From Rhodospirillales bacterium (GTDB taxonomy: Bacteria > Pseudomonadota > Alphaproteobacteria > Rhodospirillales > JAPHRK01), in assembly GCA_026196105.1 (NCBI GenBank), contig JAPHRK010000021.1, positions 1-64,000 on the forward strand: 64,000 bases of DNA, read 5' to 3'. The first letter of the stretch is position 1. Every line of letters begins with the position of its first letter. The notes under the pieces are model-generated. The model did no database searches and was not told where the DNA came from. It worked only from the letters and a program-made list of their open reading frames with translations. Below are positions 1 through 64,000 of the stretch, in pieces. The position numbers and the translations under genes were made by a program.

Positions 1-36
1 AACCTTTTTGGAGTATAGAATGACAACTACGATGCA

Positions 37-77
37 GGACTAAAGTCCAGCTCTACCGACTAAAAGTCGGGGGTTTT
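37..77. repeat. Two short hairpins, possible end of an IS200/IS605-type element or a terminator
   Basis: Two near-adjacent stem-loops are visible: GGACTAAAGTCC (37-48), and CCGAC-TAAAA-GTCGG (56-70) followed by GGGTTTT. The second has the shape of a rho-independent terminator for a plus-strand gene ending left of the window. Paired small hairpins with TAAA-type loops followed by a short G/T stretch also occur at the right ends of IS200/IS605 elements. That second reading is from memory of the pattern, and no transposase or tnpB reading frame is in view. Confidence 0.35.
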
Positions 78-136
78 AACCTCAAAATTGGATAATAAAA
101 AAAATCAAACCCTCAAAGATGCTATACAAAAATACA

Positions 137-165
137 TTGAAAAAGAACAAAACACGAACTATTGT
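137..165 (+). promoter_or_regulatory. uvrA promoter with LexA (SOS) box
   Basis: A -35 TTGAAA (137-142) and a -10 TATTGT (160-165) are separated by 17 bases. The spacer holds GAAC-AAAACAC-GAAC (145-159), which on the other strand is GTTC-N7-GTTC, the known LexA operator of alphaproteobacteria. LexA bound here would block RNA polymerase, so uvrA should be induced by DNA damage. Transcription would start near 172, giving a leader of about 55 bases. Confidence 0.85.
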
Positions 166-226
166 TGCCTCATAATTTTATGACTCGCCTAATCCGCACC
201 CATGCTCCATATAACAAGGCTAATAG

Positions 227-3097
227 ATGACCATTAATGAGATACCAATTAGAGCCATGAAGAATATTACGGTGCGCGGGGCACGTGAGCATAATTTAAA
301 GAATGTGGATGTAGAAATTCCACGGGATAGTTTGACGGTGGTCACAGGCTTATCAGGGTCAGGTAAATCTTCATTGGCCTTTGATACCATCTATGCCGAA
401 GGCCAGAGACGCTATGTTGAATCTCTGTCAGCCTATGCCCGGCAATTCTTGGAGATGATGCAAAAGCCGGATGTGGACTCCATCGAAGGGTTATCCCCGG
501 CAATTTCCATTGAACAAAAAACCACCTCGCGCAACCCCCGTTCAACCGTGGGCACGGTGACCGAGATTTACGATTACATGCGCTTGTTGTGGGCGCGCAT
601 TGGGGTGCCACATTCCCCTGCAACTGGCCTACCTATTGAAAGTCAGACAGTTTCCCAAATGGTCGACCGAGTGATGGCTATGAAGGAAGGAACTCGACTT
701 TATTTGCTAGCCCCAATCGTGCGCGGGCGCAAAGGGGAATACCGCAAAGAGATGTTGGAGCTTGGCAAAAAAGGTTTCCAGCGTGTCAAGGTTGACGGTG
801 AACTTTATGATATTGATGAAGTTCCTGAACTGAACAAAAAAGTTAAACACAACATCGAAGTGGTGGTTGACCGTTTGGTTCTACGCGAAGACATAGCCGC
901 TCGCCTTGCCGACAGCTTTGAAACAGCTTTAGAGCTTGCCGATGGCCTGGCCCTCATTGAAGATGCTGATAGTGGTGAACAGACTACCTATTCCGCTAAG
1001 TTCGCCTGCCCTGTCTCGGGTTTTACGATTGATGAGATCGAGCCTCGTTTGTTCTCTTTCAACAACCCCTTTGGGGCTTGCCCATCTTGTGACGGCCTCG
1101 GCACCCAAATGTATTTCGATCCTGACTTGGTGGTACCGGATGACCGTTTGCCACTCGGCAAAGGGGTAATTGGCCCCTGGTCAAATTCATCATCTAAATA
1201 CTATCACCAAACCCTGGAATGCCTCGCCACCCACTATGGGCAAAAGATGTCGACTCCTTTTAAAAATCTTCCTGAAAAATTTAAAAAGGTTGTGCTCTTC
1301 GGTTCAGGTAAAGAGTCGATTACTATGCGGTATTCCGACGACAAACGGACCTATGAAGTGGCGAAGCCTTTTGAAGGCGTGATTCCCAATATGGATCGCC
1401 GCTGGAAAGAGACTGATAGCTCGTGGGTTCGTGATGAACTGAGCAAATACCAAACTGTTACCCATTGTGAGTCCTGCTCTGGTCATCGCCTTAAACCAGA
1501 AGCCTTAGCGGTAAAGATTGATGGTTTGCATGTCAGCGAAGCCACCGCAAAATCTATTGATGAAGCTGGAGATTGGTTCGCCGCTCTTGTGGACAAACTC
1601 ACAGAGAAACAAATGGCGATTGCAGACCGTGTTTTGCGAGAGATCAATGAACGTTTGAGCTTCCTACGTAATGTTGGTCTGGATTACCTCACCCTGTCAC
1701 GAAACTCAGGTACTTTGTCTGGTGGTGAAAGCCAACGCATTCGTTTGGCTTCGCAGATCGGCTCAGGTCTCACCGGTGTTCTCTATGTGCTTGATGAACC
1801 TTCCATCGGCTTGCACCAACGAGACAATAATCGTCTGTTAGAAACCCTCAAACGCTTGCGAGATATTGGTAATACAGTGGTTGTGGTTGAGCATGATGAA
1901 GATGCCATTCGCCAAGCAGATTACTTGCTGGATATCGGTCCAGGTGCTGGTATCCATGGAGGTGAGTTGGTCGCAGAGGGTACGCCTGAAGAAGTAATGG
2001 CAAACCCGAACAGCCTTACCGGGCAATATCTTACGGGCATGAAGCAGATTGGAATTCCTTCCGTTCGCCGCAAAGGAAAACGGGGCAAGCAATTAACAGT
2101 CAAAGGTGCTCGCACCAACAACCTAGATAATGTTGACGCCTCAATCCCACTCGGTACATTTACCTGTGTGACCGGGGTTTCGGGTGGTGGCAAATCATCT
2201 TTGATTATCGAGACCCTATATAAAGCGTTGGCACGGCGCTTAAATGGCGCGCGAGTTCATGCCGGGGATCACGACTCCATCAAAGGCGTTGAGTTGATCG
2301 ACAAGATTGTGGATATCGACCAATCCCCTATCGGCCGAACCCCCCGCTCTAACCCCGCGACATATACGGGGGCCTTTACCCCAATCCGTGATTGGTTTGC
2401 TAATCTTCCAGAAGCCAAAGAACGGGGCTACAAACCTGGAAGGTTCTCATTCAACGTCAAAGGGGGACGGTGTGAAGCTTGCCAAGGTGACGGCCTGATC
2501 AAAATCGAAATGCACTTCCTGCCGGATGTTTATGTTCGGTGTGATGTCTGCGAGGGCAAACGCTATAATCGGGAGACCCTAGATATTAAATTCCGAGGAA
2601 AATCCATTGCCGACGTTCTCGACATGACCGTGGAAGAAGGGGTGGAGTTCTTCAAGGCTGTTCCGGCCGTGCGTGACAAGATGGTCGCTTTGCAACAGGT
2701 GGGGCTGAGTTATATCCATTTAGGACAACAGGCAACAACCCTTTCCGGTGGTGAGGCTCAACGGGTTAAGCTTGCCAAAGAGCTTTCCAAGCGCGCCACT
2801 GGGAAGACCCTCTATATTCTCGATGAACCAACGACAGGCCTCCACTTTGAAGATGTTCGTAAGTTGCTGGAAGTTCTGCATACCTTAGTAGAAACCGGGA
2901 ACACAGTCCTGGTGATTGAACATAACCTAGAAGTGATCAAAACAGCTGATTGGATATTAGATTTAGGACCAGGGGGTGGTTCTAAAGGTGGGCGGATCGT
3001 TGCAAAAGGTACCCCAGAAGAAGTCGCTGAAGTGGCAGAGAGCTACACCGGACAATATCTGGCGCCTTACCTTAAAACCCAAAGAAAAAGCGCTTAA
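227..3097 (+). CDS. uvrA: UvrABC excinuclease subunit A
   Basis: DNA damage recognition ATPase of nucleotide excision repair. It acts as a dimer with UvrB to find bulky lesions and hands them to UvrB and UvrC. The 956 residues match the family length. Visible are a first Walker A (GLSGSGKSS), two ABC signatures (SGGESQR and SGGEAQR), a second Walker A (GVSGGGKSS), Walker B motifs ending in LDEP, and the CxxC...CxxC zinc module in the second half (CEACQ...CDVCEG). The first zinc module reads CPVSG, with Ser for the second Cys, a variant I associate with alphaproteobacteria. The start at 227 gives ten extra residues before the usual [16 protein letters not shown]; the ATG at 257 is a credible alternative. 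Transcription is under the LexA box upstream. Confidence 0.98.
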
Positions 3098-3105
3098 GCC
3101 TCAAC

Positions 3106-3191
3106 CGTCATGCCCGGCTTAATCAGGCAGCCAGAGTCAGTGGAAAATGTTTGGGTTTGTAATTCTGGATTCCCGACTGCTCGGGAATGAC
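3106..3191. repeat. REP-like palindromic intergenic repeat
   Basis: The left arm begins CGTCATGCCCGG and the right arm reads TGGATTCCCGACTGCTCGGG followed by AATGAC. The complement of the right arm begins GTCATTCCCGAG, so the ends match as inverted repeats. This is the common alphaproteobacterial GTCATTCCCG/GGAATCCA repeat type. It fills the gap between the convergent uvrA and the 143-residue membrane protein gene and may act as a bidirectional terminator. Only one copy is in the window. Confidence 0.65.
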
Positions 3192-3197
3192 CTGAAC

Positions 3198-3629
3198 TTA
3201 CGCCTCTACCTCTGGTGTTGGCTTGGCCTCAACTTTAAAAGCTGACATGACCACATAGACATTGCCTAGCAGATAGAGGCCGTAAAAAACATAAAGACCG
3301 CCCAAGATCAAAGTCAAAGTGCTTGGATCCATTTCAGGCGGGTTGATGGACTGAATCAAAGATAGGGCAAGGACACCTGAGGCGATGCTGGGGATGGCAG
3401 CAATGCTGACCACAACTTTTGTTGCACCAATTTTTCCTCGATAAGCGACAAAGCCAGCAACACAGTAGAGAAAATGTCCAAGAAATAGAAAGGGAAGACC
3501 ATAATATTGAACAGCGGCGAACCAAGGGCCAATCTGTAATGTACCACTTAAAATCAAAGGAATGGCAACTCCCCAAAAAAAGCAAAACTTTGCGAATCCT
3601 AGGGTGTCTTTAATCATGAAAAGGGGCAC
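3198..3629 (-). CDS. Four-helix membrane protein of unknown function
   Basis: A 143-residue, highly hydrophobic protein with about four membrane helices (roughly residues 10-30, 42-62, 70-92 and 103-128) and a short charged C-terminal tail (KVEAKPTPEVEA). I do not recognise the family. The GTG at 3629 is preferred because AGGA lies eight bases upstream; the ATG at 3617 lacks such a site. It is monocistronic, convergent with uvrA, and separated by 229 bases from the divergent TSUP gene. No catalytic motif is visible. Confidence 0.75.
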   Translation of the reverse strand: MPLFMIKDTLGFAKFCFFWGVAIPLILSGTLQIGPWFAAVQYYGLPFLFLGHFLYCVAGFVAYRGKIGATKVVVSIAAIPSIASGVLALSLIQSINPPEMDPSTLTLILGGLYVFYGLYLLGNVYVVMSAFKVEAKPTPEVEA

Positions 3630-3858
3630 TGTCTTTGTCCTTCGTTTGTTGAATGAACTGACCTATTCTTCTTATGGGGTAAATGTCAAGATAAAGCCTT
3701 TGACCTTATCAATCTCTTTTGTTAGAAGCCTCTAATATTAAAAAGATGAAACCGTCAATTCCTTGAGTTTGAGTAAGCTCTTTATAACTATTCACTCACA
3801 ATGACGCTTCATCAACATCCGCATTATATTTCAAGCTGTTATCGAAAGCCTGCACGCG

Positions 3859-4770
3859 ATGCAAATCTATCTCCCTATTGCCGAGGTTTCGGTAAATGTG
3901 TTCCTGTTGTTGGGCATGGGGGGAGGAGTCGGGTTCCTTTCTGGGCTCTTTGGTGTTGGCGGCGGTTTTTTGATGACCCCTTTGCTGATTTTCATCGGCA
4001 TCCCCTCACCCATCGCTGTTGCAACTGAAGCAAACCAAATTGTTGCTTCCTCAGTCTCTGGCGTTCTGGCCCACTGGCGGCGAGGCAATGTAGATTTCCT
4101 CATGGGAACTATGCTGTTGATCGGTGGTGTCATAGGATCATCTGTAGGTGTTTGGCTCTTTACCTATTTGAAAAGCTTAGGCCAGATCGACTTGGTGATT
4201 AAACTTTCCTATGTAATTTTCTTAGGCATAATTGGTAGCCTCATGTTCATTGAGAGCCTGCGCTCCATGCTCAAAAAGAACTCCCAAGCAGCCCCTAAAC
4301 GCAAAACTCACGGCTGGACCCGCAACCTTCCTTTCAAAATGAGGTTCCGTAAATCACGGCTCTATATTAGCGCCTTGCTCCCCATTGGTATTGGATTCCT
4401 AGTTGGCATCCTCTCAGCCATCATGGGTGTCGGCGGTGGCTTTGTTATGGTTCCAGCGATGATTTACCTTTTGGGCATGCCAACAGCAGTTGTTGTTGGA
4501 ACTTCGCTTTTCCAAATCATCTTCGTGACCGCCAACGTGACAATCCTCCAGGCCGTTAATAACCATGCTGTGGATGTGGTTCTCGCTCTTACCCTCTTGG
4601 TAGGTGCCGTTATTGGGGCTCAATTTGGTGTACGCGCTGGCGCTAAGCTCCATGGTGAACAACTCCGGATTCTCCTGGCACTCATGGTCATAGGTGTTTG
4701 TGTTAAGATTGGCTTTGATCTGGTAGTTCAACCAGATGAGCTCTACTCCCTTGGTGTAGGAGGTCACTGA
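3859..4770 (+). CDS. TSUP-family (TauE/SafE) membrane transporter
   Basis: Predicted inner-membrane permease of the sulfite exporter TauE/SafE family, 303 residues. The two halves carry the family's repeated glycine-rich motifs: GLFGVGGGFLMTP near residue 33 and IMGVGGGFVMVP near residue 193. About eight helices are expected, with a basic cytoplasmic loop (KKNSQAAPKRKTHGWTRN) between the halves. Family members move small organosulfur or sulfite-like anions, but the substrate cannot be told from sequence. The stop overlaps the next start by one base (TGATG), so this gene and the PF09608 gene are translationally coupled. Confidence 0.9.
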   Translation: MQIYLPIAEVSVNVFLLLGMGGGVGFLSGLFGVGGGFLMTPLLIFIGIPSPIAVATEANQIVASSVSGVLAHWRRGNVDFLMGTMLLIGGVIGSSVGVWLFTYLKSLGQIDLVIKLSYVIFLGIIGSLMFIESLRSMLKKNSQAAPKRKTHGWTRNLPFKMRFRKSRLYISALLPIGIGFLVGILSAIMGVGGGFVMVPAMIYLLGMPTAVVVGTSLFQIIFVTANVTILQAVNNHAVDVVLALTLLVGAVIGAQFGVRAGAKLHGEQLRILLALMVIGVCVKIGFDLVVQPDELYSLGVGGH

Positions 4771-5525
4771 TGCGAACACTCATTTCAAGCTTGACCCTCA
4801 CTGTTGGATTGTTATTTAACACCTCCCTTTCCCTGGCCGAAGAGCGCGAACATTTAGTTGTTGACCTCTCTGCTCATCAAGTCGAAATCACAGCAGGATT
4901 CAATGGTGCAGAACTCCTGCTCTTTGGCGCAACTGGTGGCAAAGGAGATGTCGTCGTCGTCGTGCGCGGCCCAACAGAGAGCACCATTGTACGTCGCAAA
5001 GATAAAAAGGGCGGAATTTGGGTTAACGGTGAGAACATGCGCTTTGACAATGTTCCTGGCTTTTACGCCATAGCCGCAACCCGGAAGCTTGATGCCTTCC
5101 TGCCATGGGAACTGGCAAAAGACAAAGAAATTGGCACAGATTTCCTGACCCTTGTCCCTCACAACGGCAAAGGGGATGCAGTAGCCACGCGCAACTTTAG
5201 AGACGCCCTGATCCGGACAAAAAAGAAAGCCGGGCTTTACGCGAATGAAGTCAGTGAGGTTTCTTTTCTCGGCAATCTTTTGTTCCGTACAGATATAAAA
5301 TTTCCAGCCAATGTCCCGGTCGGTAAATATTCTGTTGATGTATACCTCATTCGCGGCTTAGAACTGGTAGAAATTAAGAACACCCCTCTGGTTGTTAAAA
5401 AAATAGGTATAGAGGCAGGTATTTTCTACTTTGCAAAACATCATGCCCTCGCTTACGGTATTTTTGCTGTGCTGATTGCAGCCTTCGCCGGGTGGCTTGC
5501 TGGCGTGATCTTTAAAAAGAAGTAG
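4770..5525 (+). CDS. TIGR02186/PF09608-type membrane-anchored protein
   Basis: A 251-residue protein with an N-terminal signal peptide (residues 1-23, ending near SLAEE), a large extracytoplasmic beta-rich part containing HQVEITAGFNGAELLLFG, and one C-terminal helix (about 228-247) followed by KKK. This is the layout of the alphaproteobacterial family PF09608/TIGR02186. Its function is unknown. It is typically placed next to a TSUP transporter, as here, which suggests a periplasmic partner of that permease. It overlaps the transporter by one base and precedes the stress protein by six. Confidence 0.88.
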   Translation: MRTLISSLTLTVGLLFNTSLSLAEEREHLVVDLSAHQVEITAGFNGAELLLFGATGGKGDVVVVVRGPTESTIVRRKDKKGGIWVNGENMRFDNVPGFYAIAATRKLDAFLPWELAKDKEIGTDFLTLVPHNGKGDAVATRNFRDALIRTKKKAGLYANEVSEVSFLGNLLFRTDIKFPANVPVGKYSVDVYLIRGLELVEIKNTPLVVKKIGIEAGIFYFAKHHALAYGIFAVLIAAFAGWLAGVIFKKK

Positions 5526-5531
5526 GCGCTT

Positions 5532-6029
5532 ATGACTGAACAAGAAATAGACAGCAAAACTCAAGAACCATCACGTACATTTTTGTTAGTAGTAGACAGC
5601 AGCGAAGAATTCAGCAACGCGTTGCGTTTCGTTTGGCGTCGCGCAAAGAAAACCAATGGTCGTGTTGCCTTGCTTTATGTCATTGAACGGGCTGAATTCC
5701 AGCATTGGATTGGCGTGGGCAAAATCATGGAAGAAGAGCGCCGCCAAGAAGCCGAAGAACTTCTCAATGTCATCTCAGCAAATGTGCAGGCGAAAACAGG
5801 AAAAATTCCTCTGATTTTTTTACGGGAAGGCAACCTGAAGGACGAAGTTGTCAAACTCATTGACGAAGAAGATTCAATTTCCGTCCTCGTCCTTGGAGCA
5901 GCAGTTTCTGACGAAGGGCCAGGAAACCTCGTCAGCCACATTACTGGCAATGTCTCAGGTAAACTTCGTGTTCCTGTCACAATCGTTCCTGGCAACTTAA
6001 CTGATGATGAAATCGACGCGATAACTTAG
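5532..6029 (+). CDS. Universal stress protein (UspA family)
   Basis: A single UspA domain of 165 residues. The opening strand TFLLVVDSSEEFSNALRFVW is typical, as are VALLYVIE and the C-terminal VLVLGAA...GNVSGKLRVPVTIVPGN. The Gly/Ser-rich stretch matches the ATP-binding GxxG(9)G(S/T) pattern only loosely (ITGNVSGK), so nucleotide binding is uncertain. It is cytoplasmic. Its close spacing after the TSUP and PF09608 genes places it in the same operon. Confidence 0.9.
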   Translation: MTEQEIDSKTQEPSRTFLLVVDSSEEFSNALRFVWRRAKKTNGRVALLYVIERAEFQHWIGVGKIMEEERRQEAEELLNVISANVQAKTGKIPLIFLREGNLKDEVVKLIDEEDSISVLVLGAAVSDEGPGNLVSHITGNVSGKLRVPVTIVPGNLTDDEIDAIT

Positions 6030-6042
6030 GTTGATTTAAACC

Positions 6043-6744
6043 TTGGTGAAAGAAACAGATTTATATAACCCCGTAAAAGCTCTGCTTGTATCTCGCGGCT
6101 ATCAAGTCAAAGCAGAGATTAATGGTTGCGACATAGTTGCATCTAAAAATGATGTTTCGACAATCATCATCGAACTAAAGCTATCATTTTCTCTTGAACT
6201 CGTTCTTCAAGGAATTAGCCGCCAAAATCTTACCGATGATGTCTATTTAGACGTACTTGCCCCAGACACTTCGATCAAGAGGAAAAACTGGCGAAGCCGC
6301 GAGCGTGGATATATCAAGCTTTGCCGTATGCTCGGATTAGGGTTAATGCTAGTGAGCCCCAAAAAGGAGAGAGGACAGCAAGTAAAAACACTGCTAGATC
6401 CAGTTCCATATTCACCCCGCAAAAGCAAACGACAGCAAACAAGATTAATGACAGAGTTTTCCACCCGTGAAGGCGACCCTAATACGGGAGGCATCAATAG
6501 AACAAAGATCATCACCGCTTATCGACAAGACGCTTTACGTTGCGCGGTTGCCCTAAGTACTCAGAAAAAAATGAAAGTTGCAGAAATTAAAACTGCGACA
6601 GGTGTTATTAGAACCGGATCTATTCTACAAAAAAATTACTACAACTGGTTTGAACGAACAGAGCGTGGAATATATTGCCTCACACCTAGTGGTAAAGAAG
6701 GTTTAAAACTCTATGCGAAAGCCTTACCCACGCTCATAGTTTAA
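6043..6744 (+). CDS. DUF2161 (PD-(D/E)XK-like) protein
   Basis: A 233-residue protein matching the family annotated as DUF2161 domain-containing phosphodiesterase. The N-terminus ETDLYNPVKALLVSRGYQVK leads into GCDIV (Asp about residue 29) and IIELKLS (Glu and Lys about 44 and 46), the spaced acidic and lysine residues of a PD-(D/E)XK nuclease-like core. The C-terminal part looks like a small winged helix (ALRCAVALSTQ...TGSILQKNYYNWFERTERGIYCLT). It starts at TTG 6043 or GTG 6046, both with weak ribosome sites, 13 bases after the stress protein gene. The real substrate is unknown. Confidence 0.8.
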   Translation: MVKETDLYNPVKALLVSRGYQVKAEINGCDIVASKNDVSTIIIELKLSFSLELVLQGISRQNLTDDVYLDVLAPDTSIKRKNWRSRERGYIKLCRMLGLGLMLVSPKKERGQQVKTLLDPVPYSPRKSKRQQTRLMTEFSTREGDPNTGGINRTKIITAYRQDALRCAVALSTQKKMKVAEIKTATGVIRTGSILQKNYYNWFERTERGIYCLTPSGKEGLKLYAKALPTLIV

Positions 6745-6761
6745 TGCCTAACTCAGCTTTT

Positions 6762-6983
6762 TCAGGTCTTTGACCAGAGATATTTAGCCCAAGATATGGC
6801 TTCTTGAGCAGTTTCAAACTCATTAGCCATAACCTTACCATCAATTTCCAAAGACCAACCCTTCACAACTCTATTGATAATGTCTATGACAGGCTTCACC
6901 CTTATTGTTGCTTCTGACAACCTGACTTCCTGAGTGGGATGATTTTGAATAAGCTCTAAAACTGATTTCCGTACCCTAGCCAT
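6762..6983 (-). CDS. Small unknown protein, accessory island
   Basis: A 73-residue basic protein starting MARVRKSVLELIQ, with a central RVKPVIDIINRVVKGWSLEIDGK and an acidic-aromatic tail. Not recognised. The ATG at 6983 lies two bases after the stop of the gene upstream on this strand, so the two are co-transcribed and probably coupled. The open frame extends further upstream, but that part overlaps the neighbour. It is convergent with the DUF2161 gene, 17 bases away. Confidence 0.65.
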   Translation of the reverse strand: MARVRKSVLELIQNHPTQEVRLSEATIRVKPVIDIINRVVKGWSLEIDGKVMANEFETAQEAISWAKYLWSKT

Positions 6984-6985
6984 GA

Positions 6986-7384
6986 TTAACTGACCGCTGA
7001 ATTCAATGCATCTTCGAGTTTTTTTATTTTTGTAGATTGAATCACTGCCGTTTCTTCTTGCCAAAAATTAGCTTCGAGACCTTCACTTACGATCTCTTTT
7101 GCAGCCTCTAATACCGCAGGCAAGGCATAAGGGGTTATAAAAATCATTTGGGCTGGAGATTTTGATAATTGCATAACCGCCGCTGTAGGATTGCTCGTAT
7201 TTTTACCTAAGTTAGCAAGTACAAGATCACCCTTGCGAAGAATTCGACCATTTATCTCTATGTTAAGAGCAGGATCAAAATATCCCTCACTGGCGACAGT
7301 TGCAGCTAAATCATTGGTTTTATATAACCAGATTGCGAATTGATCTGTAGCGACGAGAACACTGAGTTGACGAGAAATAAACAT
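6986..7384 (-). CDS. Unknown 132-residue protein, phage-like short-domain style
   Basis: Starts MFISRQLSVLVATDQFAIWLYKTND and contains GYFDPALNIEINGRILRKGD. Many short phage and prophage proteins carry a similar GYFNxAxxxLxxGDxI block; I recall this as a pattern and cannot confirm homology. The rest is AVMQLSKSPAQMIFITPYAL and a charged C-terminal helix. GGGAG five bases before the ATG is a good ribosome site. Its promoter (-35 TTGACA at 7443-7438, minus strand) is overlapped by the repeated operators that also face the XRE gene, so repression by that protein is likely. Confidence 0.7.
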   Translation of the reverse strand: MFISRQLSVLVATDQFAIWLYKTNDLAATVASEGYFDPALNIEINGRILRKGDLVLANLGKNTSNPTAAVMQLSKSPAQMIFITPYALPAVLEAAKEIVSEGLEANFWQEETAVIQSTKIKKLEDALNSAVS

Positions 7385-7419
7385 ACCTACTCCCTAGTTG
7401 TAGTTTCAAAATGGACAAT

Positions 7420-7494
7420 GTGGGATTTTTCCATCTTTGTCAACGGGAATTTTCCCTCTTGCTATTTGCTGATGTTTCGTGGGATATTTCCCAC
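7420..7494. promoter_or_regulatory. Three matching operators between divergent promoters
   Basis: Three near-palindromes share the form GGGA-AT-rich-TCCC: GTGGGATTTTTCCAT (7420-7434), GGGAATTTTCCC (7445-7456) and GTGGGATATTTCCCAC (7479-7494). On the minus strand a -35 TTGACA (7443-7438) sits between sites 1 and 2, and site 1 fills the spacer. On the plus strand a possible -10 GATATT (7483-7488) lies inside site 3, which would start the RNA at or next to the ATG at 7495. The layout is that of a self-regulating repressor controlling two divergent promoters. Confidence 0.75.
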
Positions 7495-7977
7495 ATGAAC
7501 AAAGTAGATAAAGACAAAAGCCTAAAACGCATCCTTAATCGAATGGATGACTTGGGGCAGACACCTCAGGCCCTTTCGATCGCCATAGGTCGTGACCGCG
7601 GGTACGTCAGAGACCTGAAGCGTAGCCTTGAGCAACCGGACAAAAAATTTTTCCCAAAACACGAAACACTGGTAGCTATTGCTCGAGAGCTGGATTGTTC
7701 AGTAAACTATTTATTGCTTGAGACAGACGAACTTAATTTGAACACAAACACCCACTCTAATACCCGCAATGAGATAAATGATGACCTTGAGAATGAGCTC
7801 ATGGTTCTGATAACTTCAGTAATAGAACTGGCTGATGAATGTCAAAATCGATTTACTCTACCTCCAGAAAAATGGGCTGAGTTTGCGTTATTGGTATTGA
7901 AAAGCCACAGAAGGAGGGGGGCGAAATTGGATCCGGCGACGGTGAAGGCTTCGCTTGATATGGCAATTGGTGAATGA
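7495..7977 (+). CDS. XRE/Cro-CI-type transcriptional repressor
   Basis: A 160-residue predicted DNA-binding protein. Residues about 8-75 form a helix-turn-helix of the XRE family (SLKRILNRMDDLGQ, then ALSIAIGRDRGYVRDLKR, then ETLVAIARELDCSVNYLL). The C-terminal helical part (LENELMVLITSVIELADECQ) probably mediates dimerisation. The open frame reaches back to 7411, but that stretch contains the three operators, so the ATG at 7495 is chosen. It directly abuts operator 3 and has no ribosome site, which suggests a leaderless mRNA as for the phage lambda repressor. It overlaps the next gene by 23 bases. Confidence 0.8.
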   Translation: MNKVDKDKSLKRILNRMDDLGQTPQALSIAIGRDRGYVRDLKRSLEQPDKKFFPKHETLVAIARELDCSVNYLLLETDELNLNTNTHSNTRNEINDDLENELMVLITSVIELADECQNRFTLPPEKWAEFALLVLKSHRRRGAKLDPATVKASLDMAIGE

Positions 7978-8635
7978 AGATATCAAAGAAGAAGCTCGTA
8001 GGATTTTTCGTGCAGCGGTACCAGCAAATGGCAACGTGAAGGCTAATAAAAAGCCTGTAAGAAACATCTATAAAGCTTTGAGCATTGGACTAGCTTGCTT
8101 GTCTTTAGTAAGTGCTGTGTTCTTTTATTTTGCCTTTCCAAAGGCTAAACCGAAAGAAGTTACACAAAGCCAATCGGTCCAACAATTAGACCGATCAATG
8201 ATTAGGGCGGTCAACCACAGCCCACTCCTAAATTGGCACGACCTACTACCAGAACAACGCGTTGATATTCGTGCAAATATCTTGATCTATTTTCCACAAA
8301 TTCTCGGTCGGCCTAACCCCAATAAATGGATGGCTGTTAACGAATGGCTGCAACGCACCTATGGCATAAAGTACATAAATGAGCGTGATCTGTTCGGGAA
8401 TAGAAGAACTGACATCGCCCCACATCGGTTTGACGTCTTAGTTACCCATATCGACGATATTGCTTGGACCATAATGTATGATACTGAAGCGCAATACCTT
8501 TCCCCATACTGGAAAACCATTGTGAGTAATAACCGATTAGAAAGATACAGTCAGTGGAAGAATTTAGTCAGGGGCTATTCTGAAGAAAATTTTGGGCAAG
8601 AATGGACCAACTACATCATGGCAAAACTCGGATAA
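7955..8635 (+). CDS. Single-pass membrane protein of unknown function
   Basis: 226 residues from a TTG at 7955, which has GAAGG six bases upstream; a GTG at 7970 is the alternative. A basic N-terminal segment (KANKKPVRNIYK) precedes one helix (about residues 41-61), so the last 165 residues should lie in the periplasm. That part is rich in aromatic residues (NWHDLLPEQRVDIRANILIY, KWMAVNEWLQRTYGIKY, IDDIAWTIMYDTEAQYLSPY). I recognise no domain. It overlaps the repressor gene and so is co-expressed with it. A membrane effector, immunity or signalling part of the island is inference only. Confidence 0.65.
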   Translation: MIWQLVNEDIKEEARRIFRAAVPANGNVKANKKPVRNIYKALSIGLACLSLVSAVFFYFAFPKAKPKEVTQSQSVQQLDRSMIRAVNHSPLLNWHDLLPEQRVDIRANILIYFPQILGRPNPNKWMAVNEWLQRTYGIKYINERDLFGNRRTDIAPHRFDVLVTHIDDIAWTIMYDTEAQYLSPYWKTIVSNNRLERYSQWKNLVRGYSEENFGQEWTNYIMAKLG

Positions 8636-8723
8636 AGATCACTTTATGCCAATCTGAAAATTCCAAAGTAAAATGGGATACTGGCACCAAGTTATATAAT
8701 CACATAACTCACCCCATAAAGAA

Positions 8724-8778
8724 AAACGGGGATACGGGTTTCTCCTTCTGCTTTGAAGAAAACCACACATCCCCGTTT
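8724..8778. terminator. Inverted repeat between convergent genes
   Basis: AAACGGGGAT (8724-8733) pairs with ATCCCCGTTT (8769-8778), with a further inner GGTTT/AAACC pairing. It lies between the plus-strand membrane protein gene and the minus-strand copper chaperone gene and could stop transcription from both sides. There is no clear U-tract, so the call is tentative. Confidence 0.4.
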
Positions 8779-8809
8779 CTGGGAAGCTCAGCAATAGTTT
8801 TGTAGAAGC

Positions 8810-9286
8810 TTAGTTGTGCTTCATTTTACCATGTTCCATTTTCATGCCACCCATAGCACCAGGTTTTTTAACCATAACTTTAGTCTGAATTTCACCTGCT
8901 TTTTCGAAAACCAAGGTCAGAGGGAACATCGTGCCTTCATTAAAAGGGGCAGATAGGCCCATGAACATCACGTGGTGACCACCCGGCTTAAGCATAGCCA
9001 TGCCGCCAGCAGGAACTTCAATCCCACCTTCGATGCGGCGCATTTTCATAATATCGCCTTCTTTGATATGTGTGTGAAGTTCAACTTTTTTAGATACACC
9101 TGCTTTAGCAGCAATAAGGCGATCAGCACCACCAGTGCTTTTGATGGTCAGAAATGCAGCGCCTGCTTTAGCCATTTTAGCTGAAGCCCGTGCCCAGGCG
9201 TCAGATACTTCAATACCACCAGCAAAAGCAGGGGTGGCTGAAACTGCAGCGATAAGGGCAACAGCCGCGAGGGTGAATTTTTTCAT
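8810..9286 (-). CDS. Periplasmic copper chaperone PCu(A)C
   Basis: Delivers Cu(I) to the CuA centre of cytochrome oxidase together with SCO1. 158 residues with a signal peptide (1-22, cut after TPAFA). The copper ligands are visible in the family pattern H-x(n)-M-x(~21)-H-x-M: His71/His73, Met80/Met82, His104/His105, Met107/Met109. A Met/His-rich tail (GAMGGMKMEHGKMKHN) may bind extra copper. The open frame extends to 9331, but the ATG at 9286 gives a proper signal peptide and has AAGGA upstream. It lies 41 bases after the SCO1 gene on the same strand. Confidence 0.92.
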   Translation of the reverse strand: MKKFTLAAVALIAAVSATPAFAGGIEVSDAWARASAKMAKAGAAFLTIKSTGGADRLIAAKAGVSKKVELHTHIKEGDIMKMRRIEGGIEVPAGGMAMLKPGGHHVMFMGLSAPFNEGTMFPLTLVFEKAGEIQTKVMVKKPGAMGGMKMEHGKMKHN

Positions 9287-9327
9287 GGTCAGTAAATTCC
9301 TTTTGTCATCATGATTAATACTTAGTT

Positions 9328-9978
9328 TCAAGTTTTTGATTCGAGTTCTCTGATATTTTGCTTAATACGCTCAGAGACGAATTCCGGGGTGCTTCCATAA
9401 GGGAACACAGTTAATAATTTTCCATGGGGGTCGACGAGATATCCTAAGGTACTGTGATCTACTGAATAGCTCTCGGGATCACTTTCATCCCCGGCTTTAG
9501 CGTAGAATACGTTCAACCGTGATGCCACTTTAGCGATTTCTCTTTCCGCTCCCGTTAATCCAATAAGTTTAGGATGAAACGCACTTACGAAATGGGAGAG
9601 GACTTCCTCATTATCACGATCAGGATCAAGAGTAATCAGGAGAGGTTGCACTTGGCCCGCCGTGTCCCCTAAAAGGTCCATGGCGTCACTAAACGATGCT
9701 AATTGCGTTGGGCAGATATCGGGACAAAAGGTATAGCCAAAAGACACGAGCAGATACTTTTCCCCATATGAATGGTGGGTAACAGAATGTCCCTGGTGAT
9801 CAGAAAGATGAAACGGGCCGATTTCGGCTCCTAATTCGGGAATACCAACGATGGTTTCATCACAAAATACAGCTTGGTAATAGTTATAAAGCCCAAAAGA
9901 AACAAAGGCGAGAACCAGTAGCCCTACCCCCCATTGCTTTTGCCGATTGTGATTACCCGCGTCTGAACTCATCTTCAT
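9328..9978 (-). CDS. SCO1/SenC family copper-binding assembly protein
   Basis: Thioredoxin-fold protein for copper insertion into cytochrome c oxidase subunit II. 216 residues with one N-terminal anchor helix (about 17-35). The copper ligands are Cys85 and Cys89 in FCPDICP and His175 in VDHSTLGY. TLDPDRD and the C-terminal VDPHGKLL are typical family blocks. The start may be 9978 or the ATG at 9972; both have poor ribosome sites. It is first in an operon with the PCu(A)C gene. A very strong hairpin plus T-run ends only six bases before the 9978 start, which points to control by premature termination. Confidence 0.93.
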   Translation of the reverse strand: MKMSSDAGNHNRQKQWGVGLLVLAFVSFGLYNYYQAVFCDETIVGIPELGAEIGPFHLSDHQGHSVTHHSYGEKYLLVSFGYTFCPDICPTQLASFSDAMDLLGDTAGQVQPLLITLDPDRDNEEVLSHFVSAFHPKLIGLTGAEREIAKVASRLNVFYAKAGDESDPESYSVDHSTLGYLVDPHGKLLTVFPYGSTPEFVSERIKQNIRELESKT

Positions 9979-9983
9979 CCGTC

Positions 9984-10029
9984 AAAAAAACGTGGGCACC
10001 CCCCGATAATCTATCGGGAGGTAGCCACG
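9984..10029 (-). terminator. Strong terminator hairpin in the SCO1 leader (candidate attenuator)
   Basis: On the minus strand, arm 10029-10012 pairs with arm 10008-9991 over about 18 positions with one mismatch and a three-base loop, and is followed at once by seven T (9990-9984). The SCO1 start codon follows at 9978. A TATAAT (minus strand, 10049-10044) just upstream could be the -10 of the operon promoter, which would put the hairpin in the 5' leader. Confidence 0.6.
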
Positions 10030-10178
10030 ATAAGTAGGAACGGATTATATTAAGCAAACACCATACCAACTATTTTATCGTTTAGTTTTAATAAGTTATC
10101 TAAATTCACCTAAATATCGCCATAAAAATTGTGGGGTATGACGCTTTAACTGTGTGATATGGCACAGCTAAAGAGGCC

Positions 10179-10206
10179 TTGACCCAAAATCGTATCAGCT
10201 TACTTT
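10179..10206 (+). promoter_or_regulatory. rnpB promoter
   Basis: TTGACC (10179-10184) and TACTTT (10201-10206) with a 16-base spacer sit just before the first paired base of the RNase P RNA. This fits a strong housekeeping promoter with start near 10211-10213. Confidence 0.6.
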
Positions 10207-10210
10207 AGGC

Positions 10211-10637
<427 letters not shown>

Positions 10638-10739
10638 TCCCCTAATATTAGAAACATCCCAACCGTATTGATTTCTCGTTACTTTCCCGGCACAATTAGG
10701 AAAAATAAAACATTAAATAATTTTCGGGATTTAGTTCTT

Positions 10740-11951
10740 ATGGATAGCTACGAAATTGATGCCGACTATGAACGTAGTCTTGGACGCAGAAGAATTAAAT
10801 ATCGTATCGCCTATATTAGTTCTCTGCTCGCCATTGCTATTGTCTCTATCGTCTCATTTTATCTTGTCAGCCAAATCAATCTTGCTCAAAAAACGATAGC
10901 ATCTAACGCCAACATGAATGCCGAGCAAAAGGTTCTTTCTCAACGTATTCATCGCCTTGCAGAGAACTTTGTTGAAACTCCTGACAGTGAGCACCCCCTC
11001 TTAATCAAGTCCCTTTCAGTTCACATCAAAAAAATGCAAGAAAATCATCAAGCTTTAACCCAAGGCAACCCTGAACTCGGCCTCCCTGGAGATCACTCAG
11101 AGAAAGTAAACGCCTTACTTTTTAGTAAAGGGACAGGCTTAGATGATATGATCCAGCGTTTTACGACGAATGCAGTCAATATCATTGAGACACCTTCTGA
11201 ATTCAGAACTCTAGACAACCCTAATCTTGTCGCCTTACGAGTGGCAACGAGTTCAACTCTTCTTGATGGACTTGATGCCATTTTAACTCAACAAAAATTA
11301 GAACTTGGCAAACAAATTGAGAAAGGACGGAACCAGCTTATTATTTTGCTAGTTGTCGTTCTCTCCACCTTGGCTGCCACAGGGGTCTTCATTTTCAACC
11401 CACTTTATAAAAAGATCATAGAGCAAAATCAGGTTCTTTTTGAACTCGCTTTGACCGACCCCCTCACAGGCTGCCAAAACCGCCGTAGCTTCATGGAATT
11501 CGCCAGCAAAGAATTTGATCGCGTTGTTCGCCATGGAAACTCAACCTGTGTAATTTCAATAGATATTGATACTTTTAAAACCGTTAACGATACCTATGGT
11601 CACCCTGTCGGTGATGAAGTTATCCGGAACCTTGTTCGGACTTGCCTAACCGCCATTCGCTCTTCAGATCATTTAGGGCGCTTGGGGGGTGAAGAATTTG
11701 CCATAGTCTTGATTGAAACCGATGTTCAAAATGCTGTATCAGTTGCTGAAAAAATTAGATCCGCTTTTGAAGCTGTCGAAACAACGACTAAACAAGGCCC
11801 GATAAAATGCACGGCAAGTTTTGGGGTAACAAAAATTGAAAAAGCAGATGATGGTATTCAGGGAACATTAGAGCGGGCCGATGAATATCTCTACATGGCC
11901 AAAAAATCAGGCCGCAATAAAGTCGTCGGTCCACAAGAAGCTAATGCCTAA
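10740..11951 (+). CDS. Membrane diguanylate cyclase with PilJ-type sensor domain
   Basis: 403 residues. Order: cytoplasmic start, helix (about 29-48), a periplasmic four-helix sensor resembling the type IV pili methyl-accepting N-terminal (PilJ) domain (QKVLSQRIHRLAENF), a second helix (about 200-222), then a GGDEF domain. The active-site loop is GGEEF (residues 316-320), which is competent for c-di-GMP synthesis, and RSSD before it fits the inhibitory I-site RxxD. The open frame runs back into rnpB, so the ATG at 10740 is chosen. It stands alone, about 100 bases after rnpB. The signal sensed is unknown. Confidence 0.9.
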   Translation: MDSYEIDADYERSLGRRRIKYRIAYISSLLAIAIVSIVSFYLVSQINLAQKTIASNANMNAEQKVLSQRIHRLAENFVETPDSEHPLLIKSLSVHIKKMQENHQALTQGNPELGLPGDHSEKVNALLFSKGTGLDDMIQRFTTNAVNIIETPSEFRTLDNPNLVALRVATSSTLLDGLDAILTQQKLELGKQIEKGRNQLIILLVVVLSTLAATGVFIFNPLYKKIIEQNQVLFELALTDPLTGCQNRRSFMEFASKEFDRVVRHGNSTCVISIDIDTFKTVNDTYGHPVGDEVIRNLVRTCLTAIRSSDHLGRLGGEEFAIVLIETDVQNAVSVAEKIRSAFEAVETTTKQGPIKCTASFGVTKIEKADDGIQGTLERADEYLYMAKKSGRNKVVGPQEANA

Positions 11952-12037
11952 AAACTTTACTCTGCTGTGACTGTCGACACATCTTTATAGCCAACATTGT
12001 TGCTACTTTCTCTTTATCACGAGATAGGAAGCAAAAG

Positions 12038-12352
12038 ATGGCTGTTGTAACGATCAATAAAACCGAGAATGCGTCACTTACCTTTTCATATGAGGAGCAA
12101 TGTTACCTGTCATCCCTCATTCGAACACAAAACCTGAAAGTCATCATTTACACCCTAATCACACTTTTCTACGGATTGTGTTTCCTCTTCCCCCAATATC
12201 TAACTATCGGTTCAGCTGCAGCAGCAACATTCTTACCTCTAGCGCCTTTATTTTTTGGGTTGCTGATACATGGCATGATGAGACTCCGCAAACTTTACGA
12301 TTACCGCAAAGACCACAATGCCTTCCTGCGTCAATATGGCCGATTATACTAA
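12038..12352 (+). CDS. Small two-helix membrane protein, unknown
   Basis: 104 residues with two hydrophobic helices (about 35-53 and 60-80) and basic ends (MRLRKLYDYRKDHNAFLRQYGRLY). Not recognised. AGGAAG lies eight bases before the ATG, a good ribosome site, which supports translation. A small hairpin, TAGGCC-AAA-GGCCTA (12375-12389), follows the stop. It has no operon partner. Confidence 0.65.
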   Translation: MAVVTINKTENASLTFSYEEQCYLSSLIRTQNLKVIIYTLITLFYGLCFLFPQYLTIGSAAAATFLPLAPLFFGLLIHGMMRLRKLYDYRKDHNAFLRQYGRLY

Positions 12353-12770
12353 CTTTACTGATTTTCATCATTTCTAGGCCAAAGGCCTAATATCCATGGG
12401 TTTTCATGGGTCACTTCCTTCAAATCTACAAAAAACATTTTAGCGAAATACATAATGCATTGATTATATTGCCTTTTTATATTTTCAAAAAAGAACATAT
12501 AGAGAACAATATTCATAACTTCTTTTTCTTAGGCTCTACTTTACTGAAACCAACTTTCTTTTAACAACCACTTCAACCCCCCAATATCTCTTAACTTTTT
12601 TGAAATACAAAAGCGATAAAACAACTCATCTCCATTGACTCCCATAAATTCCCATGCTATCCCGTATTACCCCATAAATTGCAATTTGGGGGAAGGTCGC
12701 TTTAGCGCTGCGGGGTTGCGGGGCGACAAACAAAATTTTTATAGCGGGTTTAATTAGGGGTTTCGGGGGC
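12353..12770. other. AT-rich gap carrying the division-cluster control region
   Basis: 418 bases without a gene. The left half is AT-rich and shows only the small hairpin at 12375-12389. The right part has the MraZ boxes (12640-12674) and then a GC-rich leader in which GTCGC (12696-12700) can pair with GCGAC (12722-12726). No RNA gene was recognised. Confidence 0.6.
12635..12674 (+). promoter_or_regulatory. mraZ promoter with four MraZ boxes
   Basis: CCCA, CCCA, CCCG and CCCA start at 12641, 12651, 12661 and 12671, exactly 10 bases apart. On the minus strand these are TGGG repeats with regular spacing, the known MraZ operator (TGGGN direct repeats, one helical turn apart). A -35 TTGACT (12635-12640) abuts the first box, and an extended -10 TGCTATCCC (12655-12663) lies within the boxes, so bound MraZ would block polymerase. 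This is the expected autoregulation of the division operon. Confidence 0.85.
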
Positions 12771-13229
12771 ATGGCAACATTCGCCGGCACATTCGAAAAT
12801 AAAGTAGATACCAAAGGACGCGTAAGCGTGCCTGCCCAATTCCGCGCCGAACTTACCGACAAAGCAGAAGGTGTTTATCTCTACCCTTCACTGACTGATA
12901 AAAACACAATCGAAGCCTGTCCCGCTGAGTGGATGGATGAGATGAAAGCGTACCTTAAGCGCTTGCCTCCTATGTCCCAGCGTAGGCGTATGCTCACCCG
13001 CGCTATCTTTGGCCCCGCTCGTTTTGTTAAACTTGAACCCGATGGGCGTTTAGTTTTACCTAAAGAATTCATTCAACTCGCAAGCATTGAGAAGCAGGCG
13101 GCCTTTGTTGGCCTTGCTGAAACATTCCAGATCTGCACCCCTGAAAGCGCCCTGACTGCAGGCGGTGAAGCTACTGACCATTTTGTTGAAAATGGTTTTG
13201 GCGATTTCGGTGACGAGGAAGAGGTGTGA
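12771..13229 (+). CDS. mraZ: Transcriptional regulator MraZ
   Basis: AbrB-fold DNA-binding repressor of the dcw operon; oligomeric and nucleoid-associated. The 152 residues match the family. Two swapped-hairpin repeats each carry the DxxGR signature: KVDTKGRVSVPAQFR (about 11-25) and KLEPDGRLVLPKEF (about 85-98). It is the first gene of the cluster, and its stop TGA overlaps the rsmH start (TGATG). The four boxes upstream are its predicted targets. Confidence 0.97.
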   Translation: MATFAGTFENKVDTKGRVSVPAQFRAELTDKAEGVYLYPSLTDKNTIEACPAEWMDEMKAYLKRLPPMSQRRRMLTRAIFGPARFVKLEPDGRLVLPKEFIQLASIEKQAAFVGLAETFQICTPESALTAGGEATDHFVENGFGDFGDEEEV

Positions 13230-14221
13230 TGGGGAAGCCAATCAGCACTTCATCCTCGGCTTCCCTGAATTCTTCCAACCAACACACCCCTGTCCTCCTG
13301 CAAGAAGTTCTAGAAGCCCTTTCTCCCGCAGAGAATGAGACTTATGTAGACGGCACTTTTGGCAAAGGCGGATATACCCGTGCTATTTTAAACGCTGCCA
13401 ATTGCAAGGTCATTGCTATTGATCGCGACCCCGAAGCCCTCCCCCGGGCACAAGTCGTCAAGCAAGACTACCCTAATCGCTTTACCCTCCTACAAGGGTG
13501 TTTTGGCAACATGGATGAACTCATCGAGCAAAAGGTCAACGGTGTTGCCTTGGATATCGGTGTTTCGTCTATGCAAATTGATAATGCTGAACGGGGCTTT
13601 TCTTTCCGCGAAGACGGTCCGTTAGATATGCGCATGAGCCGCAGTGGTACCAGTGCTGCTGATGTGGTCAACAACTACAGCGAAAAAGAGCTTGCTGATA
13701 TCATTTATAAATATGGTGAAGAACGGGCCTCCCGCGCAATTGCCAAAGCGATTATTAAAGCCCGTAAAGAAACCCCGTTTACCAGTACCAAGCAATTTGC
13801 CTATGTGGTTCGCTCCGTTGTTTACTCATCTAAAAAAGACAAAATCGACCCTGCGACTCGCACTTTCCAAGGTCTTCGTATTTATGTAAACGATGAGCTT
13901 GGCGAGTTGGAACGAGGCCTGCAAGCCGCTGAAAACATTCTTGAAGTTGGTGGGCGTTTAGCTGTGGTCTCCTTCCATTCATTGGAAGATCGGATTGTTA
14001 AGACCTTCCTTAAAAATCGCAGCGGTAATGCACCACGCGGCAATCGCTATCTCCCAGAGAGCGAAAGTAAAGGCCCTACACCGACTTTTAAAATGCTGTC
14101 TCGCAAAGCCATTGGCCCCACGGATGCAGAAGTTGAAGCAAACCCTCGGGCTCGTTCAGCCCGTCTTCGTACAGCCATCCGTACCGATGCCCCTTCCCGA
14201 CAAGAGAAGGAGGCCGCCTGA
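13229..14221 (+). CDS. rsmH: 16S rRNA m4C1402 methyltransferase
   Basis: SAM-dependent enzyme that N4-methylates C1402 of 16S rRNA in the small-subunit P site. About 330 residues. Motifs seen: HTPVLLQEVLEAL at the start, the SAM loop DGTFGKGGYTRAIL (usual DGTxGxGGH region), LDIGVSSMQID, RGFSFREDGPLDMRM and VVSFHSLEDRIVK. The ATG at 13229 overlaps the mraZ stop; a GTG three bases earlier is also possible. It is followed two bases later by ftsL. Confidence 0.97.
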   Translation: MGKPISTSSSASLNSSNQHTPVLLQEVLEALSPAENETYVDGTFGKGGYTRAILNAANCKVIAIDRDPEALPRAQVVKQDYPNRFTLLQGCFGNMDELIEQKVNGVALDIGVSSMQIDNAERGFSFREDGPLDMRMSRSGTSAADVVNNYSEKELADIIYKYGEERASRAIAKAIIKARKETPFTSTKQFAYVVRSVVYSSKKDKIDPATRTFQGLRIYVNDELGELERGLQAAENILEVGGRLAVVSFHSLEDRIVKTFLKNRSGNAPRGNRYLPESESKGPTPTFKMLSRKAIGPTDAEVEANPRARSARLRTAIRTDAPSRQEKEAA

Positions 14222-14222
14222 G

Positions 14223-14579
14223 ATGAGACAGACGACCATTATTCTTGTTCTTCTAGCTGTGGCCCTGACATTCACCCTCTTTAAGGTGAAATATGGTGTG
14301 CAGCATTTAGAAGAAGAACTCAGCTCCCTTAACCGTGCCATCCACGCCCATCAAGAATCCATTCATGTGTTACAAGCCGAATGGTCTCACCTGAATGAGC
14401 CTGAGCGCCTGCGAAAACTCGCCGCTAAACATTTGGATTTGACCCCCTTGGGATCAAGCCAAATTGGTTCAATTTCTGATTTCCCCGTAAGTGTTGGGAA
14501 TGAAACTCCGGTTGATCAAGAAGCTGATGCATCTGGTCGCCAACCAGGTACTCACCTAACAAGCGGGAAGGCTCACTGA
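14223..14579 (+). CDS. ftsL: Cell division protein FtsL
   Basis: 118-residue bitopic divisome protein. A short N-terminus and one helix (about residues 5-20) are followed by a coiled coil (VQHLEEELSSLNRAIHAHQESIHVLQAEWSHLNEPERLRKL). The hallmark EWxxLNxPxRL is present. It acts with FtsQ and FtsB to activate FtsWI. The frame is open upstream inside rsmH, but the ATG at 14223, one base after the rsmH stop, gives the standard protein. Its TGA overlaps the ftsI start. The tail after the coiled coil is longer than in E. coli. Confidence 0.93.
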   Translation: MRQTTIILVLLAVALTFTLFKVKYGVQHLEEELSSLNRAIHAHQESIHVLQAEWSHLNEPERLRKLAAKHLDLTPLGSSQIGSISDFPVSVGNETPVDQEADASGRQPGTHLTSGKAH

Positions 14580-16303
14580 TGTCTAACCGCTATAACCAAG
14601 CTTCGCTTCCCCCCTCAATCGAGCAAACAGTTGAGCTGCAAGGCACCCGTCAAGCTGCCCTTGAAATGGGGCGCAACCGTTTGATGGTCACAGGTTTTGT
14701 CTTTGTCCTTTTATTCACCATCCTTGGTGTCAGGGTCGTTGATTTAACCGTTGTTCGAGAAGGTGCTGAACCAGAGATTGCCCGCACGAAACCTTCACAA
14801 GGGTTGGTGACAGGCCGCAATGATATTATGGACCGCAACGGTGTCCTTTTAGCCACCAGCTTGCCAACGGCTTCTTTGACAATTAATTCCAGAGACTTTT
14901 TAGCTTCTGGTGAAAACCCTCTGAAAGCTGCCGAAAAACTCAAAACTATCTTACCAGATCTTGATCTTGCCAAAACTGTAGCAAAATTAAAATCTAACCG
15001 GGCCTATGGTTATCTTAAACGTAATGTGACACCAGAACAGCAATACAGGGTGAATAACCTAGGTATTCCTGGTTTAAACTATCAACGTCAGGAACGCCGG
15101 GTTTATCCTCATGGGCATCTTGTCTCCCACATTTTGGGAATGACTGATGTTGATGGCAATGGCATAGCAGGACTTGAAAAGCGTTTCGACAGTCAATTAC
15201 GCTCTCAAGGTGAACCGCTCAAACTTTCTCTTGATGTCCGTCTCCAGGCTATTTTACACGAAGAACTCACCCGTGCCGCTCGCGAGTTTAAGGCAATTGG
15301 CGCAGCTGGAGTTATTATGGATGTAAACACGGGGGAAATTATCTCCCAGGTTTCTCTTCCAGATTACGACCCTAACAACCTGAAAACGATTAAAGGCGAC
15401 GCAGCTTTTAATCGGGCAACTAAGGGTGTTTATGAAATGGGGTCAACATTCAAGCTCTTCACCACTGCAATGGCCTTGGACAACGGCACTGTAAGCCTAC
15501 GTAGTGGCTATGATGCAACGAAGCCGATACGCATTGCTCGCTTTAGAATCACTGATTACCACCCCGAAAACCGATGGCTCTCCGTTCCAGAAATTTTGGT
15601 TTATTCCTCCAACATCGGCACCGCAAAAATGGCAATGGATGTTGGCGCAAAAAATCAACAGGAATATTTAAGAAAGTTTGGTCTCTTAGATCCATCTTCA
15701 GTTGAGCTTCCAGAAGTTGGCTCACCTTTGGTTCCTGACCGCTGGCGAGATATCAGCACCATGACAATTTCTTACGGTCATGGTGTAGCTGTTAGTCCCC
15801 TTCAACTCGCCACTGGCGTCGGCGCCATTTCTAATGGCGGCATCATGCGTCCAGCCACTTTGTTGAAAAAAAACAAAGGCGTATTTGTTAGTGGCGAACG
15901 GATCATAAGTTCAAAAACTTCCCGTCAAATGCGGCAGTTGATGCGTCTTGTGGTTCGAAACGGCACAGGTCGAAATGCCGATGCTCGTGGATACCTTGTG
16001 GGTGGCAAAACTGGAACTGCCGAGAAACCTGGCGGCGGCTCCTACCGCACCACGGCTCTGATTTCGTCTTTCGTTGGTGTCTTCCCTACAAGCAAACCTC
16101 GTTATGTCGTTCTTGCGATTCTTGATGAGCCCAAAGGAAACAAAAAAACATACGGTTACGCAACTGCTGGCTGGGTAGCTGCTCCCATTGTCAGTCGTGT
16201 TATTGAGCGTCTAGCGCCCTTGGTCGGCATCTCTCCCATACAGGAAGAGCTTGTGCCCCAACCCGGCGACCCTCTGTTCATTAAAGTGAAAGCCAGAGGG
16301 TGA
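14579..16303 (+). CDS. ftsI: Septal peptidoglycan transpeptidase FtsI (PBP3)
   Basis: Class B penicillin-binding protein that cross-links septal peptidoglycan with FtsW. 574 residues: one N-terminal helix (about 36-58), the dimerisation/pedestal domain (IMDRNGVLLATSLP), then the transpeptidase domain. Active-site motifs are STFK (Ser289), SSN (YSSNIGT) and KTG (GGKTGTAEKPGG). It overlaps ftsL by one base and is followed directly by murE. Confidence 0.97.
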   Translation: MSNRYNQASLPPSIEQTVELQGTRQAALEMGRNRLMVTGFVFVLLFTILGVRVVDLTVVREGAEPEIARTKPSQGLVTGRNDIMDRNGVLLATSLPTASLTINSRDFLASGENPLKAAEKLKTILPDLDLAKTVAKLKSNRAYGYLKRNVTPEQQYRVNNLGIPGLNYQRQERRVYPHGHLVSHILGMTDVDGNGIAGLEKRFDSQLRSQGEPLKLSLDVRLQAILHEELTRAAREFKAIGAAGVIMDVNTGEIISQVSLPDYDPNNLKTIKGDAAFNRATKGVYEMGSTFKLFTTAMALDNGTVSLRSGYDATKPIRIARFRITDYHPENRWLSVPEILVYSSNIGTAKMAMDVGAKNQQEYLRKFGLLDPSSVELPEVGSPLVPDRWRDISTMTISYGHGVAVSPLQLATGVGAISNGGIMRPATLLKKNKGVFVSGERIISSKTSRQMRQLMRLVVRNGTGRNADARGYLVGGKTGTAEKPGGGSYRTTALISSFVGVFPTSKPRYVVLAILDEPKGNKKTYGYATAGWVAAPIVSRVIERLAPLVGISPIQEELVPQPGDPLFIKVKARG

Positions 16304-16318
16304 TTGGGAGATGATTTG

Positions 16319-17809
16319 GTGCGATTGGAAAAATTGATGCAAGGAATGGAAACCACACCATTGGCGACCGAAACCGTCAGACAAATGGAAATCGTCGGCC
16401 TCACCTGCGACTCACGTCAGGTGCGCCCCGGTTACCTTTTTGCCGCCTTGCCTGGTTCAGCCGTAGATGGACGTGATTACATTCCTCAAGCCTTAAAAAA
16501 CGGTGCTAAGGCCGTTCTTGCACCACCTGGAGCGACCTTGGGGTCGGCCCTTGAACAGGCCTACCCCGATGTCCCGGTTATCCAAGACGCCAACCCGCGC
16601 CGCCTGTTTGCCCAGTTTGCGGCGCACTTCTTTGATGGACAACCAAGCCATGTTTCCGCCATTACCGGAACCAATGGCAAGACATCTGTTGCTACATTTT
16701 TACGCCAAATATGGACGAGTTTACACAAGTCAGCTGGTAGCATGGGCACCCTCGGCGTTGAAGCTCCAGGCATGAAATTGGCAGGCACCTTAACCACCCC
16801 AGATTCAGCTGCACTGCACGAAATAATGAAGCGCCTGAGTGAAAACGAAGTCACTCACCTCGCCATGGAAGCATCAAGCCACGGGTTAGATCAATATCGT
16901 TTGGATGGCGTTCAGGTTTCTTCTGCAGGCTTTACCAATCTTAGCCGGGACCACTTAGATTACCATGGCTCGATGGAAGAATACCTTCGCGCTAAATCTC
17001 GTTTATTCAGCGAAGTAATGGCACCGAATGGAAAAGCGGTTCTTAATGCAGATATCCCCGAGTTCGGCTCACTAAAAGCCATTTGCGAAAGCCAAGGTCA
17101 CAAAATATTTGATTATGGCTGGGAAGGCCGAGCCATTCGCCTTAATTCTGTAGCGCCAAAAGCAACAGGGCAGGCATTAAGCTTTGAAACAGATGGGCAG
17201 CGCTTCTCAATCAACCTCCCCTTAGTTGGGGAATTTCAAGCCATGAATGCACTATGCGCCTTAGGTCTAGCGTTAGCCGAGGGGGCGAAAACCGCGGATG
17301 CCGTGAAAGCTCTAACCAGCCTTCAGGGTGTCCGCGGTCGGCTAGAAACGGCAGCACATCTCGACAATGATCGCGCAGTTTATGTGGATTATGCCCACAC
17401 ACCAGGTGCTCTTGAAACTGTGCTCAGAGCCCTACGTCCTCATACAGACGGGCGCTTGATTGTTGTGTTTGGTTGTGGTGGAGACCGAGACAAAGGCAAA
17501 CGGCCTCAAATGGGCAAAATTGCTCGCGACCACGCCGATGAAGTCATTGTAACAGACGACAATCCACGGACAGAAGATGCCAGCACCATTCGCCGGGAAG
17601 TAAAAGCTGCTTGCCCTGGAGCCCGAGAAATCGGCAACCGTCAGGATGCCATCGCTGCAGGGATTAAATCTTTAGAGCCTACAGATATCCTCCTTGTTGC
17701 TGGTAAAGGTCATGAAAGCGGCCAAATCATTGGCGATAAGGTCCTGCCTTTTGATGACAAGGAAGTTGTTAAAGAAATCATTCAATCCATAGGAGGCGCT
17801 TTATCATGA
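16319..17809 (+). CDS. murE: UDP-MurNAc-tripeptide synthetase (meso-DAP adding)
   Basis: Adds meso-diaminopimelate to UDP-MurNAc-L-Ala-D-Glu. 496 residues in three Mur-ligase domains: the N-terminal UDP-binding part (LTCDSRQVRPGYLFAAL), the ATPase P-loop ITGTNGKTS, and the C-terminal part with DNPR (414-417), the signature for meso-DAP rather than lysine. The open frame begins with a TTG at 16304, but the GTG at 16319 has GGGAG eight bases upstream and is preferred. It overlaps murF by four bases. Confidence 0.95.
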   Translation: MRLEKLMQGMETTPLATETVRQMEIVGLTCDSRQVRPGYLFAALPGSAVDGRDYIPQALKNGAKAVLAPPGATLGSALEQAYPDVPVIQDANPRRLFAQFAAHFFDGQPSHVSAITGTNGKTSVATFLRQIWTSLHKSAGSMGTLGVEAPGMKLAGTLTTPDSAALHEIMKRLSENEVTHLAMEASSHGLDQYRLDGVQVSSAGFTNLSRDHLDYHGSMEEYLRAKSRLFSEVMAPNGKAVLNADIPEFGSLKAICESQGHKIFDYGWEGRAIRLNSVAPKATGQALSFETDGQRFSINLPLVGEFQAMNALCALGLALAEGAKTADAVKALTSLQGVRGRLETAAHLDNDRAVYVDYAHTPGALETVLRALRPHTDGRLIVVFGCGGDRDKGKRPQMGKIARDHADEVIVTDDNPRTEDASTIRREVKAACPGAREIGNRQDAIAAGIKSLEPTDILLVAGKGHESGQIIGDKVLPFDDKEVVKEIIQSIGGALS

Positions 17810-19224
17810 GTAAGTTGCCACTTTGGACATCAACAGACGCCGTAAAAGCCACCCAAGGTCAAGTTAACAAACCTTGGGAAGCCCATGGCGTCTCCATCGA
17901 CAGTCGCCACATTAACAAAGGCGATCTTTTTGTTGCTTTGCATGGCCCTAACTTCGATGGCCATGATTATATAGAAAAAGCTTTTGAAATGGGTGCCGCA
18001 GCCGCTTTGGTCAGCCAAGTTCCCTCTGATGCGCCTAAAGGAGCAGCCTACCTTATCGTTGAGAATACGGAGAAAGCTCTCCGAGACCTTGGCGCTTTTG
18101 CCCGTGTTCGAACTGAAGCAAAGATTATCGGTATAACGGGCAGTGTTGGTAAAACCGGAGTTAAAGAATGCTTGTCTTTAATTTTGAGCTCCATGGGAAA
18201 ATGCTCAGCAACACAGGGTAATTTAAATAACCACCTAGGCCTCCCTCTTAGCCTCGCGCGGATGCCTGCCAATACGGATTACGGTGTTTTTGAAATGGGT
18301 ATGAACCATGCGGGAGAGCTGATTGATCTTTCCAAGCTGGCCCGTCCCCACATTGCGGTCATTACGACAGTTAATAGCGTCCATGTTGAGTACTTTGAAA
18401 ACGAAGAGGCTATCGCAGCGGCAAAAGCAGAAATTTTTGAGGGCATGGATAGTAAAGGTATCGCCATACTCAACGCTGACAACAAGCACTTTGAATTTTT
18501 AAAGAATTCAGCGGAGGATATTACGGTCAGCAGCTTTGGTTTTCAAAAGGTTGCCAATTGTCGCATAAGTAACATTAAGTTAGACGGAGAAGGCTCTGAT
18601 ATTGAAGCAAACATTGGTGGTGAAAAGCTATCATTCCGTCTCAACATGCCTGGTGAGCATTGGGCCATCAACAGCCTTGCTGTTTTAGGCGTTATCAACG
18701 CTCTAGGGTTAGATATCCAGCAGGCTGCAGAGGCTTTAAGCCAAGCCCGACCAGGCAAAGGCCGGGGCGAAACCCATGTTGTTAACTTACGCAGTGGTCA
18801 CTTCACCTTAGTTGATGAAAGTTACAATGCCAGTCCGGTTTCTATGGAAGCCGCCATTGCCAATTTAGGTCGCATGGAACCAGGAGAATTCTCTCAACGA
18901 GTAGCCGTTCTGGGAGACATGTTAGAACTTGGCGACGACGGGCCAGAACTTCATGCTTCATTAGTGAACGCCTTAGAAAAGGCCAAAATCGATAAAGTTT
19001 ACACCGCAGGCCATTATATGTCCCACCTGCGTGATGCTCTCCTACCCAAAATGCGGGGCGGTCATGCCCCTGATTCACAGTCCCTCGCCATTCTCGTGGC
19101 CGGATTTATCCGCGATGGCGATGTGGTTCTGGTTAAAGGGTCGGCCGGAAGCAAAACGGGACTGATCGTTAACCATCTTCTTCAACTAGGTGTGTCTGAA
19201 AACCACACCGCCACCGGGTCATAG
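17806..19224 (+). CDS. murF: UDP-MurNAc-pentapeptide synthetase MurF
   Basis: Adds D-Ala-D-Ala to the UDP-MurNAc-tripeptide. 472 residues: N-terminal domain (GVSIDSRHINKGDLFVAL), ATP-binding loop ITGSVGKTGVKE, GNLNNHLGLPLSLAR, EMGMNHAGEL, and C-terminal DESYNASPVSMEAAI. P-loop and lysine positions are intact. ATGA overlap with murE; mraY follows after 13 bases. Confidence 0.96.
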   Translation: MSKLPLWTSTDAVKATQGQVNKPWEAHGVSIDSRHINKGDLFVALHGPNFDGHDYIEKAFEMGAAAALVSQVPSDAPKGAAYLIVENTEKALRDLGAFARVRTEAKIIGITGSVGKTGVKECLSLILSSMGKCSATQGNLNNHLGLPLSLARMPANTDYGVFEMGMNHAGELIDLSKLARPHIAVITTVNSVHVEYFENEEAIAAAKAEIFEGMDSKGIAILNADNKHFEFLKNSAEDITVSSFGFQKVANCRISNIKLDGEGSDIEANIGGEKLSFRLNMPGEHWAINSLAVLGVINALGLDIQQAAEALSQARPGKGRGETHVVNLRSGHFTLVDESYNASPVSMEAAIANLGRMEPGEFSQRVAVLGDMLELGDDGPELHASLVNALEKAKIDKVYTAGHYMSHLRDALLPKMRGGHAPDSQSLAILVAGFIRDGDVVLVKGSAGSKTGLIVNHLLQLGVSENHTATGS

Positions 19225-19237
19225 GGATCATTAGAAT

Positions 19238-20326
19238 ATGTTGTTACATCTCCTTTATCCCTTAGCAGAACAATTCTCAGCCCTGAATGTTATCAGGTAC
19301 CTAACCTTCCGCACAGGTGGCGCGGTTCTTACGGCTTTGATTATTAGCTTTATCATTGGTCCTCCTCTGATTAACTGGCTCAAAAGCAAACAAGGTTATG
19401 GTCAACCAATCCGTGAAGACGGCCCAGAAAGCCACCTTCTGACCAAAAAAGGCACCCCGACTATGGGGGGCTTCATGATTTTAATCGCTCTTTGTTTCTC
19501 TACCCTCCTTTGGGCAGATTTAACTAACCAATTGGTCTGGGCAGCGATTATTGTCACGGGCGGCTATGGTCTTATTGGCTTCCTTGATGATTATTTAAAA
19601 ATCACACGGCGTAGTACAGGCGGTCTTTCTGGCAAGCTTAAGCTTGTCGCCCAAATCGTTATCGCTGCCGGAGTTACGATCTGGATTCAGGCTAATCAAC
19701 CAGAAGCCATGAACAGTCATTTAGCTGTTCCTTTCTTTAAAGATGTTCTAATTGATCTCGGCTGGTTCTTCATTGTTCTCAGTACTTTTGTCATGGTTGG
19801 TGCTTCCAATGCCGTGAACCTCACTGATGGGCTTGATGGACTTGCCATTGTCCCGGTCATGATTGCTGCCGGGGTGTTCGCCATGATTGCTTACTTGGTT
19901 GGTAACGCAGTTTTCGCCAATTACCTGCAAATTCATATGGTCCCCGGCACAGGTGAACTCACGGTCTTCCTTGGTGCCCTTATTGGGGCTGGGCTGGGCT
20001 TCCTGTGGTTCAACGCCCCCCCCGCTATGGTCTTTATGGGTGACACCGGGTCTTTAGCTCTTGGTGGCGCTTTGGGGGTCATCAGTGTCATCACCAAACA
20101 TGAGCTGGTTCTTGCCATTGTCGGCGGGTTATTCGTTCTCGAAACTGTTTCAGTAATTGTTCAAGTCGCTTCATTCAAACTGACCGGAAAACGGGTTTTC
20201 CGTATGGCACCTTTGCATCATCACTATGAGCAAAAAGGGTGGGCTGAATCGACTATTGTGATTCGTTTCTGGATTATCGCAACCATTCTGGCCCTGCTTG
20301 GGCTAGCAACCCTGAAGTTGAGGTAA
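19238..20326 (+). CDS. mraY: Phospho-MurNAc-pentapeptide transferase MraY
   Basis: Integral membrane enzyme that forms lipid I from UDP-MurNAc-pentapeptide and undecaprenyl phosphate. 362 residues and about ten helices. Family blocks seen: [19 protein letters not shown] (catalytic Asp pair), [25 protein letters not shown] and the C-terminal [12 protein letters not shown]. It is followed three bases later by murD. Confidence 0.97.
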
Positions 20327-20329
20327 GAA

Positions 20330-21721
20330 ATGATTGATCTTTCATACCTCAAAGGAAAAACCCTCGCTGTCTTTGGCCTTGCTCGGTCAGGCATGGCAAC
20401 AGTTGAAGCTCTTCTCGCGGGAGGAGCTACGGTCTTAGCTTGGGATGATAACGAAGCCAATCGTATCAAAGCTGAGGAGCAAGGAGCAACACTTAGTGAA
20501 TTGAGCACAATTGACTGGACCGATGTTTCCAGTCTGGTTCTCAGCCCCGGCGTACCTTTAACCCACCCCGAACCTCACCCTGTTGCTTCGGCTGCCCAAA
20601 ACGCAGGCGTGGAAGTAATTGGAGATATCGAACTCCTGGCGCGGGCTGATCCAAACACGCCTATTATAGGTATTACGGGCACCAACGGAAAATCAACAAC
20701 CACAGCCTTGGTCGCTCATATCCTGGAAGAGGCCGGGAAGCGAGTTCAAGTCGGTGGAAATTTAGGCACGCCAGTTCTCTCCTTCGACCGCCTCGGTGGA
20801 AAAGGTGTTTATGTTTTAGAGTTGTCTTCCTATCAGTTAGACCTCATGCACGAGACCCCAATTCATACGGCAATTTTCCTCAATATCGCCCCTGACCACC
20901 TTGATCGCCATGGTGATTTAGATGGCTATATCAAAGCAAAGAAACGAATTTTCAACGGCATAGTTGAAGGTGGGACTGCTCTAATCGGTTTAGATGACGA
21001 AACCTGTCAGGGTCTTTGGCAAGAACTGGGTCAACAACGCTACTATAAAGTTATTCCTTTTTCTGGACGATTCCCGGCTCACGGGGGAATTTACGCCATG
21101 AACGGTATGTTGGTTGACGATACTAACCACCGTCGCCAAACTTTGGCCGACTTAAAAATGATAATCTCACTAACCGGCACGCATAATCACCAAAATGCCG
21201 CGGCATCATTTGGCGCAACCCTTTCTGTTGGCGTTAAACCAGCCACTATCATCGCTGCCATGAAGACTTTCCCCGGCTTAGCCCATCGTCAGGAAGTCGT
21301 CAGCATTGTTGATGGAGTCACATATATCAATGACAGCAAAGCAACCAACGCCGAAGCAACCGCCAGGGCTTTATCAAGTTACGATAATATTTATTGGATC
21401 GCAGGAGGACTCGCTAAAGAGGGTGGAATTTCAACTCTAAACGGAGAACTTAATTCTGTACGCCATGCTTATCTCATTGGTGAAGCCGCAACAGATTTTG
21501 CCAAAACTCTCCATGATAAAATTGACCACACTATTGCTGGCGACTTAGAAACAGCTTTAAACCTTGCCCAAAAAGAAGCGATATCAGCAGAGGGTAATAG
21601 CGTTGTCTTGTTATCTCCCGCCTGTGCTTCCTTTGACCAATACCCAAATTTTGAAGCCCGAGGCGATGCCTTTAAAGCTCTTGTGAGCAGCCTTCCAGGT
21701 AAGCGTGGAGGCATTCAATGA
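20330..21721 (+). CDS. murD: UDP-MurNAc-L-Ala:D-Glu ligase MurD
   Basis: Cytoplasmic Mur ligase adding D-glutamate. 463 residues: Rossmann-like N-terminal domain (LAVFGLARSGMATVEALL), P-loop GITGTNGKSTTTAL, ELSSYQLD, NIAPDHLDRHG, and the C-terminal INDSKATNAEAT and LLSPACASFDQY. It overlaps ftsW by four bases (ATGA). Confidence 0.96.
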   Translation: MIDLSYLKGKTLAVFGLARSGMATVEALLAGGATVLAWDDNEANRIKAEEQGATLSELSTIDWTDVSSLVLSPGVPLTHPEPHPVASAAQNAGVEVIGDIELLARADPNTPIIGITGTNGKSTTTALVAHILEEAGKRVQVGGNLGTPVLSFDRLGGKGVYVLELSSYQLDLMHETPIHTAIFLNIAPDHLDRHGDLDGYIKAKKRIFNGIVEGGTALIGLDDETCQGLWQELGQQRYYKVIPFSGRFPAHGGIYAMNGMLVDDTNHRRQTLADLKMIISLTGTHNHQNAAASFGATLSVGVKPATIIAAMKTFPGLAHRQEVVSIVDGVTYINDSKATNAEATARALSSYDNIYWIAGGLAKEGGISTLNGELNSVRHAYLIGEAATDFAKTLHDKIDHTIAGDLETALNLAQKEAISAEGNSVVLLSPACASFDQYPNFEARGDAFKALVSSLPGKRGGIQ

Positions 21722-22848
21722 CGAGTATAGCCTTTACACAAACAGATAGAAGCCTCATTGGGCGTTGGTGGCGGACTATTGATCGCTGGACCCTAGCCGC
21801 ACTGATCTTGTTGATCGCGGTAGGGGGGGTTCTAGCTTTAGCGGCGACCCCTGCTGTTGCTGAACGCCTTGGTTACGACACTTTCCATTTTGCCAAACGC
21901 CAAATGGTTTTCCTTCCAGTAGCTCTAGCTGTGATGTTTGGAATATCCCTCTTCTCTCCCACAGGGGTAAGGCGTTTTGCGCTCGTGCTTTTTGCAGTCT
22001 TCTTTGTGTTGACTATCGCTACTTTATTCATGGGCCATGAAGTTAAAGGGGCTTCTCGTTGGATCAAATTAGGCAGCTTCACCTTACAGCCTTCAGAGTT
22101 CTTGAAGTCCACCTTTGTAGTGGTGGCTGCTTGGATGTTTGCTAATCAGCATTACCGTGAAGAATTCCCTGGTTTCTTGATAGCAACCGGGCTTTATGCT
22201 GCCGTTGTCGGCGTGCTGTTGCTCCAACCAGATTTCGGTATGACTATTGTTGTTTCTGTAGTCTGGAGTATCCAATTCTTCCTTGCAGGCTTGCCCATGC
22301 TTTGGGTGGTCGGTGTTGCTGCTCTCTTCCTGGGAGGCGGTGTCGGTGCTTATTTCGTCCTTGGACATGTTCAATCTCGTATTGATCGTTTCCTTGATCC
22401 TGCCTCAGGCGATACTTATCAAGTCTCTCGCTCCATGGAAGCCTTTTTGAATGGTGGTTGGTTTGGAACAGGTCCAGGCGAAGGAACTGTAAAATCTTTC
22501 CTTCCTGATGCCCATGCAGATTTTATATTCGCTGTCGCCGGGGAAGAATTTGGACTTTTTGCCTGTTTGTTTATTGTTCTCCTTTTCGCCTTTATCGTAC
22601 TGCGCGGTTTCCTACGGATGTTCAAAGAGGCTGACCTCTTTGCCCTGATTGCAACAGTGGGCCTCTTGGTTCAATTTGGCCTGCAGGCCATCATCAATAT
22701 GGCTTCAACACTTCATCTTATTCCGACCAAAGGTATGACTCTGCCCTTTATCTCCTACGGCGGTTCATCTGCTTTGGCTTTGGCGATTGGGATGGGAATG
22801 GTGTTAGCCCTAACAAGAGAGCGAAAACGAGGAGGTGCCCATGACTAG
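21718..22848 (+). CDS. ftsW: Septal glycosyltransferase FtsW (SEDS family)
   Basis: Polymerises lipid II at the septum with FtsI. 376 residues and about ten helices. SEDS hallmarks: GASRWIKLGSFTLQPSEFLK, LLQPDFGM (catalytic-region Asp), GTGPGEGTVKSFLPDAHADF, and C-terminal PTKGMTLPFISYGGSS. It overlaps the murG start by eight bases. Confidence 0.96.
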   Translation: MTSIAFTQTDRSLIGRWWRTIDRWTLAALILLIAVGGVLALAATPAVAERLGYDTFHFAKRQMVFLPVALAVMFGISLFSPTGVRRFALVLFAVFFVLTIATLFMGHEVKGASRWIKLGSFTLQPSEFLKSTFVVVAAWMFANQHYREEFPGFLIATGLYAAVVGVLLLQPDFGMTIVVSVVWSIQFFLAGLPMLWVVGVAALFLGGGVGAYFVLGHVQSRIDRFLDPASGDTYQVSRSMEAFLNGGWFGTGPGEGTVKSFLPDAHADFIFAVAGEEFGLFACLFIVLLFAFIVLRGFLRMFKEADLFALIATVGLLVQFGLQAIINMASTLHLIPTKGMTLPFISYGGSSALALAIGMGMVLALTRERKRGGAHD

Positions 22849-23977
22849 CAACACCCCTCATATCGTTTTAGCTGCTGGTGGTACAGGTGGTCATGTCTTC
22901 CCTGCGGAAGCTCTAGCGACAACCTTATTAGGTCGAGGCTGCAAGCTCACTCTGATTACGGATCGTCGTGGCGGCAACTGGGGTGAAAACCTAGGCAATG
23001 TAAATGTTATTCGTATTCGGGCATCTGCTGTTGCTGGCAAAGGTATTCTTGGCAAAGTTATGAGCGTTTTCCGCCTTGGAATTGGCACCTTACAAGCCCG
23101 TGGGCATCTTAAAAAAATCAAACCTGCCTGCGTTGTTGGCTTTGGCGGTTATGCCTCTGTACCTACCATGTTTGCCGCCACTATGTCAGGTGTTTCAACT
23201 GCTTTGCATGAACAGAATGCTCTATTAGGTCGGGCCAACAAACTATTGGCTCCCAGAGTGAATAAGGTCGCGACTTCTTTTGAAAATGCCAAAGAGGTTG
23301 AAGCGGTTGCCCCTGGCAAAGTTGTTTATACTGGTATGCCCGTTCGCAGTCAGGTCGCTGAAGTTCGCGGCGCAAATTATCCTGAACTGACCAAAAAGAG
23401 CGAAATTCACCTCTTGGTTATCGGCGGGTCACAAGGGGCCAAAGTTTTTAGTGAGATCGTTCCACAAGCTTTGGCCTTGTTACCTAAAGAACTACAAAAG
23501 CGCATACATATAGCCCAACAGTGCCGCTCTGAAGATTTGACTACGGCTGAGAAAGCTTATGAAGGTTTAGAAGTCAAAACAACTTTAAAAACATTCTTTG
23601 ATGATATACCCCAACGTTTGGCAGGAACCCATCTAGTCATCGCCCGTGCGGGGGCCTCAACAATCGCCGAACTCACAGCCGTTGGACGCCCTGCTCTGCT
23701 GGTGCCTTATCCCTACGCTGCAGATGACCATCAAACATTTAATGCCCACGCCATTGATGAAGCTGGTGGTGGTTGGCTGATCCCACAAGACTCGTTTACC
23801 CCCGAGAACCTAGCTCAACGGTTGGAATCATTGTTCTCCTTGCCGCGCACATTACAAAACGCGGCTTCAGGAGCCTTATCCGCCGGGCGACCCGACGCTG
23901 CTGAAAAGCTCGCCGACATGGTTTTCAAACTCTTACCGGTAAATGGAAATAATAAAGACGGAAGGAAAACCGCATGA
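22841..23977 (+). CDS. murG: UDP-GlcNAc transferase MurG (lipid II synthase)
   Basis: Peripheral membrane GT28 enzyme that converts lipid I to lipid II. About 378 residues. Glycine-rich loop [41 protein letters not shown] and the C-terminal [10 protein letters not shown] and [10 protein letters not shown] blocks are visible. The ATG at 22841 is chosen over the in-frame GTG at 22835 because GGAGG ends five bases before it. ATGA overlap with murC. Confidence 0.96.
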
Positions 23978-25413
23978 GAGCCCTCCCCTTAAACATCGGT
24001 ACCATCCATTTCGTCGGCATCGGCGGGATTGGCATGAGTGGCATCGCCGAAGTTTTGCATAATCTGGGCTATGTGGTCCAAGGCAGCGACTTAAGCGCTA
24101 ATCTCAATGTTAAACGCCTGCGTAAGTTGGGCATTAAAGTTCATGTCGGCCATAAAGCTGAAAATCTAGGCGAGACTCAGGTTATCGTCGTTTCAACAGC
24201 CGTTAAAGCCGACAACCCCGAAGTTATGGAAGGCCGCAAGCGTCTTATTCCAGTTGTTCGCCGCGCTGAAATGCTAGCTGAACTGATGCGCCTTAAGTGG
24301 GCTATCGCCGTTGGTGGTACCCATGGCAAAACCACCACAACTTCCATGGTTGCAGCTCTCCTTGATGAAGCTGGTCGCGACCCAACAGTTATCAACGGCG
24401 GCATCATTAATGCCTATGGTACTAACGCCCGTCTCGGCGATAGCGAATGGATGGTTGTTGAAGCAGATGAGTCCGATGGAACATTTATTAAACTTCCTGC
24501 TGTCATTGCCATTGTTACAAATATGGACCCGGAACACCTGGATCACTACGGCTCTTTCGATAAGCTCAGAGATGCCTTTGATACCTTTGTTGAAAACATC
24601 CCTTTCTATGGCTTTGCTGCTTTGTGCATTGATCACCCAGAAGTCCAAGCCATGATCCCGCGCGTTGCTGATCGCAAAATCATTACTTACGGATTCAGTC
24701 CTCAAGCAGACGTCCGCGGCATTAACCTTGAAATGGGCGCAGATGGCGCTCGCTTTGATGTGGTTATCACAAACAGAATCGCCGGAGTTAGCCGCACCGT
24801 TGAAGGGTTGCACCTGCCCATGGTTGGTCAGCACAACGTCGCCAATGCTTTAGCCTCAGTAGCTGTTGCTCAGGAAATGGCTTTGGAAGATTCAGTACTT
24901 CGCCGAGCTTTAGGGAATTTTGAAGGGGTCAAACGCCGCTTTACCAAAACTGGTGAAGTCGATGGGATTACAGTGATTGATGATTATGGTCACCACCCAG
25001 TTGAAATCTCTGCCGTTCTCAATGCAGCACGTTCTGCAAGTCGGGGAAAGGTCATTGCAGTGGTTCAGCCGCACCGTTACTCGCGCTTAAAAGAATTGTT
25101 TGAAGATTTCTGCACCTGCTTCAATGAAGCAGACGCCGTACTTGTTGCAGATATTTATGCCGCCGGGGAAAAACCTATCGCAGGGTTTGAAAAAAACAAT
25201 CTTGTAGAAGGTATTCGTTCTCATGGTCACCGTACAGTGATGCCTTTAAACGACCCGGCAGAACTCTGTGAGATTGTGAATGATTTAGCCCGCCCTGGAG
25301 ATCTGGTGGTCTGCTTAGGTGCCGGGAACATAACCACATGGGCAAATGCCCTACCAAATGAACTAGCACGACTACGCTACGGGGATAAAACCGAGGGGAG
25401 CACAGGTAAATGA
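23974..25413 (+). CDS. murC: UDP-MurNAc:L-alanine ligase MurC
   Basis: First Mur ligase, adding L-alanine to UDP-MurNAc. 479 residues: N-terminal [16 protein letters not shown]-loop [34 protein letters not shown], and C-terminal [10 protein letters not shown] and QPHRYSRL. It overlaps murB by four bases. Confidence 0.97.
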
Positions 25414-26357
25414 TGGCTGCTTTGTTATATCGAGGACATTTAGTGAAGCGATTACCCAAAGTACGGGGTCGCTATATGCCGAATGCCCAACTCGCAAAAT
25501 ACACATGGTTTAAAGTCGGTGGCCCGGCGGAAGTTATCTTCCGCCCTGCCGATACAGAAGACTTAGTCCATTTCCTCGCTAACAAACCCGAAGATGTGCC
25601 TGTCACCGTTATTGGTGTCGGCTCTAACCTTTTAGTACGAGATGGTGGTGTCCCAGGCGTTGTTATTCGGTTAGGACGTGGTTTTTCTTCCGTTGAAATT
25701 AACGGCACTGAAGTTCGCGCTGGTGGCGGCGCTCTTGATACGAACGTTGCCAAACATTGCGCAGAAGCTGGTGTGGCTGGCCTTGAGTTCTTAAGCGGTA
25801 TTCCGGGTACTATCGGTGGTGCTCTTCGCATGAATGCCGGAGCTTATGGCACAGAAATGAAAGACGTCACCATTAACGCTATGGCCGTTGATGGGGATGG
25901 CAATATTCATGGCCTTTCTCCTGAAAAACTCAATTTTTCTTACCGCAAATCAGGAGTACCTGAAGATTGGCTTTTCACTCAAGTGGTGATGCGCGGTATT
26001 GAAGGCGACCCTACTAAAATTAATGAACGGATGGCTGAAATCAAAGCCGCCCGCGAAGATTCACAACCCGTGCGCACTTCCACAGGGGGCAGCACTTTTG
26101 CCAACCCTCCAGAAGTCAGCGCTTGGGAATTAATCGACGGTGCCGGGTGTCGTGGTCTCTCTCGGGGTGATGCTCAGGTTTCACACAAACATTGTAACTT
26201 CCTAGTCAACAAAGGCGAAGCTACCGCAGCTGATTTAGAAGGTCTCGGCGAAGAGGTTCGTCGTCGGGTTTTCCAAACCTACGGCGTAGCTCTCAAATGG
26301 GAAATTCGTCGCATCGGTGTCAATGACGGTCCTTCTGCTGAGGAGGTCAAATATTGA
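25410..26357 (+). CDS. murB: UDP-N-acetylenolpyruvoylglucosamine reductase MurB
   Basis: FAD/NADPH enzyme that makes UDP-MurNAc from the enolpyruvyl intermediate. 315 residues: NTxx-like start ([18 protein letters not shown]), [34 protein letters not shown], the catalytic-serine region [10 protein letters not shown] and a C-terminal [17 protein letters not shown]. The end matches type I enzymes without the long insert. Its stop TGA overlaps the TTG start of ddl. Confidence 0.96.
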
Positions 26358-27271
26358 GCAAACATGTCGCAGTCTTGATGGGTGGATGGTCTGCTGAACG
26401 GGAAGTTTCCCTAGTCAGCGGGGCCGCTGTGGTGAAAGCTCTGAAAGATACGGATTACAAAATAACTGCTATCGATGTGCAGCGCGACGCAGCAAACTTG
26501 CTGATGAGTCTGTCCCCTCGTCCAGACGCGGTTTTCAACGCTTTGCACGGCCCTTATGGGGAAGATGGTTGTATTCAAGGTCTGCTCAATATCCTTGGCG
26601 TTCCCTACACCCATTCTGGTGTCTTAAGCTCAGCTATGGCAATGGACAAGCCCTTAGCCAAACAGTTGTTCGCTCTTAATGGCCTCCCCGTGGCGGAGCA
26701 TTGCCTTGCTACCAAAGAAGAAATCCTTGGTGGCGACGTCATGCCTCGCCCCTACGTAATCAAGCCCCTCAATGAAGGTTCCAGCGTTGGCATTCACATC
26801 ATTCACGAAGGCAGCAATGGTCCTGATTTAGTGGGAGATAAATGGACTTTCGGTGAGCAGGTCATGGTCGAGAGCTTTATTCCAGGTCGAGAACTCACGG
26901 TCGCCGTTATGGGCGATAAAGCCCTCGCCGTAACTGAAATCGCCACCGATCATGAATTTTACGATTATGACGCTAAATACGCCGTTGGTGGATCGCGCCA
27001 TGAAATTCCAGCCAAAATTTCTCAAGATATCGCTGATCTCGCAAAAAACCGGGCCATAACCGCTCATAATGCCTTGGGGTGCCGGGGTGTTACTCGGGTG
27101 GATTTCCGGTTTGACGAATCAAAAGGTGCAGATGGCTTAATTATCTTAGAAATCAATACTCAACCGGGGCTAACTCCAACTTCGTTAGTCCCTGAGCAAG
27201 CCGCATATGCGGGCATTCCTTTTAAGGAATTAATCAGTTGGATGGTGGAGGACGCATCATGCGACGGGTAA
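26354..27271 (+). CDS. ddl: D-alanine-D-alanine ligase
   Basis: ATP-grasp enzyme making D-Ala-D-Ala for MurF. 305 residues: VLMGGWSAEREVSLVSG, HGPYGEDGCIQGLL, PYVIKPLNEGSSVGIHI, ELTVAVMG and EINTQPGLTPTSLVP with the Mg-binding Glu and Asn. It starts with TTG at 26354, supported by AGGAGG seven bases upstream; no ATG fits the conserved N-terminus. It overlaps murB by four bases and ftsQ by 13. Confidence 0.96.
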   Translation: MSKHVAVLMGGWSAEREVSLVSGAAVVKALKDTDYKITAIDVQRDAANLLMSLSPRPDAVFNALHGPYGEDGCIQGLLNILGVPYTHSGVLSSAMAMDKPLAKQLFALNGLPVAEHCLATKEEILGGDVMPRPYVIKPLNEGSSVGIHIIHEGSNGPDLVGDKWTFGEQVMVESFIPGRELTVAVMGDKALAVTEIATDHEFYDYDAKYAVGGSRHEIPAKISQDIADLAKNRAITAHNALGCRGVTRVDFRFDESKGADGLIILEINTQPGLTPTSLVPEQAAYAGIPFKELISWMVEDASCDG

Positions 27272-28149
27272 CCAAAAAAACAACCAGTACAGCCAAAAGC
27301 AAACAAGGGCGCCGCAAAGCAATCCCTCTTTGGCGTCGTAAATCAGTACGCCTTGGAGCGCTCTTAGCTTGTATCCTCAGCATATCAGGTGCCGTTGGCT
27401 GGGGTGTTGAGTCTGGTTTATTTGCCCAAACTTACAACAACAGCACCAAAGCGGTTGTCAAAATTTCGGCTAAATATGGCTTCACGGTCCAAGAAATTTT
27501 TGTCAGCGGTAGAGACCTCACAGCTAAGAAACAGCTCCTTAAAGCCCTTAAGTTAAAGCGAGGAACACCAATTTTCTCCTTCGCCATTAAGGATGCTCAG
27601 AAACGAGTTGAAAAATTGCCTTGGGTGGCGACTGCTGTCGTTGAACGCCGTTTGCCTGATACCATCATGCTTCATGTAAATGAGCGTCGCCCGATGGCTC
27701 GTTGGCAGCGCAAAGGAAAGTTCTTCCTGCTTGATGATACAGGCGCTGTGATTGCTGAAAAAAATATTAATCGTTTTAAAAGCCTGCCTCTCGTCGTGGG
27801 CAATGATGCTCCCAAACACGCAGCCGAAGTCCTCGCTGTCTTAGCTTCTCAGCCTCAACTTGCAGCTCATGTCAAAGCTGCTGTCCGGGTAAGTTCACGC
27901 CGTTGGAATATCGTGATGGATACTGACGTCGATGTACGCCTTCCAGAAGAAAAAATGTCCGATGCCTGGAACAACTTTGCCGAATATCAGGAACGACACA
28001 ATTTGCTATCTCGTGATTTACGCACCATCGACTTAAGGCAACCAGACCGCATGATTGTTCGTCGCAAAAACGGCAAACCAAAAACTATTCCAACCGACAC
28101 CCCTGCAGACCAAAAGGCTGCAGGTACAAAAGATACCAGGGGCGCATGA
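27259..28149 (+). CDS. ftsQ: Cell division protein FtsQ
   Basis: Bitopic divisome scaffold joining FtsL/FtsB to FtsK and FtsA. About 296 residues: a very basic cytoplasmic start, one helix (about 30-50), a POTRA domain (YGFTVQEIFVSGRDLTAKKQLL...GTPIFSF) and the beta domain (DLRQPDRMIVR). The ATG at 27259 has GGAGG seven bases upstream; the frame open from 27238 is inside ddl. It overlaps ftsA by four bases. Confidence 0.93.
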   Translation: MRRVTKKTTSTAKSKQGRRKAIPLWRRKSVRLGALLACILSISGAVGWGVESGLFAQTYNNSTKAVVKISAKYGFTVQEIFVSGRDLTAKKQLLKALKLKRGTPIFSFAIKDAQKRVEKLPWVATAVVERRLPDTIMLHVNERRPMARWQRKGKFFLLDDTGAVIAEKNINRFKSLPLVVGNDAPKHAAEVLAVLASQPQLAAHVKAAVRVSSRRWNIVMDTDVDVRLPEEKMSDAWNNFAEYQERHNLLSRDLRTIDLRQPDRMIVRRKNGKPKTIPTDTPADQKAAGTKDTRGA

Positions 28150-29429
28150 TGAAGAGCGACGTCTCCACAGCCGTAAAACAAAAGATTAAATCCAGAGGTA
28201 ATCTAATTGCCGCCTTGGATGTAGGTACCAGCAAAATTTGCTGCTTTATCGCCCGTCTTGGTGACAATGGTGAACCCCAGGTTATTGGGATTGGCCACCA
28301 GATTTCCAATGGTGTTCGAAGTGGTGTCATCACTGACATGGATGCAGCCGAACAATCTATTCGTTCTGCTGTTGAGGCAGCCGAGCAAATGGCAGGTGAA
28401 ACCATTAGCAGCGTGATTGTTGGCCTCAATGCAGGAGAGCCTGAATCTAAGCTCATCAACTTTGAGGTTTCCATTGCCGGACACCAAATTGGTGACATGG
28501 ACTTGCGTCGGGTGCTTGACCCAACATGGGTTGATCACCAGCATTCAGAAGACCGCAAACTGATTCACGCCATTCCTATTAGCTACAGTATTGATGGCGA
28601 TAAAGGGGTTGTTGACCCCAGAGGAATGTTTGGTGAGCGCTTAGGAGTCGACCTTCATAGTATCACAGCATCCTCAACGGCAGTACGCAACTTACGCACC
28701 TGTATTTCCCGTTGTCATCTAGATGTGGAAGCTGAAGTGGTCACGCCTTACGCCTCAGGCCTTGGGGTCTTGGTGGGAGATGAAACCGAGCTTGGTTGCA
28801 CCCTGATTGATATGGGGGGCGGTAGTACCACTATTTCTGTTTTCTATGAAGGGCACTTGGTTCACACCGATTGCCTACGGGTTGGTGGCATTCATATTAC
28901 CAACGATATCGCCCGAGGGCTCTCAACCACTGTTGCCCATGCGGAGCGGATCAAAACCTTGTTTGGTAGCGCACTCCCTTCACCATCTGATGATCAAGAG
29001 GTCATCCGTGTGCCTCTGGTTGGCGAAGAAGGTGACCATGGGGAAAATCAGGCACCACGGTCCATGTTGACCCAGATTATTCGCCCTCGCGTAGAAGAGA
29101 CAATTGAATTGGTTAAAGCCCGTCTTGATGCCAGTGGGTTCTCAGAACTCATCGGTCGTCATGTTGTTTTAACCGGAGGCGCTAGCCAATTAACAGGCGT
29201 GCGCGAAATCGTTGCCATGATGCTCGACAAACAAGTTCGAATGGGACGGCCTACGGGGATCAATGGCATTGCTGAAGCTATGGGAGGGCCTGCCTTCTCA
29301 ACCTGCTCTGGCTTATTAAAGTTTGCTTACGAAAAACAGACTGAGTTGTCCCTTGCGGACCCCAGTCAAAAACCGGAACCCCACGGCCCATTAGGGAAGT
29401 TGGGAAATTGGTTCCGAGAATACTTTTGA
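28146..29429 (+). CDS. ftsA: Cell division protein FtsA
   Basis: Actin-like ATPase that tethers the Z ring to the membrane. 427 residues: AALDVGTSKICCFIA (phosphate 1), the SHS2/1C region, IDMGGGSTTISVF (phosphate 2), LTGGASQLTGV (adenosine), and a C-terminal amphipathic helix (LGNWFREYF) for membrane binding. Last gene before a 115-base structured gap and ftsZ. Confidence 0.96.
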   Translation: MMKSDVSTAVKQKIKSRGNLIAALDVGTSKICCFIARLGDNGEPQVIGIGHQISNGVRSGVITDMDAAEQSIRSAVEAAEQMAGETISSVIVGLNAGEPESKLINFEVSIAGHQIGDMDLRRVLDPTWVDHQHSEDRKLIHAIPISYSIDGDKGVVDPRGMFGERLGVDLHSITASSTAVRNLRTCISRCHLDVEAEVVTPYASGLGVLVGDETELGCTLIDMGGGSTTISVFYEGHLVHTDCLRVGGIHITNDIARGLSTTVAHAERIKTLFGSALPSPSDDQEVIRVPLVGEEGDHGENQAPRSMLTQIIRPRVEETIELVKARLDASGFSELIGRHVVLTGGASQLTGVREIVAMMLDKQVRMGRPTGINGIAEAMGGPAFSTCSGLLKFAYEKQTELSLADPSQKPEPHGPLGKLGNWFREYF

Positions 29430-29433
29430 GGAC

Positions 29434-29516
29434 GTCGGGTTTCAGAAGAAACCCGACACAACAAAGCCGAGACAGCCTTGAAGGGGATGTCTCAATTTTG
29501 ACCAAATTTATTTGGT
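29434..29516 (+). promoter_or_regulatory. Structured ftsA-ftsZ gap: hairpins and a palindrome
   Basis: Three elements follow each other. GTCGGGTTT-CAGAAG-AAACCCGAC (29434-29457) is a perfect nine-base-pair stem. GAGACA (29469-29474) pairs with TGTCTC (29488-29493) and is followed by AATTTT, terminator-like but weak. ACCAAAT-TT-ATTTGGT (29501-29516) is a perfect palindrome just after TTGACC (29498-29503), a possible -35 for an ftsZ promoter. Together they could partly end the upstream operon and give ftsZ its own regulated transcription. Confidence 0.55.
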
Positions 29517-29544
29517 TTTGTGATGTGAAAAGGGGTAACCAGAA

Positions 29545-31119
29545 ATGGCCATTAACTTAAGCGTTCCCGAGACAGGGGACACCGTAGATTTAGCACCAAA
29601 AATAACTGTCATCGGCGTCGGTGGCGCTGGTGGCAATGCAGTTAACAACATGATTGATGACGGCCTTCAAGGGGTTGAATTCGTCGTGGCAAATACCGAC
29701 AACCAAGCTTTGGCTCAAACCAGAGCCGATCGCCGTATTCAACTCGGACATGAAACCACCCAAGGATTGGGTGCGGGCTCTAAGCCTGAAGTTGGTAGTG
29801 CATCTGCAAATGAATCTCTGCAAGATATTACAGACCAACTCAAAGGGTCTAATATGGTTTTCGTCGCTGCCGGAATGGGCGGTGGAACGGGTACTGGTGC
29901 AGGTCCTGTGATCGCTTGTGCAGCGCGTGAAATGGGTATTTTGACTGTTGGTGTTGTTACCAAGCCTTTCCAATTTGAAGGCACCAACCGTATGCGTATT
30001 GCCGAAGAAGGCATTACGGAACTGCAAAAATATGTAGATACTCTTATTGTAATCCCAAACCAAAACCTGTTCAGGATTGCCAATGAAAAAACCACATTTG
30101 CTGACGCTTTCAAAATGGCCGATGATGTTCTGTCTTCAGGCGTTCGCAGTGTTACCGACCTGATCGTTAACCCTGGCCTTATCAACCTGGACTTTGCTGA
30201 TATTGAATCAGTCATGGCTCAAATGGGTAAAGCGATGATGGGTACTGGCGTTGCAGAAGGTGAAAGCCGGGCTCTTCAAGCTGCTGAAATCGCCATTTCC
30301 AACCCACTTCTCGAAGATAGTTCTATCAGCGGGGCTCGCCGTGTGTTGATCAACATCACGGGTGGTGCAGACATGACCCTCTATGAAGTTGACGAAGCAA
30401 CCAACCGAATTTCTAAAGAAGTTGATGGCGATGCCCATATCATTGTTGGTTCAGCTTTCGACCCTGAGCTTGACGGGCAAATGCGGATTTCTGTTGTTGC
30501 CACAGGCATTGATGGTTCTGCTACTGTTCAAATGGAACCCAGAATTCTTGACCACCGGGTTGTCGAAACAACTCAACCAACCACTTCTGTTGTTGAAGAA
30601 GCCCCTGTAGAAACAATTGCCGCGGAAGCTGCACCTGTCATTGAAACTCCAATAGCACCTAGCCTATTGGCAACTGATACTGCCCCAAAGCAGCAAGAAC
30701 TGGCGGTTGAAGCTACACCGTTACGGGAAGTGCCTAAAACAGCAGCTCAGGATAAACCTTTTATTCCACCTGCTCCTGTAAAAGCACCTACAGAAACTGG
30801 TATTTCAAATGAAAAATCAGATGCCTTTGCAATGGCAGAAGTAAAAAACGCCCCTGTAAATGAACCCGTGAAATCTGAAGAAAAGCGCGGTCCAAGCCTT
30901 TTTGAGAGGGTCACTGGGTCAGTAACGGGTGCTAACAGATCAGCAAAAGAAGCAAGCCCACAGGAAGCTCCCAAACCTTCAATCATTACAGGAGGAGCAG
31001 ATCAAGGTTCAGCTAAGCCCAAAATTGCTGGCTTAACCCCAAGTGAACTCCCAATTACATCTCGTTCTGATGATGAGTTGTTGGATATTCCAGCTTTCTT
31101 ACGCAGGCAGGCTAACTAG
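29545..31119 (+). CDS. ftsZ: Cell division GTPase FtsZ
   Basis: Tubulin-like GTPase that forms the Z ring. 524 residues, longer than the usual 380-400 of enterics. The GTPase core holds [11 protein letters not shown] and the tubulin signature GGGTGTG (112-118). An Ala/Pro/Glu-rich linker of about 180 residues (roughly 325-505) follows, then the conserved C-terminal peptide [14 protein letters not shown] that binds FtsA and ZipA-like anchors. Long linkers are common in alphaproteobacteria. AAGGGG precedes the ATG. A hairpin follows the stop. Confidence 0.98.
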
Positions 31120-31127
31120 AAATTCTG

Positions 31128-31153
31128 CCCGGCAACCTCAAATGCCGGGAGAG
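31128..31153 (+). terminator. Terminator after ftsZ
   Basis: CCCGGCA (31128-31134) pairs with TGCCGGG (31143-31149), with an eight-base loop, followed by a T-rich tract. A second hairpin, GGGGAGGG/CCCTCCCC (31177-31199), lies downstream without a T-run. They separate the ftsZ transcript from lpxC. Confidence 0.7.
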
Positions 31154-31356
31154 TCTCTTTTAAGTGACACATCACAGGGGAGGGCCTTCAACCCTCCCCA
31201 CCCCACTTATGTGTAAAAGGTCTAACCTTTTGTTCTCATGGAAGTTTCAGCATGGGGATCGTAACAAAGTGAAACATTGTTTGATTTGAGTGATTGCTGA
31301 AGCCTTGGTAGACATAGACCATACAAAAATCACTCTTTTGGGAACGGCCTTAAAAT

Positions 31357-32361
31357 ATGACGATCCATAGCCCACTGAATAGCATCACAACTCCTTCCGC
31401 CCCAAAAGCGTCTCGCGTAAAGCTTGGCAAACAAAAAACCCTTAAAAGTTCAATTAATTGCGTAGGCATTGCCCTCCACTCTGGCGCTAAGGTTGCTATG
31501 ACCCTTCGCCCTGCTGAAGTTAATACTGGCATCGTCTTCAAACGTGTAGATATCGTCGGTGGCGGTAGCCTCATTCCTGCTCGCTGGGACCATGTGGTCG
31601 ACACCCGCCTCAACACAACTCTCGGCAATAGCAATGGCGTTACCATCAGCACTGTTGAACATTTAATGGCCGCTTTGTCTGGCTGTGATATTGACAATGC
31701 TCTTATTGAAATCAATGGCCCTGAAGTTCCAATCATGGACGGTAGTGCAGCACCTTTCGTTTTCTTGATTGAGTGTGCTGGTATCTTAAGCCAAAAAGCT
31801 GATCGTCGGGCAATTCGAATCAATAAAGCTATTAGCCTAAGTTATGACGGTAAAACCGTTGAACTAACCCCTTCACAAGATTTCTCTCTACAATTTGAAA
31901 TTGATTTTGACGATACCGTTGTAGCCAACCAAAAAATGTCAGTTGGGATTGCTAACGGTGTCTTCAAAAACGACATTTCTCGGGCACGCACTTTCGGCTT
32001 TATGCACGAAGTAGAGCAACTCCGGGCTGCCGGCCTTGCAAAAGGTGGTTCCCCAGATAATGCGATCGTTATTAGTGGCGACAAAGTTCTCAACGAAGGT
32101 GGCCTTCGCTTCGATGATGAGTTCGTTCGTCATAAAATTCTAGACGCTGTTGGCGACCTTTATCTTGCCGGAGCTCCCATCATGGGCCACTTCAAAGGCA
32201 TTTGTTCTGGTCACGCCATGAATAATGAGCTTCTCCGCTCTCTCTTCGCTGATGAAAGCGCCTGGAGCTACACCACAGCAGATGCCCTCAACAAAGAAGG
32301 TTTTGTTTACAGCTCTTTAGAAGCTGCAACCGACAAAAATAAACAAGTAGCTTTTGCTTAA
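31357..32361 (+). CDS. lpxC: UDP-3-O-acyl-GlcNAc deacetylase LpxC
   Basis: Zinc enzyme for the committed step of lipid A synthesis. 334 residues in the two-domain LpxC fold. Zinc ligands: His102 in [10 protein letters not shown], His259 and Asp263 in HKILDAVGD. The catalytic His286 lies in [14 protein letters not shown]. The N-terminus is about 20 residues longer than in E. coli. It has its own upstream region, since terminators lie between it and ftsZ. Confidence 0.97.
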
Positions 32362-32403
32362 GCCTAATTCTCTCTCTTTTTCTGGAGACACAGGGGAACA
32401 GCG

Positions 32404-32412
32404 TGATATAAT
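32404..32412 (+). promoter_or_regulatory. Extended -10 promoter before bamD
   Basis: TGATATAAT (32404-32412) is a consensus extended -10 element 46 bases before the bamD start. It implies that bamD and perhaps recN-ligA have their own promoter besides read-through from lpxC. No good -35 is needed for this type and none is clear. Confidence 0.55.
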
Positions 32413-32458
32413 CCGGCCTGACTTTCGTTAGACTATCCCATATCCGTCAGGAATCGGC

Positions 32459-33340
32459 ATGAATTCACTTAAGCGTCCAACCGTTTATATTCTCTCTGCG
32501 GTCTTTGCCATTACCTTTTTAATTTCTGGGTGTTCAGATACTAAAAAGGCATATGTAGAGCGGTCGGTTGAAGAGCTTTACAATGATGCCCAAAACAAAC
32601 TGCAGGGCGGGAAAAATAATGAAGCGGCTTCCCTTTTTGAGGAAGTCGAACGCCAACACCCCTACTCCATGTGGGCAACTAAATCCCAACTCATGGCGGC
32701 CTTTTCTTACTATAAAGCCAACAAATATGAAGATGCGACGGTTGCTTTGCGGCGATACATTCGCCTTCATCCGTCAAATAGGGATATAGCCTACGCTCAT
32801 TACCTGTTAGCCTTAAGTTATTATGAGCAAATTAGTGATGTGACTCGCGATCAAAAGATGACCCAACAAGCTGTAGATGCCCTGAAGGTTTTGATCACCC
32901 GTTTCCCAAATAGCAAATACGCCCGTGATGCCAAGCTCAAGCTGGACCTTACTTTTGACCATTTAGCGGGTAAGGAAATGGAAATTGGTCGCTACTACTT
33001 GCGTTGGAGGCAATATCTTGCTGCAATTAACAGGTTCCGTGCTGTGGTCGAAAACTACCAAACCACAAGCCACACTGCAGAAGCCCTCCATAGGTTGGCA
33101 GAATCCTATACCGCCCTTGGTATGATCTCAGAGGCCCAGAAAGTCGCCGCTGTTTTAGGCCATAACTTCCCAGGTTCCGAATGGTATCAAGATTCATATG
33201 GCCTTGTAGAAGAAGGACGTACGATTCCAACAGAACAAAAGTCCTGGTGGAAAGTTTGGCAAGGCGATGAGTCTAAAATCACCCGGGAAAGTGTGGGCAT
33301 GCCAAAGAAAGAAACACCTTGGTGGAAAATCTGGGAATAA
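32459..33340 (+). CDS. bamD: Outer-membrane assembly lipoprotein BamD
   Basis: Essential BAM complex lipoprotein that helps insert beta-barrel proteins. 293 residues. The signal ends in the lipobox ISGC, with Cys at about residue 25. TPR repeats follow (ELYNDAQNKLQGGKNNEAASLFEEVERQHPYSMWATKSQL, YEDATVALRRYIRLHPSNRDIAYAHYLLALS). The C-terminus has two WWKxW-type repeats (QKSWWKVWQ and ETPWWKIWE) of unknown role. It is followed 21 bases later by recN. Confidence 0.95.
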   Translation: MNSLKRPTVYILSAVFAITFLISGCSDTKKAYVERSVEELYNDAQNKLQGGKNNEAASLFEEVERQHPYSMWATKSQLMAAFSYYKANKYEDATVALRRYIRLHPSNRDIAYAHYLLALSYYEQISDVTRDQKMTQQAVDALKVLITRFPNSKYARDAKLKLDLTFDHLAGKEMEIGRYYLRWRQYLAAINRFRAVVENYQTTSHTAEALHRLAESYTALGMISEAQKVAAVLGHNFPGSEWYQDSYGLVEEGRTIPTEQKSWWKVWQGDESKITRESVGMPKKETPWWKIWE

Positions 33341-33361
33341 GGGCATTGGCTTGGACCTCTC

Positions 33362-37116
<3,755 letters not shown>

Positions 37117-37212
37117 AAGAAGGCATATATTTTATTAGTTTCCTTGCCATGGCAACTATTGCTATGCAAAATGATAAACCTCTGAGTTGAGAGGATATAA
37201 GGAAAAGTTGGG

Positions 37213-37644
37213 ATGAGTACGTTCGAAAATTTGCAAACATTAAATATCGTCATTATTGACGATAACCCATCTAATGTTTCTGTTTTAGAAATCATGTTAG
37301 AAGATGAGGATTACGAGAATATTACCTCCTTCACCAACCCAAAAGAAGGGCTGGCCTACTGTCAGAATAACCCGGTTGACCTTATTCTGCTTGATATTCT
37401 CATGCCAGAAATGGATGGCCTACAAGTTATGGAAAACTTGGAAGACAAAATTAGAACCGAATTCCTTCCAGTTATTGTCCTCACAGCTCTGACAAACGAA
37501 GAGGCCCAAGCCCACGCTGAAAAAATGGGGGCCCATGATTATCTCACCAAACCATTCCAACAAGACGTTGTTTTGGAGCGAATCAAAAACACCTTAACAA
37601 CTCGAGTGTATTACAAAGGTGCCATGCGCCCTTTAGGGGAGTGA
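37213..37644 (+). CDS. Single-domain response regulator
   Basis: 143 residues, one CheY-like receiver: acidic pair Asp16/Asp17, phospho-acceptor Asp61 (LLDILMPEMDG), Thr91 and Lys113 (YLTKPF). No output domain; the C-terminal RVYYKGAMRPLGE is a short tail. Its partner kinase is unknown; none is adjacent. A TTGCCATGGCAA palindrome (37144-37155) before it overlaps a possible -35. Confidence 0.9.
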   Translation: MSTFENLQTLNIVIIDDNPSNVSVLEIMLEDEDYENITSFTNPKEGLAYCQNNPVDLILLDILMPEMDGLQVMENLEDKIRTEFLPVIVLTALTNEEAQAHAEKMGAHDYLTKPFQQDVVLERIKNTLTTRVYYKGAMRPLGE

Positions 37645-37682
37645 CGTCTCTTTCGAGGGTAATCACTATATGCGCTATTATC

Positions 37683-38276
37683 CTATATGAACGCCGTGAT
37701 CAGTACAGATATGATAAGCAACCCAGCAAACATCACATTGATTGCTCGGCTTAATCTGTCATGTTTTAGGAAATTGGTTAAAATAGAACCTGCGTAGAGC
37801 CAGCAAATATTTACAACAATAAGAACCAACATCAACACAGCGGCTTTAAAAAAACTGTCCATAACCCGGTTCTCCGCCACGAGAATGAAACTGGAGAACA
37901 TCGCTGCCATGGCAGCATAGGCTTTAGGATTAATGAGCGATAAAAATGTGCCTTCGAACCATTTTGGCTCGCTATCTTGCTTCATCGTCGCCTTAAGCGG
38001 CGGCGCACTAGCAATTCTGTAGGCGAGATATATGAAATAGAGCCCGGCAATAACGGTTATAACTGGTGCTGCACCAGGAAGGGCGAATAGAAAACCTGAA
38101 ACCCCTGATCCAACGATTAGAATTACGCCTGCCATACCAAGGTTAAGCCCTAGCATATAACGAAGACCACGCTTCTGCCCATAGGCCGCACCAACCGCTG
38201 CCAGGCTGAGTGTATTAGGACCTGGACTTCCGGTTAACGCCAGGGCTGCAAGAATGAATGGCCCTATAGTCTCCAA
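37683..38276 (-). CDS. LysE/RhtB-family exporter
   Basis: 197-residue inner-membrane protein with about six helices. The family start is clear: ALTGSPGPNTLSLAAVGAAYG and GLRYMLGLNLGM, with the central FEGTFLSLINPKAYAAM. Members export amino acids or similar metabolites; the substrate is not evident. It starts with TTG at 38276, backed by GGAGAG eight bases upstream. Same strand as the hydrolase gene upstream, 75 bases apart. Confidence 0.9.
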   Translation of the reverse strand: METIGPFILAALALTGSPGPNTLSLAAVGAAYGQKRGLRYMLGLNLGMAGVILIVGSGVSGFLFALPGAAPVITVIAGLYFIYLAYRIASAPPLKATMKQDSEPKWFEGTFLSLINPKAYAAMAAMFSSFILVAENRVMDSFFKAAVLMLVLIVVNICWLYAGSILTNFLKHDRLSRAINVMFAGLLIISVLITAFI

Positions 38277-38351
38277 AAAAACGCTCTCCTATGTAATCAC
38301 CACTTCAGAGTATCGTGAATTTTTCTAGCTTCAATGATGTTGCAATTAAGC

Positions 38352-39452
38352 TTATTCAAGCTCTTTTGACTCACCAATTTTTAGCACCCAGGCTTTATCT
38401 TTTGCATAACTATTTTTCGTTGCCGCAGCTTCGAAACGCTTCGGGGGTTCATCGAATGGTTCATCAGTCATCTTGATTGTACCCCAATGCATAGCAACCA
38501 CTGTATCGGCCTTTAGATCTTGCGCGATAGCCACAGCTTCTTCAGGGTTTACGTGGACCACATTCATAATCACTCTTGGTTCATAAGCCCCTATTGGAAC
38601 AAGAGCATAATTTATGGGGCCGAACTTCTCTCCAATTTCTTTGAAAACTGCCCCATAGCCAGTATCACCAGCAAAATAAACTTTTTTTCCCTTACTCTCT
38701 AAAACATACCCAGCCCAGAGAACTTCATTTCTATCAAACAGAGAGCGCGCAGAGTTATGGATAGCAGGAACGGCCGTAATTTTGATGTTTTCTTCTAAAG
38801 TATCTTGATACCAATCCAACTCACTAACTTTGGTGTATCCCCGGTCCTTAAAAAAAGCCCCCATACCTAAAGGCACAATCACATGGATTTTTTCTTTCCC
38901 CGGCAGAGCCTCAATAGTAGGGGCATCAAGATGATCATAATGGTTATGAGAAACAATGATCATATCAATGGGGGGCAACTCATCGACTGATAAAGCTGGT
39001 GGCACAGAACGTTCTGGTCCAAAAGGAGGATACCCAGTCGCATAATCTGAGAGGAAAGGGTCCGTCAGGATATTTTTTCCCTCAAGCCTTACGAGAAAGG
39101 CAGCGTGGCCTAACCACGTCAAGCTATCTACTTGTTTGACAGCTTCAATTCCAGCAAGGATATCTTTCTTCTCCATAAGGTATTCAGCTGGAGGAAGTGG
39201 TTTACTCCAATAAGTTCGTCCCTTAATCCGACGATAAAAAAAAGATACCCAGTCAGAAATACTCCCACGACTGACACGACTTCCGTCAGGGTTTTGAAAC
39301 CCTTTTTCAAGGTGATGCACAGGTGCTCCCTCTTTGTGTTTATTGCTGGAACAACCCGACAAGGAAGTCGCTATGGAGATCATAACTGCAAACCCTGCCA
39401 GTCGTAGTCGACGAATACTCTTAGCCCCCACTGTGCGCCAATTCCTTTTCAA
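38352..39452 (-). CDS. MBL-fold metallo-hydrolase lipoprotein (NAPE-PLD/UlaG-like)
   Basis: 366 residues. A lipoprotein signal ends in LSGC (Cys at about residue 34), so the enzyme should be membrane-anchored outside the cytoplasm. The metallo-beta-lactamase core shows HNHYDHLD (HxHxDH), FAGDTGYG and MHWGT, the pattern of NAPE-PLD-like hydrolases. The substrate is unknown, with phosphodiester or lipid substrates the likely guess. TTG at 39452 lies inside the end of the RND gene; a GTG at 39431 is an alternative start. The overlap suggests co-transcription with the efflux genes. Confidence 0.88.
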   Translation of the reverse strand: MKRNWRTVGAKSIRRLRLAGFAVMISIATSLSGCSSNKHKEGAPVHHLEKGFQNPDGSRVSRGSISDWVSFFYRRIKGRTYWSKPLPPAEYLMEKKDILAGIEAVKQVDSLTWLGHAAFLVRLEGKNILTDPFLSDYATGYPPFGPERSVPPALSVDELPPIDMIIVSHNHYDHLDAPTIEALPGKEKIHVIVPLGMGAFFKDRGYTKVSELDWYQDTLEENIKITAVPAIHNSARSLFDRNEVLWAGYVLESKGKKVYFAGDTGYGAVFKEIGEKFGPINYALVPIGAYEPRVIMNVVHVNPEEAVAIAQDLKADTVVAMHWGTIKMTDEPFDEPPKRFEAAATKNSYAKDKAWVLKIGESKELE

Positions 39453-42400
39453 CTAATGCCAAGTGGCGACGGCGACGCCAAGCGTGAACATTTGCCCGAG
39501 CCATAAGGGCACAAGGTGTGACAACTAAAGTCAGAACCGTTGCAAACCCAAGGCCGTAAACAATCGAAGTTGAGAGCTGTGTCCACCACTGTGCGGAAGG
39601 AGCCCCAACAGTGACACCACGAGTTACAAAGTCGATATTGACCCCATACATCATGGGCAACAAACCAAGCATTGTTGTAGTCGTTGTCAACAGCACAGGG
39701 CGCATACGCTGTGCTCCAGTCCTTAAAATTGCCTCTAAAGGAGATTCGATAGATTCTTTCAAACGGTCATAAGTATCAATCAAAACAATATTATTGTTCA
39801 CCACAATACCCGCCAGAGCGATAACCCCAACACCGTTCATCACGATACCAAAGGCTTGTCCCGTAATCATCAAGCCGATGAAAACACCGGCTGTCGACAT
39901 CACGACCGCAAAAAGAATAAGCCCTGCACTGTAGAAACTATTGAACTGAGTAACTAGAATAATCCCCATAATGAACATAGCGACAACAAAGGCTTTTCCT
40001 AAGAAAGCTTTAGCTTTCTCTTGCTCTTCGTCTTCACCTTTAAAGGTCACAGTTATCCGATCATCAAAGTTCTGAGTTTTAATCCACTCTTGAAGACCTT
40101 TGGTAAGCTTGTCGACTTGAACACCTTCTTCGACATCAGATTTCACCGTTAACACCCGGCGTCCATCAACACGTTTAATAGTGCCAGTCTTGGGTTTAGC
40201 AACTCGTTTCACAAAGTTACTGATGGGAACAGCACCACTATCAGTGTTGACGTGAATATTGCTTAACTCAGCAATCGTCCGGTGTTTCTCAGGGAACCGT
40301 GTTCTCAGTTCAATTTCATCATCACTGTCATCTGGACGGTAGGTTCCAATTTTGTAACCACCAGTGGTCATCTGAACCATATTTCCGACTGTTCCAATGC
40401 TCGCACCAAACTTTGCAGCTTGGGCCCGGTCAACAACGATTTCCCAATCAATACCTGGGAGAGAACGCGAGTCTTCAATATTGATCAGCCCTTTAATGGC
40501 TTCCATCTTCGTCCGAACCTGTTCGGCGACTGGCGTTAGCAATTCCGGGAACCGAGAAGAAAGTTGGACCTGAACAGGCTTGCCGACTGGAGGACCATTT
40601 TCTTCTTTACGAAGATCAATATAGATACCTTTGATATCAGTGGTGTTATCTTTAATCTCAGCAAGGATTTCTGCCGCTTTACGGCGTTCCTGCCAATGGG
40701 CAAGCTCAAGAGTAATGCTGCCAATAATATCCTCTGCTTCTTGGCTATTCTCCTCTTTGCCAACACGGGTATAAACAGATTTAAATCCTTTGACCCCAAG
40801 AACCCGGTTTTCCACTTCCCGCATCAGAGTGTCTTTTTCATAGATAGAAAGGTTACCACGGGCACGTACTTGAACTTTCACCAACTCAGGTTCAACTTCA
40901 GGGAAAAACTCAACACCTTCACCGATAGCCCCGTAAGTAAACCATACACTGAACAGGACAGTGACAGAGCCAACAAGAACCTTTCCAGGGTGGTGCAGGG
41001 CTTTACGCAAGATACGAATATAGCGCCCTGTAAACCCTTCAATATCATCCAGGTTACCTTCTTCACCAGCCGCCACTGCTTTCATGGTTTTGGCATCCAT
41101 AGCTCCGGCTTTACCTATAATTGATCCCATGGTTGGGACAAAAATAAGAGCCATAAAGAGCGACGCAGATAGGGTGATAAGCAAGGTAATCGGCAAGTAT
41201 TTCATAAACTCACCCACCACACCCGGCCAAAAGACCAAGGGGAGGAAGGCAGCTAAGGTTGTCGCAGTTGAAGCAATAATTGGCCAAGCCATTCGCCGAG
41301 CCGCAAGACTATACGCATGCCGACGATCAACACCTTCGCTCATCTTACGGTCAGCATATTCAGTGACCACAATGGCCCCATCAACCAGCATTCCGACAGA
41401 AAAGATCAAGCCAAACAGAATAACGATATTGATGGTAAAACCCATCATCTGCAGGACAAGCATGGCAGACAAAAACGAGCCTGGAATGGCAATCCCTACC
41501 AAGGAGGCAGAACGAATACCAAGGGCGCCAATCATCACAATCATGACCAAAAGAACAGCAGCTAGAATATTATTTTGCAGATCCCTGAGCATATCACGAA
41601 TGTTATTTGACTTATCTTGAGAGAAACCAACAGTGACAGCCTTATTTAAACTTTCTGGCCAATTAGCTTGTTCCTCGGCAACTACGGCTCGAACCTTGGC
41701 AATGGTGTCAATGATGTTTTCACCCGTGCGCTTTGAGACTTCAAGAACAACAGCGTTTTTACCGTCTACACGGGCAAACCCTTTTGGGTCTTTAAACGTA
41801 CGGCGAACATCAGCAACGTCACCAAGACGAATAACGGAATCACCTTCAACCTTTAAAGGTAACTTGATAATGTCTAATACCGATTCGAAAAGCCCTGGGA
41901 CTTTAACGGAAAAACGTCCTTTTCCTGTATCTTGAGCCCCAGCTGCAACAAGGAGGTTACTCCCACCAACAGCATTGGCAGCCGAGTCAGGGGCAAGGCC
42001 ATAGCTGTCCAGCTTAACCGGGTCAACGATAGCCTCAACCATTTCGTCCCGCTTACCAGCAATTTCAGCCTCTAGGACTGAATTAACTCCTTCGACAGCA
42101 TCTTTTAAATCATCAGCAAGCTTGTAGAGAACCCGGTCTGGAACATTACCAGATAGGTTCACAGCAAGGACAGGGAAGAGGCTGAAGTTAACTTCATGAA
42201 CTTCCGGGTCTTCCGAATCATCAGGCAAATCGGTTTTAGCGTCATCAACTTTTTCACGTACATCGGACAATGCTTTGTCAGCATCGAAACCAGCATCGAA
42301 TTCCATCAAGACATTGCCGCCACCTTCATAACCGGTGGAACGCATTTCTTTGATACCTTCAATGGTGCGAAGCTCTTGCTCTAAAGGTCGGATGATCAAC

Positions 42401-42585
42401 CGCTCAGAATCTTCCGGCGAAATACCATCATGCTTTACGGTAACGTAAATAATGGGAATATTGATATCCGGATCAGCTTCTTTGGGAATATCCATATAAG
42501 CAACTGCGCCGGAGAGCAGGATGAGCGCTAAGGTAGCCAGGACGGTTCGCGACCGACTTAAGGCAGCATCAATTATAGCAAGCAT
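39421..42585 (-). CDS. RND efflux pump permease (HAE1-type)
   Basis: 1054 residues with the RND layout: an N-terminal helix, two large periplasmic loops (about 35-330 and 560-865) and two six-helix bundles. It is the inner-membrane proton-driven pump of a tripartite system. The TM4 motif reads LVDGAIVV, so Asp402 is kept but the second Asp of the usual VDDAIV is Gly403. In TM10 the usual Lys is Asn930 (VVNNNIVLID). The proton relay thus differs from AcrB. It is six bases after the adaptor gene; no outer-membrane channel gene is next to it. Confidence 0.94.
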   Translation of the reverse strand: MLAIIDAALSRSRTVLATLALILLSGAVAYMDIPKEADPDINIPIIYVTVKHDGISPEDSERLIIRPLEQELRTIEGIKEMRSTGYEGGGNVLMEFDAGFDADKALSDVREKVDDAKTDLPDDSEDPEVHEVNFSLFPVLAVNLSGNVPDRVLYKLADDLKDAVEGVNSVLEAEIAGKRDEMVEAIVDPVKLDSYGLAPDSAANAVGGSNLLVAAGAQDTGKGRFSVKVPGLFESVLDIIKLPLKVEGDSVIRLGDVADVRRTFKDPKGFARVDGKNAVVLEVSKRTGENIIDTIAKVRAVVAEEQANWPESLNKAVTVGFSQDKSNNIRDMLRDLQNNILAAVLLVMIVMIGALGIRSASLVGIAIPGSFLSAMLVLQMMGFTINIVILFGLIFSVGMLVDGAIVVTEYADRKMSEGVDRRHAYSLAARRMAWPIIASTATTLAAFLPLVFWPGVVGEFMKYLPITLLITLSASLFMALIFVPTMGSIIGKAGAMDAKTMKAVAAGEEGNLDDIEGFTGRYIRILRKALHHPGKVLVGSVTVLFSVWFTYGAIGEGVEFFPEVEPELVKVQVRARGNLSIYEKDTLMREVENRVLGVKGFKSVYTRVGKEENSQEAEDIIGSITLELAHWQERRKAAEILAEIKDNTTDIKGIYIDLRKEENGPPVGKPVQVQLSSRFPELLTPVAEQVRTKMEAIKGLINIEDSRSLPGIDWEIVVDRAQAAKFGASIGTVGNMVQMTTGGYKIGTYRPDDSDDEIELRTRFPEKHRTIAELSNIHVNTDSGAVPISNFVKRVAKPKTGTIKRVDGRRVLTVKSDVEEGVQVDKLTKGLQEWIKTQNFDDRITVTFKGEDEEQEKAKAFLGKAFVVAMFIMGIILVTQFNSFYSAGLILFAVVMSTAGVFIGLMITGQAFGIVMNGVGVIALAGIVVNNNIVLIDTYDRLKESIESPLEAILRTGAQRMRPVLLTTTTTMLGLLPMMYGVNIDFVTRGVTVGAPSAQWWTQLSTSIVYGLGFATVLTLVVTPCALMARANVHAWRRRRHLALVEKELAHSGG

Positions 42586-42591
42586 GGGTAA

Positions 42592-43674
42592 TTACTCCCC
42601 CTTCTCAAGGGTTGTCTTAACCTTTTGCCCAACCTTGACGAATTCTTGTCCAACAGTGATCAAAGTGACTTCACTAGGCAATCCACTTAGCCATACCCCT
42701 TCTGGCGTATCAGAAAGAAGGGTTACAGGATGAAATTCTACTACACCATTTCCATCAACAGCTTTAACCCCAACAACACCATTGTCAGCAAGAGCAAGGA
42801 TAGCTGGTGTCAATCGGTGCGCTTTTGTTTCACCAACTGAGAAAAATAGATGAGCTGTAATACCATCGGCTATAGCGCTGTCGGGATTAGGCGCTTCCAT
42901 CTCAACCTTAAAGGTACGAGTAGAGGATTCACTTGCTTTAGAAATGAAGGTGACAGTACCAATGATCTCTCGGCCATCAACCAGGATAGCCTTCGCAGGC
43001 GCCCCAATTTTGAGTTTTGCCACATCGTTTTCAGCTACATTGGCCTTGACAACTATTGTTGCTAAATCAAGTACTGTTGCAATGTTTTCACCAATTTTAA
43101 GATAATCACCAACTTCGACAAAACGGTTATCCATGACCCCATCAAAAGGTGCTCTGATAACTGTATTGCCTATATCAATATTAATCTGATTAAGGCTTGC
43201 TCTCGCACCATCCAGGAGTGTCCGAGCTTCGGCTAACTTAGTTTTTGATCTAAAATTCTTCTTCGAAAGGCTTGTTGCTGCTTCAAACTCTATTTGCCTT
43301 TGACGTAAGAGAGCCTGTGCTTCTCTTTTCTTTGCTAGACGGTCATCTTGGTCAAGTTTAACGAGAATATCGCCAGCTTTAACAGCTTGGCCCTTACTCA
43401 CCAGAACTTCCACAACACGGCTTGCAGTTTCAGCCCTCAGAAAAACGTTCCGTTTTGCTTCAGTTCGGCCCAGCAAGTTAATGTTTTGCGACATGGGTGT
43501 TGCAGTGAGGGTTTTAACTCGCACCTCATAAAGAGGCACCTCAACTGAAGAATCAGGCAGCGCTCCTTCGTCAACAGATTTAGCAGCAGATTCACCACCA
43601 GCAAATTGACCTGAAGCGATCCAGCCACCAACAACAACGGCAACACCTAGAGCTAAAATATAAGATTTATTCAT
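42592..43674 (-). CDS. RND efflux periplasmic adaptor (membrane fusion protein)
   Basis: 360 residues. An N-terminal anchor helix (about 4-22) is followed by a biotinyl-lipoyl split domain (GRTEAKRNVFLRAETASRVVEVLVSKGQAVKAGDILVKLDQDDR), an alpha-hairpin (KREAQALLRQRQIEFEAATSLSKKNF), the second lipoyl half (VIRAPFDGVMDNRFVEVGDYL) and beta-barrel domains. No lipobox is seen. It bridges the RND pump to an outer-membrane channel. Start and PadR stop overlap by one base (TAATG). Confidence 0.93.
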   Translation of the reverse strand: MNKSYILALGVAVVVGGWIASGQFAGGESAAKSVDEGALPDSSVEVPLYEVRVKTLTATPMSQNINLLGRTEAKRNVFLRAETASRVVEVLVSKGQAVKAGDILVKLDQDDRLAKKREAQALLRQRQIEFEAATSLSKKNFRSKTKLAEARTLLDGARASLNQINIDIGNTVIRAPFDGVMDNRFVEVGDYLKIGENIATVLDLATIVVKANVAENDVAKLKIGAPAKAILVDGREIIGTVTFISKASESSTRTFKVEMEAPNPDSAIADGITAHLFFSVGETKAHRLTPAILALADNGVVGVKAVDGNGVVEFHPVTLLSDTPEGVWLSGLPSEVTLITVGQEFVKVGQKVKTTLEKGE

Positions 43675-44246
43675 TACGCTGACCTCTTTTCGGCAACCTG
43701 TTTTTCATCATCAGAAAACATCAGGTGACGGTTATTTTCCATAAAATCGATAGCAGCGCTATAAATTGCTAGACCAAACCCATGGACAAAATCATGCCCA
43801 GGAAGATTGTCAAAATCTTCTGCCATTTCCGCACATTCACTATCTTCTTCGCCTTTCATCTCTGCCGCTCGTTCGCGGTAAAAGGCGAGATATTCTTCAT
43901 AGATATCTTTGCGACGTTCTTCATTTATCAGGTGAGTAAACATAAACATAAACATATAATCAGAACGAAGTTTGTCCCGATGAGGTGTTCCATGTAGAGC
44001 TTTCTTCAAAGCACCCAAACCTGTTTGATTGATACTGTAGACTTTTTTATCAGGGCGGCCTTCTTGGGCCATTTCCTTAAACGAGACCAAGCCTTCATCA
44101 CTCATTTTATTAAGTGCCGGATATATTGACCCGTAACCTGCATCGTAGAAATAGGCCATAGGCCCATCCTCAAAATGCTTTTTAATCTCATATCCGGTTG
44201 CATCCCCACAACTCAGAATGCCCAGACAAAGTGTTTTCACATCCAT
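43674..44246 (-). CDS. PadR-family transcriptional regulator
   Basis: About 190 residues. The N-terminal winged helix is typical: TLCLGILSCGDATGYEIKK, GSIYPALNKMSDEGLVS and GRPDKKVYSINQTG. The C-terminal helical part carries an acidic stretch (MKGEEDSECAEMAEDFDN). The ATG at 44246 has GGA seven bases upstream and gives the usual PadR start; the frame is open to a TTG at 44258. First gene of the efflux operon, so it most likely represses its own operon until a substrate binds. Confidence 0.92.
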   Translation of the reverse strand: MDVKTLCLGILSCGDATGYEIKKHFEDGPMAYFYDAGYGSIYPALNKMSDEGLVSFKEMAQEGRPDKKVYSINQTGLGALKKALHGTPHRDKLRSDYMFMFMFTHLINEERRKDIYEEYLAFYRERAAEMKGEEDSECAEMAEDFDNLPGHDFVHGFGLAIYSAAIDFMENNRHLMFSDDEKQVAEKRSA

Positions 44247-44705
44247 AATTTTTTCCAAAAACTCTTAAAAGCGCGCACGCCAGTATGTCAAATAGATATA
44301 TATTTAATTGATATATATCAAATCAACCTAAAATGTCAATGAGTCAACAAGGAACGTTCATTCACAAACTTGTGAGGGAAACCTAAATTATGATTGTTTC
44401 AGGAGTATTTCAGCTTTATTTCAATGAAAAATTTATACACACTATTAATTTAATTCAAAACAATTACTTTTGCAGAAAAATATCTACATATGGTTTCAAA
44501 AAACTGATGCTAATATGCTGAAATATAAGCACTCATCTATACTCTCGTAAAATTATAAGCAAGACCTCTTTACATCTTTAACTTTGCTCTTACATACTTG
44601 ATGGTAGAGACAACAAAAAATAATAATAATCCCGAGGAATTTCCCTAAGTCACCAACAGCTAATGTCTTTTTTAGAAGAGGCCAACACCTGTGAAAGGAT
44701 ATAGA
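44247..44705. other. AT-rich divergent gap between padR and the chemoreceptor gene
   Basis: 459 bases without a gene. Apart from the PadR operator near 44308, it is AT-rich with no reading frame, RNA or clear repeat recognised. It must hold the promoter of the chemoreceptor gene, but no convincing -35/-10 or sigma-28 site stands out. Confidence 0.5.
44292..44321 (-). promoter_or_regulatory. Palindromic operator before the padR-RND operon
   Basis: TTGATATATATCAA (44308-44321) is a perfect 14-base palindrome, and a related AT-rich half, TAGATATATATTTA (44293-44306), lies directly beside it. They sit 46-75 bases before the PadR start, where the promoter should be. PadR proteins bind AT-rich inverted repeats of this kind, so this is the predicted autoregulatory site. 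Confidence 0.6.
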
Positions 44706-46382
44706 ATGTTATCTAACTTACGAATTTCAACAAGGCTCATGGGTGGTTTTGGTATAATCCTCATCCTCATTGCCGTTTTAGGCCTTTTGTCTATCAGAGA
44801 CTTGGGGCAAATGTATGGTTTTACCCAAAAACTTTATAAACACCCCTTTGCTGTCAGCAATGGAATGCTTGAAATCAATGGCTATATCACGGCAATTCAC
44901 CGGGATATGAAAGATGTCGCCCTCGCTAAAAATGATGCTCAAATCCAAACAGCTATCGAAAAAGTTGATGCTGGAGAAAAGAAAGTTCTCGAAATTTTTG
45001 AACTTATCAAGGAACGGTTCCTTGGCGACCAAACACAGGTTAACGAAGCCCGCCAAGCCTTTATCGATTGGAAGATAATCCGAGACGAAGTGATTAAACT
45101 CCGCAAAGCTGGGGACATTGCTGGGGCAGCAGCAATCACCAAGCAAAAAGGGGCAGCCCACGTAAAAATGCTTAATTCCAAGGTGCAAGGCTTGATTGAT
45201 TTTGCCAAGAATAAAGCCGTTGAATTCATGTCCAAAAGTGGCGACAAGAAAGATTTTGAAGAGGCCTTACTGGCTAGCGTTATTATTTTCATCATGGCAA
45301 CTGCCGGGATCATCGCCTGGGCTGTCTCAGGGAGCGTAACCAAGCCTTTAACCCGCCTTAAAGGTGTTATGGATGAACTTTCCTCCGGCAATGGCAACGT
45401 CGAAGTCCCAGACAAAGATAGAGGCGATGAAATTGGTGAGATGGCTCAATCGGTCCAAGTATTTAAAGAAAATGCCGCTAAACGTCTTGAACTCGAAGCA
45501 GAACAAGAAGCAGAAAAGAACAGGGTGAGCGAGAGAGGGAAAAAACGAGAAAACCTCACTGAAGCATTTGACAAAAAAGTATCCGTTGCAGTTGACACTG
45601 TAGCTTCAGCCGTTAGCCAGCTCAAAGCAACAGCTGACACAATGGCTGTAACCGCTGATACAACAAACCAACAGGCCTCTACAGTAGCGGGAGCATCAGA
45701 AGAAGCGACTGTAAATGTTCAAACGGTAGCTACTGCAGCTGAAGAATTGGCCAATTCAATTTCAGAAATCAGTGGGCAAGTCGCAAAATCCTCACAAATT
45801 TCTGCAAATGCTGTCACAGAAGCAGAAAATACCAACGCACATATTCAAGGCCTTGCAGAGGCTGCCCAGAAGATTGGGGATGTAGTTAGCCTAATTACGG
45901 ATATTGCCGAGCAAACCAATTTACTGGCTCTTAACGCGACGATTGAAGCCGCTAGGGCGGGCGATGCAGGCAAAGGGTTCGCAGTCGTTGCTTCTGAAGT
46001 TAAAAACCTTGCAACACAAACAGCCAAAGCAACTGACGAGATCAGTGCCCAGATAACAGGTATGCAAGGTGCCACCGAAGAAGCCGTTCATGCCATTCAG
46101 GGGATTGGCTCTATTATCAAAGAAATTGATGAAATCGCGTCCTCAATTGCGTCTGCAGTGGAAGAACAAGGTGCTGCAACACAAGAAATAGCCCGTAATG
46201 TTGAAGAGGCTGCTTCGGGTACCAATGAAGTTAGTCAAACGATCTCGGGGGTAACCCAAGGGGCAGGTGAAACGAGAGAAGCATCATCTCAAGTAACGAA
46301 CGCCTCATCTGAACTTTCCACCCAAGCAGCATCCTTGAAAACTCTGGTTGATGGGTTCTTAGCTGAAGTTAAGGCTATTTAA
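44706..46382 (+). CDS. Methyl-accepting chemotaxis protein
   Basis: 558 residues: helix (about 10-30), a periplasmic four-helix-bundle sensor (about 31-185, 4HB_MCP type), a second helix (about 192-210), HAMP ([21 protein letters not shown]), then the signalling hairpin with the conserved tip ([21 protein letters not shown]) and VASEVKNLA. It couples to CheA/CheW; no C-terminal CheR-docking pentapeptide is seen. The ATG at 44706 has AGGA six bases upstream; a GTG at 44691 is in frame. The ligand is unknown. A strong terminator follows. Confidence 0.94.
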
Positions 46383-46398
46383 GACTTGCAGGCGAACT

Positions 46399-46430
46399 AA
46401 TGCCGGAACTTTTTACAGTTCCGGCATTTT
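46399..46430 (+). terminator. Terminator after the chemoreceptor gene
   Basis: AATGCCGGAAC (46399-46409) pairs perfectly with GTTCCGGCATT (46418-46428) and is followed by a T-run. A clear rho-independent terminator. Confidence 0.9.
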
Positions 46431-46608
46431 ACTACCGTTAGCATCAGTTAAGTTAAGGGCAAACCCTATAGATTTTACATTCACTTGGTGGTAAAAGTAC
46501 TGCCTCGCAACATTAAGGCATTGCCATATAAAAAGGGGGGCGAGTGTTTCTATATAAGCCCAATGATGAAGGAAAAATGCCTACCACGGGTTTTGGTGAG
46601 GTTGTTTT

Positions 46609-49600
46609 ATGATTCTCCAAAGGGCTTACCTCACAAAAATTATTCTAGCTTTTATCCTCTCTAATCTCTTAGGCATAATTCTCGTTGCGGCCTTCATAAA
46701 TGAAAAGCTAACAGAAATTGCCACCGAGCAATGGGGCTACAAACACCAAGCAATTGCCAGCAACATCGCCGAACACATAGAAGAAACCTTAAACCATGCT
46801 CAAAAGCGTTTAGAACAAACAGCTTCTCGACCTGAGCTTTCCCACCTGCCACATATTTCTCTCATTGATCGAAGCGTTAATGGCCTACCCGTAGGCCTTG
46901 CCCAAGAAACTAGAAGCTTGTTCGATACCTTATTGAAAGGTGAAGATGCTTTCTCCGTTATCTTCCTATTAAAACCAAATGGCGACCACTATATCTCACA
47001 CCCCTTCAGCACTCAGAAAAACCTAAAAAAATACAATCTCTCCGACCGTCCATATTTTAAAGCGGCAACAGAGAGCAAAAAGCCCACGCTCTCTGATAGC
47101 CTTTTGGGTGCAGATGGAATATCTGCAGTCGTAATTGATGTCCCCCTTCTTTCTCCAGAGAAAGAAATTTATGGTCACATTGGTGGTGTCCTTCACCTAC
47201 CTCAACTAAACACACTTATAAAAAAAGCTGTTGAAGGCCCTTTTGATCAATGGGTTTTGTTAGGTAGAAAAAATCAATTAATTTCCGGATGGACCGATGA
47301 TCAATCAATTATTGATCAACATATGGAGCTCATTAAGCAAAGTGTTAAAGGTGTAGAGAAACACAAACCAAGGGGAGCCCTTGCAAAGGACTCTGGCATT
47401 AAAATCCTCAAGGGAAATAAGCAAAATTTTGTTGTAAATGTTACAACCTTAGAACCTGATTGGAAACTCGTTATGATGCGAGGAACCAATACTATTGAGA
47501 GTGCCGTTAGAAAAGATGTCATCGGGGCAACTGCCGTTATTGCCCTCGTACTCTTTATCATTTCAGCAATCAGTATAGTTGTTGTTACGCAAATAGGCAG
47601 ACGATGGAAAGCTGCGGAACAGAATGTCCGTGAAGCAAACAGAAATCTTGAGCAATTAGTTCTAGCCCAAAACTCAAGCCTTAAAGAAGGCGAGCACCGA
47701 TATCATCTATTATTGGATAGCCTTGAGGTTTCAATATGGGAAGAAGATTTTAGTAAGATCTTTTTAGAATTAGAAACCCTTCGCAAAAAAGGCGTTACAG
47801 ATATTCGAGACTATTTTGACAAGAACCCAGACCACGCCTGGCAACTCGCTTCAGCAGTCGAAATTATTAATATCAATGCTGAAACCGTAGAACTCTTCAG
47901 AGCCCCTGACAAAAAAAACTTAATGGGTTCTATCGACAAAACATTCTCAGAGACATCAATAAACCAATTCATTGATGAGCTTTATGCGTTCTGGAACAAG
48001 GAAGAAACTTTTCGCACCGAAAGCGCTCAACTAACATTTGATGGAAAAGAAATTACTGTTCTTATTTCCATGCCCATACCGGCAACCTTGGAAGAAGCCA
48101 GGAGTGTTCCTGTAAGCTTACTTGATATTACTGAACTAAAAAAGAAAGAAGCTGAACTGATTAAAGCTAATCGGGCTTTACAATTATTGAGTGACTGCAG
48201 CTCAATCGTCAACCAGGCAACAAATGAGCAAAAACTTCTCACTGATATATGCAATAGAGTTATTCAAGATGGTAGCTATCCCCTTGCCTGGGTTGGCTTC
48301 AGAGATAATAGCGAAGAAAAAAATATTATCCCTGTAGCAAAATCAGGCAATGGGATTGAGCATTTAGATCAGGTCAAAGTAACTTGGTGTGATGGACAGC
48401 ATGGGCAAGGACCTACAGGGAAAGCAATTAAACAGGGTACCCCGCAAGTAATTAATGACCTTCCTGAGGATGTTGATTTCACACCATGGAAAGAACGCGC
48501 TGCTGAAGTTGGATATCATTCTGTTATTGCCCTTCCTCTCAAGTTGGAATCTGGAGAAATCCTTGGGACATTAACGATCTATGCAGAGCCAACTAATGCC
48601 TTTGATAAGGAAGAGATTAACCTTCTTGCTACATTGGCAGAAACTCTAGCCTTTGGCATTTGGGATATAAGGACCGAGGTTGCCCAGAAAGCTGCTGAAT
48701 CAAAGTTACGGGAAAGCGAAGCCCGTTTCCGTTCAATCTCAAGCTCTTCATCAATCGCAATGATCCTCGCCACTGACAATGAAGGTAATATTATTTCCTG
48801 CAATCCAGCAGCAGAAATAACCTTTGGTTATGCTGCTGACGAAATCATTGGCAAACACTTAACCATACTTATGCCTGAACGTTATCGCCAAAAACATAAC
48901 AACGGATTCAGACGAGCAATCAAAGAACACACCTATAAAATAATTGGGAAAACGGTTGAACTATCCGGGCTCCATAAAGAAGGTCATGAATTTCCAATCG
49001 AGCTTTCACTTGGCATGTGGGAAGAAGATGAGAAAACTTATTTCAGCGGCGTCATACACGATATTTCCGAGCGCAAACAAATGGAGAAAAACCTAATTGT
49101 TGCTCAAAAAATGGAAAGTGTCGGCCAATTATCTGGGGGAATAGCCCATGATTTCAACAATCTCTTAGGAATTATCCAGGGCAATCTTGAACTTATAAAC
49201 TCAATTGCCAAAGACAATGAGCTCATTATCAAAAGAACGGAACCAGCCCTAAGAGCCACCCAACGCGGGGCTGAGCTCACCAAACGCCTCTTAGGTTTTT
49301 CTAGCCGTATTGCCCAAGACACCCATGCAACTTCGCTCAATGAGGTGATCTTACGGACAATCCCACTTGTAGAAAAGTCACTAACCTCTTTAATTAAAAT
49401 TGAATTCGACCTCGTAGACGACCCTTGGTTAACAGATATTGATCCGGGTGATTTTGAAAATGCCATTATTAATTTAGCAATTAATGCAAGAGATGCCATG
49501 AATGGAAACGGTGTATTGACCTTCAAGACGGAGAATAACCACTTATCTGTGGCAGAAGCTGACCTGATCCCGATGGCTGAATCAGGTGATTACGTTGTTG

Positions 49601-50706
49601 TGCATGTTTCTGATGATGGCCTTGGAATGACCCCGCAAGTTGTTGCTCGGATTTTTGAACCATTTTACTCAACCAAAGTTGAAGGCAAAGGTACTGGATT
49701 AGGCCTCAGTATGGTCTATGGTTTTGTCCAACGCTCTGGTGGGTTTATTGACGTTAGTTCAGAAGAAAACATAGGGACAACCTTTAAGGTGTTTCTACCG
49801 AAGTCATCAAAATCTACTGTGGCAAACATTCCTGAAAATATTAATATTTCTAATGACAATGATCTACCAAAAGGCACAGAAATAATCTTGGTTGTTGATG
49901 ACGAGGAGGATTTACTAACCGTAACAGCCGAAGAGTTGATACGACTTGGGTATACGGTTTTAAGAGCGACCAGCGCTGAAGAAGCAAACAAAATCATACA
50001 GAGCGAACAGTCTATTGATTTGTTGCTTTCTGACATAGTCATGCCAGGAAATATGGATGGGTATGGTCTTGCTAATCATGTTATCCGTTATCGGCCAAAT
50101 ATCCGCTTGCTGTTAATGTCCGGCTACACATCCAAGCTGGAAGAAAAAAAGAGTATGTCAGATCCAATTTTAAATTATCTTCTTGATCACTTACTCTCTA
50201 AACCCTTCAAAAAAGAAAATTTAGCTCTTCAGGTAAGAAAAGCTCTAGATTCAAATATTACCATTCCATGGGATGATAATTTTTCAGTCGGCATCAAAGA
50301 AATTGATGAAGATCATCGCGTTCTTATCTCATTGTTAAACAAACTGTTTGCTTGTATAGAAAATAATAGAGAAACTGATCATATTCGGCATGTAATTGAG
50401 GGAGTTGTCGACTATACTAATTATCATTTTGAACGAGAAGAAGCATTAATGGGAGCATGTGACTATCCTCATTTGAATAACCACCGCAAGGTTCATCGGA
50501 TGATGTCTGAGAAAGTAGGGAGACTTGCATCACAGGTTGAAACGAAAAATGATCTGGAATTACTCGGAGAGTTTGTTCAGTACTTGATGTCTTGGCTAAT
50601 AGATCATATTCAGGCAATGGATAAGAGCATAGAACCTTTTGTAGCAGGAAAATCTAAGGAGATCACACAGGCCTTGGAAAATATTAAAAGGCCTGTAAGA
50701 TCATGA
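46609..50706 (+). CDS. Hybrid sensor histidine kinase with C-terminal hemerythrin domain
   Basis: 1365 residues. Order: helix (about 10-30), periplasmic Cache-type sensor (about 35-295, with SDRPYFKAATES), helix (about 303-328), a PAS-like region (365-510), GAF (520-690), PAS (700-815), HisKA with His847 (GGIAHDFNN), HATPase (NLAINARDAMNG, GTGLGLSMVYG), receiver (Asp1097/1098, phospho-acceptor Asp1142), then a bacteriohemerythrin domain. All seven di-iron ligands are present: His1236, His1273, Glu1277, His1292, His1296, His1333, Asp1338. It likely senses an external ligand plus oxygen, NO or redox state. GAGG lies seven bases before the ATG. It overlaps the REC-EAL gene by four bases. Confidence 0.93.
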   Translation: MILQRAYLTKIILAFILSNLLGIILVAAFINEKLTEIATEQWGYKHQAIASNIAEHIEETLNHAQKRLEQTASRPELSHLPHISLIDRSVNGLPVGLAQETRSLFDTLLKGEDAFSVIFLLKPNGDHYISHPFSTQKNLKKYNLSDRPYFKAATESKKPTLSDSLLGADGISAVVIDVPLLSPEKEIYGHIGGVLHLPQLNTLIKKAVEGPFDQWVLLGRKNQLISGWTDDQSIIDQHMELIKQSVKGVEKHKPRGALAKDSGIKILKGNKQNFVVNVTTLEPDWKLVMMRGTNTIESAVRKDVIGATAVIALVLFIISAISIVVVTQIGRRWKAAEQNVREANRNLEQLVLAQNSSLKEGEHRYHLLLDSLEVSIWEEDFSKIFLELETLRKKGVTDIRDYFDKNPDHAWQLASAVEIININAETVELFRAPDKKNLMGSIDKTFSETSINQFIDELYAFWNKEETFRTESAQLTFDGKEITVLISMPIPATLEEARSVPVSLLDITELKKKEAELIKANRALQLLSDCSSIVNQATNEQKLLTDICNRVIQDGSYPLAWVGFRDNSEEKNIIPVAKSGNGIEHLDQVKVTWCDGQHGQGPTGKAIKQGTPQVINDLPEDVDFTPWKERAAEVGYHSVIALPLKLESGEILGTLTIYAEPTNAFDKEEINLLATLAETLAFGIWDIRTEVAQKAAESKLRESEARFRSISSSSSIAMILATDNEGNIISCNPAAEITFGYAADEIIGKHLTILMPERYRQKHNNGFRRAIKEHTYKIIGKTVELSGLHKEGHEFPIELSLGMWEEDEKTYFSGVIHDISERKQMEKNLIVAQKMESVGQLSGGIAHDFNNLLGIIQGNLELINSIAKDNELIIKRTEPALRATQRGAELTKRLLGFSSRIAQDTHATSLNEVILRTIPLVEKSLTSLIKIEFDLVDDPWLTDIDPGDFENAIINLAINARDAMNGNGVLTFKTENNHLSVAEADLIPMAESGDYVVVHVSDDGLGMTPQVVARIFEPFYSTKVEGKGTGLGLSMVYGFVQRSGGFIDVSSEENIGTTFKVFLPKSSKSTVANIPENINISNDNDLPKGTEIILVVDDEEDLLTVTAEELIRLGYTVLRATSAEEANKIIQSEQSIDLLLSDIVMPGNMDGYGLANHVIRYRPNIRLLLMSGYTSKLEEKKSMSDPILNYLLDHLLSKPFKKENLALQVRKALDSNITIPWDDNFSVGIKEIDEDHRVLISLLNKLFACIENNRETDHIRHVIEGVVDYTNYHFEREEALMGACDYPHLNNHRKVHRMMSEKVGRLASQVETKNDLELLGEFVQYLMSWLIDHIQAMDKSIEPFVAGKSKEITQALENIKRPVRS

Positions 50707-51938
50707 ATATGGGTTTAACAGATAACAACAATACAACTGAAGGTGATTATCGAACAATTCTTGTTGTCGATGATGAGCCTGATGTTTGTGAATACGTAAC
50801 AATAGTCGCAGAAGGTGTGGGGTTTGAAGCAACTTCAATAACCGACGGGCGAAGCTTTGCTTCATCATATTCAAGGCATTTTGATTGTATCGTTCTTGAT
50901 TTAACCATGCCCGGCATGGATGGTATTGAGCTAATTCGTTTTCTTGCTGACAACAAAAGTTCAGCCTCAATTATTCTTATGAGTGGTGTCGACTCAACAA
51001 TTTTGCATTCTGCAGAACAATTAGCAAAGCATCACGGCCTCAACATTGTTGGCGCTTTAAAAAAACCCGTATCAGTTGATGACTTAGAAAAGCACCTCGA
51101 AAGAGTACCGCACGCCCATTCACAGATAGCAGCCCCTTTTAGAAAGACTAACGCCCCTATCGTAGACGGGCCTACTGAAACGGAACTAAGGGAAGCGATT
51201 GCTAACAAGCAACTCCTGCTTCACTACCAACCAAAAATTAATATGTCTGATGGCTCCCTCGCCGGCGTTGAAGCTTTGGTGAGATGGCAGCACCCAGAAA
51301 AAGGTATGATTCCCCCTATCGCTTTTATTCCCTTAGCGGAAGAAACAGGTCTCATTGAAGAGCTAACCACCCAAGTTACTGAAATGGCCATTGAGCAATG
51401 TGCTGAATGGCTAAGGCAGGGGGAACGAATTAAAGTTGCTTTCAATATGTCAGCAAAAAGCCTAACAGATTTAGATTTCCCAGATCACGTTTGGGAAGCT
51501 GCGAAGGAAAGAGGGATCGACCCATCTCTTGTCGCTGTCGAATTAACCGAGACCGCTATTGTCACCGAGCTTAATCGTTCTCTTGATATTCTCACTCGGC
51601 TTCGCATGAAAGGCTTCCATCTTGCCATTGATGATTTTGGCACCGGCTATTCTTCCATGCAGCAATTACAGAACCTTCCCTTTGACGAATTAAAAATCGA
51701 TCAGTCATTTGTTAAAAATGCCGCGAATGATGAAGAGGCCCGAAAGATCATCGAATCAACAGTTGAACTAGGGCATAAATTAAATATGGAAGTTGTTGTT
51801 GAAGGCATTGAAGATAAAGAGCTATGGGATGTGCTTCGTGATTGTGGTTGCAACCAAGCCCAAGGCTTTTGGATGGCTCGGCCAATGCCAGCAGGAGATA
51901 TCCTCAAATGGCGCGATGAGTGGAAACTTGAAGAATAA
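50703..51938 (+). CDS. Response regulator with EAL c-di-GMP phosphodiesterase domain
   Basis: 411 residues. Receiver (about 18-135): acidic pair Asp23/Asp24, phospho-acceptor Asp66 (VLDLTMPGMDG), Lys near 117 (LKKPV). EAL domain (about 160-405): the EAL motif (GVEALVRW), FNMSA, ELTET, DDFGTGYSS, ELKIDQSF, VVEGIE and QGFWMARP are all intact, so it should hydrolyse c-di-GMP. Translational coupling (ATGA) with the hemerythrin kinase marks it as that kinase's output. Confidence 0.95.
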   Translation: MNMGLTDNNNTTEGDYRTILVVDDEPDVCEYVTIVAEGVGFEATSITDGRSFASSYSRHFDCIVLDLTMPGMDGIELIRFLADNKSSASIILMSGVDSTILHSAEQLAKHHGLNIVGALKKPVSVDDLEKHLERVPHAHSQIAAPFRKTNAPIVDGPTETELREAIANKQLLLHYQPKINMSDGSLAGVEALVRWQHPEKGMIPPIAFIPLAEETGLIEELTTQVTEMAIEQCAEWLRQGERIKVAFNMSAKSLTDLDFPDHVWEAAKERGIDPSLVAVELTETAIVTELNRSLDILTRLRMKGFHLAIDDFGTGYSSMQQLQNLPFDELKIDQSFVKNAANDEEARKIIESTVELGHKLNMEVVVEGIEDKELWDVLRDCGCNQAQGFWMARPMPAGDILKWRDEWKLEE

Positions 51939-51965
51939 TTGAGCTCATCTCAAATATTTAACGCA

Positions 51966-52006
51966 TAAAAAAACCGCAATCCCTGATAGAGACTGCGGTT
52001 TTTCTT
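51966..52006. terminator. Bidirectional terminator between convergent genes
   Basis: AAACCGCA near 51971 pairs with TGCGGTTT near 51994, with an A-run on the left and a T-run on the right. It serves both the REC-EAL gene and the cytochrome c gene. Confidence 0.85.
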
Positions 52007-52029
52007 TAACCAAGCTTCAAATAGCCAGA

Positions 52030-52392
52030 TTATTGGTTCTTCATGTACTCAATAACGGCTTTACGGTGAGATTCTTTTTTCAGACCAGCAAAAGCCATTT
52101 TTGTTTTCGGGATCAATTTCTTAGGTTTTTCCAGGTATTTATCCAAGGTTGCTTCATCCCAAGTCAGGCCAGATTTTTTCATAGCTTTGGAATATTTAAA
52201 ACCTTCAACTGCAGCTGCAGCACGGCCAACAACACCATAAAGATTTGGGCCAACTTTGTTTTTGCCGCCTTCTTTCACTGTATGACAAGCTTTACATTTT
52301 TTAAAAACTTTTTTGCCATCAGCAGCCATGGCAGAGCCACTAGCCATAACGATAGCGAGACCTGCAGCGGCCAGTACTTTACCGTAATTCAT
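52030..52392 (-). CDS. Periplasmic class I cytochrome c
   Basis: 120 residues: a signal peptide (1-23, ends SAMA), heme-binding CKACH (about residues 33-37), and a distal methionine in KTKMAFAG. The size and the [10 protein letters not shown] block fit soluble cytochrome c2/c550 electron carriers. It is monocistronic and could feed a cytochrome oxidase of the type served by the SCO1/PCu(A)C genes, though no link is shown here. An equally long open frame on the opposite strand is a shadow. Confidence 0.94.
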
Positions 52393-52692
52393 TAAACTCT
52401 CTCCTGAGTTAGGACACTATTAGAAAAGCCATTCTTTTTCCCAGCATGTGTTTCCTCCGATCAATAGCCATGAACTTGTGAGGAAACAGCCCCATGCTTA
52501 TCTCATCGTAGATTTGCAAGCAAGTAATTGTGTTTTCAAAACTACCGAAACGTTTAGTTTTCTTAAATTCGAGCATAAAACGATTTTCATTTTCGTGACG
52601 ATATGAGGTGGCGTTTAGTGACAAATTTGATAAGCTGCCTTCGCAACATAAATTTATACCGAAAATTAAGATAAATCGCGGGAGACAAGACA
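52393..52692. other. Gap between the cytochrome c gene and the acyl-CoA ligase gene
   Basis: 300 bases, divergent promoters expected. A 71-residue frame on the minus strand (52409-52624) lacks a convincing ribosome site and resembles nothing known. No repeat or RNA was recognised. Confidence 0.5.
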
Positions 52693-54396
52693 GTGAGTGA
52701 ACAGTTATCAGCCGAAGGCCAAGCCTGGCTAAAACATTACCCCGAAAATGTGACTTGGGACGCCCCTTTAGAAAGCAAATCCCTTTCGGATTTCTTTGAT
52801 GAATCAGTTGCTAAATACCGTAGCAATCCTGGGGTCGATTTCCTCGGGAAGAAATATACTTTTGGAGAAATAGAAACTGAAGTCAACAAAGCGGCTAAAG
52901 GTTTTCAAACAATGGGTGTCAAAAAAGGGACCAAAGTCGGCCTCTGCCTCCCCAACACCCCTTACTCTATCATTTGTTATTTCGGTGCTCTAAAAGCCGG
53001 CGCAACTGTCGTTAACTACAACCCTCTTTATGTTGAACGTGAACTTGCTTTTCAAATTGATGACTCTGAGACCGAAATTATGGTCACGATGGATTTGGAA
53101 GTCATGTATCCCAAAGTTGGGGCCATGTTAGCGCGTACAAATCTCAAGAAAATCGTCATCTGCAAAATGGTGCCAATCCTACCGGGATTAAAGAGCTTCT
53201 TGTTCAGGCTGCTCAAAAGCAAAGAAATTGCCAATATTCCAAATGATGATCAGCACGTCTCATACGAAACCCTTACCGCCAATGATGGTCAGCCAAGTAA
53301 AATTGACATTGATCCTGATACTGATATTGCCGTGTTGCAATATACTGGCGGCACTACAGGCTTCCCAAAAGGTGCCATGCTGACCCACGCCAATTTATCC
53401 ATCAATGTTTCTCAAATGTTGGCCTGGACACAACCTGTCGGAATGCTTGGTTTAGGCGAAGAAAAAATTGTTGGCGTCCTTCCCTTCTTCCACGTCTTTG
53501 CCATGACCGTGGTCATGAACCAAGGAATTGCGATTGGAGCAGAGATCATCCTTCTTCCCCGTTTTGATCTGGAATTGACTTTAAAAACAATTCATCGGAC
53601 CAAAGCCACAATTTTCCCAGCAGTACCGACAATCTATACTGCTATAAACAACTACCCAGACACATCTAAATACGATCTCTCCAGCATCAAGGCTTGTAAT
53701 TCCGGCGGGGCACCTTTGCCAAATGAGGTTCGCCATAAGTTTGAAAAACTAACTGGCTGTCTTCTCTTTGAAGGTTACGGCCTGAGTGAAACTTCCCCCG
53801 TTGCTTCTAGTGGGCCCTTAGGCGGCCTGAATAAAGAGGGTTCAATCGGTATTCCAGTGCCGGGAACAATCCTGCAAATTCGCGATCTTGAAGACCCTGA
53901 GAAGCTGATGTCTCAAGGAGAAAAAGGCGAAATTTGTATTCTCGGCCCACAGGTTATGAAGGGTTATTGGAACAGAGAAGAGGAAAGCAAGAAAGCCCTC
54001 GTCAATGGCCGTCTTCACACGGGTGATGTCGGCATCATGGATGAAGATGGCTATATCTTCATTGTCGACCGCATTAAAGACATGATTCTTTGCGGCGGTT
54101 ACAATGTTTATCCTCGGGTTATTGAAGAAGCCATCTATTTGCACCCTGCCGTCGAAGAAGTAACCGTTATCGGCATTGATGATGAGTATCGTGGGCAAAG
54201 CCCTAAAGCATTTGTCAAATTGCGGGAAGGCCAGCCCCTGACAGAAGCTGAAATGTTGGAGTTCCTCAAAGATAAAATTTCAAAGATTGAGATGCCATCG
54301 CAAATAGAGTATCGCCCCGAACTTCCAAAAACCATTATTGGAAAGCTGTCTAAAAAAGAACTGGTGGCCGAGGAAGCCGCTAAAGCCAAGGGATAA
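52693..54396 (+). CDS. fadD: Long-chain fatty acid:CoA ligase
   Basis: Activates fatty acids to acyl-CoA. 567 residues of the ANL superfamily: P-loop-like YTGGTTGFPKGAM, GYGLSETSP, HTGDVG and DRIKDMILCGGYNVYPRVIE with the C-terminal catalytic lysine near KTIIGKLSKKE. It starts with GTG at 52693, with GGGAG eight bases upstream. Monocistronic, ended by a strong terminator. Chain-length preference cannot be read from sequence. Confidence 0.93.
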   Translation: MSEQLSAEGQAWLKHYPENVTWDAPLESKSLSDFFDESVAKYRSNPGVDFLGKKYTFGEIETEVNKAAKGFQTMGVKKGTKVGLCLPNTPYSIICYFGALKAGATVVNYNPLYVERELAFQIDDSETEIMVTMDLEVMYPKVGAMLARTNLKKIVICKMVPILPGLKSFLFRLLKSKEIANIPNDDQHVSYETLTANDGQPSKIDIDPDTDIAVLQYTGGTTGFPKGAMLTHANLSINVSQMLAWTQPVGMLGLGEEKIVGVLPFFHVFAMTVVMNQGIAIGAEIILLPRFDLELTLKTIHRTKATIFPAVPTIYTAINNYPDTSKYDLSSIKACNSGGAPLPNEVRHKFEKLTGCLLFEGYGLSETSPVASSGPLGGLNKEGSIGIPVPGTILQIRDLEDPEKLMSQGEKGEICILGPQVMKGYWNREEESKKALVNGRLHTGDVGIMDEDGYIFIVDRIKDMILCGGYNVYPRVIEEAIYLHPAVEEVTVIGIDDEYRGQSPKAFVKLREGQPLTEAEMLEFLKDKISKIEMPSQIEYRPELPKTIIGKLSKKELVAEEAAKAKG

Positions 54397-54410
54397 AAAC
54401 CCTCAAAACA

Positions 54411-54443
54411 AAAACCCTGAGCAATAAAAATGCTCAGGGTTTT
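54411..54443. terminator. Terminator between the ligase gene and the 395-residue gene
   Basis: AAAACCCTGAGCA (54411-54423) pairs perfectly with TGCTCAGGGTTTT (54431-54443). The A-run and T-run on opposite sides let it work in both directions between convergent genes. Confidence 0.92.
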
Positions 54444-54463
54444 AATTTAGAAACCGACAAAGC

Positions 54464-55651
54464 TTAATCCGTAAATTGCCCTAAAACGTAATCCATGAAG
54501 TAAGGAGCATAAACACGGCGTTCTGATCTTGTGCGCCCCATGCTTTTAATAAAGCCTTGCTTAATCTCTTCACTCATCTCAACGGGGTAGGTATAGGCTG
54601 CCCAAACAGCAATGAGATCACCTGTGTGAAAATGGAGATCTCGAGCAAGTTTGCAGAGGTAATCTCGTGATGACCCTTCTCGCCCCCCAGCATGAGACTC
54701 TTGTTCTAAAACTTGCTGAATGCCAACCACACCGCTACGGATTTTACTTATCTCAAAATTAAAGATGTCTCTGAATAACAAGTAATCGGCAGGTTTTGGT
54801 GGAAGGTATTCCCCTCCGGCTGGTTCCTCACAGAGGAAATCCCAAAATTCATTAAACGCGGACCTCTTTTCTTTGCCAGAACCCGCAATAGATTTAAAAC
54901 CAAGTTCCCAATAATTTTTACTTGGATTAGCCCCTTCATGATTAAACTTACTGCGTAGATATTCTTCTGCTTCAGATGGGCGAGGAAGGCTTGCGACCAA
55001 AGCTTGGATGGCCTTTTTACCCAACATCCATGGGATAATATGTTTATAAATTCCCTGAGTGAACCGCTCACCAAAAACAGGTGACAAAAAGAAAGGAAGT
55101 GTTTGATCATTGTCTGGATCAATAATATGCAGTGGAGCAAGCCTTTGCCATACATGACGCCCATAAGCCTTGGTAAAAATCTCGACTGACTCAGGATCAA
55201 GCTTAACATCTGAAGGAAGTTTAATTTTCGGAGGCTCTGGGGGTTTATGGTCAAATTTGCGCCGTTTTAAAGCGAACTCCATGGTTTTTTGCAGTCCCAT
55301 GGCTTTTTTCTGTGCATACATTTTAAATTCACGGTCTTGGAACTTAATACATTGCTCCAAAATCTGCATGAAAAAGCCAACATCCTTGATCATATCATCC
55401 GGAATATCACGGAAAGCGGCATAATCACGTAATAGACCATTGGCGGTGGTAAATGTCGCATCAAGTAGGTCAACAAGCTCTTCTTTGCTGGTATCCGGGC
55501 GCAACCTTGCTAATTGGAGGACACGCTCTTTAAGCATCTCCCCCTGAACATCCTCAAACCCCGTATCTGAAGCTAATTCTTCAAGGTCAACATCCTTAAT
55601 CGAATCTGCTAGAGCGAGTTCAAGATCCAACTCAATATCGTCACCGGCCAT
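54464..55651 (-). CDS. Unknown 395-residue soluble protein
   Basis: No signal peptide, membrane helix or known catalytic motif. The first 35 residues are very acidic (DDIELDLELALADSIKDVDLEEL). A helical part (about 45-130) follows, then a basic Pro-rich hinge (KRRKFDHKPPEPPKIKLP) and a mixed C-terminal domain rich in aromatics (SKNYWELGFKSIAG, SAFNEFWDFLCEEPAGGEYLPPKPADYL). I do not recognise the family. Codon use and frame length leave little doubt it is real. It lies 120 bases downstream of the formate dehydrogenase genes on the same strand, so it could be read from that operon. Confidence 0.75.
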   Translation of the reverse strand: MAGDDIELDLELALADSIKDVDLEELASDTGFEDVQGEMLKERVLQLARLRPDTSKEELVDLLDATFTTANGLLRDYAAFRDIPDDMIKDVGFFMQILEQCIKFQDREFKMYAQKKAMGLQKTMEFALKRRKFDHKPPEPPKIKLPSDVKLDPESVEIFTKAYGRHVWQRLAPLHIIDPDNDQTLPFFLSPVFGERFTQGIYKHIIPWMLGKKAIQALVASLPRPSEAEEYLRSKFNHEGANPSKNYWELGFKSIAGSGKEKRSAFNEFWDFLCEEPAGGEYLPPKPADYLLFRDIFNFEISKIRSGVVGIQQVLEQESHAGGREGSSRDYLCKLARDLHFHTGDLIAVWAAYTYPVEMSEEIKQGFIKSMGRTRSERRVYAPYFMDYVLGQFTD

Positions 55652-55771
55652 ACGTTTTGGTTCTTTTTTAAAGTTCTCTATTCAATCCCTAATCATATGG
55701 GAGTTTATAATATGATCAACCAACACATTTATCAAAATTGCAATTATCTGACGGAAAATGACGATTTTGCA

Positions 55772-58489
55772 TCATTTATTAATGCATACTGCGCAGAATT
55801 TTAATTCCGGTATTTTTCCAAATGGATCAAGCGCTGAATTCGTCAATTTATTTGCTGGCCCTTCATTAAAACAGAAAGGCATAAATAAGGTCCCGGGTTC
55901 GATATTTTCGACAGCTCGAGCAATGACTTTCACTGATCCACGGCGAGAACTTACCGAGATTTCTTCCCCCGGTAGGATTCCTAACCTTGCCAAATCTTGA
56001 GGAGAAACCATCACGATAGCTTCTGGCTCAATAGCATCAAGTACGTGAGACCGACGGGTCATACTTCCTGTATGCCAATGCTCCAATAAACGCCCCGTAC
56101 TTAAGATCATTGGGTACTCTTCATCAGGAAGTTCATCTGGCTCAATCACTTGGGCAGGAACAAATTTTCCACGTCCATTTTCTGTTGGGAAGCCATCTCC
56201 AAATAAAACATCCTGCCCGGGCATATCTTCAGCCGAACAAGGATAGGTCACAGACCCTTCCTTCTCTAAGCGCTCCCATGAAATCCCGGCAAACCCTTTG
56301 AGACAACCACGCATTTCAGCAAAAATATCCTTTGGATGAGTATATCGCCAATCAAGCCCTAATCCTTGCGCCAAATCTTGGATAATTTGCCAATCCTGGC
56401 GAGCTTCGCCAGGCAGCTCTAAGGCCTGTCGTCCAATCTGAACACGCCGATCAGTATTGGTGTAGGTACCATCTTTTTCAGGAAAAGCGGAAGCCGGGAG
56501 AACAACATCTGCATGCCAAGCCGTTTCCGTTAAGAAAATATCTTGGACAACAAGATGTTCAAGCTTTGCTAAGGCTCCACGTGCATGGTTAAGGTCCGGA
56601 TCTGACATCGCAGGGTTTTCTCCCATGATATACATACCCGTAATTTTCCCATCATAAACAGCGTCCATTATTTCAACTACTGTAAGGCCCTTTTTAGGAT
56701 CAAGGGACGTTTCCCAGTAATCCTCATAAAAAGCCTGGACCTCAGGGTCTTCCACAGAGCGATAATCTGGATAGACAAAAGGAATAAGCCCCGAATCAGA
56801 AGCCCCCTGGACATTGTTCTGGCCCCGTAATGGATGCAACCCCGTGCCGGGACGCCCAACTTGACCACACATCAACGCTAATGAAATCAGACAGCGGGCA
56901 TTATCGGTCCCATGAGTATGTTGAGAGATACCCATACCCCAAAAAATCATTGCTTTAGGTGCTTTTGCATATGTTCTAGCAACTTTTGCGATGGTTTTAG
57001 CATCTATTCCACAGATAAGAGCCATTTCTTCAGGGGTAAATGCACTTATATGCTGCTTAAGAGCCTCAAAACCTTCCGTATGACTCTCGATATAGGATTT
57101 ATCGTAGAGTTCTTCGGTAATAATGACATTCATCATCCCATTTAGCAGAGCGACATCGGTACCGTTCTTAAACCGAAGGTTATGGGATGCGTACCTGGAA
57201 AGACCCGATTGCCCTCGAGGATCGATAATCACCAATTCAGCCCCTCGAGAAACAGCATTCTTAAAATAAGTTGCAGCGACCGGATGGTTTGAGGCAGGGT
57301 TAGAGCCAATAACGATGATTACATCCGCACTTTCAGCATCAATGAAGGGTGCCGTCACCGCCCCTGAACCAATCGTTTCCATGAGAGCAGCGACTGAGGA
57401 GGCATGACAAAGGCGGGTGCAGTGGTCCACATTATTGGTACCAAACCCAGTACGAATTAACTTCTGGAACAGGTAAGCCTCTTCGTTTGAACCTTTTGCA
57501 GAGCCAAAACCAGCGAGAGCTCCGCCACCTTTACTATCACGAATAGCTTTAAAGCCTTCCGCAGCTTTTGTTAGGGCTTCCTCCCATGTTGCTTCTCTAA
57601 AATGAGACAGAGGATTAGCGGGATCAATTTCAATATCCCCGGCTTTAAGAGCATCGTCACGTCTAATCAGGGGAGTCGTCAGCCGATGAGGGTGGCTTGG
57701 GTAATCCATACCAAAGCGTCCCTTAACACAAAGCCGCCCTTGGTTTGCGGGGCCATCTCGCCCCGTTACATGATTGATAGCATTGTCTTTTACATGATAG
57801 GTCACTTGACAGCCAACCCCACAGAAGGGGCAAAGACTATCGACAGATTTCTCAACACTCTCTGAGATTTTTGTTGGAAGAAGTGCTGCTGTAGGACATG
57901 CTTGAACACACTCACCACAGGAGACACAGGTACTTGTCCCCATAGTATCAGCCATATCGAAAACAATTTGCTCCCGACTGCCGCGACCAGCCATACCAAT
58001 CACATCGTTCATCTGAACTTCACGACAGGCCCGAACACAACGTCCACAATGGATACAAGCCGCCATATCCACAGAAATCGCCGGGTTTGTTTTATCTACA
58101 CCCTGTTTTTGCTCATGGGCCTTAAACCGGCTTTCTCTAATCCCCATCGAGGCAATCCACGAAGATAGTTCTGTTTTCGTAATGTTTTCTGGTTGATCAG
58201 CAGTAATAAGCTCCATCACAATATTACGGGCATTTGCTGCACGCTCAGATTGAGTTCGCACCACCATACCTTCTGTAGGTTCTCGGCGACATGAGGCCGC
58301 TAAAGTACGCTCGCCTTCTACTTCCATCACGCAAGCGCGACAGTTACCATCGGCCCGATACCCTGGTTGCTCGCTATAACAAAGGCGAGGTATTTCAATC
58401 CCTTGGCGTTCTGCGACCTTTAGGAGGCTCTCTCCCTCTTGGGCAATGACATCTTTACCGTCGAGGCTAAAGCGAATTTCGTTGCTCAT
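55772..58489 (-). CDS. fdsA: NAD-linked formate dehydrogenase, molybdopterin subunit
   Basis: 905 residues. Order: [2Fe-2S] ferredoxin domain (CYSEQPGYRADGNCRAC), a His-Cys cluster site, two [4Fe-4S] sites (CIHCGRCVRAC and CVSCGECVQAC), a further cluster (CPFCGVGC), then the bis-MGD catalytic domain. The active-site residue is Cys361 in RLCHASS, so this is a non-selenium enzyme; the following His is typical of formate dehydrogenases. It would oxidise formate to CO2 in the cytoplasm. ATGA overlap with the flavin subunit gene upstream. Accessory fdhD/fdsD genes are not in the window. Confidence 0.9.
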   Translation of the reverse strand: MSNEIRFSLDGKDVIAQEGESLLKVAERQGIEIPRLCYSEQPGYRADGNCRACVMEVEGERTLAASCRREPTEGMVVRTQSERAANARNIVMELITADQPENITKTELSSWIASMGIRESRFKAHEQKQGVDKTNPAISVDMAACIHCGRCVRACREVQMNDVIGMAGRGSREQIVFDMADTMGTSTCVSCGECVQACPTAALLPTKISESVEKSVDSLCPFCGVGCQVTYHVKDNAINHVTGRDGPANQGRLCVKGRFGMDYPSHPHRLTTPLIRRDDALKAGDIEIDPANPLSHFREATWEEALTKAAEGFKAIRDSKGGGALAGFGSAKGSNEEAYLFQKLIRTGFGTNNVDHCTRLCHASSVAALMETIGSGAVTAPFIDAESADVIIVIGSNPASNHPVAATYFKNAVSRGAELVIIDPRGQSGLSRYASHNLRFKNGTDVALLNGMMNVIITEELYDKSYIESHTEGFEALKQHISAFTPEEMALICGIDAKTIAKVARTYAKAPKAMIFWGMGISQHTHGTDNARCLISLALMCGQVGRPGTGLHPLRGQNNVQGASDSGLIPFVYPDYRSVEDPEVQAFYEDYWETSLDPKKGLTVVEIMDAVYDGKITGMYIMGENPAMSDPDLNHARGALAKLEHLVVQDIFLTETAWHADVVLPASAFPEKDGTYTNTDRRVQIGRQALELPGEARQDWQIIQDLAQGLGLDWRYTHPKDIFAEMRGCLKGFAGISWERLEKEGSVTYPCSAEDMPGQDVLFGDGFPTENGRGKFVPAQVIEPDELPDEEYPMILSTGRLLEHWHTGSMTRRSHVLDAIEPEAIVMVSPQDLARLGILPGEEISVSSRRGSVKVIARAVENIEPGTLFMPFCFNEGPANKLTNSALDPFGKIPELKFCAVCINK

Positions 58490-60129
58490 GGTTTTGCCTC
58501 CGGGAAAAACCGCATCACCGAACGCAAGGGGTTAGGAGCTGCCTGACCAAGACCACATATGGAGGCATCTGTCATTGCCTGAGCTAATTCAGTGAGTAAC
58601 CCTTCATCCCAAACCTCTGCTTCCATCAATTTTGCAGCTTTTTCTGTTCCCAGCCGACAAGGAGTACACTGCCCGCAGCTCTCATCTTCAAAAAACTCCA
58701 TAAGGTTTTGAGCCATATCTCGGGGGTCATCTTGTTGAGAGAGAACCACCACAGAGGCCGAACCAACAAAACAGCCGTATTCATCAAGAGAGCCAAAATC
58801 TAAGGGAACCTGCTTAAGGCTAGCGGGGAGGATTCCTCCCGAAGCACCACCAGGAAGAAAGGCCTTTAATTCATGACCTTCTGCCATTCCACCACAATGA
58901 TCATCAATAAGTTGCTGAACGGTTATACCACCCTTTACTTCTTTAACCCCTGGCTCTTTAACCCGCCCAGATACAGAGAAAAGCCGTTGTCCATTCCACT
59001 CTCCTCGGAGGACCGCAGGAATCCAATAGAGAGTCTCCACGTTGTTAATCGCTGTCGGTTGTCCAAACAGGCCAGATTGGGCTGGAAATGGGGGCTTATG
59101 GCGGGGTATTCCTCGTTTACCTTCCAGACTTTCAAGCAAAGCGGACTCTTCACCACATATATAAGCTCCAGCCCCCCTTCGAAGATGAATTTCCATCCCT
59201 CCAGTAAGGTTGTTCTCTTCTAACCATTTGATTTCTTGGCGCAATAATGTGTGGATAGTTGGATATTCATCCCGCAAGTAAATATAAATGGCTGAAGCTT
59301 CAATAGCCCAAGCAGCGATGAGGGCTCCTTCAAGGGCTTGTCCCACATTCGTTTCGAAACAATAACGATCCTTAAATGTGCCAGGTTCTCCTTCATCCGC
59401 GTTAACAACAAGATAGCGCGGCCCCGCTTCTTGGCGAACAAATTGCCATTTGCGTGCGGTTGGGAAACCAGCACCGCCTAGGCCCCGCAAGCCGGCTTCT
59501 TCAACTTCTTCACAAACCTGTTCTCGGTTTTTCTCACCGGCAAGTAAAGATTTCCAAAGGCTATATTCTGTTCCGCTGTTTGCCGAAAGTATTTCAGCTA
59601 CGCCACCTGTATCAACTGCGGCTTGAACAGCTTCAACTGTCGAAAAGCCAACTTGTGTCTTCCCAACACTCACTGCAGGAGCTTTATCGCAAGCCCCCAT
59701 ACAAGGGCCAGCAACGACATCCGCGCTATCACCTAATTTTGAAACTAAATCTTTGAGAAGGCTTGCAGAATCATTCATGTGACAAGTAGCATTTTGGCAA
59801 ACCCGCACTTTTAACTTTACCGGGGCAACCTCATCTTCCTTCACTACCTGGAAATGGTGGTAAAAACTAGCGACTTCATAGACCTCAACCTGGGAAAGTT
59901 TCATCATCTGGGCAAGGGCTGCTAAGTAAGCAACAGGAAGATAACCAAACTCATCTTGTATTTTATGTAGATGCTCAATCAGTAAATCTGAGCGCATCTC
60001 GTCCCCCTCAAGGAGGATTTCCAAAGCAGCCCGAATCGTTGGATCAACTTGCCTCCCTTTTGGAAAAGCACCTGTTTTTTTTCTCTGTCCCACTACTTGA
60101 ACCGCCATTAAGTCGTTATCCTTCAACAC
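58486..60129 (-). CDS. fdsB: Formate dehydrogenase diaphorase subunit, fused small and flavin parts
   Basis: 547 residues joining two proteins that are often separate. Residues about 20-175 match the 24-kDa thioredoxin-like [2Fe-2S] subunit (FdsG/NuoE): CQNATC and GPCMGACDKAP. Residues about 190-547 match the NADH/FMN subunit (FdsB/NuoF): GLRGLGGAGFPTARKW, ADEGEPGTFKDR and the [4Fe-4S] site CGQCTPCRLG. It passes electrons from FdsA to NAD. The start is at 60129 or at the ATG at 60108. First gene of the operon in this window. Confidence 0.9.
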   Translation of the reverse strand: MLKDNDLMAVQVVGQRKKTGAFPKGRQVDPTIRAALEILLEGDEMRSDLLIEHLHKIQDEFGYLPVAYLAALAQMMKLSQVEVYEVASFYHHFQVVKEDEVAPVKLKVRVCQNATCHMNDSASLLKDLVSKLGDSADVVAGPCMGACDKAPAVSVGKTQVGFSTVEAVQAAVDTGGVAEILSANSGTEYSLWKSLLAGEKNREQVCEEVEEAGLRGLGGAGFPTARKWQFVRQEAGPRYLVVNADEGEPGTFKDRYCFETNVGQALEGALIAAWAIEASAIYIYLRDEYPTIHTLLRQEIKWLEENNLTGGMEIHLRRGAGAYICGEESALLESLEGKRGIPRHKPPFPAQSGLFGQPTAINNVETLYWIPAVLRGEWNGQRLFSVSGRVKEPGVKEVKGGITVQQLIDDHCGGMAEGHELKAFLPGGASGGILPASLKQVPLDFGSLDEYGCFVGSASVVVLSQQDDPRDMAQNLMEFFEDESCGQCTPCRLGTEKAAKLMEAEVWDEGLLTELAQAMTDASICGLGQAAPNPLRSVMRFFPEAKP

Positions 60130-60389
60130 TTTAATTATTCTATTTATAGGTTCGCAGCTTACTTAGAGGAAATTAAGAAAACATTCTTGAAGATACCCTA
60201 CATTTATTCACCAATGGGTAGCTACGCTGAATGACTAATAGTGGGAAGATTTTTCTCATAAAACAAGAGAATACCTGAGGAAATAGGGTAATGAATTTTA
60301 ATCGTTTGATAGATTAATTTCATGAACATTCACACACAGGTTTGAATGTTCAAAATCAATCTCAATCAGTGGTCTAGAGTGGTTTGTAA

Positions 60390-61172
60390 TTAATTCTTAT
60401 GATAATTTGGTTTTCGTTTTTCGAGAAAAGCTGAAATGCCTTCCCCTGCTTCATCGTGGTGCAAAGCTTCGACAAAAGCATCAACCTCTAAATCCAAATG
60501 ATTTGTTACGGTACCGTATCCAGCTTCTAACAATCCTTTTGCCCGCGCCGTAGCCTCGCGTGGGCCGTTGGCAAGCTTTGTTGCCCAGGCTATCGCTTTA
60601 TCAACAGCTTCTCCTTTTGGGGTAAGTTTATTTATCACCCCTGCAGCATGAAGACGCGCAGGAGCAACCTTCCCCCCTTCTAACACAATTTCAGCCGCAA
60701 GTTGATGAGGCAATGCACGACTTAAAAAGGCCGTACCACCGCCATCTGGATTAAGGCCTACTTTAACATAAGACATTGAAAAAACAGCTTCTTCAGAGGA
60801 GACGATAAGGTCACAGGCCAGAGCAATTGAGAAGCCGGCGCCTGCTGCGGCTCCTTCAACTGCGGCAATCACCGGTACCGGACAAGCTCTGATAGCTCGA
60901 ACCCAACCGTTTAGTAATTGCATACCATCTTTTTGAACCGACTTAGGCTTTTCCCGATTCCCCTTGAGGCGATTTAGATTTCCCCCGGCACAAAAAACCC
61001 CATCGGCACCACTCAAAACAATTGCTCCAATCTCTGGGTTTTCTTCGGCCTCTTTCATTGCAATCAGTGCCGGCGCATAGATATCCGGCCCCAGAGCATT
61101 CATAAACTCTGGATTATTGATTGTAAGGGTCATGACACGACCAACACGGCCAACCAGCAGCAAATCACTCAT
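60390..61172 (-). CDS. Enoyl-CoA hydratase/isomerase family protein
   Basis: 260-residue crotonase-fold enzyme: TLTINNPEFMNAL, the oxyanion-hole block GVFCAGGNLNRL, EGAAAGAGFSIALACDL and FSMSYVKVGLNPDGGGTAFL. The C-terminal EAGEGISAFLEKRKPNY is also typical. It resembles proteins labelled oxepin-CoA hydrolase, alternative type, but the exact substrate is open. Last gene of the acyl-CoA operon, five bases after the thioesterase gene. Confidence 0.9.
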   Translation of the reverse strand: MSDLLLVGRVGRVMTLTINNPEFMNALGPDIYAPALIAMKEAEENPEIGAIVLSGADGVFCAGGNLNRLKGNREKPKSVQKDGMQLLNGWVRAIRACPVPVIAAVEGAAAGAGFSIALACDLIVSSEEAVFSMSYVKVGLNPDGGGTAFLSRALPHQLAAEIVLEGGKVAPARLHAAGVINKLTPKGEAVDKAIAWATKLANGPREATARAKGLLEAGYGTVTNHLDLEVDAFVEALHHDEAGEGISAFLEKRKPNYHKN

Positions 61173-61177
61173 TTTCC

Positions 61178-61603
61178 TTAATCCTTCTTTGCCGCGACTT
61201 CAAAGGTACCGCGATAGCTAAAGCTCCCTTCGCCCGTCGCAACCAAGCTCCCGTCATCATTATAAATAACCGTTTTAGCGAAAAAGATACGCTTGCCACC
61301 TCCTTGGACTTCACCCAAGGCGCGAATTTTCTCCCCTGTGACAGGGCCAATAAAACTCGTATTCAAGGTGAGTGTCACACATCTGGGAACCTCAGTTTCA
61401 CTAAGGGGATAGCACCCGGCGAAACCACATGACGTATCAACTAACGTACACAGAACCCCACCATGAACTTTTCCGGCCCTATTTAGGAGCTTTGTGGTTA
61501 CGGGCAGTTCCAGCACCGCATATCCTTTGCGCCATTCCACCAACTCATAACCTAAAAGACGCTGAAATTCAGCATGGTCTTCATTAATCACTTCACGTTG
61601 CAT
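61178..61603 (-). CDS. PaaI-type hotdog thioesterase
   Basis: 141-residue single hotdog domain: NRAGKVHGGVLCTLVDTSCGFAG holds the HGG motif and the catalytic Asp of the PaaI group. It hydrolyses acyl- or aryl-CoA thioesters, probably releasing trapped CoA in the pathway. It overlaps the end of the ligase gene by 11 bases. Confidence 0.9.
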   Translation of the reverse strand: MQREVINEDHAEFQRLLGYELVEWRKGYAVLELPVTTKLLNRAGKVHGGVLCTLVDTSCGFAGCYPLSETEVPRCVTLTLNTSFIGPVTGEKIRALGEVQGGGKRIFFAKTVIYNDDGSLVATGEGSFSYRGTFEVAAKKD

Positions 61604-63125
61604 CGCTCTCGTCCAGTTCCTTAGCCATCTCAGACATTTTGTTTTTTAACAACTTCCCAGTGGGAGCTGCGGGGAGTTGATCCATAAATATAATGTGTGC
61701 TGGTTTTTTATAAGGCGCAACTCGTTCCGCCAACCATTCTTTTAAAGCGTTCTCTTCTATAGAGGCTCCTTTTACAAGCTGAACAAAGGCAATAACTTCC
61801 TCATTTCCTTTAACAGGACGCCCGACGACGCCTGATTGGAGAACGAGTTCGTGGCTATTGATGACACCTTCAACTTCAATTGGGTAGACGTTAAATCCTG
61901 ACCGGATAATCATGTCTTTAGAGCGACCAACAATAAATACGGCGCCTTCATCATCTTGCCTAGCTAAATCTTCCGTATTGAACCAACCGTCTTTGAGCAC
62001 ACGCTCGGTTGCTTCCGGATCTTTGTAATACCCCTTCATCACATTGGGACCTTTGACCCAGAGCTCCCCCACATCTCCTTTCGGCACATCCTGACCAGTT
62101 TCAGGATCAACAAATCGATAATCTAAGCCCGGTAATATAAAACCGATCGAATTATCCTCTCGCCGTACTTTGTAATTAGGAACAGCAATGGTTGGTGAAG
62201 TCTCAGAAAGGCCATAACCGTTGTTGAGCGTCTTCCCTAAAGTTTTCTCAACCCGCTCTTTGAGGTTCATATCCATCGGAGAACCCCCTGTTGAAAGATA
62301 GCGCAACCTTGGCGCATCAACCTTTACGCCTTTACTTTCAGCATATTCCAACACCCCAGCATGCATGGCAGGAACTCCTTGGAAAACAGATATTCCCTTC
62401 TTTAATGTCTCAAACATATGCTTTGGTGAAAACCGGGGTACAAGATGAACAGCCCCGCCAACATATAGGGTGCTGAGAAGGCTGGAGACTAAACCAAATA
62501 TATGGGACAAAGGTAACGTTACGTAAACGTAATCATCATCTCTCATACCTCGTAAAGCAATCCCACTTTCTGATATAAAGAGCAAATTACGGTGCGTAAG
62601 CATCACCCCTTTAGGTCGACCCGTTGTTCCCGTCGTATAGATCATCGCAGCTACTTGCTCTGCGCTATCTTCAAAAACCTCTTCGGCTTCAGTATTCAAT
62701 AGAGGGCCAAAACCTATTTGCCCTAGCATACCAATTTCTCTTATGCTTGCCCCATGACGACGAGCGTGCTCAGAGGCGTCTTCTGAGACCCCCGTCGTAT
62801 AGAAAGTGCGCCGTGGTTGACAATGAAGCTGGATATTATCAACTTCTCTGGCTGAGAGACGAGCATTAAGAGTAACGGCCCAAGCATCAATTTCACTACA
62901 GGCTAGCAAGAGAGCAACAAAAGCACGGCAATTTTCGTTGAGGATTAGAACCCGGTCTCCCGGCCAAACGCCGAGACCGACCAACAAAGCTTTAGCCTCT
63001 TTTACCGCTTCTGCTAAATCTCCGTAAGACCACCTAACGTCATCTTCGATAACAGCTGGACGGTCAGGGTCTTTAGCAGCCCATTCTAGAGGGCGCGTGC
63101 TAATCCGCCTTGGTAAATTCATCAT
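61593..63125 (-). CDS. Acyl-CoA synthetase (class I adenylate-forming)
   Basis: 510 residues: YTTGTTGRPKGVMLTHRN (AMP-binding), GYGLSETSPT, WFNTEDLARQD, GRSKDMIIRSGFNVYPIEVE and the C-terminal lysine in PTGKLLKNK. It differs from the fadD-like gene at 52693. The acid it activates cannot be told from sequence; the operon suggests a fatty or aromatic acid. Its ATG overlaps the acyl-CoA dehydrogenase stop by one base (TAATG). Confidence 0.92.
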   Translation of the reverse strand: MMNLPRRISTRPLEWAAKDPDRPAVIEDDVRWSYGDLAEAVKEAKALLVGLGVWPGDRVLILNENCRAFVALLLACSEIDAWAVTLNARLSAREVDNIQLHCQPRRTFYTTGVSEDASEHARRHGASIREIGMLGQIGFGPLLNTEAEEVFEDSAEQVAAMIYTTGTTGRPKGVMLTHRNLLFISESGIALRGMRDDDYVYVTLPLSHIFGLVSSLLSTLYVGGAVHLVPRFSPKHMFETLKKGISVFQGVPAMHAGVLEYAESKGVKVDAPRLRYLSTGGSPMDMNLKERVEKTLGKTLNNGYGLSETSPTIAVPNYKVRREDNSIGFILPGLDYRFVDPETGQDVPKGDVGELWVKGPNVMKGYYKDPEATERVLKDGWFNTEDLARQDDEGAVFIVGRSKDMIIRSGFNVYPIEVEGVINSHELVLQSGVVGRPVKGNEEVIAFVQLVKGASIEENALKEWLAERVAPYKKPAHIIFMDQLPAAPTGKLLKNKMSEMAKELDESDAT

Positions 63126-64000
63126 TAACTCGCATCTCGGATCATATTCCGTGCGATAACCAATTGTTGAATTTGTGTCGTTCCTTCATAAATTCTGAAG
63201 AGTCGAACATCCCTGAAGAAACGTTCAACAGCATAATCTGCTACATACCCTGCCCCACCGTGAATTTGCACGGCACGATCAGCTACACGACCGACCATTT
63301 CACTGGCAAAAAGCTTACAACACGAGGCTTCTGTTGAAACATTTTCACCAGCATCTTTCCGGTTCGCCGCATCAACGACCATACACCGCGCTGCGTAAGC
63401 TTCTGTCTTACTATCAGCAAGCATAGCCTGGATAAGTTGGAAATTAGCAATGGGCTCCCCAAACTGCTCCCGCTCCATGGCATAAGCCAGAGAATCTTTG
63501 ATCAAACGCTCAGCAGCACCAGCACAAACGGCTGAAATATGAAGTCTCCCCCGGTCCAAAACCTTCATCGCTGTTTTAAAGCCCATCCCCTCTTTGCCGC
63601 CAATAATGGCAGAAGCGGGTACCCGGCAATCGTCAAACATCACATCACAAGTATGAGCCCCTTTTTGGCCCATTTTACGATCCCATTTACCCAAGGTTAT
63701 CCCGGAACTCTCTGCATCAACGAGGAAGGCTGTAATGCCTCCAGCCCCTTTAATATCAGGGTTTGTCCGAGCCATAAGGGTAAAGACGCTAGCTTCAGGA
63801 GCGTTGGTGATAAAACGCTTCGTCCCATTGATGATATAATCATCACCGTCTTTCACAGCTGAGCACCTAATTGAGGCAGCATCTGATCCTGCCCCGGGTT
63901 CCGTGAGAGCAAAAGAACCCACCATTTCACCACTGGCAAGTTTTGGGAGGTAGTACTGTTTTTGCTCTTCAGTCCCATCCATAACAATTCCTTGAGAGCC
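63125..64000 (-). CDS. Acyl-CoA dehydrogenase (5' part outside the window)
   Basis: FAD enzyme for the first step of acyl-CoA beta-oxidation. 291 C-terminal codons are present; the frame stays open to the window end (GSQGIV before MDGTEEQKQ), and about 90 residues should lie beyond it. Family blocks: FALTEPGAGSDAASIR, GTKRFITNA, DRGRLHISAVCAGAAE, QFGEPIANFQLIQ and IHGGAGYVADYAVERFFRDVR. The catalytic base position reads RIYEGTTQIQ, with Glu as in short/medium-chain enzymes. First visible gene of a four-gene operon. Confidence 0.93.
   Translation of the reverse strand, partial: GSQGIVMDGTEEQKQYYLPKLASGEMVGSFALTEPGAGSDAASIRCSAVKDGDDYIINGTKRFITNAPEASVFTLMARTNPDIKGAGGITAFLVDAESSGITLGKWDRKMGQKGAHTCDVMFDDCRVPASAIIGGKEGMGFKTAMKVLDRGRLHISAVCAGAAERLIKDSLAYAMEREQFGEPIANFQLIQAMLADSKTEAYAARCMVVDAANRKDAGENVSTEASCCKLFASEMVGRVADRAVQIHGGAGYVADYAVERFFRDVRLFRIYEGTTQIQQLVIARNMIRDAS

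Follow-up and report, generated by a model that had tools for sequence, protein, structure and literature searches.

A hybrid histidine kinase that ends in a hemerythrin (Hr) domain is encoded, together with an overlapping gene for a receiver-EAL (REC-EAL) protein, in the window, the 64,000-nucleotide stretch of DNA analysed here, and kinases with the same kinase-REC-Hr core recur beside REC-EAL genes in other genomes. We propose, giving the proposal an even chance, that the two genes specify a two-component unit controlling a c-di-GMP phosphodiesterase, and that a hemerythrin, fused to the kinase once, trims the output of this unit according to redox or O2 state.

The kinase, its hemerythrin tail and the REC-EAL protein

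The two genes and the domains of the kinase are as follows.

46609..50706, + strand: hybrid histidine kinase with C-terminal hemerythrin, 1365 aa (ORF; Pfam/NCBIfam domains)
46636..47590, + strand: N-terminal transmembrane and predicted extracytoplasmic Cache-like sensor region, aa ~10-327 (dCache_1, 35.7 bits; hydrophobic segments)
48220..48660, + strand: GAF domain, aa 538-684 (Pfam GAF_2, 74.7 bits)
48757..49071, + strand: PAS domain, aa 717-821 (Pfam PAS_9, 58.8 bits)
49123..49803, + strand: HisKA-HATPase kinase core, aa 839-1065, phospho-acceptor H847 (Pfam, motif positions, CckA-like models)
49885..50232, + strand: receiver domain, aa 1093-1208, phospho-acceptor D1142 (Pfam Response_reg, 51.4 bits)
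50263..50643, + strand: hemerythrin domain, aa 1219-1345 (PF01814, 51.4 bits; NF033749, 113.8 bits)
50703..51938, + strand: REC-EAL c-di-GMP phosphodiesterase, 411 aa (EAL, 252.3 bits; Response_reg, 61 bits)

The larger protein combines the features of a hybrid histidine kinase, namely an H-box, an ATP-binding domain and a fused receiver with a phospho-acceptor aspartate. Counting only Pfam domains above curated cut-offs, we found GAF_2, PAS_9, HATPase_c (aa 946-1065, 67.3 bits), Response_reg and Hemerythrin; residues ~350-530 had no Pfam match. The dCache_1 match lies under its Pfam cut-off (35.7 versus 45 bits), and hydrophobic segments, identified by eye, flank the Cache-like region on both sides. 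HisKA is likewise under its cut-off (21.9 versus 26.9 bits), but the H-box GIAHDFNN, which contains H847, and the N and G boxes are all present. CckA-like kinase models of NCBIfam span the kinase core; the CckA cell-cycle kinase models NF046020 and NF046026 scored 308.5 and 259.2 bits, below their curated cut-off of 1000. The domain order of Cache, PAS/GAF, kinase core and receiver given in an earlier note on this DNA thus holds overall, with Cache and HisKA at sub-cut-off scores and with a single PAS domain backed by Pfam instead of several. Behind the receiver, the hemerythrin sits where unorthodox kinases of the RocS1/RcsC type, RocS1 itself included, carry an Hpt domain.

The same note had read the C-terminus as a hemerythrin with all seven di-iron ligands (five His, E1277 and D1338), and this was borne out by both profiles and residues. 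Pfam Hemerythrin (PF01814) matches aa 1228-1344 with 51.4 bits (cut-off 25.3), and the NCBIfam bacteriohemerythrin model (NF033749) scores 113.8 bits (cut-off 84). The seven ligands, H1236, H1273, E1277, H1292, H1296, H1333 and D1338, follow the pattern H-HxxxE-HxxxH-HxxxxD, which, together with a profile score over cut-off, marks the domain as a bacterial hemerythrin. REC-Hr was modelled over 281 residues from a six-row alignment (mean pLDDT 83.7). The model has a receiver and, after it, four long helices, and the ligands are predicted to distribute 1/2/2/2 over helices A/B/C/D, matching the hemerythrin arrangement. By sequence match, the nearest solved relative of the domain is DcrH-Hr (2avk, E 2.4e-14); a fold search with the REC-Hr model found mainly receivers and added no information about the Hr to this match.

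The start of the REC-EAL gene overlaps the kinase stop by 4 nt (ATGA). Open reading frames, Pfam scores and catalytic residues agree with the earlier description of a four-base overlap and of a receiver fused to a fully conserved EAL domain: the receiver residues, including the phospho-acceptor D66, are intact, and E190, N248, E280, D310, D311, K331, E367 and Q387 of the EAL domain are all present. Across the four intact partners, D66 and these eight EAL residues are invariant. Judged from these residues, the predicted output of the unit is an EAL phosphodiesterase with an intact catalytic site. Its nearest full-length solved relative is RocR (3sy8). The PvrR model NF052596 covers almost the whole protein, which is of similar build but is not the PvrR equivalog (299.5 bits versus a curated cut-off of 580). 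Across the genome there are about six strong EAL matches, this protein among them.

Recurrence of the pair and origin of the tail

The earlier note had suggested a domain search (Hemerythrin, Response_reg, EAL) and a neighbourhood search for the same pair; besides confirming the domains, our searches found the pair in other genomes. Searches with REC-Hr profiles covered 60 close relatives, 385 genomes of the class, 317 of the order, 15 of another order and 399 of the phylum, these genome sets overlapping. The larger searches scored the best few candidates per genome, and the resulting count, at least six kinase-REC-Hr proteins in five genomes (overlapping sets of 15 to 399 genomes), is a lower bound. 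The six are the window protein, a paralogue in the same genome (C54, locus L043) and one protein each in G051 (L044), G643 (L179), G251 (L079) and G343 (L080). Their sensor ends vary (dCache-GAF-PAS in the window kinase, PilJ-PAS or PAS-PAS elsewhere, the PilJ type being found in relatives), and the kinase-REC-Hr core is kept.

A REC-EAL partner or its remains lies beside five of the six loci, in either gene order. It is downstream in the window and directly downstream in G251 and G343, directly upstream in G643 (34 bases before the kinase), and reduced to a deleted remnant downstream of the kinase in G051, where the start of a receiver runs in one frame into the C-terminal ~45 residues of EAL. 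The paralogue (876 aa) has two PAS domains, an intact iron site and no EAL neighbour. Taken together, these neighbourhoods indicate that the pairing with REC-EAL is more than a local accident, being rare and recurring in other bacterial families, and their conservation supports the view that the kinase and REC-EAL genes form a unit. A scan for promoters and terminators added no information on this point. In G051 (contig C120, L044, 4400-5177) the pair is apparently decaying, as Hr is frameshifted and REC-EAL lacks an internal segment, deleted in frame; an assembly error is a possible cause.

The earlier note had called it unusual for a hemerythrin to follow the receiver in a hybrid kinase. The rarity of this arrangement in our searches agrees with the note, but the chimeras themselves are not new: a 2008 count listed four Hr proteins with histidine-kinase domains and four with CheY-like domains, and found the C-terminal position of Hr to be the commoner one among chimeras (PMC2556348). 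Two further candidates were rejected. A wider contig census used search patterns that fell in the receiver, so that most of its 80 loci held ordinary hybrid kinases, and L083 (Gammaproteobacteria), the sole candidate from it reaching residue 231, has no Hr in its ORF. L180 (G583), tried as a spanning REC-Hr protein, is actually two genes, one for a stand-alone Hr and the other for a REC.

With the REC-EAL partner as the query, we read 42 neighbourhoods and found 25 loci in which a related hybrid kinase lies near the REC-EAL gene, mostly adjoining it and on the same strand in 23. None of these 25 kinases carries Hr, and 24 have at most 49 residues after the receiver. The four intact REC-EAL proteins that accompany Hr-tailed kinases fall into a single clade of the REC-EAL tree (support 94/90), and its sister comprises the partners of the un-tailed kinases L213 and L214 (91/91). 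On the kinase tree, one change is enough to account for the Hr-tailed kinases, with weak support (43/86). The simplest reading of these trees is that a hemerythrin was fused a single time onto a pre-existing, common hybrid-kinase/REC-EAL pair. Given that the clade of partners is sister to Hr-less pairs, the Hr appears to have been added to a two-component module that is common in Alphaproteobacteria. Un-tailed alphaproteobacterial pairs such as L213, L228, L231 and L236 share with the window the kinase core family and a REC-EAL partner, mostly adjacent and on the same strand, but their kinases stop after the receiver and have no hemerythrin. At L231 (G206:C81), a divergent stand-alone hemerythrin gene (2102-2617) lies about 225 bases from an un-tailed pair (2842-5541 and 5465-6772), possibly the same link between Hr and the pair in unfused form, in this one case.

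Retention and loss of the iron site

All seven ligands are kept in three of the six kinase-REC-Hr proteins, those of the window, the paralogue and G643. The other three have substitutions at ligand positions: D to R in G251, D to R together with H to Q in G343, and two His changes, one to R and one to Y, in G051. With ligands lost in half of the Hr tails, the iron site is not a conserved requirement of the unit, and to this extent the mechanism in the earlier note is not supported as stated. Because G251 and G343 belong to one genus, the ligands were lost in two lineages, not three. Between these two proteins, for which we compared identities and dN since dN/dS was saturated for several domains, Hr, at 56% identity, is conserved less than any other domain (71-79%), as would be expected under relaxed constraint.

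Such losses may also be explained by a pair that is a genuine control unit in which Hr serves mainly as a structural or docking four-helix tail, its iron dispensable, and the Cache, GAF and PAS domains do the sensing. Consistent with this, G251 and G343 keep an intact REC-EAL and a full-length Hr despite their lost ligands, and the frequency of loss among the tails is high compared with the other Hr domains at hand, 39 of 41 of which have all seven ligands. However, the window protein, the paralogue and G643 have kept the seven ligands at an Hr identity of 34-41%, a pattern difficult to account for unless the metal site is under selection, and the losses are confined to two lineages in which Hr evolves fast, like a decaying domain. 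We regard a mainly structural or docking tail as unlikely, though the strongest of the alternatives. Our reading of the ligand patterns is that an iron-dependent function would be real in the lineage of the window and dispensable elsewhere, which is not proof of sensing; redox or O2 tuning by the window Hr is plausible, as a property of this protein and not as a conserved requirement of the pair. For NO, which the earlier note had named beside oxygen, our analysis found no evidence of sensing by the Hr that goes further than general analogy.

Proposed signal flow and related systems

The gene pair, its intact active-site residues, the conserved neighbourhood and the single clade of partners are observed; phosphotransfer between the kinase and REC-EAL, iron binding, redox dependence and the sign of the effect are inferred. 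In the proposed sequence of events, the variable membrane and cytoplasmic sensors would set autophosphorylation at H847, from which the phosphoryl group would pass to D1142 of the fused receiver and then to D66 of REC-EAL, directly or via a separate phosphotransfer protein; phosphorylated D66 would alter c-di-GMP hydrolysis, the lowering of c-di-GMP that the earlier note inferred being one possible direction. The C-terminal Hr would bind two irons and change shape on oxidation by O2 or a shift in redox state, and this change would tip the adjacent receiver towards draining phosphoryl groups or towards returning them. The net effect would be a trimming of phosphodiesterase output by respiratory or redox state. 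The specific route, in which a non-heme di-iron sensor behind the receiver gates a two-receiver phosphoryl flow to EAL and disappeared or became inactive in some lineages that kept the pair, is offered tentatively, at somewhat less than an even chance. Against this favoured explanation of the pair counts the paralogue, with its intact iron site and no EAL neighbour.

The genome encodes a ChpT-type phosphotransferase and stand-alone Hpt candidates, and an indirect path of phosphotransfer is therefore possible. Transfer from the adjacent kinase to REC-EAL is not to be assumed, given that PvrR of Pseudomonas aeruginosa interacted with neither sensor, PvrS included, and worked without its phospho-acceptor aspartate (PMC3842833); on the other hand, HnoK does phosphorylate HnoB, an example of a kinase that answers to a gas sensor and switches a phosphodiesterase through a linked receiver (PMC8846402). 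The kinase and REC-EAL might accordingly be co-expressed while the phosphate goes elsewhere, for example by way of ChpT to other regulators, and REC-EAL acts unphosphorylated in the manner of PvrR. The CckA-like kinase core and the phosphotransfer proteins of the genome would suit such a separation, but the recurring neighbourhood in either gene order, the matching clade structure of the partners and the intact receiver residues of REC-EAL favour a direct link, and we consider separate outputs improbable. Most improbable by far is a relay through Hr itself in place of the Hpt domain of RocS1- or RcsC-like kinases: Hr is at the same position and likewise a helical bundle, and sensors with C-terminal Hpt work with REC-EAL regulators in the Roc and Rcs networks (PMC3842833, partly general knowledge), but Pfam finds no Hpt match in the kinase, the sole His invariant in all six proteins, H1296, is an iron ligand expected to be buried, leaving no conserved non-ligand His, and the un-tailed kinases, whose pairs evidently work tail-less, likewise lack Hpt, 24 of 25 being too short after the receiver to hold one.

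Among known systems, PvrS/PvrR and RocS1/RocR of P. aeruginosa resemble the pair in the window in that a hybrid or unorthodox kinase is connected, as a neighbour or within a network, to a REC-EAL phosphodiesterase, but they contain no hemerythrin, and PvrR appears to be phosphorylation-independent (PMC3842833). In HnoX-HnoK-HnoB of Shewanella, an iron-based gas sensor sets the flow from a kinase to the receiver of a c-di-GMP phosphodiesterase, as in the proposed unit (PMC8846402); HnoX, however, is a separate, NO-specific heme protein, whereas the window has a predicted non-heme di-iron domain fused behind the kinase receiver. H-NOX was not found among the scanned window genes that neighbour the pair (MCP, PadR-like, cytochrome c, AMP-binding, one Pfam-less and NuoEF-like proteins). 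The known c-di-GMP-linked hemerythrin sensors, Bhr-DGC (Vibrio cholerae) and Bhr-HD-GYP (Ferrovum), respond to O2 or redox state (PMC9388753, PMC8846402), so that c-di-GMP metabolism comes under redox control through the hemerythrin (PMC9388753). In both, Hr is fused at the N-terminus of the enzyme, whereas in the window the coupling would run through a two-component pair to an EAL-type enzyme. DcrH of Desulfovibrio vulgaris shares with the window kinase a C-terminal Hr on a membrane receptor, but has a chemotaxis output (MCP) and no kinase or receiver in the protein. According to a 2022 review, none of the Hr sensor phosphodiesterases found by then was of the EAL type (PMC9388753), and in open-access full text, judged by title and abstract, we found no paper studying a hemerythrin-bearing hybrid histidine kinase. 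If our proposal is true, two-component control joins the small set of hemerythrin-c-di-GMP links, with the first EAL-type case. The pair, which occurs with complete and with eroded iron sites and has un-tailed sisters, also offers a natural comparison for what a metal sensor does when placed after a receiver.

Hemerythrin matches in the genome total 16, and the Hr-tailed proteins are of several output kinds (two MCPs and an HD-GYP protein), which suggests that the cell may use Hr as a signalling input. The HD-GYP protein (G000:C46, L045:1928-3514) is a GAF-HD-GYP protein with C-terminal hemerythrin, a second hemerythrin-c-di-GMP link in the same genome, whose domain order is reversed relative to Ferrovum Bhr-HD-GYP. 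The MCPs with C-terminal hemerythrin (G000:C65, L046:6574-8967, and G000:C16, L048:3145-5589) are DcrH-like. Within the window, a 395-aa protein with no Pfam match is encoded at 54464-55651 on the - strand, beside a formate-dehydrogenase-like operon. Elsewhere in the genome, an 870-aa protein (G000:C7, L047:7953-10565) joins a metallo-beta-lactamase fold, a cyclic-nucleotide-binding domain and a C-terminal hemerythrin, an unusual combination.
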